Positions 1 to 64,000 of a stretch of 64,000 nucleotides of DNA are shown here, in pieces. Position numbers and translations under genes: made by a program. Each line of letters starts with the position of its first letter. The stretch's first letter is position 1. Below the pieces are notes generated by a model. It made no database searches. It saw only the letters and a list, made by a program, of their open reading frames with translations, and was not told the origin of the DNA. The stretch is from Globodera rostochiensis (Eukaryota; Nematoda; Chromadorea; Rhabditida; Heteroderidae), in assembly GCA_018350325.1 (NCBI GenBank), contig JAEVLN010000018.1, positions 438,185 through 502,184 of the forward strand, read 5' to 3'.

Positions 1-529
1 ATCAAAAATACAAATAATTTCGAACAAAATGTCAGAGTCTCAAACAGAGCTGGGCGAAATTTCGTTTCGTTTCGTTTCGTGTTTTTAGTTATTTTTTGGG
101 CGTTTCGTGTGCGGGATAAATCCCGCAAAATCCCGCAAATCCCGCATTTTAAATTTGCGGGATCCCGCGCGGGATTGCGGGATTTTTTCAAAAAAATCAA
201 AACACCTTTCACTGAACCGAATCGTTCAATTTTAGTATCATTTGAATGCTCTTATTTGTCTGAAACTACTTGTAACTAGAGCCGGGACCGGGGTTATAAC
301 CCGGGACCGGAACCGTGAAAGCCGGGATCGGAATTTTAACTTTTTAAAAACCGAGATTGGGATTAACAGGGATTGACAATGGGGGAATTTTTTTGTTCAA
401 ACATTTTTTTCGAAAATTACTTTATGAATAACGCAATAAAAAGTGGAAAACACACCCCTAAACGAATTTTTTTTTGGCTTGCCCCCCCCCCCCCCCCCCT
501 CCCCCCCCCCCCACCAAAAAAATTTTCTG

Positions 530-1060
530 GCTAGCCTTGGGGTCGGCGGTGCCGATAGGCGCCGCCGAGAAAATTTTGAAGATTTAACGATATTTGTTAA
601 GGGAATTGCACCCTAAATTAAAAAATACGGTAATTTTTTGAACCTTTTTAAGAATCGGGGGGGGGCAGGCGGTGCCGACCATGACCCCCCTCGGCTCACC
701 CCCCCTGGCTACGGGCATGGTCTTTTCTGGTAAATAGCCAACTCGCTACTTTTATCCCGACTCGTCGGGACAAAAGTAGCGAGTTGGGGAGTAGCGAGTT
801 GGCAGGTAGCGAGTTGGGTGTGATCCATCTTTTCTATGGTTTTGGGATTCGTCCAACCATAAAAAAAGAAAAATCCAAAAAGTAAAAAGATGCCAACAAA
901 ATTTGTAACGATTGAAAAAACGAAGAAGAAATTGTTTACTTTAGTACAAACACTCACTGAAAACTATTAAAATTAATTCGCACTGTAGGGGTTTGAACCC
1001 TCACCCTCAAATCTTACGGACAGCACCAGTACCACTTAGCCACACTATGTCTTGACTCAC
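530..1060 (-). repeat. tRNA-derived SINE-like unit, minus copy
   Basis: On the minus strand a tRNA-like head with a B-box (GGGTTCAAACCCC at 985-1000) precedes a tail containing the GC-rich palindrome GGCGGTGCCGATAGGCGCC (about 543-575) next to C-tracts. The order head, body, palindrome tail matches the other copies in the window. It is nested in the hAT-like element that spans it. Confidence 0.55.
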
Positions 1061-1384
1061 AACCAAAAATCCCACCCACTTGGTACTTTAATTTGAATGA
1101 TTTGGCAAAATGTCAAACCTAATTTTGAATAAATGACATTATTCACTAACAAAATGATCAATCCCGCAAATCCCGCACCTAAATTGCGGGATCCCGCTGC
1201 GGGATTTTTTTTTGAAATCTTTGCGGGAGCGGATTTGCGGGATTAATCCCGCAAAACGCAAAAAATGCGGGATTGCGGAGCGGGATCCCGCAAAATCCCG
1301 CGCGGGATCCGCTCCCGCGCCGCACTCTATTAAGGACCACGAAAAAGCACAAAGATTGAGTTTTTTTGATCAAAATCCCACTCA

Positions 1385-1765
1385 AGTGTTGGTGTAGTGG
1401 TGAGTGTTTTTGAGTTGTAGTTGACGCTGGGGTTCATATCCTCTACTGTGTAAATGATTTTTTCCTATTTTCTCTGAACATTTATGGCTATATATAAACA
1501 ATTATAAAAATTCTTTTAATTTTCCAATTTTTTAAGAACATTTAGATCACAATTCACAAGTTTTCATTTTATTTTGATTGGACAAAATCATAGACAAGAC
1601 CCTTTTGTTTTGCAACATTTGTAATTTTAGACCAATTTTCTTAACAAATCTTGTTTAATTTTTAAATTTTTGGCCTCCTCCCATTTCAAGAACAAAAATT
1701 ACCGTATTTTAAAATATTGGTTGAAAATCTTTTAACAAATTGAGTCAAAAATTCAAAATTTTCTC
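1385..1765 (+). repeat. tRNA-derived SINE-like unit
   Basis: The head has TGGTGTAGTGGTGAGTG (A-box-like) and GGTTCATATCC (B-box-like), followed by CTACTGTGTAAATGATTTTT. The tail is TTAACAAATTGAGTCAAAAATT followed by TTTTCTCGGCG, but the GC-rich palindrome is cut short. It lies inside the hAT-like element. Confidence 0.5.
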
Positions 1766-2059
1766 GGCGACGATGTTAAAAAACTTGTTTTCTTGAAAAA
1801 TCACAGAAATGCAGAAAACTAGAAAAATAATGCCCCAAAAATCAAACATAATTTTAAAAAAAAATTTATTTCGTTTCCGTTTCGTTTCGTGTTTCGTTAA
1901 TTGAAAACAAAAAAATTTTTCGTTTCGTTTCGTCGGAAAAAAAAATTTGAGTTTCGCCCAGCTCTGGTCTCAAACAGATTTCGGAATCATTGACAAAATA
2001 AAAATTAGTAAAATGAGATTTTTTGGGAAAATGCATTTTATTTTAGAAGAAAATGTCAG

Positions 2060-5000
2060 AACGGCGGCCGCTGCGAACAGCGACGCCATGGGCACACCGG
2101 AAACTTCAGCTCCAGCCGATGCCAATGCAGCAAAAATTTTACGGGTGTTAAAATTTAAAAAAGGCGCTTGGAAAATTGTGTTGTGCTCGAGACTGATTCG
2201 AGAATGTTTTTCCGAAAAAAAAAAATTTAAATTTTAAGATTTTGAATTTTTCGCGAGAGACAAAAAAGTGTTTGGCAAAACGGGTCTTCCCATATCGGCA
2301 TCGGTAATTAAGTAATGTTGACCGACAAAATCGAAAAAACCGGACTACAGGACCGGGATTACAAAAAGGACCCGAGTTGGATCCCGGGACGGGCGAGATA
2401 TCGTTAAACTCCCGGTCTCGGTATAGTCTCGGTAGCCTAAAAGCCCCGAAATATGAGGCCGTAAAATCCCAAAGGGATCCCGGTCACGGTCAGTCATCAG
2501 TAATTATCGATTTTTGTAACTTACCGTCTGCCCCTGAAAAGAATTGCTGTGCGCCCATACTGTAATACCAAATTTGTGAATGTACGGTATATTGATTAAC
2601 TCAATGCCCTTAAGGTACCTGGTGTGAACGGACGCTGAGGCATGACGACGTTTTGGGCAAAAATGTGACGTCACCGCCGACCGATTTCTGTTCACCTAAT
2701 CCATGCTTAAATGATGGCAAATGTTTGACAAAAGAAAATGGTCAAATATTTGAAAAAAATAAACAAAATAAATAAAATTAAAATTCCAGGTCCCCTCTGT
2801 GAGTGCCCGGTTGGCCGATTTGCCGGTGCGCAATGTCAGCTGAAGTGCCATTGTTCGCCCGGCGAATTGTGTGCCGAATCTGAGGTGCAGCGCGGCATCG
2901 CTGAATGCTTCCAAGTAGGAATTCAATGAAATTAAAAATGTTTTTTTTTAATTTGGAAGATTTTTCGAATTAGCATTAGTAAATATTATTGTTTTTAGAC
3001 AAATTTTTATTTTCATTTATACAATAATTAATTGTTTTATATTAATAATAATTTATAAAATTTTCTAATCTTTGCTTAACTTCCCGAGAATGTGCCTTCT
3101 CCCCTTGGGGGTTAAACAAATAAAAAAATTTTTCCTAAAGATTTTCCCTACAAGAATGATCGGTCCCCTAATTAGCAGAACCAAACACCCTTAACTCCAT
3201 CACCCCAAACCCAACAAACTTTGACTTCTACGCTTCCACCACCTTCGGCAACGGACAGTCAGACTGAATCGGGGGATGATCAGGAAGAAGATGAAGCTGA
3301 TCAGGAGGACATTGTGGACGAAAATTTCGATACTTTTGTCGGATGGTCCAATGAAACGGTACTTCTTTCTCAACTTACGGCTGCTCCGACATTTTTCATA
3401 GAATATTTAACCAATCAAAGCTCACCAATTGGGCACTCAATCAAATCCTGATCACTAACTGATTGGACTTTAGAGAATAGGGATGTGATCCCATAATACA
3501 AACTCTTTCAACGCGAACATTTGAGTCTGACCAGAAAATTTGCCCGCATTTTCAGACAGTGTCCAACTGTACGGCATGTGCTAATGGAGCCAAATGTGTT
3601 CGCATTGCTGACAGAATTCGATGTTTGTGCGGTGCCGATTATGCCGGAGCTCAATGTGACGTCAAAAAGCCGGTGGATCAAAAATTTCTGTGTTTATTTT
3701 TATTTCGCAAAATTTTTATCCAAAAAATGTACATAAAGCCTTAGAAAGGCGTGAATATGCAGATTTTTCTGGGGTTGGAAAATGTTTTATGTTCTATTTA
3801 AGCTTTGCGACTCATTGATGTGCCATAAGCCGGGCGAATTGTGCCAGCCGGTGAGGGGTGTGCCGGGCAAGAAGGATGAAGCTCGATGCGAATGCCCGCC
3901 GGGGATGGGAGGCAAAAAGTGGGCCTTTCGGATTTTCCGTTTTTTTTTTTTGGCATTCTTGAACTGAGTCGCGCTTTTTTGAGAGACTAAAGAAGTTTTA
4001 GAGATTGAATTTTAGATAATTTTAAATTCAGAACTTAATCCGTTCGAGACTCTTGAGTTGAGAGAACCGCTGCCCTAAGAAATACCGAAGCCTAAGCAAA
4101 AGACGAAATACCGAAAAAAATTAAAAAATTAAAAGTCGACAAAAAGTTTTTGTTAGCTGTACAAGGGCGTAGAACCTGAATCTGACCTCCATTTCGAACC
4201 CCGTACCCGGATTCGAACAAATTTTCAAAATTTCAAAAAATTTCTAAAATCAATTTTGGGGCTCAAAATCGATCAAGAAGCATGAATTCGGGTCCGGGAT
4301 TCTGAATTGGGCGAAGTGGAGGTTTGATTCGGATTCTACGGCCTAGAAATCCCTAAAAAACTTTTTTGAATTCCGAAAATTTGTTTGAATTACTCTCCGG
4401 TTTAGATGTTCTCTTCCGAACACGATGGGCTTCACGAATGTCTCTGTTGTGCTGCTCCAATCTGCGCGCAACAAAAATTACTTTTTGACCTTCGGATTTC
4501 GGTGCAATTTTTTTTAAAATTAATTTTTTAATTATTTTAAGGACAACTTTGCCTACTGTACATTTGGCCAGCGGGGAAAATTTACTCGGACAAATTGAGT
4601 GTGTCAGAACTAAGAAATTATTTGAATTCCTGTTTTTTATTAATAAAAATAAATTAATTTTAATTTTTCTTTTAATAAATTTATCTTCAATTTAAATGGA
4701 ATTGTAATTTTTCGATTAAGGTATACCCTCCGACTCCAAGACGGCATTGTCCAGCTTCGAGTCGACACCAACGGCACCGAGCAGTTCACCGAATTGGAAG
4801 TGCCAATTCGTGTCAACGACGACGACTGGTACCAGCTGACGCTGTGGTCAACGCGCAAACGTGGCACTGCTTTTGAACTATGGCACCCGGAAAGTGGGAA
4901 ATTTACAAAAATTAATTTTGCGACATTTAAATTAAAATTCCAGCCGGCTTTTTGCTTGCTCGGCATCTGCTGAGTTCGGGCCAAAAACTTGCAAATGTTT

Positions 5001-8000
5001 GGACGACACGGTGAATTTCAAAGTTTATTAATTTAATTTTTCAATTTTTTTATATTACCGCAAAATAGAAAAAAATTCTTAATATGTTTTTGTTCTAAAT
5101 TTTGAATTTTTAAAAAATTAATTAAAAGTAAAAAAGTTTTTCTAGCGAATTTCAACTTTTTTTAAATTTAAATTTTCAATTTTTTCAAATAACTACAATA
5201 ATATTAAAATTTTGATATTTCTTTTTATAAATATTTTACCAATTTATAAATATTTTTACAAACAAAGGCTTGGCCAACAGCGTGGTGACAATGCGCCTTT
5301 CATCGGTTGCATGAGAGCTGTGGCACTGAACGGTGCTGAACCGATCAGAGACGATGATCAGTGAGTGCATTTTATTGAACCATTTTTTGAAGATCCATTG
5401 AGCCTAATTTAAGTATGCTTTTTTGAGAAGGCGTCGTTGGGTTATTTTGACCAATTTTTCCTTTTTTATTCCTATGACCGCCGCCCGCAATTTCAGAGGC
5501 CGTGCCATTAATGTCCAGTCGGGCTGTCATCGCCATGAGCAATGTTCATCAACAGTGTCGTCGTTGGACATGACGGCACCGTGTGCCAACGGCGGTGTTT
5601 GCTTGGACTTGTGGGACAAATTCGTGTGCCGATGCCCGAGGCCATTTTTGCCGCCCCGGTGTGTGGAACAGCCACAGGAAGCGACCTTCGGCCATGGCGG
5701 CCAGCCGTCCAATTGTCTCGTAGGGATTTGGACAATATTTGTTTAATTTACTATTACCTTTTTGAATTGTTATTTTTTATTATAGAATGAGTATGCATAT
5801 TTTATAATTTAAAACCTTTATTTTATTTATTTTTTAGTGTTTTTAATTTTATAAAAAATTGTTTTGTTTTTAGTATGCATTGAGTTCGGACGACAAATCC
5901 TCGGTGGCAGAGAGAACGCACACTAGTGTGAGAGTATTATTTTAAATTAAATTTAATTTTATAAATTTTATTTTTTTGCCAGTTTCTGCTCCGTACCTCT
6001 GACCACCGTGGTGGGGGTTCAACGCCAACGTTAGCAATGCCATTGGTTTACCTTGGCGAATCGGCAGGCACCAATGCCGAGCCGGACACCAGCACATTCT
6101 TGGCCGTCGAGTTGCGCAACGGAGTGCCACGACTGAACGCTCGGCTAGGCGGAAAACAGGCTAATACATCTTTTTTTTAAATAATATTTAAATATTGTTA
6201 TACGTTAATTAGGGTAATTCTGGACGGGATTTCTCGGGGTTTTCAGGTTCCGGTTCCGATATTTAAAAAACCGGAGTCACGGGTCCCGCCCGGCCTCCCG
6301 GAAAGTCCCAGTTTTTTTTTGAAAAGGTCCCGTACTATGTACCCTACCTTAAATATATTCTGTTTGAAAACAAAATGAAAAAATCTCATTTTTAATTTCT
6401 ATGCAGGTCTATTCCGTTAATGCCACGGAGAGAGTGGACGATGGCAAAGTGCACTTGGTGGAGTTGGACAGGGTGGGCAATCTGATCAAATTAAAGGTCG
6501 ACGACGGCAAATGTGTGTTGAAAAAATATTTATTTTATTTGATTATTGATATATAAATATATTTTTACAGAAACTTAAACAAAATTTAATTTAATTTTTA
6601 TTATATTTTTATAACCGGTTAAAATATTGCCATGATAACAAATGCAGGGCATTCTGTTCGAATTGCGCGTTCATTTGAACATCCGCTGCTTGCTGATCAG
6701 CTTTTTGTTGGTGCACTGCCATCGTCAAATTTGCCAATCGCCGCATTTGTCACCGGCAACATGTCCGACCAATATTTTAAGGGCACTTTGCAGGTGGTTT
6801 TTTAAAGGCTTTCCAAAAATTATTTCTCCAATTTTCAAGGACCTTCGTATCAACGACCGTTTAGTGCCATTCTTTAACCATTTGGAGGACAAATTGTTGC
6901 CGCGAGTGCCATTGTTTGGGCACAAGTTGGCCGATCAAAATTTACTTCAGGCACATTTAACCAAAAAAAAATTATATAATATAATTAGTAGAGCCCGGTC
7001 GAGACGAGATCTCGTCTCGAGGATCTCGAAAAATCTCGACTTCGAGATCTCGCTCGACAAAAAATGAGCTTCTCGAGATTTTTCGAGACCGAGATTTTTT
7101 TGAGAATCTCGACTCGAGATCTCGCTCGAAGGAAGCTCGAGATTCTCGATCTCGAGCCCAAACATTTTTCATGAAAACACTGCTTTTTTAAACAAAGATT
7201 GCCGTTTTTGTAAAATTTTGCCTTACCGGACCTCTCCTACTCCTAAAAAGCTTCAAAAAATTACCGAATTTTTAAAAATTTTGGTTGCAAATTCCTTAAC
7301 AAATTAGGCAAAAATTCAAAATTTTCTCGGCGGCGCCTATCGGCACCGCCGACCCCCCCCCCCCCAAATTCTCAAAAAGTGACAAAATTAAAAATTAATT
7401 TCAAATTTTGAATTTTCCGTGCATCTTTGGATCAGGATTTCCGGGTCTCGGACATTTTTTTTGGATCCGTCTACATCACTGAAGAGTTATAAATTATGTA
7501 TGCGAAATCATTTCTTTCGGCTCACTAAACTCACCAAGTGCAAAAATGGCTTTTAAAGACCAATTGAAAGACGAAAGCTACTATAAGAAAAATTGTGCTA
7601 GAGAAGGCATAAGCTTTTTCCTTGCGCTTGGTTGAAAATTATTTTTTTTCGATAAATAAAATAACACCAAAAAATTTTCATCAAAAAAATCTCGAATCTC
7701 GACTGTTTCGGCTCGAGATTTTTCGAGACCGAGATTTTTTCGAGATCTCGACCTCGAGATCTCGCTCGACGAAAAATGAGCTTCTCGAGATTTTTTCGAG
7801 AATCTCGACTCGAGATCTCGCTCGAAGCTCAAGTCCGGGCTCTAATAATTAGTATAACAATTTTTAAAATTAATTTTTAATTTTCCAGGGCACAGTTTCG
7901 GACGACGTCTGCGCAACGCATTCGAGCCAAAAACCGTGCGGAGCGCATGGCACATGCGTGAACACCTTCAACAACTTTGAGTGTCGGTGCACCAGCGGAT

Positions 8001-11000
8001 GGATGGTGAGTCTAGTAGAGCAGCAGGTGGTTGCGCCACAGGTTGAAAAAAATGTCGTCCCCGGGGGGGGGGGGTTTAACTTTCCGACTTTTTGGTTTTG
8101 AAAATTTATTTATTTAAAAATTTTTTAGGGCCTTCGATGCAAACAGCGTGACTTTTGTGGAAACTCGACAAATGGCACCACCAAATTTTGCCCCGAAGGC
8201 ACAGAATGCCAAAATGTGCAAGGTGGCTTTGTGTGTACATCAACTGCCAGGTCCTGAGAGCGGATAGAGTTTTTCATTAAATAATCTAATTATTTGTATT
8301 TAAATTGTTTTAGTTTATTCACAAGCAGTTCACTTCGGTACACAATTCGTCAACTAAGTGAAGGGGTCGACAAGTCTAAAATTGGCAATTTCACTTTGGA
8401 AATAAGGACTCGAACTCGCAATGGACACCTGCTGAAATTGGTAAAAATGTTTAAATTTTAATTATATTATCATTATTCATTTTTAAAATACTTATTTAGC
8501 AATCTTCCAACTATTCATTGATCCTCCAATTGAAAAATGGTGTCCTCCAATTGTCAAGCGGAAATGCAAATTTTACTTCAACAGAACATAATTCAACCTC
8601 AAATATAACAGACGGTCAATGGCATCGGTTGATGATTAGGTAAACCAGAAAGAATAATTTTTAACAATTTAAAAATTATATTATATAGTTTATTTCATTC
8701 TAAATTTAATTTTATGATTTACAAAGTTGAAAGAAGTCATTTTTAAACTTTTTTAAGACAAAATTCCAAAGGGAATTCCATCATTTTGTTCATCGACAAT
8801 GTTGTGATGCGCCTTGGCAATGCATTAAATTTCTCTTTGGCACATTTTGCGACGGACAAACTGGCACGGATCAGTTTTGGCAGAATGCCAGAACAAGACG
8901 GGTTTAAGGTGTGCGTTTGAATAGAGGCGGTTTTTCGAAACTTTGGCATTATAATCGACAAAAATGCCAATTTACCAATCCTAAAAAATTGTCGAATGAG
9001 TTTTTAACTCTTTCCACATTTTCAAAGCAAAATCTAAGTGATTGAATTGCTTCCCTAAATTTAAAGAACTCTTAAATGCAAGAAAAGTGCCAAAAACGCG
9101 GTTTATCTTGAAGTTTGTATTATTAAACTTAAATGAAAATTTTGTATAAATTCTTATTTTATTTCATTCAAATTTAAGGGCTGTCTTCGCAATGTTCGTC
9201 TTTCCCCTTTTCCGCCTCTCATTTTTTATCCACCACAAAAAGTGCCAAAAATTGTTGAAGCCATGGCATCGGCACAAATCACTCATTTTGAGCTTCAACA
9301 CCATGAAAATGTTGTGCCGAACGGCTGTCAATCGTCAAATGTTTGGTAGTGTTTTGTGCTGCAAGCATTAACAATTTCATTTGATTGCACGAAAACTTAT
9401 ATTATTCAAATTTTATGCTAACATCTCTTTACATTGCGAATGGCATTAAATTTAAAAACAAATTTTAGTGCCAAAAATCCTTGCCTTAATGGTGGCACAT
9501 GTGAAGATCAATGGAATGCGATGCGCTGTCAATGTGCACGCGGCTTTGCGGGTGAAAATTGCGAGCTCAATCAGAACGAGTGCGAGTTGCGTGGCGGGCA
9601 CGCTGTGTGTGCACCGAATGGGAAGTGTGTGGACGCGCCCAACGGCTTCCGATGTGTTTGTGCCAACGGCTTTTCGGGCCCAAAATGTTCAGATGCCAAC
9701 GAATTGTGCCGACCCGGAACATGCCAAAATGGGGGTGGGGGTACAGCAGCCCTAATTAAAGCTGAACAATTAAAATTTTTCAAAGAAAAATGTCGTACAG
9801 TCAATGGGACGACGACGGAATGCGAGTGCGGGCCAAAGCACATTGGTGCATGGTGCCAATTGGATGCTGGCATCAAATGTTCGGAGGAGCCGTGCCAAAA
9901 CGAAGGCCGCTGCTTCCAGTCGGCCCATGTAAAACAGCAACAAATTATTACCTTATTTTTTTGTTGTTGTTATTTTCAGGGCCAGGTTGGCTGCTGGTGT
10001 AAGCCCGGCTTCACGGGACCATTGTGCGAACTCCGAGTGGACCCGTGCAGGTGGTGTCAAAATATTGGAAATTTAACAACAACAAAAAAAGGCTTGGCGC
10101 GCAAGTCCCATTTTAAAATATTTTCATAAAGGGTAAAATTTGCAAATAAATTGATCAAATAGAAAATGTATTTGTTCAATTAATATAAATCACAATTTAT
10201 GCTTACCTTTTTAATTAGGAATGGTAATAATTGAATCATTTTATTTGAAATTTGCCGATTTTAAATCGTATATTTAATTGTTATTTTTCCCCAGGACCCA
10301 GCCTTGTGCCAACGGTGGCAAATGCGTGCCGGTGGCATTGAGTCCATCCAATGCCAACAACAGCACAACTACAACCGCACCTTCGTTCCACTGCGAATGC
10401 GCGCGCGAGTTTGAGGGCACGCTGTGCGAGCGGTTGGCGGACGCGTGCGCACGCATCGGGGCGCGCGAACCATGCGGACGGCATGGAAAATGCGAGAACA
10501 TTTGGGGAGGGCATCGGTAGTAGACTAAAATTCAAATTAGACATTTTTAGTTTTTTAAAATATATTTTTTTAATTGCACATTTTTTCAAGCTGTACTTGC
10601 GACCGAGGCTGGCGAGGTCGCGACTGTTCTGTTCGCGTTGACAAATGCGCGGAGGAGGCGCCGTGCGTCAACGGCGGCACGTGCGTTGATCAACAAAATG
10701 GCACCGACGCCGACTTCCGATGCCAATGCCCTCCATTCTATCGGGGCGACCGGTAAATTAAAATAAATTTAATTTTGAAAAAACCTCTCTCCCAATTCCC
10801 GATGCGAGTTGGCAGGCGCGTGCGCGGACAGTCCCTGTCAGAATGGTGGCAACTGTGTACAGCTTGCAGAAGGCGAGACCTACGCGTGCAGATGCGCGCG
10901 CGGCTTCCGTGGTAAGCGCTGCGAGCAGCGCGTCGACGTGTGCAGCGAGCAGGAGCCATGCCAGAATGGCGGCACGTGCGTGCCGCTGCAGCAATCCGAT

Positions 11001-14000
11001 GACTTCCGTTGCGCGTGCATTGCCGGCTTCACCGGTACCTTACAGTGTTTTCCTGTTCCAGCTTGGCCTGTTCTGTTCCTGTTCCTGTTCCTGTTCCTGT
11101 TCTATTCTAGAATTTAGAACAGCACAGGAACAGGAACAGATTCAAAATCCTTGGAACAGGAACAGAACAGGAACAGAACAGGCCAAGCTAGAACAGGGTA
11201 AAAATTGAAGAATTGAACTTGATTGAGTAATATATTTGAAATTTTCCAATGATTCATTATGATTTCACGTGGCGCAGTGGTTAAACTGTGTGCCTTGATT
11301 TAATTTTGTCTAAGGTTCAACTTTTCCTAGTGAAATTCTTTTTTATTCTTTATACTTATACTTTACTCCCTGGTGTGGTGTAATGGTGAGTGATATGTGA
11401 TGCCTGGGGCTGTGGGTTCGAACCCCCTACTTTGTAAATGATTTTTTTTTTCTCTTTACGAACTTTGATGGTAATTAAAAATATTTTAGATTTAAATTTT
11501 TTGAAGACATAAAAATTTTTTATTTGTTTCATTAAACTTGAGAAAAAATCATAGGGGTACCCTTTTGTTTTTAAAAATCAAGACCATTTTTTTAACAATT
11601 CCATCAAAATCTTCAAAAAATGGTTGCAAATCCCTTAACAAATTAAGTCAAAAATTCAAAATTTTCTCGGCGGCGCCTATCGGCACCGCCGATCCCCCCC
11701 TGATGTAAAGCAGAGTTCTCAAAAAATTTTGAATTAGGGCTGCTCCCCATTCTCAAAATTGGGTCGCCCCCGACTCTCGACATGACCAACCCCAACCTTT
11801 TTTTCCCGCCCCAAGGGGTCGGGAACAAACCTATTTTAAACCTAAATTAAAAAATTTTGGTAAAAGTCTAGGATTTTTGGGAGTCAATTCTCGAGTCTCG
11901 GGGGCAACTCTTGTTAAAGTTAGGTCTCGAGCATCACTAGGAAGTGATGAACACTTTGACCAATGAATCATCGATTAAAATTTCAGACTGAATTTCACTC
12001 GGAAAATTTTAAATTTGGAACAGTCTAAGAACAGTTTACTCTGTTCTGTTCCTGTTCTGTTCCTGTTCCTGTTCTGTTCTCGAGGTCGGAACAGAACAGG
12101 AACAGAACAGACAGGCTGTTCTAAGATTTTAGAACAGAACAGGAACAGGAACAGGTTCAAAATTGTTGGAACAGGAAAACACTGGTACCTTATGTGCTGG
12201 GGAATACACATAAATACAGTACAATTAAAATTAATAATAATAATCCCGCCATAATTTACCGTAATCTCGGGTACAGTATCCCCCTCCATTATAAATTCGA
12301 TTTACCGAACCTTCTTCTCGTATTCACAGGCAAAAAGTGCGAAGTGGACATTGATGAATGTGCCGCAAAGCCGTGCCTGCATGGAGGCCGTTGTTTTGAG
12401 CGCGTGAACAGTTTCGAGTGTGACTGTCATGGCACGGGCTATAAAGTGGGTTATTTATTTAAAACCATTTTTATTAGAAAATTTCGCGAAAATACAAAAA
12501 CAAAATCCAAAATTTGCCCAAAAAAAATTTGTTCAGGGTCTTCGATGTGAACAAGACGTTGACGAGTGTGCTGCTGCTGCTGCAAATGCTGTTCCACAAC
12601 ATTGTGTGAACGGGGTGTGCACAAACTCGGACGGCGACTACCATTGCGAGTGCAGGCCAGGCAAGTATAATAGGAGGTAGGGTAGGTGCCGGTGGGGGAT
12701 CCCCGGTCAAACCGGGGACAGGGATACTTGGGGCGGACAAACCGGGGATCCCCGTTTTCGGGGATGGGCAAACCGGGGAACGTGGATGAGAATGGCCGGG
12801 GATCCCCGGTTTTCCCCGCCGCGCTCCTACCCTAATAGAAGGAGAGAGTGTTGTAAAAAAGTGAAATTGTGTTAAGAGAAAAAAAGTAAGTCTAAAAAAT
12901 AGCGAGGTAGTTGCCTTTTTACCGTTTAGAGGTTTTGAAAAGTAAAAAGTGGGGACTTTTAATACATTCCATAAATCCTCTTTTAATCCCCATGGGGATT
13001 ATTTTTCAACCTACTCAGAGAGTGGGGGATTATTAGAGGTTGGGGGATTATTAGAGCATGGGGATTAAAAGAGGATTTACGGTAATTGTTCCAGGTTACA
13101 TCGGCAAACGCTGCCACATGGCGAACCCGTGCGTGCCGAACCCGTTGACGAACCGCACGCGGCACAACTGCGCTCATGGGCGATGCGTACGGCCTCGCGT
13201 GCAGCAGGCGGCCAGAGGTGAAGAGGTGAGGAAAAACTTGTTTTTGTTTGTTTTCCAAATGGAAGTTTTAAAAAGCCATTTACCAAGTTTTTAGCATTTA
13301 TTTTACCCTTTTCCACTTGTTGACCCCGTATCTTTTCACTTTTTGTAATTTTATGGTATTAAAGAAAGCTTTCAGTTTGTTCAACATGAGTGTGAGTGCG
13401 CGGAAGGGTTCACCGGCGAGCTGTGCATGCATTTAGTGAGTGAATGTTTTTGAAAATATCGCTAATTATGGCAATAAAAAAGATCAATTTGACAAAATTT
13501 TGTCCATATTTTTTGATTCAGGTGGAGCCACAGCATCAACTGTCCCTCTCCAACTTTATCGGTGCTGGCGTTGTGGTGATTGTGCTGTGCATTTGCCTGG
13601 GCGCACTGTTGTACTTCTTTGCCGTCTGTGCACGCCGAAAACGCGCTTTCCAGGGCACATACAGGTATGGTGAATTTGAATTAGGGCTTTTAGTCTTGAT
13701 GCAGGAAAATTTGATCCCAACCTTAGAGACACCTTGACCCAGGGATGCCGAGAGTCTCGGTAACGGATCTCAACTAAATTTTAGGCCCAGGGATGTCGAG
13801 AGTCTCGGTAACAGATCTCAACTAAATTTTAAGTCTCGAATATCTCAACTCGACATCTTTAATAACGACAACTCCCCCCTCCCCCCCCCCCCCCCGATAT
13901 CCGACCTTTGACCCCCGCCCCCGCCTGAAGGAAGGGACTCCATTTTTTGAAATATATTTTTTAATTTAGACAACAATTTTTTTCTGCTGTGATTTAATTT

Positions 14001-14217
14001 TTTTGGGGAGGTTTTTCTCATCAGGTCCTGGCTTTCAAAATTTAATTTTTGAATTTTTTTTTATGATTTAAAATGTCTTCAATTTTTTAGCCCTTCAAAC
14101 CAGGAGTTGGTGGCACAGGCCCGGCTGTTCAGTCAACGGCAATTTCAGCGCCAACCCCTGCACCGTAACCAGCTCAGCAGCGGTGGCGGCTTGCACAAGA
14201 CGAGACGGAAATTCTGA
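2060..14217 (+). CDS. crb: Crumbs homologue (EGF/laminin-G transmembrane protein), 5' end outside window
   Basis: Crumbs is an apical polarity receptor of epithelia. Thirty-five exons keep phase throughout: 2060-2144, 2615-2740, 2790-2914, 3179-3358, 3556-3672, 3803-3918, 4406-4501, 4542-4598, 4721-4893, 4944-5010, 5268-5360, 5497-5719, 5874-5927, 5983-6159, 6407-6512, 6648-6793, 6840-6950, 7889-8005, 8129-8250, 8314-8440, 8500-8639, 8758-8908, 9179-9345, 9469-9734, 9786-9928, 9980-10050, 10295-10516, 10591-10752, 10802-11034, 12330-12445, 12537-12660, 13095-13225, 13376-13435, 13522-13664, 14091-14217. They give about 1557 residues: EGFs with an acidic linker, LamG1 (about 250-411), EGF, LamG2 (487-684, DDGKWHSVRI), EGFs, LamG3 (765-945), about 12 EGFs (two calcium-binding, DIDEC and DVDEC), a membrane span (1480-1503) and a 54-residue tail. 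The tail motif RRKRAFQGTYRSPSNQE matches the Crumbs FERM-binding site (KRATRGTYSPS), which decides the family. The ERLI PDZ ligand is absent; the protein ends KTRRKF. Introns after 6159, 6950 and 12660 start with GC. The acceptor before 10802 is not AG. The first exon found starts inside an EGF, so the signal peptide lies left of position 1. Confidence 0.9.
6210..6346. mobile_element. possible small inverted-repeat element
   Basis: It begins TAGGGTAATTC and ends GTACCCTA, with GGGTCCCG-type words inside. The flanking octamers (ACGTTAAT and CCTTAAAT) match only partly, so the ends are uncertain. It lies in the GC-AG intron of the Crumbs gene after 6159. Confidence 0.3.
6989..7844. mobile_element. 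hAT-like composite element, CTCGAGATC family
   Basis: The ends read TAGAGCCCGG and CCGGGCTCTA, with a perfect 8-bp duplication ATAATTAG (6981-6988 and 7845-7852). Both ends (6989-7165 and 7690-7844) are palindromic clusters of TCTCGAGATCTCG words. The core carries a SINE-like tail with the GC-rich palindrome (about 7327-7352) and a C-tract. It lies in the Crumbs intron that starts with GC at 6951. Confidence 0.85.
11043..12184. mobile_element. hAT-like composite element, GAACAGG family, copy 1
   Basis: The 17-bp inverted ends are CAGTGTTTTCCTGTTCC. The 8-bp duplication GTACCTTA lies at 11035-11042 and 12185-12192. Each end (11043-11198 and about 12018-12184) is a long palindrome of CCTGTT/GAACAGG words. 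Between them lie two tRNA-like segments (GTGGCGCAGTGGTTAAA at about 11270; GGTTCGAACCC at 11415) and a SINE tail with the GC-rich palindrome (11667-11693). A second copy with the same core lies at 39962-41609. The left target duplicate is the first eight bases of the Crumbs intron, including its GT donor. Confidence 0.92.
11371..11700 (+). repeat. tRNA-derived SINE-like unit
   Basis: The head TGGTGTGGTGTAATGGTGAG is followed by the B-box GGTTCGAACCCCC, then CTACTTTGTAAATGATTT. The tail has CTTAACAAATTAAGTC, TTTTCTCGGCGGCGCCTATC and a C-tract. It is cargo of the surrounding hAT-like element and is also present in that element's second copy. Confidence 0.6.
12678..12834. mobile_element. single-palindrome hAT-like element, GGGGATCCCC family
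   Basis: The 157-bp element has ends TAGGGTAGG and CCTACCCTA. It is filled with CCGGGGATCCCCGG words in both orientations. The flanking octamers ATAGGAGG and ATAGAAGG differ at one base. It lies 17 bp inside the GC-AG intron that follows exon 12537-12660. Confidence 0.75.
13736..13970. repeat. dispersed repeat, copy 1 (pair with 15383-15603)
   Basis: The segment starts with two tandem versions of CCCAGGGATGTCGAGAGTCTC. It continues with AACGACAACTCCCCCC, CGATATCCGACCTTTGACCC and GGGACTCCATTTTTTGAAAT. A very similar copy occurs downstream of the gene at 15383-15603. It sits in the last intron of the Crumbs gene. Confidence 0.7.
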
Positions 14218-14537
14218 TTTTTCTGTTTTCAATCGAAAAACCTGCGCAAACTTTTTTGAACCCTCAATGTACACGGGTGTTGCATTTTGTAAAAAATTAT
14301 TTAAATTTTTATAAAATGAACTTTTTTTTCGGATCGAACTGGGCAAACCACTCTGAACTGATCAGAGCTCATTATTTTTAAGTATTTTTTCATGTACGGA
14401 TGGTCGGACGGCAAATGGAGCTATGGGACTAAATAGCGTAAAGCTAAACAATATCAATATTAATGGCCAAAAACAAAAAATTGTCTGGGTCAGTTCTCGG
14501 GCAGATCTCGAGCATCAATCGCGGATGCGCCGCCGAC

Positions 14538-14639
14538 TCACAGGTAGCGCTCGCCCGAGCTGGGCAGCGCGGTGACGATTAGCTTGCTGACCATCTCCGG
14601 TTTCTGCGCGGCGCGCATTGCTGCCAGCACCCAAGCCAT
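14538..14639 (-). pseudogene. C-terminal relic of cysteine synthase
   Basis: On the minus strand an isolated open segment of 33 codons plus stop ends in PEMVSKLIVTALPSSGERYL. This matches the conserved C-terminus of O-acetylserine sulfhydrylase/cysteine synthase (family pattern: KLIVxxxPSxGERYLS). The reading frame starts AWVLAAMRAAQ and stops right after YL, so the usual Ser-Thr end is missing. No splice acceptor or other exon of the enzyme is visible on either side. The block is GC-rich compared with its surroundings, as expected of former coding DNA. I read it as a stranded last exon; a gene whose other exons lie in unrecognised sequence is less likely. Confidence 0.6.
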
Positions 14640-15382
14640 AAATTTAAACAAAAATTAAAACTGAGTGTTCGAAGGGGTTCGGGGAGCAACTAGAGTTTTA
14701 TCTAAAATGGCATCATTCCACCAAAATATTGAATAGATGATTAACCCGAAATGGCAGCACAAAAATTTTACACCAAGTTTTTAACGACTGTTGCGAATTT
14801 TCAACATAAAAGCACACATTTATTATCAAAAATACATTTTTAGATTGTATTTTATAATAATTTTCTTATTATATATTATTATTAGAGATCGGATCGTGCC
14901 AGGCCACGATTTTTCCGCGCCCGGTAGCCTTGGTCCGACTGATTTTGCAAAACCTGAACCCGGACTCCGTCCAGATTTCTTGACCCGGACCTTTGAGCTG
15001 TGAAAATCCGGATACCCAGGCCGGAGTTCGGAATAGAAAAAATTGGTTTATTTTTTCGAAAATTCTTTGTTAGCGAGCATTTTAATTAAAAAATATTTGA
15101 CAATTTATTTTTAATTTTTAAAAATAATTTAAAGTGATAAAGAAAAATTTTAAAAATGTGAAAAAAATGTATGCTTGCTTGAGGGTTCGAACCGTAACAT
15201 ATGTATAATCCAACAGGGAGGCGACCACTGCGCCATTTACAAGACGAATACTCCTCCTTCAAAGTCCATTCCTATTGCATTTTTTTCGCTTCTCAACGTT
15301 CGAATCTTTGCGGTTGTTGGACCTTTGTTCTTCTTCAAATGCCATTCCTTTCATTCTCTTTTACATTTAATTAATATTTTTT

Positions 15383-15603
15383 AGGCCCAGGGATGTCGAG
15401 AGTCTCGGTAACGGCTCAACTAAATTTTAAGTCTCGAATATCCAACTCGGCATCTTCAATAACGACAACTCCCCCCCCCCCCCTCCTCCTCGATATCCGA
15501 CCTTTGACCCCCGCCTGAAAGAAGGGACTCCATTTTTTGAAATATATTTTTTAATTTAGACAACAATTTTTTTCTGCAGGATTTAATTTTTTTTGGGAGG
15601 TGC
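15383..15603. repeat. dispersed repeat, copy 2 (pair with 13736-13970)
   Basis: It starts GGCCCAGGGATGTCGAGAGT and follows the same order of blocks as the copy in the last Crumbs intron, with small indels in the C-tract. The two are in the same orientation about 1.6 kb apart. Confidence 0.7.
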
Positions 15604-16693
15604 TAAAAAGTCGCCCTAATTCAAAAAAAAAATATGTTAAAACATAAAGAATCCGGGCCGTAGTTATGACTCACCGCGCCAAACTGGCCCGAAAATTGCG
15701 ATTTTTACACATTTTAAGCTATAACTTTTTACAGAAAAGACGAATACTAAGCTTTTGCTTGATCAAAGGTTCAGCATACTGAGAGTTTGTATGATATCAA
15801 TTTGTTTGATTTTCTTTACTAATAACTAAACCCCGGATCCGAATTCGAACAATTTTTCAAAAACTCAAATAATTTGGTCTCAAAATCATTCTAAAAGCAT
15901 AAAATTACATCGAAGACAAGAATGGTCGAATTCATTCGTTTTGGATGATTTTGAGGCCAAAATTGATTTTTGAAAAATTGTTCGAATTCGGGTCCGGCGC
16001 TTGGAATTCATTGAAACGGATGTCATTGTTCCCTGTTCGGGACGGGACTCAATTGACCGCTTCATGTTATCCCTTTTGTTTTCCCCATATTTTTCGCCCA
16101 CAAATACATATACCTTACTCTTTGACTAGAGCCCGGACAGGACCGGAGTCCGGACAGGATTTTCCAGGACTCCTGATCCGGAATCCTGGTATTTTCGACA
16201 AAGCACCAGGATCAGGATATCCTGAAAACAGGATTTTTAATCCTGGTAAATCCTGATCCTGATTTTCGTCACAGCTTTTAGAAAACGAATATGATTTAAG
16301 GTTTTGGTTATAGCATCAGAGTAGTAGGTCAACGGTAACCGTTTCCGTTTTATGTTATTTGAGAAAATTAGTGTTGAAGAAGATGATTTTTGGCTGGGAA
16401 ATTGCAAAATTAAGCATTTGAAGATAATTTTTTGAAAAAATGATTAGAAGGTAAAATGAATACGAACCCGTGGTCAAACTGAGTGGGAACAAAACGATAC
16501 CCACCCCAGCCCAGGAGTAGCTCATAACACTTGCTTCAAAGTGGTTTCCGCCAGAAAACGGATTTGTGCTTTAGGCTTAGAGTGGAGTCGAATGATATAC
16601 AATTTGTCCCTTTTGGTGGTACACATTCTACAATTTAGCGAGGATTTATTTATTTTTTAATTTTGCTTTCTTAGATTCTATTATAATAACATC

Positions 16694-19600
16694 ATGGCAA
16701 CTGATGCCAAAGACGATGAGCTGAAAGAGAATATTGTCGTTGATGTAAAAAATACAACTGAAGAAAATGACTCTGAACCGGAAGAAAACGAGACTCAAGA
16801 AACGGAGTCGGAATCGGGGCAACAAAATCCAGGGGATGGACGGTCAAGGTTAGATTATGATGAAAAGCTACAAAAACGAATTTAACACCTTGATGTCTGA
16901 AGAAGTCGAAATCAATTCATTTGAGCGATTTTTAGCATTAGAAAATTCGATTTATGGAATTTTACTAAGTTGTCTTAGTGGTAAAGCTCATATTCTTGCT
17001 TTTCGATTTCGAAATCGGCCGAAATAAACAAATTCGAAAACTGATTACATAACGTATTTCCGGCATATTTTCAGATTTTTTTCACTCACTCAAGTCTCCG
17101 TCAAAATCAACGAGCTTTGGTCGACGGCGAAAGAACGGGTCTTCGGGGAAGACTATTGGATTCCAAGGTTTGCTGCTTGTTTTATGGGAATTTTCGTGAA
17201 TGTTGACCCCGCTCAACAAAAATGGGGTAGAATATCGACTCGTTAGCCCACCTCCCCCCCCCCCCCCAAACTCGTCAACCATCAACTCCTTACCCACCTA
17301 AGGCTCGTTACCTTGTCTTTTAGATGGCTTTCTATAAAAATAGTAAATACCTCAAAAGAACGTACCACAAAACTCGTGCGTAAAACACGAATCCAAGTTC
17401 CGTGTTTGCGTATGTCGAACCACAGACCTGAATTCGGGTTTGGTGAGTGATGGCGAGTTGATGGTCAAGGGCGGAGCCAGGAATTTTTTTCGGGGGGGGG
17501 GCCCCGATCCAAAAGTCGATTCTTAGGGGTGTATTTTTTGAAAATCAAAAAAAGTCGATTCTCAGGGGTGTATTTTTGGTCCAAAAATTACAAAATTTTG
17601 AAAAACAAATGGTCCCCCTTTGGTTTTCTTTCTCTCAAAAAAATTTTGGGGGGGGGGCCGGGCCCCGAGGGCTCCGCCCATGTTGATGGTTAAAGAGTTG
17701 GGGGGGGGGGTAAGAATCGATAGCCTTCCAAAAATGACCAAACTCATTTCGAAACATCTCTGCTGAAATTAATTTGGAATTTTGGATATTTTTTTACTGG
17801 CTTCTCACGACGGTACTTTTTTTATTTTTTAGTGATCCCTTTGAAGTCGTGGACTTCCGTCCGGATTTGCTTGCCTCGCACAAAATAGTCTATCCGGAGG
17901 ACACCGGTGGAAGCTTGCCATCACTCGTCGTTGTGCAAGGCTCCATCAAGAACGAGCAGTCCATGGCGCTCAACCACGTCGTCTACACGGTTGAAGGGGA
18001 AAGCGGCCAGAAACGAACATTCACCATTTTCAGGTTCAATATATTTGTTTGGCAACGGTTCCAACTTTTTTGAATTTTCTTAAACGATAACAAAAACGAC
18101 AATTTTTCCCATTTTCAGGTCACAAAATCTTGAAGAAGCGCTAGACATTTGCAGGCGGTATGAAGAATGCCGTGTGCTCTTTCGATCGTCAGGTTTTTTT
18201 TTCGTTTTTTCAAGTGGAATGATTGGTTGGACCTAAAAAAATATAATTTAACGATTTTGCCATGAAAAATATATTTGTTTTTTAGATCAAAAGAAGGATA
18301 TGCGGAAACTGATCTGGGATGTCACGTTTGTGGTATGAAATTGAATGTCGTATCATAGTGGATCAGATTCTAAAATTGACAGAAACAAAACTTATTTGGC
18401 TTAGAAATTCAAATTTTTTTTAAATCTAGAAAACATTTTTTAGTTGTTTTTTTCTGTTGAAAATATTGTAGCGTGTGGAAAAATTGTGACTCTTTCTTTA
18501 AAATTGTTAGATGAAAGAGCATCCGCTGTGGCGCATGGCGCACATCGCAATTCTGTGCCAACGCGTCGACATTTTCACGGACGACGGCTTAGCCTACCTG
18601 CAGCAGTTTGAATACTCCGTCAACGACGTGGTCCATGTTGCCTGCTCCCCGGAGGGCATCTACCCGTTGATGCTCGCCATTCAGACCAACCAGGAGTCCA
18701 TTGTGCGATTCTTGCTCAAGCACGGTGCAGATCTGTCTGCGCGTGACCCCGTGGGCAACAATGCGGTGCTTATTCGAATTTTTTTTTATTGTTAAATTTT
18801 ACAGAAAGTTAAATTTATAAAAATTTTCTCAATTTGGTGCATCACTCACTATTTCAGATTCATTACGCTGCACTGGTCTCTTCGCAAATGCTGGAAACTC
18901 TGCTCGAGCACGAGGCAGCGAAGGCTTTGATCAATTCAAGGAACAATGTCGGCGAAACACCGTCAATGGTCGCGCTTCGGGCGGTGAACCCGCTGTGCAT
19001 GAAGACGCTGTTCAACTTCGGTGGCGAATTGCTGTACAAGTCGACAGACAAAAATTTGCTCTTCGAACTGATTCAGTCTAACAAAGGAAACACACCAGAG
19101 TGAGTCGAATTGTTAGATTTTATGCGCAAAATTGTTCTTTTTCACTTTTCAGTGCAATCCGTGTACTGCTAGAAAAATCGCCGAGTTTGCTCAACGAACG
19201 GGATATCACCAATGGGAACACGGTAAAAATGAAAATCGTTTGTTAATTTTTATGGCAAAATTTGTTGATTCTAATTTTTTTTTGTTCAAAAAAAATATAT
19301 TTGGTTTTTAGTGTTTGCATGCAGCCAATCAAAAGACCTCGCTGATGAGCTTGCTTCACTTGAAGCACAAAGAGATGGACCTGAACGCCAAGAACAAGGC
19401 CGGCTTCACACCGCTTCATCAGTTCGTGATCCGCGAAGATATCGGTTTGTGTTCAATTTGTTCCTTAATTTTTACTTTTTAAAAATTTCTGGCTTTTGGG
19501 GAACTTGTTGTTTGGATGCAGCCCCCTAAAGCAACACACTGATGGTTGTTTTATTTTTTGTTTATTTTTTTCAGGCATGGTGATGTGTCTCCTGTCCTAC

Positions 19601-22574
19601 GGCGCCGGGCTGGACGAGCGAGCGGACAGTGGCAAAATGACGGCATTGCATTTTGCTGTGTCAAAGCGAAATTTGCAAATCACGCGCTTTCTGCTCTGCC
19701 TCGGCGCCGACCCGAACTTGGCAAATGCGCATGGCGATACACCGCGGCATTTGGCCGCCAAGCTGAACGAGTAATAGGACGGCGAGATGGGGGGGGGGAG
19801 AATATCCATGGAAGAATTTTTTTAGGAAAATCGATGTTTTTCAATTTTTTTTGGGTTTTACAAGACTGGATAAAAAGAGGGGAAATAGGCTGTAAACAAA
19901 ATTTATATAATTATTTTTAGGGTGGAATTGTTGAAAAGTTTGATCATCTGCGAGGCTCGTCGTTGTCCGCTCACCAAGGTAAACAATTAGAATAACTTAC
20001 AATTTGCTAATTAAATACTTTTTTATTCATGCTCTCAAAATGATTCGGTGTGTTGAATTCTCTGTAAAATTAAGGTCGGCTGTGTGTCGGGCTGTGTCAA
20101 CGAAAAGGCGCTGCACAAGCTGAAGAACCCAAGCTCAATACCCGCAATGGCTTTGCCGTCGTCGTCGTCGTCCAATACAACAACAAAGAACAGCGCCGCC
20201 GGCGGCGGCTACACGTCGGTGATGTTGGAAGACTTTGAGAAACGAAAGTTCGACAAGGAGGAATACCGGTTCAACAAACTGTTGGACCTTGAACACAATG
20301 TGAGTGAGGAGGAACTTTTTTTATACCAAAAAAATTTTTTAACTTCAAGGCGGGATTTGCCATTTTTAGTTACTAGTATTCTTAATAAAATTTGAATTAT
20401 TACAAAATAAAGCGCAGAAAAACGGCATATGTATGCCAAAAAAACTTTCTGACAATTATTTTTTCAGGCGATCTACGACGAAATCTTCAAAAAATTGACG
20501 GACTTGGGCACAGAGGGGAACGCGGTCGATCACAATTTCATCAATGTGCTGTCGTTGGATGGCGGCGGCATCCGCGGACTGGTGATCTTGCAGGTATTAT
20601 TCCCAATTTTGGGTCTCATTCGAAATTATTTTTAACGCTTTTTAATATATATATATATATAAGTAATGACTGCGCGATTTGACAATTTTTTATTTAAAAT
20701 AGATCCAATTTTTCTTCAAAAATCTAGATCCTGGTGTGTATTGAGCGCATTCTGCGGGAGCCAATCTTCCCGTACTTTGATTGGGTCGCGGGCACATCAA
20801 CCGGCGCATTGATCAGCGCCGGGCTGACAATGGGCCAAAGCCTGCGCGAAATTCAGCGGGTTAGTGTGTCAGCCTTTTTTTTATTATTATTTTAAAATTG
20901 GCAAATATTCTACAAAATTTTTGAACACGTTCAGCTCTACTTGCGCTTCAAGGACTTGGTATTCGACAACAGACGACCGCACAACACGCGAGTGCTCGAG
21001 CTGTTCATTCGCAATGAGCTGGGATCCGAGACAAAATTCTCCGACCTCAAGTGCCCAATGTAGGTTAAACCGACATTTAATTTTTGTTTTTAAAACTTGG
21101 ACCAGGGTGAAAAGCTTACTAATTTTTTCTGAAAAATTTGTGCACAATTTTTACATTCATTCACCACACAGGATTCTGTTCACCACAACTCGCGCCGACT
21201 TTTTCCCGGTTCAGCTGGAGCTGATGCGCAACTACAAACTGCCGACAAATGATGAGGAGAATGAGGAGCTTGGCTACACAACACCTGAAGATTTGTTGCT
21301 TTGGAAGGTGTTGAGGCGTACATCGGCAGGCAAAAAAATTTTCTTTTTTTTTTGTTTTCCATTAAACATTTAAATTTATTCAAATTTTAGCTCCAACCTA
21401 CTTTGCCAGTGTTGACAACAAATACATGGATGGAGGTGCAGAACACTTTTTTTGTTTTGTTTGTTTGTCGTTAAAATTGTGAAAAAATGAGTCGTTTTTT
21501 CTGAGAATTTTTTAATCGAAATTATCTAATTTTTTTTTTTTAATTGTTTAATCGGAAATTTCAGGCATAATTGCGAACAACCCGACTTTGGAACTGCTCC
21601 AGGAAGTCCAGTTCTGGAATAGCTTTAACCGATACAAGGTGAGTTGTTTGGGTATTTTTCCAGATTTTAATAACTTGTCACCAAAAAAAAAAATAATTTT
21701 AATAATGTTATAAAACAACAGGAAAATTTGCATGCATTTTTGTGGTTGTTGCTAATTTTTATTTTATTTTTTCAGAATTTGCCCAATTTAGTGAACATTG
21801 GGTGCGTGTTAAGCATTGGCACCGGTGCCATACCGCCGAGTCCATTGGAGGTTTGTTTAAAATTCATAGTTTAAAAAAACCCAATTTATTTAAATACTAA
21901 TTTTGAATTGTAGCCCACCTATCTGGAATTTGCGCAAAATTGGGCAACTCAGCCAATCACGTCATTCAATGTTGCGCTGACCATTGGGTCTATTCTGGTT
22001 GATCAGGTGGGTGGAGAACTCCGTGCACATTGATCATAATGATTTTTTGGGGATTAAAATTGATTTTTTCAAATAATATTCACCCCCCACAGGTCACCGC
22101 CACCGAGGGTGTGCCCGTGCTGAGAGCGGGATCGTTTTGTCTGCAGGCGCGGGCGCCGTTCTTCCGTCTGAGCGCGCCGCTGTTCAAAAATATTGAGATG
22201 GACGCGAAGGACGACGCGGACACGGCGCGCATGATGTGGAACTGCATGGTATGCACTTAAATTTTTTCCGCTAAATACATCATATATTGTGTACCTTTTT
22301 GCAAATAACCAACTCTCATGTTCCACCCCTTTTTTTTAAGGAGTACATGTACAAGCACCGGGACTATGTGGAGAAGCTGTGTGCATTGCTCAAACGCGTT
22401 GGTCACGCGTGCCATCGACGCCACATGTTCAAGCAGTTCGGCGCCCAGACACAGCATGATCAGCAAACGCAGACATCACGTTCGTCAAGTCCGGCGGCGG
22501 AATTGCTCAAGATGTTGAACATGGACAACATCCGCAACGAGCAAGAACGGAAGGATGATGAAGGGAACCAGTAG
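16694..22574 (+). CDS. calcium-independent phospholipase A2 (group VI, ankyrin + patatin)
   Basis: The enzyme hydrolyses sn-2 acyl chains of phospholipids. Twenty-two exons in phase encode 988 residues: 16694-16848, 17075-17167, 17833-18033, 18119-18192, 18286-18332, 18511-18765, 18858-19099, 19153-19222, 19312-19444, 19575-19770, 19921-19978, 20075-20299, 20468-20593, 20728-20859, 20935-21059, 21172-21329, 21391-21435, 21565-21638, 21776-21850, 21914-22006, 22093-22248, 22341-22574. An acidic Glu-rich N-terminus (1-50) precedes the family's N-terminal region and ankyrin repeats (about 190-505, e.g. [16 protein letters not shown]). The patatin domain shows GGGIRG (615-620), the nucleophile elbow GTSTG (647-651, Ser649) and DGG with the dyad Asp (Asp777). 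Human iPLA2-beta is about 806 residues; the excess is in the N-terminus and a Ser/Asn-rich linker (about 520-560). A TTTCTTAG acceptor 20 bp before the ATG suggests trans-splicing. The intron after 21329 starts with GC. All catalytic motifs are intact. Confidence 0.94.
17466..17682. mobile_element. hAT-like miniature element, GGCGGAGCC ends
   Basis: The ends are CAAGGGCGGAGCC and GGCTCCGCCCATG. The perfect 8-bp duplication TTGATGGT lies at 17458-17465 and 17683-17690. The interior has G-tracts and two copies of AAAGTCGATTCT followed by GGGGTGTATTTTT. A related sequence occurs at 26144-26200 and 26624-26700. It lies in the second intron of the phospholipase gene. Confidence 0.85.
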
Positions 22575-23766
22575 GATGAGGAAGGACAAAGAATGTGATT
22601 TGTAATTATCAGAATTTTATTTTTCTTTTCACTTATTCCCAAACGAACATTACTTTGTGCATGCAATTTTTTTTGCCTTTCATTCCGTTCCGTTTTTATT
22701 ACATCATGAAAACCTTGGCAGAATGCGAAATGTTTTTTTTTGATTCGAATTTGGTTTCATCGAAATTCCTAAAACTTTTTGCGGTCTGAAAAATAAAACA
22801 CCTTTCCATCATTCTGCCTTGGCCTCTTTGACCTATTTGTGATTTTTGTTTTGTTTTTTTCATATATAATCCATATTCTATCCACGCATCTCAATGTCCA
22901 ATGGCTTTACAAATGATTCCACCTTGTGCTTTTTATGGTAACAATACATTAAACAACGACGCGCATTCTCGACTTTTGACCGAATACAACACACAATCCT
23001 CAACTCTTTTATTAAAATGAATATTGATTGATTGTTTTGAGCTTATTGAAAATCGTCCTGTGCTCATACGTATCGTATGATAAAGTTTAATAAATAAATA
23101 CTATCATATTGCGTATAGGTACATATGTTACACATTTACCTATACATACAAATGTGAATATTCAATAATTAAAAATAATCAAAGACCGCATTACATACAT
23201 ACATATATATATGTATGTTTTGGATGCGATACCATTTTAAAATTTAAATTACAAAAATGTCAATTCTATTCTTTATAGGACGCTTTAGGCTGGGCCCGGG
23301 CGATTTGGCCCAGGACGGTTGGTTAAATTCCGTTTATACAAAATGCTCTATGGAAGTTATAATGAGCTGAATCTACTTATGTAGTTCTTGCGATCCCAAC
23401 GTCGGGTTGAGTTTCTGGGGGCGGAAACATTTAACCAATTGTCGGGTCGCAACTAGGGTTGTCGGTTCCGAACCGAACCGTAGAACCGCGATTTTTTAGG
23501 AAGAAAGAATTCCCAGGAACCGACAACCCTAGTCGCAACCCCTAACTTGAATGCTCTTCAAGAAAAAAAAGTTGTAAAACTTGTGCATTTATTTAGTTCG
23601 GGAGGCCGTTTCAGACAACAAAAAATGTATTTGCAAGGAGCCTAAGGCCTGATCAAAATATTTTGTGTAGTTAAAAAACATTTCATTTCATATTTTTTGA
23701 GCTTATTAATGTGTAGTTATTAAAAAACATTTCACTTCATAATATTTTTGAGCTTATCAATAATCA
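22575..23766. other. intergenic region, phospholipase to ECHDC3-like gene
   Basis: About 1.2 kb of AT-rich spacer. It holds an AATAAA motif at about 22790 that could end the phospholipase transcript, a short ACATACATACATATATAT microsatellite near 23190, and a 78-bp palindromic element. There is no coding signal. Confidence 0.6.
23454..23531. mobile_element. 78-bp single-palindrome hAT-like element
   Basis: The ends are TAGGGTTGTCGGTTCC and its exact complement. The perfect 8-bp duplication GTCGCAAC lies at 23446-23453 and 23532-23539. The interior is CCGAACCG-type words only. Confidence 0.88.
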
Positions 23767-26700
23767 ATGAATCCAAATTTTCTTACTCGACTCAATTTTC
23801 TTCGACCTTCCACATCAATTCGTCGTGGTTTCGCTTCATTTCGGGATAATCAGCACGCACAACAACAAGAACATAATGTTGTTGCTGCGCCAATGCTGAA
23901 GTTCGAATGGCACCTCGGCAACCGTGTGGCTCGACTGGTCGGCCTTTTAGTTTTTGACATTTCGTCGACGCGACATTTTGTCGACTAACACAAACCCGGA
24001 CATTTCATCGCATATGCCAAAATACGACAAATTATGTCGGGGCGTACCGCTGGGGAATAAAAAAAGCCCCGAACAACTAGAAAAACCCATGCATATTGAT
24101 GAAATTTTGTTGTTTTTTTAATAAAAAAATTTTGAAAATTTCTTTACAATAAATTATGCATCACATCAGGTGATGGACGACAAGCACATCAATTCGTTGT
24201 CTCTGAGCATGCTAAACCAGCTGCACGCCAGCCTGCGCGAGCTGGACGCTCGGCGGGAGGTCAGAGCGGTGATCATCGCCGCCTCAGGGCCGGCCTACTC
24301 GACAGGACACGAGCTGTATGAACTGGTTAGTGTGTACGGCCTTAAATTGTGTTGCAAAATTTATATTTGAAAAATAATCAAAAAATGTAACCGACCAATT
24401 TGTTGTCAATTTTTCTGGGACAGGGCTAACTAAGTCTGGGACATTATTTCTCGACATTTTATATGAATTAGAGATCGGACCGATCGAGATTCTCGATCGT
24501 AATGTTTTAGATTCTTGATCGTAATCTCGATCGGTCCTCAAGTCCGATCTCTAATATGAATGAACTGCTCCAAATTTGGTGTTAAAGCAATTTTTCCTTT
24601 AAAAATTTTTTTTTAATATAAAATTTAGACTTTTGGGGAGGGGATGTTAAAAATTAAACAATCCGCGCCTCATTCCCTCCCCCTCCTCCCCCAGACAGTC
24701 GAAGCGGGAACAGCGAAGCATCGCGAAGTGTTCACCAAATGTCTTGAACTTGTCACATTCATGAAGCAAATGCAATTGCCCGTCATCGGTTTGTTTGTTG
24801 TTTTAAACAACAAAAAAAAGAAAGGAATTTGTTTTCATTTTTTTATGTGTTACCGCAGAAATTGTTTGTGAAATTTGGCCTTTTTAAGAATTTTGATTTT
24901 TTCTTCAGCTCACTCCTTTTAGGGATTGTTTTTTGTTTTTGTAAGTTTGTTGTGGTAATTAGCGATTAAACTTATGGTAATTCGCGATTAAACTTATTCC
25001 AATTAGCGATTAAACTTATTCCAAACTTATGGTAATTAGCGATTAAACTTATGGTAATTAGCGATTAAACTTATTCCAATTAGCGATTAAACCAGTTTTT
25101 TTCATTAAAAAACCATATCTCATTCATAAAAAACACCACTTCCCCACGCACAAAAACTAAATTTTGAATTTAAACTTTACAAATACCTACCTAATTTGTA
25201 AGGACTTTTTTGAATTTTAGCTGAGGTGGACGGTTTGGTGGCCGCGGCCGGCACTCAGTTGGTCACCTCCTGTGACATTGTTGTTGCGTCGGGACGTGCC
25301 AGCTTCTCTGTGGCCGGGTGCGCAATGTTCAAAACACAGGAACATGTGGCCAGACCAATTTTTTTGAGGGCTGGTGGAATTCCCCCCCCTCCCCACCCCC
25401 TCTGGCTACGACGTCGTCCCTGGTTCAAAAAAGGGATCAATAAAGTTTCAAAAAAAAACAAAAAACTTTTTTGAAAGCGTTTTTATATAAAAATTGGTCA
25501 TAATTTAACAGCATCAAATTGGGCCTGTTCTGTGCCACGCCGGCTGTGCCATTGTCCCGGTGTTTGCCGCCCAAAATTGTGGCCGACATGCTGTTGACCG
25601 GACGCTTCCTGGACGCCCAAAGTTTGTGCCATTAAAGTTGGGGGACCGAATATTTGATAAACCACAAAAGTTGGGTTGTCATTATTATTGTTTATAGAGT
25701 TCAATTTATTTAAAAATATTACAAAATGCACAAAAATTCGTGTTTAATTTGCTCGGCTTCAACCCGAGCCGACCGGAATTGAAACAAAACAAAAGAAAAC
25801 CGCAATTTCCTGAGAAAAAATCCCGGGTTGAAATGTGTCGCTTTTGAGGGTGTGCGGTTGGTTAACTGAACAATTTTCAAATACCCTGACACAACCCCCC
25901 CCCCCTGTTTCATTCAAATTTTCAAATGTTTTGCAGAGGCTTATAAGTTCGGGTTGGTCTCCCGCGCTGCGCACGTCAACGATATCACGCGGGAGACGCT
26001 TGCTGTTGCTGCGGCCATCTGCGAGAACAGTCGCTCGGTGACCGCCATGGGCAAGGCGTTCTTCTACGCCCAGCTGGACCAGAATGTGCACAACGCGTAC
26101 AGGCAATGGAATTGGGGGGAAATTAGATAATAATCGATAAATCAATGGCGGCGCCAGGAATTTTTTTCAGGGGGGGGCGATCCAAAAAGTCGATCCTTAG
26201 GGGGCAGGGCCGTAGCCAGAAATTTTCGGGGGGGGGCAAGCCAAAAAAAAGTCGATTCTTAGGGGTGCATTTTCCGGGTTTTATGTTTTTTTGTTAAGGA
26301 ACTTTTTTTCCCCAAAAAGTTGGATTTTAGAGGTGTGTTTCGCTTTTTATTGCATTCTTCTTAAGCAATTTTTGAAAAGCGTCTGCGCTCAAATGACCAA
26401 CTGAGCGCTTCTTTTTTTGCGCATTTTTTTCAAAACTTTTCAAGCGAGAGGGCGGGCGGGTCGGGGGAATTTTTTCTGAAGATTTAATATGATTCGTTAA
26501 GAAAATTGGTCCAAAACTGATTCATTTTTGCAAAACAATAGGGTCCCTCCTATGGTTTTTTTCCTAAAACAAATTTTCGGGGGGGGGCATGGCCCCTTCG
26601 GCCCCCCCCCCTGGCTGGGCCTGTTAGGGGGTGTATTTTCCCCTTTTTATTGCACTTTTGTTAAGCAATTTTCCCAAAAAATGTTCGATTTTAAGGGTGC

Positions 26701-27119
26701 ATTTTCCGTACGGTAATTTTTTGAAAAATTTAACGAAAATTCGTACTACCTCGGAGAATCATCAGGCTTTTTGTCTTGATTTCGGTGTTTCAGCAATTTT
26801 CCCGGTTTTTGATCGGGACCCAGGAAAATCTTGGAGGATTTTTAAATATCCTTTTTTCCTTTACAATCAAAACATGTAGGCCGATTTGTGTCCGATTAAA
26901 CCGATGACCATGTATTGTATATTTAAAAATTTTTAAAGAGATTTTATTGGGCAAAAAAAATTCAAAATTTTTGAATTTTAAATTTTTAGGCAAGCGACGG
27001 AGACAATTTGCGACAATTTGAAGTGGCGTGACGCGCAGGAGGGCATTTCGGCATTCCTTGCAAAGCCGAAGAGGAGCAAACAATGGACGCATACTGACGA
27101 AAAAGTGATCGCCGATTGA
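23767..27119 (+). CDS. mitochondrial enoyl-CoA hydratase/isomerase-family protein, ECHDC3 type
   Basis: A crotonase-fold protein. The precise substrate of ECHDC3 is not settled, so I assign no reaction. Seven exons in phase (23767-23937, 24170-24325, 24695-24788, 25221-25317, 25512-25621, 25937-26102, 26990-27119) encode 307 residues, the usual length. The N-terminus (RLNFLRPSTSIRRGFASF) is basic, Ser-rich and non-acidic, as in a mitochondrial targeting peptide. Crotonase blocks follow in order: RAVIIAASGPAYSTGHELYE (CoA-binding/oxyanion part), LPVIAEVDGLVAAAGTQLVTSCD (second oxyanion loop), SFSVAGIKLGL, and VADMLLTGRFLDAQKAYKFGLV. The Ser-x-Gly-His start of the HELYEL loop is typical of ECHDC3. 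The intron after 26102 starts with GC, and hAT-like elements sit in introns 2 and 6. The last exon and 3' flank were duplicated to 31590-32010. Confidence 0.9.
24469..24553. mobile_element. 85-bp single-palindrome hAT-like element, GATCGAG family
   Basis: The ends are TAGAGATCGGAC and GTCCGATCTCTA. The perfect 8-bp duplication ATATGAAT lies at 24461-24468 and 24554-24561. The whole body is GATCGAGATTCTCGATC-type palindrome. It lies in intron 2 of the ECHDC3-like gene. Confidence 0.88.
24957..25093. repeat. tandem repeat, GGTAATTAGCGATTAAACTTA
   Basis: Six to seven copies of about 22 bp built on TTAGCGATTAAACTTA, alternately joined by TTCCAA or TGGTAA, in intron 3 of the ECHDC3-like gene. Confidence 0.85.
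26144..26700. mobile_element. hAT-like miniature element relic interrupted by a second one
   Basis: GGCGGCGCCAGGAATTTTTTTC starts a relic related to the 17466-17682 element (shared AAAAGTCGAT and GGGTGTATTTT blocks). It is split at 26197-26204 by the 419-bp element described separately and resumes at 26624. Its own right end is not identifiable. Confidence 0.55.
26205..26623. mobile_element. hAT-like miniature element, CAGGGCC ends
   Basis: The ends are CAGGGCCGTAGCCAG and CTGGCTGGGCCTG, with a perfect 8-bp duplication TTAGGGGG (26197-26204 and 26624-26631). The interior begins and ends with G- and C-tracts. It is inserted in an older related element within intron 6 of the ECHDC3-like gene. 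Confidence 0.85.
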
Positions 27120-27415
27120 TTTATTATTGTTTGAATTGATCGGAGATTGATTATTATTGTTTGAACTGATCGGAGATTGATTGGACAGGACGAATGGTGG
27201 CGGCTTTTTTTGTTTGGCATTTACAGTTAAAGCGAATTTATGACATTACTACACTCTGTCAAGAATAGAATTTTTCCAAAGCCGTGCAGCGCAAACGTGA
27301 TCGGGCATTGGTGAAGTGATCGGGAAATTGATTATTGGGACTGATCAGTAGTTAACGGGCAGAAGCAATGTTTAACAAAACATGATACTTTGTCCTCCCT
27401 TTTCTGTGTTATCTC
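27120..27415. other. 3' flank of the ECHDC3-like gene
   Basis: Downstream sequence with direct repeats of TTATTATTGTTTGAA-TGATCGGAGATTGA. Most of it is repeated at 31747-32010, and the last part at 32460-32495. No gene. Confidence 0.6.
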
Positions 27416-28354
27416 TAGAGACCGGAATTTTGAAAAAGTCGGAATCAGGATTTGGAAAAGACAGGGTCAGGATTTACCAGGATCAAAATCCTGGTGCTTG
27501 ATGGGGAAAAGGATTTTTCAAAATTTTTTTCTAAAATTAACCAACCCTTTAGGATTTTCCAAAAGCAATACGCAATCTCAATTAAAAAATCCGCAACCCC
27601 AAAAAAGCCGCAATTTCCGCAATTTGAAAAATTAAACTTTTTGGTTGTGAAAAAAGTGGTTTACGTGAGGGTGGAGAATGTCCGGCGGCAGGGAGGCCAA
27701 TGCCATAATTTCGCCATATTTTAGAACATTATGAAAATTTTGCATTTTTTACGGGCAAATGATTTCCGAAAATACTGCTCTTTGATTAGTACAATTTGAA
27801 GTTTTTGGTTGCAAAAAAAAATGAATTTTTGAAAATTGCTTAACAAAAATGTAGAGTTGAACGGGATCGGGCCCGGCCGGGTTTGGTTGGGATTAAAAAT
27901 CAGTATCTTTGTTATGAAAATTGAATAAAAAATAAATTTTTTAATTATAAAATAAAAACTTTCTTTTAATGGGGGAAGGGTATGAGCAGAGGAAAAATGA
28001 CAAATAATTGGGTCGCACTCAAGCGGACCCGAACCCAAAACACAACTTTTACTTTGCGAAAAGACAACCATCAGGCCATAGATTTAATGACTCGTCCCAG
28101 CGTTTTTTAACCATAAAGTATAATTTGTTTCGAAATTTTTTTCCATCCGAAATAGGCGGATCCAAATTGCGGGAAAATCCAAAAAAATCCGCAAGCGCAA
28201 TCCGCAACGCCAAAAAGGCCGCGATTTCCGCAATCCGCAATTTCCTTACTCTACTACATGTAGGGATTTGTGTGTTCCGCTGGTTGGAAGTGAACGGTTA
28301 AAACGCCTATGGCGGGGGCAAAAGATCATCCATAAAGAAGCAGGCTAATGGGAC

Positions 28355-28427
28355 GCCCCGGTAGCTCAGTTGGAAGAGCTGCCCACGGATTGGGTGGAGG
28401 ACGTGGGTTCGAGTCCCACCCGGGGCT
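28355..28427 (+). tRNA. tRNA-like sequence, copy 1 of 3 (probably not a working tRNA)
   Basis: The acceptor stem GCCCCGG/CCGGGGC, D-arm GCTC-AGTTGGAA-GAGC, T-arm GTGGG-TTCGAGT-CCCAC and a downstream TTTT stop for RNA polymerase III are all good. The anticodon arm does not fold: CCCAC-GGATTGG-GTGGA has a mismatch, lacks the invariant U33 and needs an extra base before it. No anticodon can be assigned with confidence. Confidence 0.55.
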
Positions 28428-28639
28428 AACATTTTGCCTATTCTTTACTGGTAGCACCGGATGGTTGCCCAACCGTCGCCAGCGAAGCGATCGATGTGTG
28501 ATCGATCGATGGACCGAGGGACCGGTCCCGTTGAGGATGGAGCTGTAAGGATTTGTGTGTTCCGCTGGTTGGAAGTGAACGGTTAAAACGCCTAGGGCGG
28601 GGGCAAAAGATCATCCATAAAGAAGAAGGCTAATGGGAC

Positions 28640-28712
28640 GCCCCGGTAGCTCAGTTGGAAGAGCTGCCCACGGATTGGGTGGAGGACGTGGGTTCGAGTC
28701 CCACCCGGGGCT
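28640..28712 (+). tRNA. tRNA-like sequence, copy 2 of 3 (probably not a working tRNA)
   Basis: Identical over the 73 bases to the first copy, 285 bp downstream. The repeat unit also includes flanks starting GGATTTGTGTGTTCCGCTGG and ending GGATGGAGCTGTA. Confidence 0.55.
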
Positions 28713-28918
28713 AACATTTTGCCTATTCTTTACTACCGGATGGTTGCCCAACCGTCGCCAGCGAAGCGATCGATGTGAGATCGATCGATGGACCGAGGGA
28801 CCGGTCCCGTTGAGGATGGAGCTGTAGGGATTTGTGTGTTCCGCTGGTTGGAAGTGAACGGTTAAAACGCCTATGGCGGGGGCAAAAGATCATCCATAAA
28901 GAAGCAGGCTAATGGGAC

Positions 28919-28991
28919 GCCCCGGTAGCTCAGTTGGAAGAGCTGCCCACGGATTGGGTGGAGGACGTGGGTTCGAGTCCCACCCGGGGCT
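28919..28991 (+). tRNA. tRNA-like sequence, copy 3 of 3 (probably not a working tRNA)
   Basis: Identical over the 73 bases to the other two, 279 bp after copy 2. The tandem unit breaks off about 30 bp downstream, where the CAGGAT palindrome begins. Confidence 0.55.
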
Positions 28992-29233
28992 AACATTTTG
29001 CCTATTCTTTACTTACATAACGGACCTGGTCCGATTACCAGGATTCAGGACAGATCCTGGTTCGATTTGCCGGATCAGGATCAGGATTTGGAAATGACCA
29101 GGATCAGGATTTACCAGGATCAAAATCCTGGTTTTTCAGGATATCCTGATCCTGGTGCTCCGTCGAAATACCAGGATTCCGGATCAGGAGTCCTGGAAAA
29201 TCCTGGCAGGATTCCTGTCCTGTCCGGTCTCTA

Positions 29234-31589
29234 TTTATCTCTCTTTCTCCCCCTTCTGTTATTTTTCTTTGCCTCTCTCTCACTCTCTCCCTGGGTCACT
29301 CAATTTAGTACTTTGTCTCCCATTATCTCAGGGGTGCTAAATGTCCTTTTTTTAAAGATTTGTACTTTATTTGGGGTATACGTCCTTTTTTGTCCTTTAT
29401 TTGAGATTTCTAATTTTTGCTTAAAAATATCAACATTTTTATCCAAATTCTATTGTACTGGTTTTCAGGATAATTCTCATTTTTGGTTGCAAATCCCTTA
29501 ACAAATTGAGTCGAAAATTCAAAAATTTTCTCGGCTGCGCCTATCGGCACCGCCGAATCTATATTCACAATTCTCTCTCTGATTTAATTTTCGCATTTTG
29601 TTTACACCGTCGTGAATGATTTTGAATAATTTTAATATATAAATGCGCTTAAAATTTGGGCTGCCTCTCATTCCATTGTAATTGTGTATGCTTTTAGGCA
29701 ATATATTTTTATTTGGCTTTTTTTTGTTGTTTAATTTTATTTTGGCAACGCACAGGGTGTGAAAATAACATTGTTTTGGTGCCAAAAATGGAGATTTTTG
29801 ACCAAAATTTTAACCACGATTCGGCGCGGCACGATTCGGCGCCGACAAGTTTTTCGTTATAACTTTGTTCAAAGTCAACCAAACCAAAAATTTTTGGTAT
29901 CATATGAAAGCTTTTAGTATGCTGAACCTTTGATCAAGCTTAATTAAGCTAACCGACAAAAAAAGCTATTGCTTAAAACGTGTAAAATCTCAATTTTCCG
30001 TGCTATTTTTGCGCGGCTGAGTCATAACTTTTTTTATTCAAAGCCAAAAATACTCATTTTGGACATGTTTAAGTGGTTCAAAAACCGGTTCAAACATTTT
30101 TCCTAAACTTCTGACCTATTTTCCGAGCTTAGCTCGTTGAGACAAAGCGATTGGTATATAATTAATGCCGTTTTGGAATGGGGCGTTCACTATAGTTATC
30201 CCTAAATTTAGAAAACGTCTTATCTTTTTGTGTGACAGAAAACAAATTGAAATTTATAACCAAAAAAAAAAAAAAAATTGATTTTTGACTTTAACTGAAG
30301 ACACAAAAATAGGGGATAGGTAACGTCGCGTAGCTCTCCTGGCGTTTTAGCTTTAGTATTTCATTTTTACTTTTGGTACAGAAATGTCCCGGTTTACACT
30401 GGGACTCAGTCAGCCGGTATCCAAATGGCGTCTGATCGTATCCCGTCACATCTAAATCGATTTGTCTCGTCGAGAGCTGTCGAATGATACTAGATATGTT
30501 GCAATTGGTCCACAGGAAGATATAAAATTTTGGTCAAAAATCTCCATTTTTGCACTGGAATGACAAAAAATTTTGATTGTTCTATCGGTTTTAGCACCTA
30601 TGAAACCTTATATAAGTGATTTGATGATTTCGAGTTTGGGTGCTATGATCCATATTTTCCGATTTTTGTTCGGCACGAGCTTGCTTTGCGCGCACTGGGT
30701 AAGTTATTGTTCTTTGCTTTGGCCTTAAATGTAAATTTAAAAGGATAGATTTTTGTCTGATTTTGGATGAGAAATGGTTGCCAACGCGATTGGCATAAAG
30801 TGTTGTCCATACATTTGCTGCCCTAATAATTTTTTTTTATTGAAATTTAAATATGATTCTGCTGTTGTTGTTGTTGTTGTTTATGATAGAGGTTTATGAT
30901 AGATACTTCTCCGTCATTGCATTTTAGGTCGTAATTTGCCGTTTATTTAAATGTCGGGAAAACGGTGCAAAAAACATGATGACCGGGCCAGGACCAGTAG
31001 AGCAACAACGTCCAAGTTCCGATGAATGAAGACGCATTATTGAAAAAGTTGTATTTTTTCTCGGGTTTTTCTAATTAAAACAAACATTTGCTTACCCAAT
31101 TTGTTGTTAAAAAATTGCATTTTCCATTTTTACTCCATTTTTGGTTAAGGAATTTCAACGATACGATTTTTTGAGAATCTTGCTTTAGATCTGGGGAAAG
31201 GGGTCGGCGGTGCCCGCCGCCAAGAAAAAATTTGAATTTTTGATTCAATGTGTTATTTTAAAAATACGGTAATTTTTTGAAGCATTTTAGGAATGGGAGA
31301 GGTCCTGTGGCGCCGATAGGCGCCGCCTGGAATTTTTTTAAAGATTTAACGAAATTTGTTAATGGTTAGGAGTGAATTGATCAGGGGGGAGGGGACGGAC
31401 GGGGAAGAGATGGAGAAAATACCTGCGGGACGAAAGACCTGAAAGCGTGATTCAGTTTTATTTAAATCACTTTACTTTGCTAATAAAATCAGGCATTCTG
31501 CAAAATCGCGAGAAAGCACTCAATGGACTTAGACATCGTCGAGATATTAACTTGCGTCCGCTCCTCCGTTGCCCAAATGCATGTGTCTT
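29234..31589. other. repeat-rich intergenic region
   Basis: No gene seen. From left to right: the continuation of the duplicated flank (29234-29325); a truncated relic with TGTCCTTTTTTAAAGATTTG words as in the 35127 element (about 29334-29470); a SINE-like tail with GCGCCTATCGGCACC (29470-29557); a 770-bp inverted-repeat element; and two minus-orientation SINE tails (31200-31230, 31308-31345). The rest is AT-rich. Confidence 0.6.
29783..30552. mobile_element. inverted-repeat element with 30-bp perfect ends
   Basis: CAAAAATGGAGATTTTTGACC and nine further bases at 29783-29812 are exactly complementary to 30523-30552. The interior is AT-rich without a reading frame. No target duplication could be fixed, because the flanks GGTGC and GCACT extend the match with one indel. 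Parts of the interior (GCTTTTAGTATGCTGAACC; TTGATCAAG) recur inverted at about 15745-15790. Confidence 0.65.
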
Positions 31590-32010
31590 TTAAAGAGATT
31601 TTATTGGGCAAAAAAAAATTCAAAATTTTTGAAATTTAAATTTTTAGACAAGCGACGGAGACAATTTGCGACAATTTGAAGTGGCGTGACGCGCAGGAGG
31701 GCATTTCGGCATTCCTTGCAAAGCCGAAGAGGAGCAAACAATGGACGCATACTGACGAAAAAGTGATCGCCGATTGATTTATTATTGTTTGAATTGATCT
31801 GAGATTGATTATTATTGTTTGAACTGATCGGAGATTGATTGGACAGGACGAATGGTGGCGGCTTTTTTTGTTTGGCATTTACAGTTAAAGCGAATTTATG
31901 ACATTACTACACTCAGTCAAGAATAGAATTTTCTAAAGCTGCCCAGCGCAGACGTGATCGGGCATTGGTGAAGTGATCGGGAAATTGATTATTGGGACTG
32001 ATCAGTAAGG
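31590..32010 (+). pseudogene. duplicated last exon and 3' flank of the ECHDC3-like gene
   Basis: It matches 26934-27353 almost base for base, including the intron tail, the exon (here from about 31649, with A instead of G as its first base), the stop codon and the TTATTATTGTTTGAA repeats. No other exon of the gene is nearby, so the 42 codons cannot make a protein alone. The copy is in the same orientation about 4.65 kb from its source. Confidence 0.85.
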
Positions 32011-33994
32011 GCAATGAGGGTTTTCCTGAAATTGGTTTTGACTTTTTGGAAATTTCTAAAGATTTATTTATTTGAGAATTTATAAAACAATAAAGCAGTT
32101 TGAGATTTCCTTTTTGTAAATGTTATTATAAAAATAATGTTAAATGATGAACTGCTATAAGTTGCTTGGAATTGCGAAATTTTCATTCCTGTCGCTAGTT
32201 TCTTAAAACTAATTAAACGATTTGATACCAAATTTTTTTGAAAATTTTGATCTTTATGGGGTGCATTTTAGACAAAGAAAATAATTTAATTGGTTTTTAT
32301 TGCATTTTTGAAAACCCGGTCTCTTTTTGATGTATAAGCTCTGACTACTATCATTTTCAGATCAGTTCTGATCACTCAGGCTTGGTCATACATACATAAC
32401 TTTGCTTCTTTCTTTCTCACCCCGTCCCTTCCTGTTACTCTATTCCCCGGTCATTCTTTCTGGTGTACTTTGTCCTCCCTTTTCTATGTTATCTCTCACT
32501 CTCTCCCCTCTCTGTTATCTTTCTTTGCCTCTCTCTCTCTCTCTGGGTCACTCAATTTAGTACTTTCTCTCCCATTTATGCAGGGATGGGCAAAATCGGA
32601 AAATAAAATCTGAAACCCGAAATTTCGAAATCTTAAAAATCCAAAACGATTTTAAATCCGAAATCCGAAACGCCAAAAATCCCGGTATTTCCGAAATTCC
32701 GAAACCCGAAATTTTGCCCATCCCTGCTACATATCTCTTTCTTTGCTCCTTTTTTGCGATTCTTGCCGGTTCAAACAAATATAATATACCTACGTGTGTG
32801 TAGTAGTGTAATATGAAAATGTTGTTCCCTTTTTTGTACTATCAAAAAGAGATAAAATCATTGCCCCCCCCCTCCCTTCCCATCTCTAAAATCACCGGTT
32901 TGGGAGGGGTCGGGGAGTGGGGGGGGGGGAGCCTTTGCACCGCTCTTTTGTGGCGTTCATTATCAATCGTACGAGCCCACCAATTGTGCACGCACAATTT
33001 GCACTGATCGACGGACTCATTGAAATAACTCCGATGTGATTTTGTCTTTATACATACAATTAAATTAAGTTTAAATGTGCTCAATTTTGGGTTTAAAAAT
33101 ATTATTTTCTTTTATTTTTTAATATTAAATAAAGCGTCAATTTATTTGACCTTTACGAATTAATTACTTTCTTCTTTTTTGAATTTGCTGTGAGTTTTGA
33201 CAAATTTATAATATTGTACTTATTAAAAATGAAAATTTAATATTTTAACGTAAATTTTAAATGAGCTCTTTTTTTAATTTTAAAACCTTTTAATTCATTT
33301 TATAATTGTCGTCGTCAGTTTATCTGGTCTTAAATTTTTATAATTGTCCTTCAAACTTAAATGATTTTCATATTTCGTCCAAATTTTTAAAAAAATTTTA
33401 GAAAGGGTATAAAAATTGACAAAACTTCATTTTCAACATAAGCTTTTAAAAAAAATTTGATTTAAAATTTGGAAAATAAAAGTATAAAATTTAAATTTCC
33501 TAATTATTTAAAGTTTCAAAAAAATATTTTAATTACATATAATGTTTAAAGAAAGTCATACTTTTACTCTTTTTTTTATTAATTCGTTACTATTAACAAC
33601 GTTTGAGAAACTACCAAAATTGAAGGTACCCAACAAAAAAACATTAATTCGTCTTTATTATTAACTGCCTGACTCAGGCCAAAATGATGGGTTGACTTTT
33701 GCCCCGTCCACCGTAACCATAGAAATAGAAATTACCGACAAAAACTCCGTTTAAGCTTTAATTGTAGGCGAAAACAACACTTTTATAAGTGTTCAACAAA
33801 ATTGTCATTAATTAAAAAATAATTAGAATCGATTTTTCACATATTTTTTTCACTCTAAGCAAAAAGGTGAGTTTATCGGCAAGAGTAATTTTTTATTATT
33901 TAACAATTTTAAAAGATTGGATTTTTGTTTTTTTCCCCAAAATTTTTTATTTAATCCCCTTATTTAGGATTAGTAAATTTTGTTGACTCTTAAA
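32011..33994. other. AT-rich intergenic region before ribokinase
   Basis: It contains the rest of the duplicated flank (32458-32573, CTCTCT-rich), one CCGAAAT-family inverted-repeat element, and more than 1 kb of AT-rich DNA (32760-33990) with no recognisable feature. A TTATTTAG acceptor at about 33968 could be the trans-splice site for ribokinase. Confidence 0.5.
32581..32726. mobile_element. single-palindrome element, CCGAAATTTCG family
   Basis: The inverted ends are CAGGGATGGGCAAAAT and ATTTTGCCCATCCCTG. The interior is CCGAAAT/ATTTCGG words. The flanking octamers (CATTTATG, CTACATAT) do not match, so no target duplication supports it. Confidence 0.65.
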
Positions 33995-36900
33995 ATGGCG
34001 TCGTCCCAATCGCTGATGTCTAATGGTAACCATGGGATGGAGAACGGCTTGCCCAACCCTGACCTGATCGTGTTCGGCAGCATAGTGCAGGATTTGGTGA
34101 GATTTTTTTTGTGACCTTTTTTTTGCTCCGAAATATAAAAGTTGTGTAAATTTGCAGGTCAGCTATGTGGAACGATTTCCAAAGCCGGGCGAATCGGTCC
34201 GAGGCAACACCTTCAAGTGGGCACAGATTGGCACAAATTCTCATACTGATCAGACTCAATTTGATTATGCTCAGATCCGATTCCTTATAATGATCGGAAA
34301 CTGATCAGACTCAATCTGTTTATGCTCAGATCCGATTCCTTATAAGGATCGGAAACTGATCAGACTCAATCTGATAATTAAAAGTATAGCCCGGACCGAT
34401 CGAGATCTCGGACCAAAATTTTAGATCGACCAAAATTTACCTTGATTTTTTCGTTTCGAGCGATGCTCAATTCCGAGCTCTATTTAAAAGGGAGAATATT
34501 TTAAGGAAACAAATGAACATTTGCCCTCCCGCCGTCCTACTCATTCACTTTCATGAAAATGGTTAAAATTATAAAAATCAAAAAATTCAGAACATTTTGT
34601 GGCGGCAAAGGTGCAAACCAAGCAGTGATGGCGGCACGGCTGGGCACTCGCGTAATTTTTGTTTCGGATCTCTAATTTTTGGCTATATTTTTGAATTTAT
34701 GTGAATAATTTTTTTAGTATAAGTTATCAATTTGTCTATCTCGGACCATCCTATAATAATTAAGTTAAAATTTGTTTTTTGTTCAGGTTTCAATGGTCGG
34801 TATGGTCGGTGACGATTTATTTGCGGACGAAAATCTGCGTTCCATTGCTCAAAACGGGGTCGACGTGTCGCTGGTGCAGCAGTTGGCAGGCCAAACAACG
34901 GGCACCGCCACAATTACCGTATCCGCAGACGGTTCGCCAAATAAAAAAAAAATTTGAATTCGCACTATTTTATATACTGGCAATGAGACTAGAGTAGGCC
35001 GGGACCGGTACTGCTGAAGTCTCCAATTTTGGTACTGAATTTCCCCTTATAAAATCCCGGTCTTTAAATTTTCTCAATCCCGTTCCCGGTTTTTTCCAAG
35101 AATCCCGGTCCTTGCCTACTCCAAATCAGGGTTGCCATTTGTCCTTTTTTAAAGATTTGTCCTTTTTTGGGGTATCCCAATCTTTAAAATTTGAAATGTC
35201 CTTTTTTTAAAGATTTGTCCTTTATTTGGGGTACACGTCCTTTTTTGTCCTTTATTTGAGAATTCTGGAGCTTTTTGAAGAATTTTTGTTTAAATTTTGA
35301 ATAATCTTTAGACAGATGGCCAAATTTGTTAATTTTCAAGCATTTTTTGCATCCTTTTTTGAATTTTCGCTTAGCAATGTCCAAAATGTAACAATATTTG
35401 CTAATTTTTATCCAAATTCTATTGTACTGATTTTCAGGATAATTCATTGCATTTTTGAAAATCGAAAATCGGCAAAATTTTCGAAAATTCATGCGAGCAA
35501 TTTTCAACCCCCAAATGTTGAAGAGAAATTGTTGGTGTCGAAAAATATGGTTAAAAAACTCACATTTCATGGAAAAAATAAAAATTTACTGCATTTTTGA
35601 ACATTTTGTATGTCCTTTTTTGCCAGCAAAATGCCAGCAAAATTTTTTTTTGACCTTCGCGGTCCTTTTTTAAAAAATTTTTGTTGGCAACCCTGCTCTA
35701 AATGGGACCCATACAACATTTTTTGAAATTTTTTTATTAACCCTAAATTTCTAAATATTTTTCAGGTGAAAATTGCATTGTCGTTTCGCTGGGCGCCAAC
35801 AACGCGTTGGGCGTCGAGCGTGCACACGCGGTCGAGCAGGCGGTGGCACGGGCGCGCTTGGTTTTGTGCCAACAAGAGATCGACCAGGCCGGCACGCTGA
35901 CGCTGTTCCGGATAGCCAAACGGCACGGCGGTAAAGTTATTTTTAAATTAATTAAATTAATAAGTAATTTGCTTTTTAAAAATCGGAAAAATTAAATAAA
36001 AGTCATATTTAGCCACCTTTAGCTATTAAAAAGAAGTATCTTAAATTAAGTAAATAAGATATAATTTTAATATTTCGTTTATTTATATTTATTTTAAAAA
36101 ATGAATTTATAAACCTTTTTTTAAACCTCTAATTGTTTTTTCAGTTACCACCTTTTTCAACCCGGCACCAGGCCGCGCAGACATTGACCTGACAATTTTG
36201 CCGCTTTGCGACATCATTTGCACCAACGAGAATGAGGTGATTGTGCCAGCAATGTTTTCTCACTATTTTGATCAAATAATTTGGTAGCTATCTGATCAAA
36301 GTTTGAATTATCTGGTCTATTCTCATCTTTTGACCAATTGTCTAATCAATACTGTATGATCAATCGTCTGTTTAACCGAATCTGCTTAAAATTATTGTCA
36401 AATCAAGTACAAAATTCCCGAGTCTCAAGCAACAAACAACAAAATTAAATTTAAAAAAATTTTAGGCTGAATTTTTGACGCACCTGCCAATAGACACTGC
36501 GGAACAGGCCAAACTGGCGGCACTCCGGATATTGGAGATGGGCCCCCGGGTGGCAATTGTCACGCTGGGTCCCAAGGGTAAAAATTTTTTGAAATGTATT
36601 TAAAATTAAAATATTTTATTATTTGGCAATTTTTTCAAAATATTGGATTTTCAAATTTGTTTAAAATTGTTTTCAAAGGTGCAATTGTGGCGCAACGTGG
36701 CACAAACAATGGGCATGTAAACATTGGGGAAGTGTTGGCGCCTAAAGTGACGGCGGTGGACACGACGGTAAAAAACAAAAAGTTTTAGAAATTTTGTAAA
36801 ATTTTGATAGTTCATTTTAAAATAAAATTCTGCGTTTTCTTTAATTTATTCCAAATCTTAAATAAATGATGATTTTCCTAAACTTTATTTATTTTTAATT

Positions 36901-37147
36901 AATATTTTAATTACAATATTCAAACACTAATAAGTTCCATTAATTTTAATGAATTCCAATTTAAAAGGGCGCCGGCGATTGCTTCTGCGGTGCTTTAGCC
37001 CACTTTTTGGTGGCCCAACCGTCGGCTGAACTGCTCGAAGACCACGTCCGTCGTGCTGTTCAAATTGCGGCACTTTCGGTGCAGAAAAAGGGTGCCCAGG
37101 CGAGTTATCCGACCCGAGACGAACTGATGGCACTGGGCTTGGCCTAA
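33995..37147 (+). CDS. ribokinase (PfkB carbohydrate kinase family)
   Basis: Ribokinase phosphorylates D-ribose to ribose 5-phosphate with ATP in the cytosol, feeding the pentose phosphate pathway and nucleotide synthesis. Nine exons in phase (33995-34096, 34158-34216, 34591-34651, 34787-34931, 35766-35930, 36145-36236, 36466-36577, 36679-36767, 36968-37147) encode 334 residues, slightly above the usual 310-320 because of a polar 20-residue N-terminus. Motifs in order: [20 protein letters not shown] (strand 1), [10 protein letters not shown], the sugar-binding [15 protein letters not shown] (58-72), [19 protein letters not shown]-like [31 protein letters not shown], and the catalytic anion hole [17 protein letters not shown] with base Asp279. 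All introns are GT-AG. Introns 2 and 4 carry hAT-like elements. The start is the first ATG; a second in-frame Met lies at codon 8. No catalytic residue is missing. Confidence 0.95.
34243..34376. repeat. tandem repeat of about 57 bp
   Basis: Just over two copies of ATGCTCAGATCCGATTCC, followed by TTATAA-GATCGGAAACTGATCAGACTCAATC, in intron 2 of the ribokinase gene. Confidence 0.85.
34385..34482. mobile_element. 98-bp hAT-like miniature element, GATCGAG family
   Basis: The ends are TATAGCCCGGA and TCCGAGCTCTA. The flanking octamers are ATTAAAAG and TTTAAAAG (7 of 8). The body has GATCGAGATC words and resembles the 24469-24553 element. It lies in intron 2 of the ribokinase gene. Confidence 0.65.
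34990..35700. mobile_element. hAT-like element, CCCGGGACC family, interrupted by a second element
   Basis: The ends are TAGAGTAGGCCGGGACCGG and, after removal of the inner element, CCGGTCCTTGCCTACTCTA. The flanking octamers are AATGAGAC and AATGGGAC (7 of 8). The inner 569-bp element entered five bases from its right end. It lies in intron 4 of ribokinase. Confidence 0.8.
35127..35695. mobile_element. hAT-like element with CAGGGTTGCCA ends, nested
   Basis: The ends are CAGGGTTGCCA and TGGCAACCCTG. The octamers CTCCAAAT (35119-35126) and CTCTAAAT (35696-35703) match at 7 of 8. The subterminal words are TTTGTCCTTTTTTAAAGA. It is inserted in the right end of the 34990 element. A truncated relative lies at about 29334-29420. 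Confidence 0.82.
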
Positions 37148-37242
37148 AAAACTAAACCCCTCGAAAAATTCTACCTTAACTCTCTAACATGTTGACAAAT
37201 GTTCAAAATGCGGGTTATCAAAACATTATTAATGGTATTAAT
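37148..37242. other. 3' flank of ribokinase
   Basis: A short AT-rich 3' region with no clear AATAAA. It ends at the target duplication of the next element. Confidence 0.4.
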
Positions 37243-37460
37243 TAGAGTTGGCCGGGACCGGGATCCCGGCCGGGACCGGTCGGGAAATTCCCGGTTTTTT
37301 GAATCCCGATCCCGGTCTTGGTTTTTGAAAAATCGTAATCCCGATCCCGATCCCGGTCTCGGTTTTTGAAAAGCCGAAATTCCGATCCCGGTCGCACCGG
37401 GACTAACCGGGAAAAAAGTACACCCCTAAGGATGGGATTTTTGAGCACCAAATTATGCCT

Positions 37461-37885
37461 TGTTGTAGTGTATTGGTGAGTGGTGAGGGCTTTTTGGGTG
37501 AGTTGGTGGTTCAGATCCCCTACTGTGTAAATGATTTTTTCCTACTTTCTCTTAACATTTAGAGTAGTGTAAATAATCACAAAATTCTTTTAAATTTTTC
37601 CGCTTTTTTTAAAAATATTTTAGGTACAATTCACAAATACATTTCATTTTTTTGGTTAACTGAACTCACAAAACCATAGGGTAGGCCCTGTTGTTGTGCT
37701 ACATTCGTACTTTTTGGACCAATTTTCTTAACAAATCTTGTTTTTGTAAAAAATTCTACGGACCCCTTACCTCTCCTAAAAAACTTCATAAAAAGTGCCG
37801 TTTTTGGTTCCAAATCTCTTAACAAATTAAGCCAAAAATTAAAAACTTTCTTCGGCGGCGCCTATCGTCACCGCCGACCCCCCCC
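37461..37885 (+). repeat. tRNA-derived SINE-like unit
   Basis: The head is TGTTGTAGTGTATTGGTGAG and the B-box-like GGTTCAGATCCCC, followed by CTACTGTGTAAATGATTTTT. The tail is CTTAACAAATTAAGCC, CGGCGGCGCCTATCGTCACC and a long C-tract. It is cargo of the surrounding composite element. Confidence 0.55.
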
Positions 37886-38182
37886 CCCCCCCCCCCAGGA
37901 GTAAGCAGAACTCGCAAAAAGCCGTCCTCCCCCCAAATTCTTTAACCGGAGGGTCGACGATTTTTCGCAAACCACAGGGAGGACCCTTTACTTTTCTAAA
38001 ATAATTTGCTTTTTTTCAATAATTTCGAGTGATTCAAAACCCGTATTTTTGGGTTTCATCACAAAAATATGTATTTGTAGGGTTTCTAACATAATTTGAG
38101 GAATTAAAAAAATTTTGTGATGAAAACCCAAAAGGGCTCCACTATGTGTTTGTGGACAATCGTCGACCCCCCGGCTAAAGAA

Positions 38183-38241
38183 TAGAGAAAGGACTTGAGC
38201 CGATCGAGTTTCGATCGAGAATCTCGATCGTCCTTTCTCTA
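38183..38241. mobile_element. 59-bp single-palindrome hAT-like element
   Basis: The ends are TAGAGAAAGGAC and GTCCTTTCTCTA. The perfect 8-bp duplication CTAAAGAA lies at 38175-38182 and 38242-38249. The interior is only GATCGAG words. It is inserted in the core of the 37243-38552 composite. Confidence 0.85.
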
Positions 38242-38799
38242 CTAAAGAAGTGACTAAAACAAAATTCTCAAAAATTACTGGTGATGCATTCGACGTTAAA
38301 GACAATGGGGAATATATTTTTGAAATAAAAAAAAAATTGGTTTCACCTTGTAATCATTACAAAAAAAAATTGTTTTTGATTGCCAATCCCGGTTTTTCCC
38401 GTTTCCCGGTCCCGACCTCGGTTTTTAAAAAGGCAAAATCCCGATCCCGATGCCGGTCCCGGTTTGAGATGCTGGTCCCGATCCCGGCTTTCACGGTCCC
38501 GGTCAATCCCGGTCCCGATTTTTCCCAAAAATCCCGGTCCCGGCCAACTCTAGTATTAATATCCATTTCTTATCAAATTTATAAAAAAAAATTTTGAATT
38601 TTTAGTTTTCGAAATTTTAAGCCTAGATTTGAAAGTTATTAAAATTTCTATTAACGTGATAAATTTTCGAACTTTTTATGACAGCCAATTACGCAACTTT
38701 TACCGTAGAATTATTTAAAAATATTAAATTAAGCTTTCTGTTCAAAATAAAAATCAATTTTAATTTGATCAAAAGGCATTTTGATGATATAAATAGCGG

Positions 38800-39480
38800 C
38801 GATCCGCAAAACTGACAAAAAAATAATGATCCGAATTTGACGTTGCGGCGGCGCTTTGTCGGACGGTGAATCGCTAACCAAAAGTAGCTGTTGCCTCGGG
38901 AGCGCTCGCGGTCAAACTCCGCCAAAATTGGGTCGTTGGGTAATAAGTGCCTGGAAAATGTTTAAAATTAATTTGATCTGAATTCAAAATTAGCGCGCTT
39001 TAAAACTTTTCGTACAATTTGTTCTTATAAAATTGAAATTTTTTGCCTAAAATGTGCCAACTCGTCAAAGTTGATGGCGGTGAAGATGGCCGTGCCCTAT
39101 TCCACGAACGGCTCCACCGACGTCACAATGTTGCAGCGGGAACGATCTACACACATGCACGTGTTCACGGAGGAGCCGACCTTTAAGATGAAATAAATTG
39201 GAAAATAAGATGTATAAAATAATTTTAATTAAAAAATAATAATTTTAAAACAAATAGTTGAATGCCTCGCAAAGTTGCGTTTCGTTGCCCAAACTTTTAG
39301 CGTCATTTGTTGCGCCATTTTGTACCGGAATTTGGGCTCGGAGCATGGCCAAGTCAGGGCGTGTCAGGTTCAGACAACCGCTGGTGTACAAAAAGTATTC
39401 GGGGCGTTTGTGCTGACCTGAAATGTCTAAAAGCAATTAAAAGCATACACTCAAATTGTTGTAGTCGTCGTAGTTCATGC
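38800..39480 (-). pseudogene. unrecognised minus-strand gene fragment with in-frame stop
   Basis: Three GC-richer blocks bounded by plausible splice sites are read on the minus strand: about 39436-39245 (SGQHKRPEYFLYTSGCLNLT, ending NETQLCEAFNYL), about 39184-39056 (VGSSVNTCMCVDRSRCNIVT, then TSVEPFVE, a TAG stop, and TAIFTAINFDELA), and about 38951-38860 (LLPNDPILAEFDRERSRGNS). I do not recognise the family. The spacing CMCVDRSRCN faintly recalls the end of three-finger (Ly6/activin-receptor-like) domains, but that is only a resemblance. The in-frame stop and unclear phase between blocks suggest a relic; a sequencing error or a different exon choice could also explain them. Confidence 0.35.
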
Positions 39481-40144
39481 AGAAAATTCACCTTTTTCGT
39501 CAATACGTTATTTATTTTACAAATTTTTTTGACATTTTAAAAATGTTTAACTCAAAAATAAATGATTAATGGCATCGAAAAATGCCACTTTTTCAAAGCA
39601 CTATGTCTTGAGATTAAAAAAAAAGCTTAGCGATCCAACTTGGCCTAAAGAAGTTATGACTCAACGCGCCAAGTTGGCATAAAAAATAGTTCACACCAGG
39701 GATGGTCGGAATTCCGCGTTTTTCTAGAAATATGTGAAGAAGGACAAATAGGACCGCGTTACGTAAATTTGTCGAAATACAGTTATTGCTGCATTTATTT
39801 TTAGAATTTAAAAAATGCATAAAACTTTGGTCGAACACTAGTTAAAATACAAGCAATGATTCAACTCGTCGAGCTGAGTCCGAATCCGCTAAAATTACGA
39901 CCGGAAACAAATATGAAAAAAGTTACAAGCAAAGAAAGTTGGCACAAATTTACTTAATAAGCAGTGTTTTGCTGTTCCAGCTTGGCCTGTTCTGTTCTAA
40001 GATTTCAGAACAGCACAGGAACAGGAACAGATTCAAAATCCTTGGAACAGGAACAGAACAGGCCAAGCTGGAACAGGGTAAAAATTGAAGAATTGAACTT
40101 GATTGAGTAATATATTTGAAATTTTCCAACGATTCATTATGATC

Positions 40145-41130
40145 TCACGTGGCGTAGTGGTTAAACACTGTGTGCCTTGATTCAATTTTGTCTAAGGTTC
40201 AACTGTGGGTTCGAACCCCTTACTTTGTAAATGATTTTTTTTTCTCACTTTACGAACTTTGATGGTAATTAATAGGGAGGCAAAAATATGCACATAAAAC
40301 TTGAAATATGCGCATAAAATATGCACCAAAAATTGCAAAACATGCACATAAAATGAGAAAATAAGCACATAAATTTTTCCAAATTCAATATAAAATTTCC
40401 CCCAAAATTCTTCAAATTCATTTAACACTGGTTAAAATTGCTGATGAGATACATATTCAAAATTTCAAGTGTTTTGGCGTCTTTTTTGAACTTTTGTGAC
40501 TATTTTGGCATTTGTGACGATTTTTTTGAACTTTTGTGACCATTTTGGCATTTTTGACGTCTTTTTTGAACTTTTGTGATTATTTTGCGCTTTTTTCAAA
40601 AAATTTCTTAAGAAAAATGAAAAAATCAAATTTTTCTTGCCAAGACCACAAATTTTTTGCAAAATGCCAAAAATGCATAAAATGAAAAAAATATGCACAT
40701 AAATAGCGAAATATGCACAAATATGCAAATATGCACATAAATCGCGAAATATCCAAAAATATGCACATGGAAATGCGTTCTAGAAGCTCCATACAAAGCT
40801 GAAAACACGTTTTTCGTGCGTTTCAGGCTATTCCCAGTTCAGGAAAAAATATGCATGTGCATATAATTTGCTTCCTTGTAATTAAAAATATTTTAGATTT
40901 AATATTTTTTGAAGACAAAAATTTTTTATTTGTTTCATTAAACTTGAGAAAAAAATCATAGGGGTATCCTTTTGTTTTTAAAAGTCAAAACCATTTTTTT
41001 AACAATTCCATCAAAATCTTCAAAAAATGGTTGCAAATCCCTAACAAATTAAGTCAAAAATTCGAAATTTTCTCGGCGGCGCCTATCGGTACCGCCGACC
41101 CCCCCCCCCCCCCCCCCCCCCCTCCCTCCC
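40145..41130 (+). repeat. tRNA-derived SINE-like unit, interrupted
   Basis: The head TCACGTGGCGTAGTGGTTAA is followed by the B-box GGTTCGAACCCC. The tail has CTCGGCGGCGCCTATCGGTA and a C-tract of more than 20 (about 41099-41122). It is split by the 40273-40877 element. Confidence 0.55.
40273..40877. mobile_element. hAT-like element, ATGCACATAAA family, nested
   Basis: The ends are TAGGGAGGCAAA and TTTGCTTCCTT. The 8-bp duplication GTAATTAA lies at 40265-40272 and 40878-40885. Copy 1 of the host element reads straight through GTAATTAA at the matching place, giving the empty site. The ends are rich in ATATGCACATAAA words. The middle has three copies of TTTTGAACTTTTGTGA with CATTTTGGCATTT. Confidence 0.88.
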
Positions 41131-44100
41131 CCCTGGTGTAAAGCAGAATTCTCAAAAAATTTTGAATTAGGGCTGCTCCCCATTCTCAAAATTGGGTCGC
41201 CCCGACCCTCGATATGACCAACCCCGACATCCCCGGCTCCCAGAGGGTCGAGGAGCAACCTTATAAACCTAACTTAAAATATTTTGGTAAAAGTCTCGGA
41301 TTTTTGGGAGTCAATTCTCGAGTCTCGGGGGCAACTCTTGTTAAAGTAGGTCTCGAGCATCACTAGGAAGTGACGAACACTTTGACCAATGAATCATCGA
41401 TTAAAATTTCAGACTGAATTTCACTCGGAAAATTTTTAATTTGGAACAGTCTAAGAACAGTTTACTCTGTTCTGTTCCTGTTCTGTTCCTGTTCTGTTTC
41501 TGTTCTGTTCTCGAGGTCGGAACAGAACAGGAACAGAACAGATAGGCTGTTCTAAGATTTCAGAACAGAACAGGGACAGGTTCAAAATTGTTGGAACAGA
41601 AAAACACAGTTAATAAGTTACCAAAACAAAATCATAAAACAAGATGCCATATATATGTTTGATTTTTCTAGAAATATGTGAAGAAGGACAAATAGGACCG
41701 TATTACGTAAATTTGCCGATAAAATGCAGTTATTGCAGCATTTATTTTTAGAATTTAAAAAATGCATAAAACTGGTCGAAAACTAGTTAAAATACAAGAT
41801 GTGCTCAATAAGTTACCAAAACAAAATCATAAAACAAGAGGCATTTATAGTCTATACTCATGTATTTCTAGAAATATGTGAAGAAGGACAAATAGGACCG
41901 CGTTACGTAAATTTGTCGATAAAAAGCAGTTATTGCTGCGTTTGTTTTTAGAATTTAAAAAATGAATAAAACTTTGGTCGAAAACTAGTTAAAAAACAAG
42001 CAATAGATTCAACTCGTCGAGCTGAGTCCGAATCCGCAAAAATTACGACCGGAAACAAATATGAAAAAAGTTACAACCAAATAAATTGGCAAAAAATGTA
42101 CTTAATAAGTTACAAAAACAAAATCATAAAACATGATGAAAACTTTGGTCAAAAACTAGTTAAAATACAAGCAATAGATTCAACTCGTCGAGCTGAGTCC
42201 GAATCCGCAAAAATTACGACCGGAAACAAATATGAAAAAAGTTACAAGCAAATAAAGTTGGCAAAAAATGTGCTCAATAAGTTACCAAACAAAATCATAA
42301 AACAAGAGGCATTTATAGTCTATACTCATGTATTTCTAGAAATATGTGAAGAAGGACAAATAGGACCGCGTTACGTAAATTTGTCGATAAAAAGCAGTTA
42401 TTGCTGCGTTTGTTTTTAGAATTTAAAAAATGAATAAAACTTTGGTCGAAAACTAGTTAAAAAACAAGCAATAGATTCAACTCGTCGAGCTGAGTCCGAA
42501 TCCGCAAAAATTACGACCGGAAACAAATATGAAAAAAGTTACAACCAAATAAATTGGCAAAAAATGTACTTAATAAGTTACAAAAACAAAATCATAAAAC
42601 ATGATGCATTATAGCCTATACTCATGTTTTTCTAGAAATATGTGAAGAAGGACAAATAGGACCGCGTTACGTAAATTTGTCGATAACGCAGTTATTGCTG
42701 CATTTATTTTTAGAATTTAAAAAAATGCATAAAACTTTGGTCAAAAACTAGTTAAAATACAAGCAATAGATTCAACTCGTCGAGCTGAGTCCGAATCCGC
42801 AAAAATTACGACCGGAAACAAATATGAAAAAAGTTACAAGCAAATAAAGTTGGCAAAAAATGTGCTCAATAAGTTACCAAAACAAAATCATAAAACAAGA
42901 GGCATTTATAGTCTATACTCATGTATTTCTAGAAATATGTGAAGAAGGACAAATAGGACCGCGTTACGTAAATTTGTCGATAAAAAGCAGTTATTGCTGC
43001 GTTTGTTTTTAGAATTTAAAAAATGAATAAAACTTTGGTCGAAAACTAGTTAAAATACAAGCAATAGATTCAACTCGTCGAGCTGAGTTCGAATCCGCAA
43101 AAATTACGACCGAAAACAAATATGAAAAAAGTTACAAGCAAATTAAGTTGGCAAAAAATGTACTTAATAAGTTACAAAAACAAAATCATAAAACAAGATG
43201 ACATAATGTTTGATTTTTCTAGAAATATGTTAAGAAGGACAAATAGGACCGTATTACGTAAATTTGCCGATAAAATGCAGTTATTGCTGCATTTATTTTA
43301 AGAATTTAAAAAATGCATAAAACTTTGGTCGAAAACTAGTTAAAATACAAGCAATAGATTCAACTCGTCGAGCTGAGTCCAAATCCGCTAAAATTACGAC
43401 CGGAAACAAATATGAAAAAAGTTACAAGCAAATTAAGTTGGCAAAAAATTTACTTAATAAGTTACCAAACAAAATCATAAAACAAGATGACATATAGGTT
43501 TGATTTTTCTAGAAATATGTGAAGAAGGACAAATAGGACCGCGTTACGTAAATTTGTCGATAAAATGCAGTTATTGCTGCATTTATTTTTAGAATTTAAA
43601 AAATGCATAAAACTTTGGTCGAAAACTAGTTAAAATACAAGCAATAGATTCAACTCGTCGAGCTGAGTCCAAATCCGCTAAAATTACGACCGGAAACAAA
43701 TATGAAAAAAGTTACAAGCAAAGAAAGTTGTCAAAAAATTTACTGTTACCAAACAAAATCATAAAACAAGATGACATATATGTTTGATTTTTCTAGAAAT
43801 ATGTGAAGAAGGACAAATAGGACCGTATTACGTAAATTTGCCGATAAAATGCAGTTATTGCTGCATTTATTTTAAGAATTTAAAAAATGCATAAAACTTT
43901 GGTCGAAAACTAGTTAAAATACAAGCAATAGATTCAACTCGTCGAGCTGAGTTCGAATCCGCAAAAATTACGACCGAAAACAAATATGAAAAAAGTTACA
44001 AGCAAATTAAGTTGGCAAAAAATGTACTTAATAAGTTACAAAAACAAAATCATAAAACAAGATGTATTATAGCCTATACTCATGTTTTGCTAGAAATATG

Positions 44101-46152
44101 TGAAGAAGGACAAATAGGACCGCGTTACGTAAATTTGTCGATAAAATGCAGTTATTGCTGCATTTATTTTTAGAATTTAAAAAATGCATAAAACTTTGGT
44201 CGAAAACTAGTTAAAATACAAGCAATAGATTCAACTCGTCGAGCTGAATCCGAATCCGCAAAAATTACGACCGAAAACAAATATGAAAAAAGTTACAAGC
44301 AAATTAAGTTGGCAAAAAATTTACTTAATAAGTTACCAAACAAAATCATAAAACAAGATGACATATAGGTTTGATTTTTCTAGAAATATGTGAAGAAGGA
44401 CAAATAGGACCGCGTTACGTAAATTTGTCGATAAAATGCAGTTATTGCTGCATTTATTTTTAGAATTTAAAAAATGCATAAAACTTTGGTCAAAAACTAG
44501 TTAAAATACAAGCAATAGATTCAACTCGTCGAGCTGAGTCCGAATCCGCAAAAATTACGACCGGAAACAAATATGAAAAAAGTTACAAGCAAATAAAGTT
44601 GGCAAAAAATGTGCTCAATAAGTTACCAAAACAAAATCATAAAACAAGAGGCATTTATAGTCTATACTCATGTATTTCTAGAAATATGTGAAGAAGGACA
44701 AATAGGACCGCGTTACGTAAATTTGTCGATAAAAAGCAGTTATTGCTGCGTTTGTTTTTAGAATTTAAAAAATGAATAAAACTTTGGTCGAAAACTAGTT
44801 AAAATACAAGCAATAGATTCAACTCGTCGAGCTGAGTTCGAATCCGCAAAAATTACGACCGAAAACAAATATGAAAAAAGTTACAAGCAAATTAAGTTGG
44901 CAAAAAATGTACTTAATAAGTTACAAAAACAAAATCATAAAACAAGATGTATTATAGCCTATACTCATGTTTTGCTAGAAATATGTGAAGAAGGACAAAA
45001 GGACCGCGTTACGTAAATTTGTCGATAAAATGCAGTTATTGCAGCATTTATTTTTAGAATTTAAAAAATGCATAAAACTTTGGTCGAAAACTAGTTAAAA
45101 TACAAGCAATAGATTCAACTCGTCGAGCTGAGTCCAAATCCGCTAAAATTACGACCGGAAACAAATATGAAAAAAGTTACAAGCAAAGAAAGTTGTCAAA
45201 AAATTTACTTAATAAGTTACCAAACAAAATCATAAAACAAGATGACATATATGTTTGATTTTTCTAGAAATATGTGAAGAAGGACAAATAGGACCGTATT
45301 ACGTAAATTTGCCGATAAAATGCAGTTATTGCTGCATTTATTTTAAAAATTTAAAAAATGCATAAAACTTTGGTCGAAAACTAGTTAAAATACAAGCAAT
45401 AGATTCAACTCGTCGAGCTGAGTTCGAATCCGCAAAAATTACGACCGAAAACAAATATGAAAAAAGTTACAAGCAAATTAAGTTGGCAAAAAATGTACTT
45501 AATAAGTTACAAAAACAAAATCATAAAACAAGATGACATAATGTTTGATTTTTCTAGAAATATGTGAAGAAGGACAAATAGGACCGTATTACGTAAATTT
45601 GCCGATAAAATGCAGTTATTGCTGCATTTATTTAAAGAATTTAAAAAATGCATAAAACTTTGGTCGAAAACTAGTTAAAATACAAGCAATAGATTCAACT
45701 CGTCGAGCTGAGTTCGAATCCGCAAAAATTACGACCGAAAACAAATATGAAAAAAGTTACAAGCAAATTAAGTTGGCAAAAAATGTACTTAATAAGTTAC
45801 AAAAACAAAATCATAAAACAAGATGACATAATGTTTGATTTTTCTAGAAATATGTGAAGAAGGACAAATAGGACCGTATTACGTAAATTTGCCGATAAAA
45901 TGCAGTTATTGCTGCATTTATTTAAAGAATTTAAAAAATGCATAAAACTTTGGTCGAAAACTAGTTAAAATACTAGCAATAGATTCAACTCGTCGAGCTG
46001 AGTCCAAATCCGCTAAAATTACGACCGGAAACAAATATGAAAAAAGTTACAAGCAAAGAAAGTTGTCAAAAAATTTACTTAATAAGTTACCAAACAAAAT
46101 CATAAAACAAGATGACATATATGTTTGATTTTTCTAGAAATATGTGAAGAAG

Positions 46153-49100
46153 GGCCTGAAACCATGATTGAACAACGATTTGTTGCAGACACTTTGGTCT
46201 ATATGTAATAAATCTAAAATTTTCACAAAGCATTCTATTTCAATTTTTTAACTTCTTCATAGTAATTTCCGACGCAAATTTTTGCTTTTTCATTACACTT
46301 AACTCGACTTGAGGAATCGATTATTAGCTTTTTTTCTTCGGGTCAGTCACCAACGTCATTTCCTAGTGATTATTGAATATATGGCCTGAAACCATGATTG
46401 AACAACGATTTGTTGCAGACACTTTGGTCTATATGTAATAAATCTAAAATTTTCACAAAGCATTCTATTTCAATTTTTTAACTTCTTCATAGTAATTTCC
46501 GACGCAAATTTTTGCTTTTTCATTGCACTTAACTCGACATGAGGAATCGATTATTAGCTTTTTTTCTTCGGGTCAGTCACCAACGTCATTTCCTAGTGAT
46601 TATTGAATATATGGCCTGAAACCATGATTGAACAACGATTTGTTGCAGACACTTTGGTCTATATGTAATAAATCTAAATTTTCACAAAGCATTCTATTTC
46701 AATTTTTTAAATTCTTCATAGTAATTTCCGACGTCAAATTTTTGCTTTTTCATTGCACTTAACTCGACTTGAGGAATCGATTATTAGCTTTTTTTCTTCG
46801 GGTCAGTCACCAACGTCATTTCCTAGTGATTATTGAATATATGGCCTGAAACCATGATTGAACAACGATTTGTTGCAGACACTTTGGTCTATATGTAATA
46901 AATCTAAAAATAAATCTAAAATTTTCACAAAGCATTGTATTTCAATTTTTTAACTTCTTCATAGTAATTTCCGACGCAAATTTTTGCTTTTTCATTGCAC
47001 TTAACTCGACTTGAGGAATCGATTATTAGCTTTTTTCTTCGGGTCAGTCACCATTGTCATTTCCTAGTGATTATTGAATATATGGCCTGAAACGATTTGT
47101 TGCAGACACTTTGGTCTATATGTAATAAATCTAAAATTTTCACAAAGCATTGTATTTCAATTTTTTAACTTCTTCATAGTAATTTCCGACGCAAATTTTT
47201 GCTTTTTCATTGCACTTAACTCGACTTGAGGAATCGATTATTAGCTTTTTTCTTCGGGTCAGTCACCAACGTCATTTCCTAGTGATTATTGAATATATGG
47301 CCTGAAACCATGATTGAACAACGATTTGTTGCAGACACTTTGGTCTATATGTAATAAATCTAAAATTTTCACAAAGCATTCTATTTCAATTTTTTAAATT
47401 CTTCATAGTAATTTCCGACGCAAATTTTTGCTTTTTCATTGCACTTAACTCGACTTGAGGAATCGATTATTAGCTTTTTTCTTCGGGTCAGTCACCAACG
47501 TCATTTCCTAGTGATTATTGAATATATGGCCTGAAACCATGATTGAACAACGATTTGTTGCAGACACTTTGGTCTATATGTAATAAATCTAAAATTTTCA
47601 CAAAGCATTCTATTTCAATTTTTTAACTTCTTCATAGTAATTTCCGACGCAAATTTTTGCTTTTTCATTGCACTTAACTCGACTTGAGGAATCGATTATT
47701 AGCTTTTTTTCTTCGGGTCAGTCACCAACGTCATTTCCTAGTGATTATTGAATATATGGCCTGAAACCATGATTGAACAACGATTTGTTGCAGACACTTT
47801 GGTCTATATGTAATAAATCTAAATTTTCACAAAGAATTCTATTTCAATTTTTTAACTTCTTCATAGTAATTTCCGACGCAAATTTTTGCTTTTTCATTGC
47901 ACTTAACTCGACTTGAGGAATCGATTATTAGCTTTTTTCTTCGGGTCAGTCACCAACGTCATTTCCTAGTGATTATTGAATATATGGCCTGAAACCATGA
48001 TTGAACAACGATTTGTTGCAGACACTTTGGTCTATATGTAATAAATCTAAATTTTCACAAAGCATTCTATTTCAATTTTTTAAATTCTTCATAGTAATTT
48101 CCGACGCAAATTTTTGCTTTTTCATTGCACTTAACTCGACTTGAGGAATCGATTATTAGCTTTTTTTCTTCGGGTCAGTCACCAACGTCATTTCCTAGTG
48201 ATTATTGAATATATGGCCTGAAACCATGATTGAACAACGATTTGTTGCAGACACTTTGGTCTATATGTAATAAATCTAAATTTTCACAAAGCATTCTATT
48301 TCAATTTTTTAAATTCTTCATAGTAATTTCCGACGCAAATTTTTGCTTTTTCATTGCACTTAACTCGACTTGAGGAATCGATTATTAGCTTTTTTTTCTT
48401 CGGGTCAGTCACCAACGTCATTTCCTAGTGATTATTGAATATATGGCCTGAAACCATGTTCACAAAGCATTCTATTTCAATTTTTTAAATTCTTCATAGT
48501 AATTTCCGACGCAAATTTTTGCTTTTTCATTGCACTTAACTCGACTTGAGGAATCGATTATTAGCTTTTTTCTTCGGGTCAGTCACCAACGTCATTTCCT
48601 AGTGATTATTGAATATATGGCCTGAAACCATGATTGAACAACGATTTGTTGCAGACACTTTGGTCTATATGTAATAAATCTAAAATTTTCACAAAGCATT
48701 CTATTTCAATTTTTTAACTTCTTCATAGTAATTTCCGACGCAAATTTTGCTTTTTCATTGCACTTAACTCGACTTGAGGAATCGATTATTAGATTTTTTT
48801 CTTCGGGTCAGTCACCAACGTCATTTCCTAGTGATTATTGAATATATGGCCTGAAACCATGATTGAACAACGATTTGTTGCAGACACTTTGGTCTATATG
48901 TAATAAATCTAAAATTTTCACAAAGCATTCTATTTCAATTTTTTAAATTCTTCATAGTAATTTCCGACGCAAATTTTTGCTTTTTCATTGCACTTAACTC
49001 GACTTGAGGAATCGATTATTAGCTTTTTTCTTCGGGTCAGTCACCAACGTCATTTCCTAGTGATTATTGAATATATGGCCTGAAACCATGATTGAACAAC

Positions 49101-52100
49101 GATTTGTTGCAGACACTTTGGTCTATATGTAATAAATCTAAAATTTTCACAAAGCATTCTATTTCAATTTTTTAAATTCTTCATAGTAATTTCCGACGCA
49201 AATTTTTGCTTTTTCATTGCACTTAACTCGACTTGAGGAATCGATTATTAGCTTTTTTTCTTCGGGTCAGTCACCAACGTCATTTCCTAGTGATTATTGA
49301 ATATATGGCCTGAAACCATGATTGAACAACGATTTGTTGCAGACACTTTGGTCTATATGTAATAAATCTAAAATTTTCACAAAGCATTCTATTTCAATTT
49401 TTTAACTTCTTCATAGTAATTTCCGACGCAAATTTTTGCTTTTTCATTGCACTTAACTCGACTTGAGGAATCGATTATTAGCTTTTTTTCTTCGGGTCAG
49501 TCACCAACGTCATTTCCTAGTGATTATTGAATATATGGCCTGAAACCATGATTGAACAACGATTTGTTGCAGACACTTTGGTCTATATGTAATAAATCTA
49601 AAATTTTCACAAAGCATTCTATTTCAATTTTTTAAATTCTTCATAGTAATTTCCGACGCAAATTTTTGCTTTTTCATTGCACTTAACTCGACTTGAGGAA
49701 TCGATTATTAGCTTTTTTCTTCGGGTCAGTCACCAACGTCATTTCCTAGTGATTATTGAATATATGGCCTGAAACCATGATTGAACAACGATTTGTTGCA
49801 GACACTTTGGTCTATATGTAATAAATCTAAAATTTTCACAAAGCATTCTATTTCAATTTATTAAATTCTTCATAGTAATTTCCGACGCAAATTTTTGCTT
49901 TTTCATTGCACTTAACTCGACTTGAGGAATCAATTATTAGCTTTTTTTCTTCGGGTCAGTCACCAACGTCATTTCCTAGTGATTGAATATATGGCCTGAA
50001 ACCATGATTGAACAACGATTTGTTGCAGACACTTTGGTCTATATGTAATAAATCTAAAATTTTCACAAAGCATTCTATTTCAATTTATTAAATTCTTCAT
50101 AGTAATTTCCGACGCAAATTTTTGCTTTTTCATTGCACTTAACTCGACTTGAGGAATCAATTATTAGCTTTTTTTCTTCGGGTCAGTCACCAACGTCATT
50201 TCCTAGTGATTGAATATATGGCCTGAAACCATGATTGAACAACGATTTGTTGCAGACACTTTGGTCTATGGTAATAAATCTAATTTCACAAAGCATTCTA
50301 TTTCAATTTTTTAACTTCTTCATAGTAATTTCCGACGCAAATGTTTGCTTTTTCATTGCACTTAACTCGACTTGAGGAATCGATTATTAGCTTTTTTCTT
50401 CGGGTCAGTCACCAACGTCATTTCCTAGTGATTATTGAATATATGGCCTGAAACCATGATTGAACAACGATTTGTTGCAGACACTTTGGTCTATGTAATA
50501 AATCTAAATTTCACAAAGCATTCTATTTCAATTTTTTAAATTCTTCATAGTAATTTCCGACGTAAAATGTTTGCTTTTTCATTGCACTTAACTCGACTTG
50601 AGGAATCGATTGTTAGCTTTTTTCTTCGGGTCAGTCACCAACGTCATTTCCTAGTGATTATTGAATATATGGCCTGAAACCATGATTGAACAACGATTTG
50701 TTGCAGACACTTTGGTCTATATGTAATAAATCTAAAATTTTCACAAAGCATTCTATTTCAATTTTTTAAATTCTTCATAGTAATTTCCGACGCAAATTTT
50801 TGCTTTTTCATTGCACTTAACTCGACTTGAGGAATCGATTATTAGATTTTTTCTTCGGGTCAGTCACCAACGTCATTTCCTAGTGATTATTGAATATATG
50901 GCCTGAAACCATGATTGAACAACGATTTGTTGCAGACACTTTGGTCTATGGTAATAAATCTAATTTCACAAAGCATCGTAAAATGTTTGCTTTTTCATTG
51001 CACTTAACTCGACTTGAGGAATCAATTATTAGCTTTTTTTCTTCGGGTCAGTCACCAACGTCATTTCCTAGTGATTGAATATATGGCCTGAAACCATGAT
51101 TGAACAACGATTTGTTGCAGACACTTTGGTCTATATGTAATAAATCTAAAATTTTCACAAAGCATTCTATTTCAATTTTTTAAATTCTTCATAGTAATTT
51201 CCGACGCAAATTTTTGCTTTTTCATTGCACTTAACTCGACTTGAGGAATCGATTGTTAGCTTTTTTCTTCGGGTCAGTCACCAACGTCATTTCCTAGTGA
51301 TTATTGAATATATGGCCTGAAACCATGATTGAACAACGATTTGTTGCAGACACTTTGGTCTATATGTAATAAATCTAAAATTTTCACAAAGCATTCTATT
51401 TCAATTTTTTAAATTCTTCATAGTAATTTCCGACGCAAATTTTTGCTTTTTCATTGCACTTAACTCGACTTGAGGAATCGATTGTTAGCTTTTTTCTTCG
51501 GGTCAGTCACCAACGTCATTTCCTAGTGATTATTGAATATATGGCCTGAAACCATGATTGAACAACGATTTGTTGCAGACACTTTGGTCTATGGTAATAA
51601 ATCTAATTTCACAAAGCATTCTATTTCAATTTTTTAAATTCTTCATAGTAATTTCCGACGCAAATTTTTGCTTTTTCATTGCACTTAACTCGACTTGAGG
51701 AATCGATTGTTAGCTTTTTTCTTCGGGTCAGTCACCAACGTCATTTCCTAGTGATTATTGAATATATGGCCTGAAACCATGATTGAACAACGATTTGTTG
51801 CAGACACTTTGGTCTATGTAATAAATCTAAATTTTCACAAAGCATTCTATTTCAATTTTTTAACTTCTTCATAGTAATTTCCGACGTAAAATTTTTGCTT
51901 TTTCATTGCACTTAACTCGACTTGAGGAATCGATTGTTAGCTTTTTTCTTCGGGTCAGTCACCAACGTCATTTCCTAGTGATTATTGAATATATGGCCTG
52001 AAACCATGATTGAACAACGATTTGTTGCAGACACTTTGGTCTATATGTAATAAATCTAAAATTTTCACAAAGCATTCTATTTCAATTTTTTAAATTCTTC

Positions 52101-55100
52101 ATAGTAATTTCCGACGCAAATGTTTGCTTTTTCATTGCACTTAACTCGACTTGAGGAATCGATTATTAGCTTTTTTCTTCGGGTCAGTCACCAACGTCAT
52201 TTCCTAGTGATTATTGAATATATGGCCTGAAACCATGATTGAACAACGATTTGTTGCAGACACTTTGGCTATATGTAATAAATCTAAAATTTCACAAAGC
52301 ATTGTATTTCAATTTTTTAACTTCTTCATAGTAATTTCCGACGCAAATTTTTGCTTTTTCATTGCACTTAACTCGACTTGAGGAATCGATTGTTAGCTTT
52401 TTTCTTCTGGTCAGTCACCAACGTCATTTCCTAGTGATTATTGAATATATGGCCTGAAACCATGATTGAACAACGATTTCTTTGGTCTATATGTAATAAA
52501 TCTAAAATTTTCACAAAGCATTCTATTTCAATTTTTTAAATTCTTCATAGTAATTTCCGACGTAAAATGTTTGCTTTTTCATTGCACTTAACTCGACTTG
52601 AGGAATCGATTGTTAGCTTTTTTCTTCGGGTCAGTCACCAACGTCATTTCCTAGTGATTATTGAATATATGGCCTGAAACCATGATTGAACAACGATTTG
52701 TTGCAGACACTTTGGTCTATATGTAATAAATCTAAAATTTTCACAAAGCATTGTATTTCAATTTTTTAAATTCTTCATAGTAATTTCCGACGCAAATTTT
52801 TGCTTTTTCATTGCACTTAACTCGACTTGAGGAATCGATTATTAGCTTTTTTCTTCGGGTCAGTCACCAACGTCATTTCCTAGTGATTATTGAATATATG
52901 GCCTGAAACCATGATTGAACAACGATTTGTTGCAGACACTTTGGTCTATGGTAATAAATCTAATTTCACAAAGCATCGTAAAATGTTTGCTTTTTCATTG
53001 CACTTAACTCGACTTGAGGAATCGATTATTAGCTTTTTTTCTTCGGGTCAGTCACCAACGTCATTTCCTAGTGATTATTGAATATATGGCCTGAAACCAT
53101 GATTGAACAACGATTTGTTGCAGACACTTTGGTCTATATGTAATAAATCTAAATTTTCACAAAGCATTGTATTTCAATTTTTTAACTTCTTCATAGTAAT
53201 TTCCGACGCAAATTTTTGCTTTTTCATTGCACTTAACTCGACTTGAGGAATCGATTGTTAGCTTTTTTCTTCGGGTCAGTCACCAACGTCATTTCCTAGT
53301 GATTATTGAATATATGGCCTGAAACCATGATTGAACAACGATTTGTTGCAGACACTTTGGTCTATGGTAATAAATCTAATTTCACAAAGCATTCTATTTC
53401 AATTTTTTAAATTCTTCATAGTAATTTCCGACGTAAAATGTTTGCTTTTTCATTGCACTTAACTCGACTTGAGGAATCGATTGTTAGCTTTTTTCTTCGG
53501 GTCAGTCACCAACGTCATTTCCTAGTGATTATTGAATATATGGCCTGAAACCATGATTGAACAACGATTTGTTGCAGACACTTTGGTCTATGGTAATAAA
53601 TCTAATTTCACAAAGCATTCTATTTCAATTTTTTAATTCTTCATAGTAATTTCCGACGCAAATTTTTGCTTTTTCATTGCACTTAACTCGACTTGAGGAA
53701 TCGATTGTTAGCTTTTTTCTTCGGGTCAGTCACCAACGTCATTTCCTAGTGATTATTGAATATATGGCCTGAAACCATGATTGAACAACGATTTGTTGCA
53801 GACACTTTGGTCTATATGTAATAAATCTAAAATTTTCACAAAGCATTGTATTTCAATTTTTTAATTCTTCATAGTAATTTCCGACGCAAATTTTTGCTTT
53901 TTCATTGCACTTAACTCGACTTGAGGAATCGATTGTTAGCTTTTTTCTTCGGGTCAGTCACCAACGTCATTTCCTAGTGATTATTGAATATATGGCCTGA
54001 AACCATGATTGAACAACGATTTGTTGCAGACACTTTGGTCTATGGTAATAAATCTAATTTCACAAAGCATTCTATTTCAATTTTTTAAATTCTTCATAGT
54101 AATTTCCGACGTAAAATGTTTGCTTTTTCATTGCACTTAACTCGACTTGAGGAATCGATTGTTAGCTTTTTTCTTCGGGTCAGTCACCAACGTCATTTCC
54201 TAGTGATTATTGAATATATGGCCTGAAACCATGATTGAACAACGATTTGTTGCAGACACTTTGGTCTATGGTAATAAATCTAATTTCACAAAGCATTCTA
54301 TTTCAATTTTTTAAATTCTTCATAGTAATTTCCGACGTAAAATATTTGCTTTTTCATTGCACTTAACTCGACTTGAGGAATCGATTGTTAGTTTTTTTCT
54401 TCGGGTCAGTCACCAATGTCATTTCCTAGTGATTATTGAATATATGGCCTGAAACCATGATTGAACAACGATTTGTTGCAGACACTTTGGTCTATATGTA
54501 ATAAATCTAAAATTTTCACAAAGCATTGTATTTCAATTTTTTAAATTCTTCATAGTAATTTCCGACGTAAAATGTTTGCTTTTTCATTGCACTTAACTCG
54601 ACTTGAGGAATCGATTGTTAGCTTTTTTCTTCGGGTCAGTCACCAACGTCATTTCCTAGTGATTATTGAATATATGGCCTGAAACCATGATTGAACAACG
54701 ATTTGTTGCAGACACTTTGGTCTATATGTAATAAATCTAAAATTTTCACAAAGCATTGTATTTCAATTTTTTAAATTCTTCATAGTAATTTCCGACGCAA
54801 ATTTTTGCTTTTTCATTGCACTTAAGTCGACTTGGGGAATCGATTATTAGCTTTTTTCTTCGGGTCAGTCACCAACGTCATTTCCTAGTGATTATTGAAT
54901 ATATGGCCTGAAACCATGATTGAACAACGATTTGTTGCAGACATTTTGGTCTATGGTAATAAATCTAATTTCACAAAGCATTCTATTTCAATTTTTTAAA
55001 TTCTTCATAGTAATTTCCGACGTAAAATGTTTGCTTTTTCATTGCACTTAACTCGACTTGAGGAATCGATTATTAGCTTTTTTTTCTTCGGGTCAGTCAC

Positions 55101-55905
55101 CAACGTCATTTCCTAGTGATTATTGAATATATGGCCTGAAACCATGATTGAACAACGATTTGTTGCAGACACTTTGGTCTATATGTAATAAATCTAAAAT
55201 TTTCACAAAGCATTGTATTTCAATTTTTTAACTTCTTCATAGTAATTTCCGACGCAAATTTTTGCTTTTTCATTGCACTGAACTCGACTTGAGGAATCGA
55301 TTGTTAGCTTTTTTCTTCGGGTCAGTCACCAACGTCATTTCCTAGTGATTATTGAATATATGGCCTGAAACCATGATTGAACAACGATTTGTTGCAGACA
55401 CTTTGGTCTATGGTAATAAATCTAATTTCACAAAGCATTCTATTTCAATTTTTTAAATTCTTCATAGTAATTTCCGACGTAAAATGTTTGCTTTTTCATT
55501 GCACTTAACTCGACTTGAGGAATCGATTGTTAGCTTTTTTCTTCGGGTCAGTCACCAACGTCATTTCCTAGTGATTATTGAATATATGGCCTGAAACCAT
55601 GATTGAACAACGATTTGTTGCAGACACTTTGGTCTATGGTAATAAATCTAATTTCACAAAGCATTCTAGTTCAATTTTTTAAATTCTTCATAGTAATTTC
55701 CGACGCAAATTTTTGCTTTTTCATTGCACTTAACTCGACTTGAGGAATCGATTGTTAGCTTTTTTCTTCGGGTCAGTCACCAACGTCATTTCCTAGTGAT
55801 TATTGAATATATGGCCTGAAACCTTGATTGAACAACGATTTGTTGCAGACACTTTGGTCTATGGTAATAAATCTAATTTCACAAAGCATTCTATTTCAAT
55901 TTTTT
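46153..55905 (+). repeat. satellite family B array
   Basis: About 44 units of roughly 230 bp (some deleted to 175-225). Each runs from GGCCTGAAACCATGATTGAA through GATTTGTTGCAGACACTTTGG, ATAGTAATTTCCGACGCAAA, TTGCACTTAACTCGACTTGA, CTTCGGGTCAGTCACCAACG to GTCATTTCCTAGTGATTATTG. A left zone (46.1-50 kb) with TATATGTAATAAATC is followed by a right zone (50.2-55.9 kb) where units with TATGGTAATAAATC and CGACGTAAAATG become common. Two short units (50899, 52899) share the same internal deletion, AAAGCATCGTAAAATG. No coding or RNA-gene signal. Confidence 0.95.
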
Positions 55906-56527
55906 AAATTCTTAAAATAAATGCAGCAATAACTGCATTTTATCGGCAAATTTACGTAATACGGTCCTATTTGTCCTTCTTCACATATTTCTAGAAAAAC
56001 ATGAGTATAGGCTATAATACATCTTGTTTTATGATTTTGTTTTTGTAACTTATTAAGTAGATTTTTTGCCAACTTTCTTTGCTTGTAACTTTTTTCATAT
56101 TTGTTTTCGGTCGTAATTTTTGCGGATTCGAACTCAGCTCGACGAGTTGAATCTATTGCTTGTATTTTAACTAGTTTTCGACCAAAGTTTTATGCATTTT
56201 TTAAATTCTTAAAATAAATGCAGCAATAACTGCATTTTATCGGCAAATTTACGTAATACCGTCCTATTTGTCCTTCTTCACATATTTCTAGAAAAATCAA
56301 ACATATATGTCATCTTGTTTTATGATTTTGTTTTTGTAACTTATTAAGTAAATTTTTTGCCAACTTTCTTTGCTTGTAACTTTTTTCATATTTGTTTTCG
56401 GTCGTAATTTTTGCGGATTCGAACTCAGCTCGACGAGTTGAATCTAGTGCTTGTATTTTAACTAGTTTTCGACCAAAGTTTTATGCATTTTTTAAATTCT
56501 AAAAATAAATGCTGCAATAACTGCAAA
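55906..56527 (-). repeat. satellite family A, two inverted units
   Basis: Just over two family A units on the minus strand (ATAAATGCAGCAATAACTGC read forward). They lie between the family B array and the second direct A array. The left junction falls within ATTTTTTAAATTCTT, which both families contain. The right junction joins AATAACTGCA to AAGTTACAAAAAC. Confidence 0.92.
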
Positions 56528-59500
56528 GTTACAAAAACAAAATCATAAAACAAGATGACATAATGTTTGGTTTTTCTAGAAATATGTGAAGAAGGACAAA
56601 TAGGACCGTATTACGTAAATTTGCCGATAAAATGCAGTTATTGCTGCATTTATTTTAAGAATTTAAAAAATGCATAAAACTTTGGTCGAAAACTAGTTAA
56701 AATACAAGCAATAGATTCAACTCGTCGAGCTGAGTCCGAATCCGCTAAAATTACGACCGGAAACAAATATGAAAAAAGTTACAAGCAAAGAAAGCTGGCA
56801 AAAAATGTACTTAATAAGTTACAAAAACAAAATCATAAAACATGATGCATTATAGCATATACTCATGTTTTTCTAGAAATATGTGAAGGAGGACAAATAG
56901 GACCTTATTACGTAAATTTGCTGATAAAATGCAGTTATTGCAGCATTTATTTTTAGAATTTAAAAAATGCATAAAACTTTGGTCGAAAACTAGTTAAAAT
57001 ACAAGCAATAGATTCAACTCGTCGAGCCGAGTCCAAATCCGCTAAAATTACGACCGGAAACAAATATGAAAAAAGTTACAAGCAAAGAAAGTTGGCAAAA
57101 AATTTACTTAACAAGTTACCAAACAAAATCATAAAACAAGATGACATATATGTTTGATTTTTCTAGAAATATGTGAAGAAGGACAAATAGGACCGTATTA
57201 CGTAAATTTGCCGATAAAATGCAGTTATTGCTGCATTTATTTTAAGAATTTAAAAAATGCATAAAACTTTGGTCGAAAACTAGTTAAAATACAAGCAATA
57301 GATTCAACTCGTCGAGCTGAGTTCGAATCCGCAAAAATTACGACCGAAAACAAATATGAAAAAAGTTACAAGCAAATTAAGTTGGCAAAAAATGTACTTA
57401 ATAAGTTACAAAAACAAAATCATAAAACAAGATGTATTATAGCCTATACTCATGTTTTTCTAGAAATATGTGAAGAAGGACAAATAGGACCGCGTTACGT
57501 AAATTTGTCGATAAAATGCAGTTATTGCTGCATTTATTTTAAGAATTTAAAAAATGCATAAAACTTTGGTCGAAAACTAGTTAAAATACAAGCAATAGAT
57601 TAAACTCGTCGAGCTGAGTCCGAATCCGCTAAAATTACGACCGGAAACAAATATGAAAAAAGTTACAAGCAAAGAAAGTTGGCAAAAAATTTACTTAACA
57701 AGTTACCAAACAAAATCATAAAACAAGATGACATATATGTTTGATTTTTCTAGAAATATGTGAAGAAGGACAAATAGGACCGTATTACGTAAATTTGCCG
57801 ATAAAATGCAGTTATTGCTGCATTTATTTTAAGAATTTAAAAAATGCATAAAACTTTGGTCGAAAACTAGTTAAAATACAAGCAATAGATTCAACTCGTC
57901 GAGCTGAGTTCGAATCCGCAAAAATTACGACCGAAAACAAATATGAAAAAAGTTACAAGCAAATTAAGTTGGCAAAAAATGTACTTAATAAGTTACAAAA
58001 ACAAAATCATAAAACAAGATGTATTATAGCCTATACTCATGTTTTTCTAGAAATATGTGAAGAAGGACAAATAGGACCGCGTTACGTAAATTTGTCGATA
58101 AAATGCAGTTATTGCTGCATTTATTTTAAGAATTTAAAAAATGCATAAAACTTTGGTCGAAAACTAGTTAAAATACAAGCAATAGATTAAACTCGTCGAG
58201 CTGAGTCCGAATCCGCTAAAATTACGACCGGAAACAAATATGAAAAAAGTTACAAGCAAAGAAAGTTGGCAAAAAATTTACTTAATAAGTTACCAAAAAA
58301 ATCATAAAACAAGATGACATATATGTTTGATTTTTCTAGAAATATGTTAAGAAGGACAAATAGGACCGTATTACGTAAATTTGCCGATAAAATGCAGTTA
58401 TTGCTGCATTTATTTTAAGAATTTAAAAAATGCATAAAACTTTGGTCGAAAACTAGTTAAAATACAAGCAATAGATTCAACTCGTCGAGCTGAGTTCGAA
58501 TCCGCAATAATTACGACCGAAAACAAATATGAAAAAAGTTACAAGCAAATTAAGTTGGCAAAAAATGTACTTAATAAGTTACAAAAACAAAATCATAAAA
58601 CAAGATGACATATATGTTTGATTTTTCTAGAAATATGTGAAGAAGGACAAATAGGACCGTATTACGTAAATTTGCCGATAAAATGCAGTTATTGCTGCAT
58701 TTATTTTAAGAATTTAAAAAATGCATAAAACTTTGGTCGAAAACTAGTTAAAATACAAGCAATAGATTCAACTCGTCGAGCTGAGTTCGAATCCGCAATA
58801 ATTACGACCGAAAACAAATATGAAAAAAGTTACAAGCAAATTAAGTTGGCAAAAAATGTACTTAATAAGTTACAAAAACAAAATCATAAAACAAGATGTA
58901 TTATAGCCTATACTCATGTTTTTCTAGAAATATGTGAAGAAGGACAAATAGGACCGCGTTACGTAAATTTGTCGATAAAATGCAGTTATTGCAGCATTTA
59001 TGTTTAGAATTTAAAAAATGCATAAACTTTGGTCGAAAACTAGTTAAAATACAAGCTTTAGATTCAACTCGTCGAGCTGAGTCCAAATCCGCTAAAAAAA
59101 CGACCGGAAACAAATATGAAAAAAGTTACAAGCAAAGAAAGTTGGCAAAAAATTTACTTAATAAGTTACAAAAACAAAATCATAAAACAAGATGACATAT
59201 ATGTTTGATTTTTCTAGAAATATGTGAAGAAGGACAAATAGGACCGTATTACGTAAATTTGCCGATAAAATGCAGTTATTGCTGCATTTATTTTAAGAAT
59301 TTAAAAAATGCATAAAACTTTGGTCGAAAACTAGTTAAAATACAAGCAATAGATTCAACTCGTCGAGCTGAGTTCGAATCCGCAAAAATTACGACCGAAA
59401 ACAAATATGAAAAAAGTTACAAGCAAATTAAGTTGGCAAAAAATGTACTTAATAAGTTACAAAAACAAAATCATAAAACAAGATGTATTATAGCCTATAC

Positions 59501-61539
59501 TCATGTTTTTCTAGAAATATGTGAAGAAGGACAAATAGGACCGCGTTACGTAAATTTGTCGATAAAATGCAGTTATTGCTGCATTTATTTTAAGAATTTA
59601 AAAAATGCATAAAACTTTGGTCGAAAACTAGTTAAAATACAAGCAATAGATTAAACTCGTCGAGCTGAGTCCGAATCCGCTAAAATTACGACCGGAAACA
59701 AATATGAAAAAAGTTACAAGCAAAGAAAGTTGGCAAAAAATTTACTTAATAAGTTACCAAAAAAATCATAAAACAAGATGACATATATGTTTGATTTTTC
59801 TAGAAATATGTTAAGAAGGACAAATAGGACCGTATTACGTAAATTTGCCGATAAAATGCAGTTATTGCTGCATTTATTTTAAGAATTTAAAAAATGCATA
59901 AAACTTTGGTCGAAAACTAGTTAAAATACAAGCAATAGATTCAACTCGTCGAGCTGAGTTCGAATCCGCAATAATTACGACCGAAAACAAATATGAAAAA
60001 AGTTACAAGCAAATTAAGTTGGCAAAAAATGTACTTAATAAGTTACAAAAACAAAATCATAAAACAAGATGTATTTAGCCTATACTCATGTTTTTCTAGA
60101 AATATGTGAAGAAGGACAAATAGGACCGCGTTACGTAAATTTGTCGATAAAATGCAGTTATTGCAGCATTTATTTTTAGAATTTAAAAAATGCATAAACT
60201 TTGGTCGAAAACTAGTTAAAATACAAGCAATAGATTCAACTCGTCGAGCTGAGTCCAAATCCGCTAAAAAACGACCGGAAACAAATATGAAAAAAGTTAC
60301 AAGCAAAGAAAGTTGGCAAAAAATTTACTTAATAAGTTACAAAAACAAAATCATAAAACAAGATGACATAATGTTTGATTTTTCTAGAAATATGTGAAGA
60401 AGGACAAATAGGACCGTATTACGTAAATTTGCCGATAAAATGCAGTTATTGCTGCATTTATTTTAAGAATTTAAAAAATGCATAAAACTTTGGTCGAAAA
60501 CTAGTTAAAATACAAGCAATAGATTCAACTCGTCGAGCTGAATCCGAATCCGCAAAAATTACGACCGAAAACAAATATGAAAAAAGTTACAAGCAAATTA
60601 AGTTGGCAAAAAATGTACTTAATAAGTTACAAAAACAAAATCATAAAACAAGATGTATTATAGCCTATACTCATGTTTTTCTAGAAATATGTGAAGAAGG
60701 ACAAATAGGACCGCGTTACGTAAATTTGTCGATAAAATGCAGTTATTGCAGCATTTATTTTTAGAATTTAAAAAATGCATAAAACTTTGGTCGAAAACTA
60801 GTTAAAATACAAGCAATAGATTCAACTCGTCGAGCTGAGTCCAAATCCGCTAAAATTACGACCGGAAACAAATATGAAAAAAGTTACAAGCAAAGAAAGT
60901 TGGCAAAAAATTTACTTAATAAGTTACAAAAACAAAATCATAAAACAAGATGACATAATGTTTGATTTTTCTAGAAATATGTGAAGAAGGACAAATAGGA
61001 CCGTATTACGTAAATTTGCCGATAAAATGCAGTTATTGCTGCATTTATTTTAAGAATTTAAAAAATGCATAAAACTTTGGTCGAAAACTAGTTAAAATAC
61101 AAGCAATAGATTCAACTCGTCGAGCTGAATCCGAATCCGCAAAAATTACGACCGAAAACAAATATGAAAAAAGTTACAAGCAAATTAAGTTGGCAAAAAA
61201 TGTACTTAATAAGTTACAAAAACAAAATCATAAAACAAGATGTATTATAGCCTATACTCATGTTTTTCTAGAAATATGTGAAGAAGGACAAATAGGACCG
61301 CGTTACGTAAATTTGTCGATAAAATGCAGTTATTGCAGCATTTATTTTTAGAATTTAAAAAATGCATAAAACTTTGGTCGAAAACTAGTTAAAATACAAG
61401 CAATAGATTCAACTCGTCGAGCCGAGTCCAAATCCGCTAAAATTACGACCGGAAACAAATATGAAAAAAGTTACAAGCAAAGAAAGTTGGCAAAAAATTT
61501 ACTTAACAAGTTACCAAACAAAATCATAAAACAAGATGA
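56528..61539 (+). repeat. satellite family A, second direct array (dimeric higher-order repeat)
   Basis: About 17 units. Variants alternate regularly: GACATATATGTTTGATTTTT units (about 57150, 57740, 58320, 59200, 59785, 60365, 60955) with TGTATTATAGCCTATACTCA units (about 57430, 58020, 58900, 59480, 60070, 60650, 61240). The homogenised period is therefore about 580 bp, with one break at 58320-58620 where two of the first type are adjacent. The array ends abruptly in the gag fragment. Confidence 0.93.
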
Positions 61540-62159
61540 CGGGCGTGCGTTGACTGATTGTTTGTTTGCGCGGATTGCTGATGGCCGTACTCTCTCATTA
61601 CTTCTTGAATTTGTGTTTCCTTTCGGACTGCTTCGTTGAGTACGTTGCGGAACTTAGTGGTGCTCCACTGCGCAGGATCCTCCCCTTTTTTGTTGAGTAT
61701 TGTCCGGAGGAATGCTGGCGTCAGCTTCTTTTCCAGCATGAGGAAGGTTGGCGGACCTTCGAAATCCTCTCCAGCGTTATTGAGTTCACGCGTGAGTCGT
61801 TCGAGCTGGAGCAGGAATTCTTGTGTGTCGCGAAGACTTTTGCAGGCCTTGAGATTGGCCAGTTCGAAGTGCAGAGCTCTGATGTGCTCTTCCGGTGCGC
61901 CGTATGTGTCTTTTAGCAACTGAAGTACGACGTCGTAGTTCTGGTCTTCCAGCCTGAATCCGGAGACGAGTTTTCGGGCTTCTCCTCCAAGCATGTTGCG
62001 CAGGAGATTGAATTTTTCAGCTTTGCTGATCGGCTGACTTCCGATTGCCGATTTGAACGACTCGTAAAACTCCGGCCATTGACGCTTTTGGCCGGATTTC
62101 GCTCTTATCTCCCCCAACTGATCAAATATGTCAGTCAATTTCTGCTCACCCCACCTTCT
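61540..62159 (-). pseudogene. BEL/Pao retrotransposon gag fragment (DUF1759 region)
   Basis: About 206 codons open on the minus strand show the retrotransposon peptide domain typical of Pao-type gag (DUF1759): KRQWPEFYESFKSAIG, EKFNLLRNMLGGEARKLVSG, LLKDTYGAPEEHIRALHFEL, TRELNNAGED, then WSTTKFRNVLNEAVRKE. It has no start of its own. At its 5' side the frame runs directly into the LTR at 62159/62160, and at its 3' side into satellite A at 61540. It lacks the N-terminal gag part, zinc knuckles, protease and polymerase. It is a broken copy of an element related to the plus-strand one next to it. Confidence 0.85.
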
Positions 62160-62177
62160 TGTAAACAATTTTGGCCC

Positions 62178-62211
62178 CTTTATAAGCCCGCGGCTCTTCA
62201 CCACAAATCAG
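62178..62211 (+). promoter_or_regulatory. LTR core promoter (TATA box and initiator)
   Basis: TTTATAAGCC (TATA at 62181) is followed 27-29 bp later by ATCAGTTC (initiator-like TCAGT, A at 62210), the spacing expected of a TATA-dependent start. If used, the LTR R region begins near 62210. Confidence 0.5.
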
Positions 62212-62599
62212 TTCAGTCTCATTCATTGACCACATTCAAGGCATTCAGCCGCTCATAAGCAATTTCACTCTCGACCTTCCTATACCCCCCCCCCTCACTC
62301 TGCACAACATGACAATCCACACATTTGCCAATCAATATCCGTCAGTCCAAATCCATTTATCTCTTTAGGCCAACTCATCCAAAATCCATATCACACATTT
62401 CAAATCCATTCCTTGTCTGGCCAAATCCGCAAATTCAAACTTTACTCATTTCTGGGGACTCCCGGGTCATCCAATTCCGGTTTTTAATTCCACCCAACTG
62501 ACCAATTGAGCAATTCACCATTGTCCCCCACTAGTCAATTGTGTGATCACCTAAATCCTCGGTGATCACTTTTGTGTTTCACATTTCGAGAGAAATCTC

Positions 62600-62621
62600 G
62601 GTTTAATTACCCAAGTTTGAG
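62600..62621 (+). other. exact SL1 spliced-leader sequence inside the LTR
   Basis: All 22 bases of nematode SL1 are present, starting GGTTTAATTACC and ending CAAGTTTGAG. The next bases are CTGATAAAATTG, not the GT donor of an SL RNA gene, and no Sm site follows. It therefore looks like a mature, already spliced leader that became part of the element. Confidence 0.85.
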
Positions 62622-62774
62622 CTGATAAAATTGTGCGAAATCTTGGCGTTTTTATTCCTACAATTGGCCCAAATCCCGACCACTTCCTCCGGCCCACCAA
62701 AGCACTACCGTGTGCGAATCTTGGAGGAACTCCCATCCCATCTCAACCAACCGATCGGAGAGGAGTTCCGACAG

Positions 62775-62792
62775 TGGCGACCCTGGCAGGAC
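62775..62792 (+). other. candidate primer-binding site
   Basis: TGGCGACCCTGGCAGGAC starts one base after the LTR end. It opens with TGG, complementary to the CCA end of tRNAs. The matching tRNA was not identified. Confidence 0.55.
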
Positions 62793-63517
62793 TTGTGAAC
62801 AACAACCTGCGCAACAACAAACATTTTCAAATTGGTGGCTTTGATTTTCTTTTGGGGGGAAAATCAAAAAATTCGTTGAGTGTCGACTCTCCGTGGTCGA
62901 GCTTAACCGAATCAATCAAAAGGGGTTGGCAAAGTGGTTAAAAAAGGTTGGACTAGGCTCTCTCCGTGGTGCCAGTTTAACTAGGGGTGGTGTACTGTTC
63001 GCTCTTCGTGGCGAAGGTATATCAAATTTGGGAAAAATTCGTGCTTTCCGAGTGTACTGTCTGATCTTCGTGTCAGAGGTACATTTCAGCGGTTGTACTG
63101 TCTGATCTCCGTGTCAGAGGTATATCCTTCTACAGTTGTACTGTCTGATCTCCGTGTCAGAGGTACATCCTTCAGTCACTGGTTGTAGTGCTAGAACTCC
63201 GTGTCAGCTCAGCATTGCAACAACATCGTTCACGCCGAACAACTCAATCAATCAACGGCAATAAAGCGGCTGAACAAAAGCACGAACCAGCAACACAAAG
63301 CAAGTCTGCAACAACAAATTCAAGCAGCACATCAAGGGCCAAACCGGCAACGACGCCAATCAAGCCTTGGACAACGAGTCCAAGCAGCACAACAAGTGCT
63401 TAAAGCTGCACCGACGCCAAACAAGCTCTTGAACAACAAGTTCAAGCAGTACAACGAACAAGCTCTTGAACATCAAGTTCAATCAGTACAGCAAGCAACA
63501 CAACCAGCAACATAACA
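62793..63517 (+). other. untranslated leader of the retrotransposon
   Basis: It lies between the primer-binding-site candidate and the gag ATG. It contains the stem-loop repeats and a CAACAA/AAGCAGCACAACAAG-rich stretch (63225-63510) of imperfect repeats. No convincing protein. Confidence 0.55.
62991..63210 (+). repeat. five stem-loop repeats in the retrotransposon leader
   Basis: Units starting near 62991, 63053, 63094, 63137 and 63184 follow TGTACTGTCTGATCTCCGTG, then TCAGAGGTACAT. In each, GTAC-TCTGA can pair with TCAGA-GTAC around a TCTCCGTG loop. The outer units are more diverged. They lie between the primer-binding site and the gag start. Confidence 0.75.
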
Positions 63518-64000
63518 ATGTCGGGGCCAATCCAGCAAAAATTGGGAGCGGCACTCAAGGTTCTGACTCGAGCACGCACAGCGGCAGAATTGAAACTCCT
63601 GGCCGACAACAACGCATCGTATCTCGAGAACGCGCTCAAGTTCGAGACACAGCTCGAAAAGGCACAACAAGAGGCAAAACACTTGGAGATCTTTATGGAC
63701 GACATACGCGAAGCGTCCAGTGCATGGGCCGACCTGCTCCGCAAACTACCAGCAACAGACAGAGATGCTGGAGACGCCGAATTCAACGTGTTCAACAAGA
63801 AAGAGAAAATAACCGACAAGGCGGACGAAGCATCAACCAAACTTCGGGACTTGCGCGACCTCATCGGCACACTCACGGTCCAAGCCCGGCTTTACCGCAG
63901 CAGGGCGGACAAAGAAGAGCGAGATGCTCAATCATCGCATGCACAAGCATTACAACAGAATGCCACGGCACCAACGCGCAACAATGCGCCGGCTTTCACA
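63518..64000 (+). CDS. gag N-terminus of BEL/Pao-like retrotransposon (partial at window end)
   Basis: The frame is open from ATG at 63518 to the window end (161 codons). It begins MSGPIQQKLGAALKVLTRA and is highly charged and helical (SYLENALKFETQLEKAQQEA; DEASTKLRDLRDLIGTL), with coiled-coil character over residues 20-140, then becomes Gln/Asn/Ala-rich. This is the usual N-terminal part of Pao-type gag that precedes the DUF1759 region. The leader immediately upstream encodes only Gln-rich, unconserved frames. The start is chosen as the first ATG of the long frame. The rest of the element lies right of the window. Confidence 0.75.
   Translation, partial: MSGPIQQKLGAALKVLTRARTAAELKLLADNNASYLENALKFETQLEKAQQEAKHLEIFMDDIREASSAWADLLRKLPATDRDAGDAEFNVFNKKEKITDKADEASTKLRDLRDLIGTLTVQARLYRSRADKEERDAQSSHAQALQQNATAPTRNNAPAFT

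What the first reader, a model, noticed from the sequence alone, without database searches (positions are those of the whole stretch)
62600..62621. Nematode SL1 spliced leader embedded in an LTR
All 22 bases of SL1 lie within the LTR of a BEL/Pao-like element, about 390 bp after the predicted start site and 152 bp before the LTR end. A chance match in 64 kb is negligible. No GT donor follows, so this is a mature leader. Either a trans-spliced element RNA was reverse transcribed and its leader fixed in the LTR, or the element carries its own SL1 to look like host mRNA. I do not recall such an LTR in nematodes.
Basis: partly seen in the sequence, partly recalled or inferred. Interest (0 to 1): 0.88.

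Follow-up and report, generated by a model that had tools for sequence, protein, structure and literature searches.

The report
Host spliced leader in retrotransposon LTRs
In a cyst-nematode genome, dozens of mobile elements carry an exact copy of the worm's own 22-letter spliced leader inside their terminal repeats, probably because their RNA receives that leader and is copied back into DNA together with it.

Summary
Observation confirmed: all 22 bases of SL1 lie at 62600-62621 in the LTR of a short BEL/Pao-type element with a gag ORF. It is not an accident of one copy. The genome has 122 exact SL1; 48 are SL RNA genes. Of the other 74, I read 71: 65 lie in LTRs or LTR-like sequence, 6 in SL RNA pseudogenes. 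The LTRs fall into about 15 groups, many sharing no alignable flank. A poly(A)-type signal starts 2-22 nt after SL1 in 32 of 36 loci. Homology between LTR groups stops at SL1 in two mosaic LTRs. Three unrelated LTRs repeat the SL1 tail; two are exactly what trans-splicing onto an AG inside an embedded SL1 would leave.

Best reading: element RNA is trans-spliced, SL1 becomes the start of R, and the LTR copy of SL1 is the homology for the first strand transfer, so SL1 is rewritten in each cycle. No RNA data were available.

Prior art: SL1 beside PAO retrotransposons is already reported in Brugia malayi (PMC7181701), with leader addition inferred. New as far as searched: LTR position, generality, mosaic LTRs, tail duplications.

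The parts
62097..62773 (+). 5' LTR of the element, its left end missing (full family LTRs are about 690-950 bp)
   Evidence: pair alignment with the 3' LTR and comparison with family LTRs
62181..62186 (+). TATA box (TATAAG), 419 bp before SL1
   Evidence: lies in a stretch (62161-62187 but for one column) invariant in 13 distinct LTR copies
62208..62212 (+). TCAGT initiator-like site, predicted transcription start at 62210
   Evidence: sequence and spacing from the TATA box; inference, no RNA data
62600..62621 (+). SL1, 22 of 22 bases; proposed 5' end of R
62624..62629 (+). GATAAA, poly(A)-signal-like, 2 nt after SL1
   Evidence: AATAAA or GATAAA at +2 to +22 in 32 of 36 loci listed there
62775..62790 (+). 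primer-binding site TGGCGACCCTGGCAGG; tRNA-Arg-like partner is recalled, not tested
   Evidence: position after the LTR end, also in related LTRs
63518..64000 (+). start of the gag ORF, which runs out of the window; DUF1759 lies in the same frame at C10:502224-502622
   Evidence: no Pfam match in the first 160 aa
61524..62096 (-). neighbour, not part of the element: antisense DUF1759 gag fragment of another BEL element, cut at the LTR

Best explanation
The element is transcribed from a promoter about 390 bp upstream of SL1. The host trans-splices the transcript, so the RNA used for reverse transcription starts with SL1 (inferred). Minus-strand strong-stop DNA then ends in the complement of SL1. 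The 3' end of the RNA also contains SL1, because the poly(A) signal lies just after it in the 3' LTR; SL1 is thus the 5' part of R and the homology for the first strand transfer (inferred). Each cycle writes a fresh, perfect SL1 into both LTRs. When strong-stop DNA moves to another element's RNA, SL1 is the joint, giving LTRs with one family's U3 and another's R-U5. Shown here: position, number, perfection, mosaic breaks, tail duplications. Inferred: trans-splicing of the genomic RNA and transfer at SL1.
For: 65 LTR-like SL1 copies in about 15 groups. SL1 is the longest invariant run in 13 distinct LTR copies, mean identity 0.997 against 0.873 elsewhere, and in pairs such as L058/L085 the only alignable stretch. 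Poly(A)-type signal 2-22 nt after SL1 in 32 of 36 loci. TATA box 311-419 bp upstream in the window family, L001, L080 and L087. Mosaic LTRs: L080-type matches the window family up to the last base of SL1 and L085/L086 from its first; L087 matches the C14/C22 family up to it and L062 from -3 on. SL1+TTTGAG in two unrelated groups, SL1+GTTTGAG in a third; in seven groups the only other tandem duplication of 5 nt or more outside C-rich runs was TCAAT at -39. Brugia malayi authors reached the first half of this inference independently.
Against: No RNA evidence. GAG, the end of SL1, is a weak 3' splice site by recalled consensus, so re-splicing onto it is not obvious. GTTTGAG (C35) is one base off the prediction; a +AG in L095 and a 3-nt loss in L061 at the same boundary are unexplained. 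Slippage could make tail duplications. SL1 being the only shared stretch would focus any homology-driven recombination there. In one search the L080/L085 downstream match did not pass the threshold; it rests on BLAST. In C. elegans the full-length Cer1 RNA is not trans-spliced at its SL1 site (PMC3315495). Most BEL loci do without SL1: by my hand merge, 9 of 43 Peptidase_A17 loci (10 with C80:1742687) have an SL1 within 9 kb.
Confidence: 0.6

Rival explanations
1. SL1 is kept by selection as an internal motif of the element's RNA or DNA (mark of a host-like message, translation aid, or shield against small-RNA silencing). The genomic RNA is not trans-spliced and R begins at the upstream start.
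For: SL1 is perfect where flanks are not; a TATA box lies far upstream in several groups.
Against: Does not predict tail duplications at an internal AG, nor SL1 always next to the poly(A) signal, nor U3/R-U5 exchange at SL1, though the last could be homology alone.
Confidence: 0.18
2. Transcription starts at SL1: the leader works as initiator and internal promoter, as recalled for SL RNA genes of Ascaris, so the RNA begins with SL1 without splicing.
For: Also puts SL1 at the 5' end of R and explains why all 22 bases are kept. A role of the leader in SL RNA gene transcription is recalled from the literature, not read here.
Against: No LTR representative resembles the SL RNA gene upstream region; only the SL pseudogene L003 does. 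A TATA box with conserved context lies 311-419 bp upstream in several groups. Tail duplications are not predicted.
Confidence: 0.1
3. One old capture of a leader, then passive inheritance and recombination between LTRs, with no present role.
For: SL1 beside PAO elements in Brugia and in a cyst nematode here is compatible with age.
Against: SL1 should decay like its flanks. It does not: 52 of 55 matches to ACCCAAGTTTGAGH are full SL1, and 24 of 26 similarity-chosen LTRs are exact.
Confidence: 0.07

Closest known systems
SL1-flanked PAO LTR retrotransposons of Brugia malayi (Nat Commun 2020, PMC7181701; passages seen)
   Same: Exact host SL1 outside SL RNA genes, near Pao-type elements, sometimes on both sides and on the same strand; authors infer leader addition to expressed elements and integration.
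   Different: There it is 'within 1 kb' of 60 elements, 'occasional' as a pair. In the passages seen there is no LTR position, poly(A) spacing, mosaic LTR, tail duplication or role in strand transfer. Supplements were not readable here.
Dinoflagellate retrogenes with DinoSL relicts (review PMC6050394; passages seen)
   Same: A trans-spliced leader is reverse transcribed with its RNA and left in the genome; repeated leaders record repeated rounds.
   Different: Host genes, not LTR elements; relicts decay and no role in strand transfer is proposed in the passages.
Cer1 of C. elegans (PMC3315495; passages seen)
   Same: An LTR element whose RNA can receive SL1.
   Different: Gypsy/Ty3 type; SL1 found on the 2.4-kb spliced mRNA, not on the 8-kb RNA; in the passages SL1 is not said to be encoded in the LTR.
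SL1 loci of Heterodera glycines (PMC6362198, section read; PMC4733053, passages)
   Same: A related cyst nematode with many SL1 loci: 180, of which 22 near an Sm motif (PMC6362198).
   Different: The remaining loci are not assigned to LTRs there; PMC4733053 counts otherwise (218 contigs with SL1 variants, 152 with an Sm-like site).

Membership tests
BEL/Pao LTR retrotransposon | gag with DUF1759 | tested here: met
   DUF1759 at C10:502224-502622, in frame with the ORF from 63518, between the two LTRs
BEL/Pao LTR retrotransposon | pol with Peptidase_A17 | tested here: not met
   no A17 match between the LTRs of the window element, so it is BEL-derived and probably non-autonomous; six 11.2-12-kb relatives with SL1 on both sides have A17. 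Reverse transcriptase itself was not searched
BEL/Pao LTR retrotransposon | two LTRs starting TG and ending CA, followed by a primer-binding site | tested here: met
   3' copy starts TGTCGGATTTAG; both end CCGACA; 5' copy lacks its start
BEL/Pao LTR retrotransposon | 4-6 bp target-site duplication | tested here: inconclusive
   none at the window element (left end lost); by eye GTTC around the C3 pair and ACAT around C67 L093/L094
SL1-associated PAO element as in Brugia malayi | SL1 on the same strand at both ends of a Pao-type element | tested here: met
   window element and 12 further elements or arrays, chosen for having SL1 in both or all LTRs
SL RNA gene | GT donor and Sm site after SL1 | tested here: not met
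   window copy continues CTGATAAA; SL RNA genes here continue GTACTTGG with ATAAATTTTGG
trans-spliced retroelement RNA | RNA 5' end at SL1 | not testable with these tools
   no RNA data held

The most novel reading that the evidence does not exclude
A host exon supplied in trans is the transfer repeat of a retrotransposon: these BEL elements use trans-spliced SL1 as the start of R, so their first strand transfer depends on the host's leader. Because all such elements share it, SL1 is a universal joint that lets unrelated U3 and R-U5 modules be shuffled and lets gag-only elements be copied by autonomous ones.
Probability: 0.42. Interest if true: 0.78.

Novelty: new variant of a known kind. Interest (0 to 1): 0.62.

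Why it matters
If right, it shows how an LTR element can live in a host that replaces the 5' ends of its transcripts: it turns the replacement into the repeat it needs. It would explain many dispersed SL1 copies in nematode genomes, which confuse SL RNA gene annotation, and it predicts exact RNA 5' ends and recombination joints that RNA and genome data can test. A filarial nematode and a cyst nematode both showing it suggests an old or recurrent arrangement.

Tried and rejected
A hairpin just upstream of SL1 looked striking in some groups, but 6 of 22 representatives reach p<0.1 against 5 of 22, 3 of 22 and 1 of 19 in control windows ending at -60, -100 and -140; dropped. Exact SL1 in viral contigs and genome contigs: none. 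Rfam in the window at gathering score: three tRNAs only. Other 5' ends on the SL1 tail: 55 matches to ACCCAAGTTTGAGH, of which 52 full SL1, 2 with one mismatch, 1 (C10:1646458) not examined; the reversed control gave 4. SL1-less BEL as control: two 501-base stretches (L126, L127) lack CCCAAGTTTGAG, but their position was guessed and LTR limits were not established, so this is weak. L062 was considered as a retrocopy starting at SL1; its match to L087 ends at what looks like an LTR end, not in PBS and gag. The C8/C23 repeat with SL RNA upstream sequence, SL1 and GTACTTGAAAATG was set apart as an SL RNA pseudogene repeat and excluded (6 loci). L001 against the window family is not counted as mosaic because its U3 start is homologous. 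L067/L073 and L067/L111 also break near the end of SL1, but L067 may be truncated and is not counted. L066 (downstream like L080 for 49 nt) and L084 were judged too short.

Full report
OBSERVATION. SL1 is present without mismatch at 62600-62621 on the + strand and nowhere else in the window with up to 3 mismatches; 100 shuffles gave none. The window lies at C10:438185-502184 of a 92.6-Mb assembly in 80 contigs. Nearest named proteins are from cyst nematodes: the antisense gag fragment is 81% identical to a Heterodera trifolii protein over 81% of the query, 86% over 66% to H. schachtii, 86% over 32% to Globodera rostochiensis and 90% over 27% to G. pallida. An EGF-type ORF in the window has, among mostly vertebrate and unnamed matches, a G. 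pallida one at 83% over 20%. The species was not identified.

ELEMENT. The LTRs are window 62097-62773 and C10:505220-505831; the pair alignment is 677 columns, 99.7%, no mismatch and one gap. The 5' copy has lost its left end and abuts an antisense DUF1759 gag fragment of another BEL element whose profile match ends at 62096. A primer-binding site and leader follow, then an ORF from 63518 that is in frame with a DUF1759 match at C10:502224-502622 in an open frame of 1093 aa; its first 160 aa match no Pfam family. No Peptidase_A17 lies between its LTRs; reverse transcriptase was not searched. Relatives 11.2-12 kb apart in SL1 on C3, C9, C14, C22, C31 and C66 have Peptidase_A17 between the two SL1 sites. 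By my hand merge of the 49 A17 matches into 43 loci, 9 (10 with C80:1742687) have an SL1 within 9 kb, so most BEL loci here do without it.

GENOME-WIDE COUNT. There are 122 exact SL1. 48 continue GTACTTGG as SL RNA genes do. Of the remaining 74, 52 are followed by a base other than G and 22 by G. I read 71 of 74: all 52, and 19 of 22; C31:45353 and two unlisted sites were not read. Six are an SL RNA pseudogene repeat on C8 and C23; 65 are in LTRs or LTR-like sequence. LTR status is shown by paired copies for 29 sites; for others it rests on a partner, similarity or context, and L063, L067 and L072 are least certain.

CONSERVATION. Searching with the LTR and not with SL1 gave 27 matches, 26 copies: 24 have SL1 exact, C2 has one mismatch, C21 lacks the region. 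In 13 distinct copies that cover the query, 21 of 22 SL1 columns are invariant, the longest invariant run; mean identity is 0.997 against 0.873 elsewhere. 12 of 593 windows of 22 nt are as conserved, in three places: SL1, the TATA region (62161 on) and 62222 on. Between groups such as L001/L058, L058/L085 and L078/L085 the only aligned stretch touching SL1 is SL1 itself, with a base or two. Taking a match on both flanks as the criterion, 22 LTR representatives form about 15 groups (my grouping). Loci found by exact SL1 are biased to exact copies, so one search is the fair test.

POSITION. In LTRs with measured limits SL1 ends 66-171 bp before the LTR end and starts 452-788 bp after its start (503 in the truncated window copy). 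In 36 listed loci, not independent of each other, AATAAA begins 2-22 nt after SL1 in 24 and GATAAA at +2 in 8; 4 (L061, L063, L067, L069) have neither. A TATA box lies at -402 to -419 in the window family, -311 in L001, -414 in L080 and -416 in L087; other representatives had no hit, or hits outside or of unknown relation to the LTR. So at least these groups have a promoter far upstream, leaving an outron-like stretch before SL1.

BREAKS AT SL1. L080-L083 (two C56 elements) match the window family from -466 to exactly +21, the last base of SL1, at 69-73%, and not beyond. From the first base of SL1 they match L085/L086 (76% over 72 bp; L081 and L083 against L086 69% over 486 bp), and their U3 tip is also L085-like (73%). 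L087 matches the C14/C22/C16/C56 family up to +21 (78-82%; only about 145 bp of that side was fetched) and L062 from -3 to +230 (84%). In a stricter test of 24 representatives (22 LTR, one SL pseudogene, one SL RNA gene; 276 pairs), 10 pairs match on both sides, 6 upstream only, 3 downstream only and 257 on neither. The upstream-only pairs are L080 with two window-family members, L087/L105, two with L067 (perhaps truncated) and the pseudogene with the SL RNA gene; the downstream-only pairs are L062/L087 and two within the window family's own group. L080/L085 did not pass downstream in that test. Transfer of strong-stop DNA at SL1 would give such mosaics, but SL1 being the only shared stretch would also focus other recombination there.

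FOOTPRINTS OF RE-SPLICING. C17:439613 and C24:667487, in unrelated groups, read SL1+TTTGAG where relatives join SL1 directly to the corresponding sequence. SL1 has two AGs; splicing a new SL1 onto the first (AAG) of an embedded SL1 gives exactly this. C35:336913 reads SL1+GTTTGAG, one base off. With up to 2 mismatches, four further places match SL1-tail+TTTGAG; they were not examined and the reversed control gave 1. As a control, insertions of 5-40 nt were listed in seven LTR groups (33 loci): 98 records (one event can give several), 10 flagged as tandem duplications; besides the three tails these are C-rich runs and one TCAAT at -39. Slippage is not excluded. A +AG in L095 and a 3-nt loss in L061 at this boundary are unexplained.

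MECHANISM. The most economical account is that the genomic RNA begins with trans-spliced SL1, that R runs from SL1 to the poly(A) site, and that the LTR copy of SL1 is both product and requirement of strand transfer. Neither trans-splicing nor transfer was observed. The rivals are a motif kept by selection, transcription starting at SL1, and passive inheritance.

PRIOR ART. Ten searches were made in an open-licence library. PMC7181701 (passages) reports for Brugia malayi 316 SL1 signatures, 120 not in SL RNA genes, 60 of these within 1 kb of PAO retrotransposons, occasionally two flanking one element on the same strand, and infers that leaders were added to expressed elements and integrated with them. 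The association and half of the inference are therefore known. In what I saw there is no account of LTR position, mosaic LTRs, tail duplications or a role in strand transfer. Older papers, such as those on the Ascaris element Tas (recalled only), are not held. PMC6362198 gives 180 SL1 loci in Heterodera glycines, 22 near an Sm motif; PMC4733053 counts otherwise. The Globodera pallida genome paper PMC4054857 (passages) mentions a Pao-like LTR element and leader usage, not their link, in the passages shown.

VERDICT. Real, family-wide and partly known. The proposed use of a host leader as the transfer repeat is new as far as searched and can be tested with RNA data.

Noticed in passing
window 28355-28427, 28640-28712, 28919-28991: Three tandem tRNA-Asn genes about 280 bp apart, given anticodon ATT by ARAGORN, also found by Rfam; GTT is the anticodon I would expect (recalled).
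   Followed up: no
window 50000-55947 and 56526-61544: Two satellite arrays: period about 228 bp, then alternating 290 and 297 bp, with the arrays partly inverted to each other around 55899-56525. The second array ends near the antisense gag fragment.
   Followed up: no
window 62982-63217: A run of about five degenerate 43-nt repeats in the element's leader between LTR and gag, 63-91% like the reference copy.
   Followed up: no
L003-L005 (C8), L115-L117 (C23): A repeat with SL RNA gene upstream sequence, SL1 and GTACTTG, then unrelated sequence, at matching spacings of about 4.2 and 12 kb on both contigs.
   Followed up: partly
G000 C12:4258591-4283790 and C23:4804578-4823263: Two tandem arrays of SL RNA genes with units of about 1.23 and 1.57 kb.
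   Followed up: partly
L103-L110, L121-L125: In two LTR families SL1 is followed by GT (GTACCCCC, GTTCATTGG), so a cis splice donor right after SL1 is conceivable there.
   Followed up: no
window 62096/62097: Junction of a truncated LTR with a truncated antisense gag of another BEL element; no target-site duplication could be sought there.
   Followed up: partly
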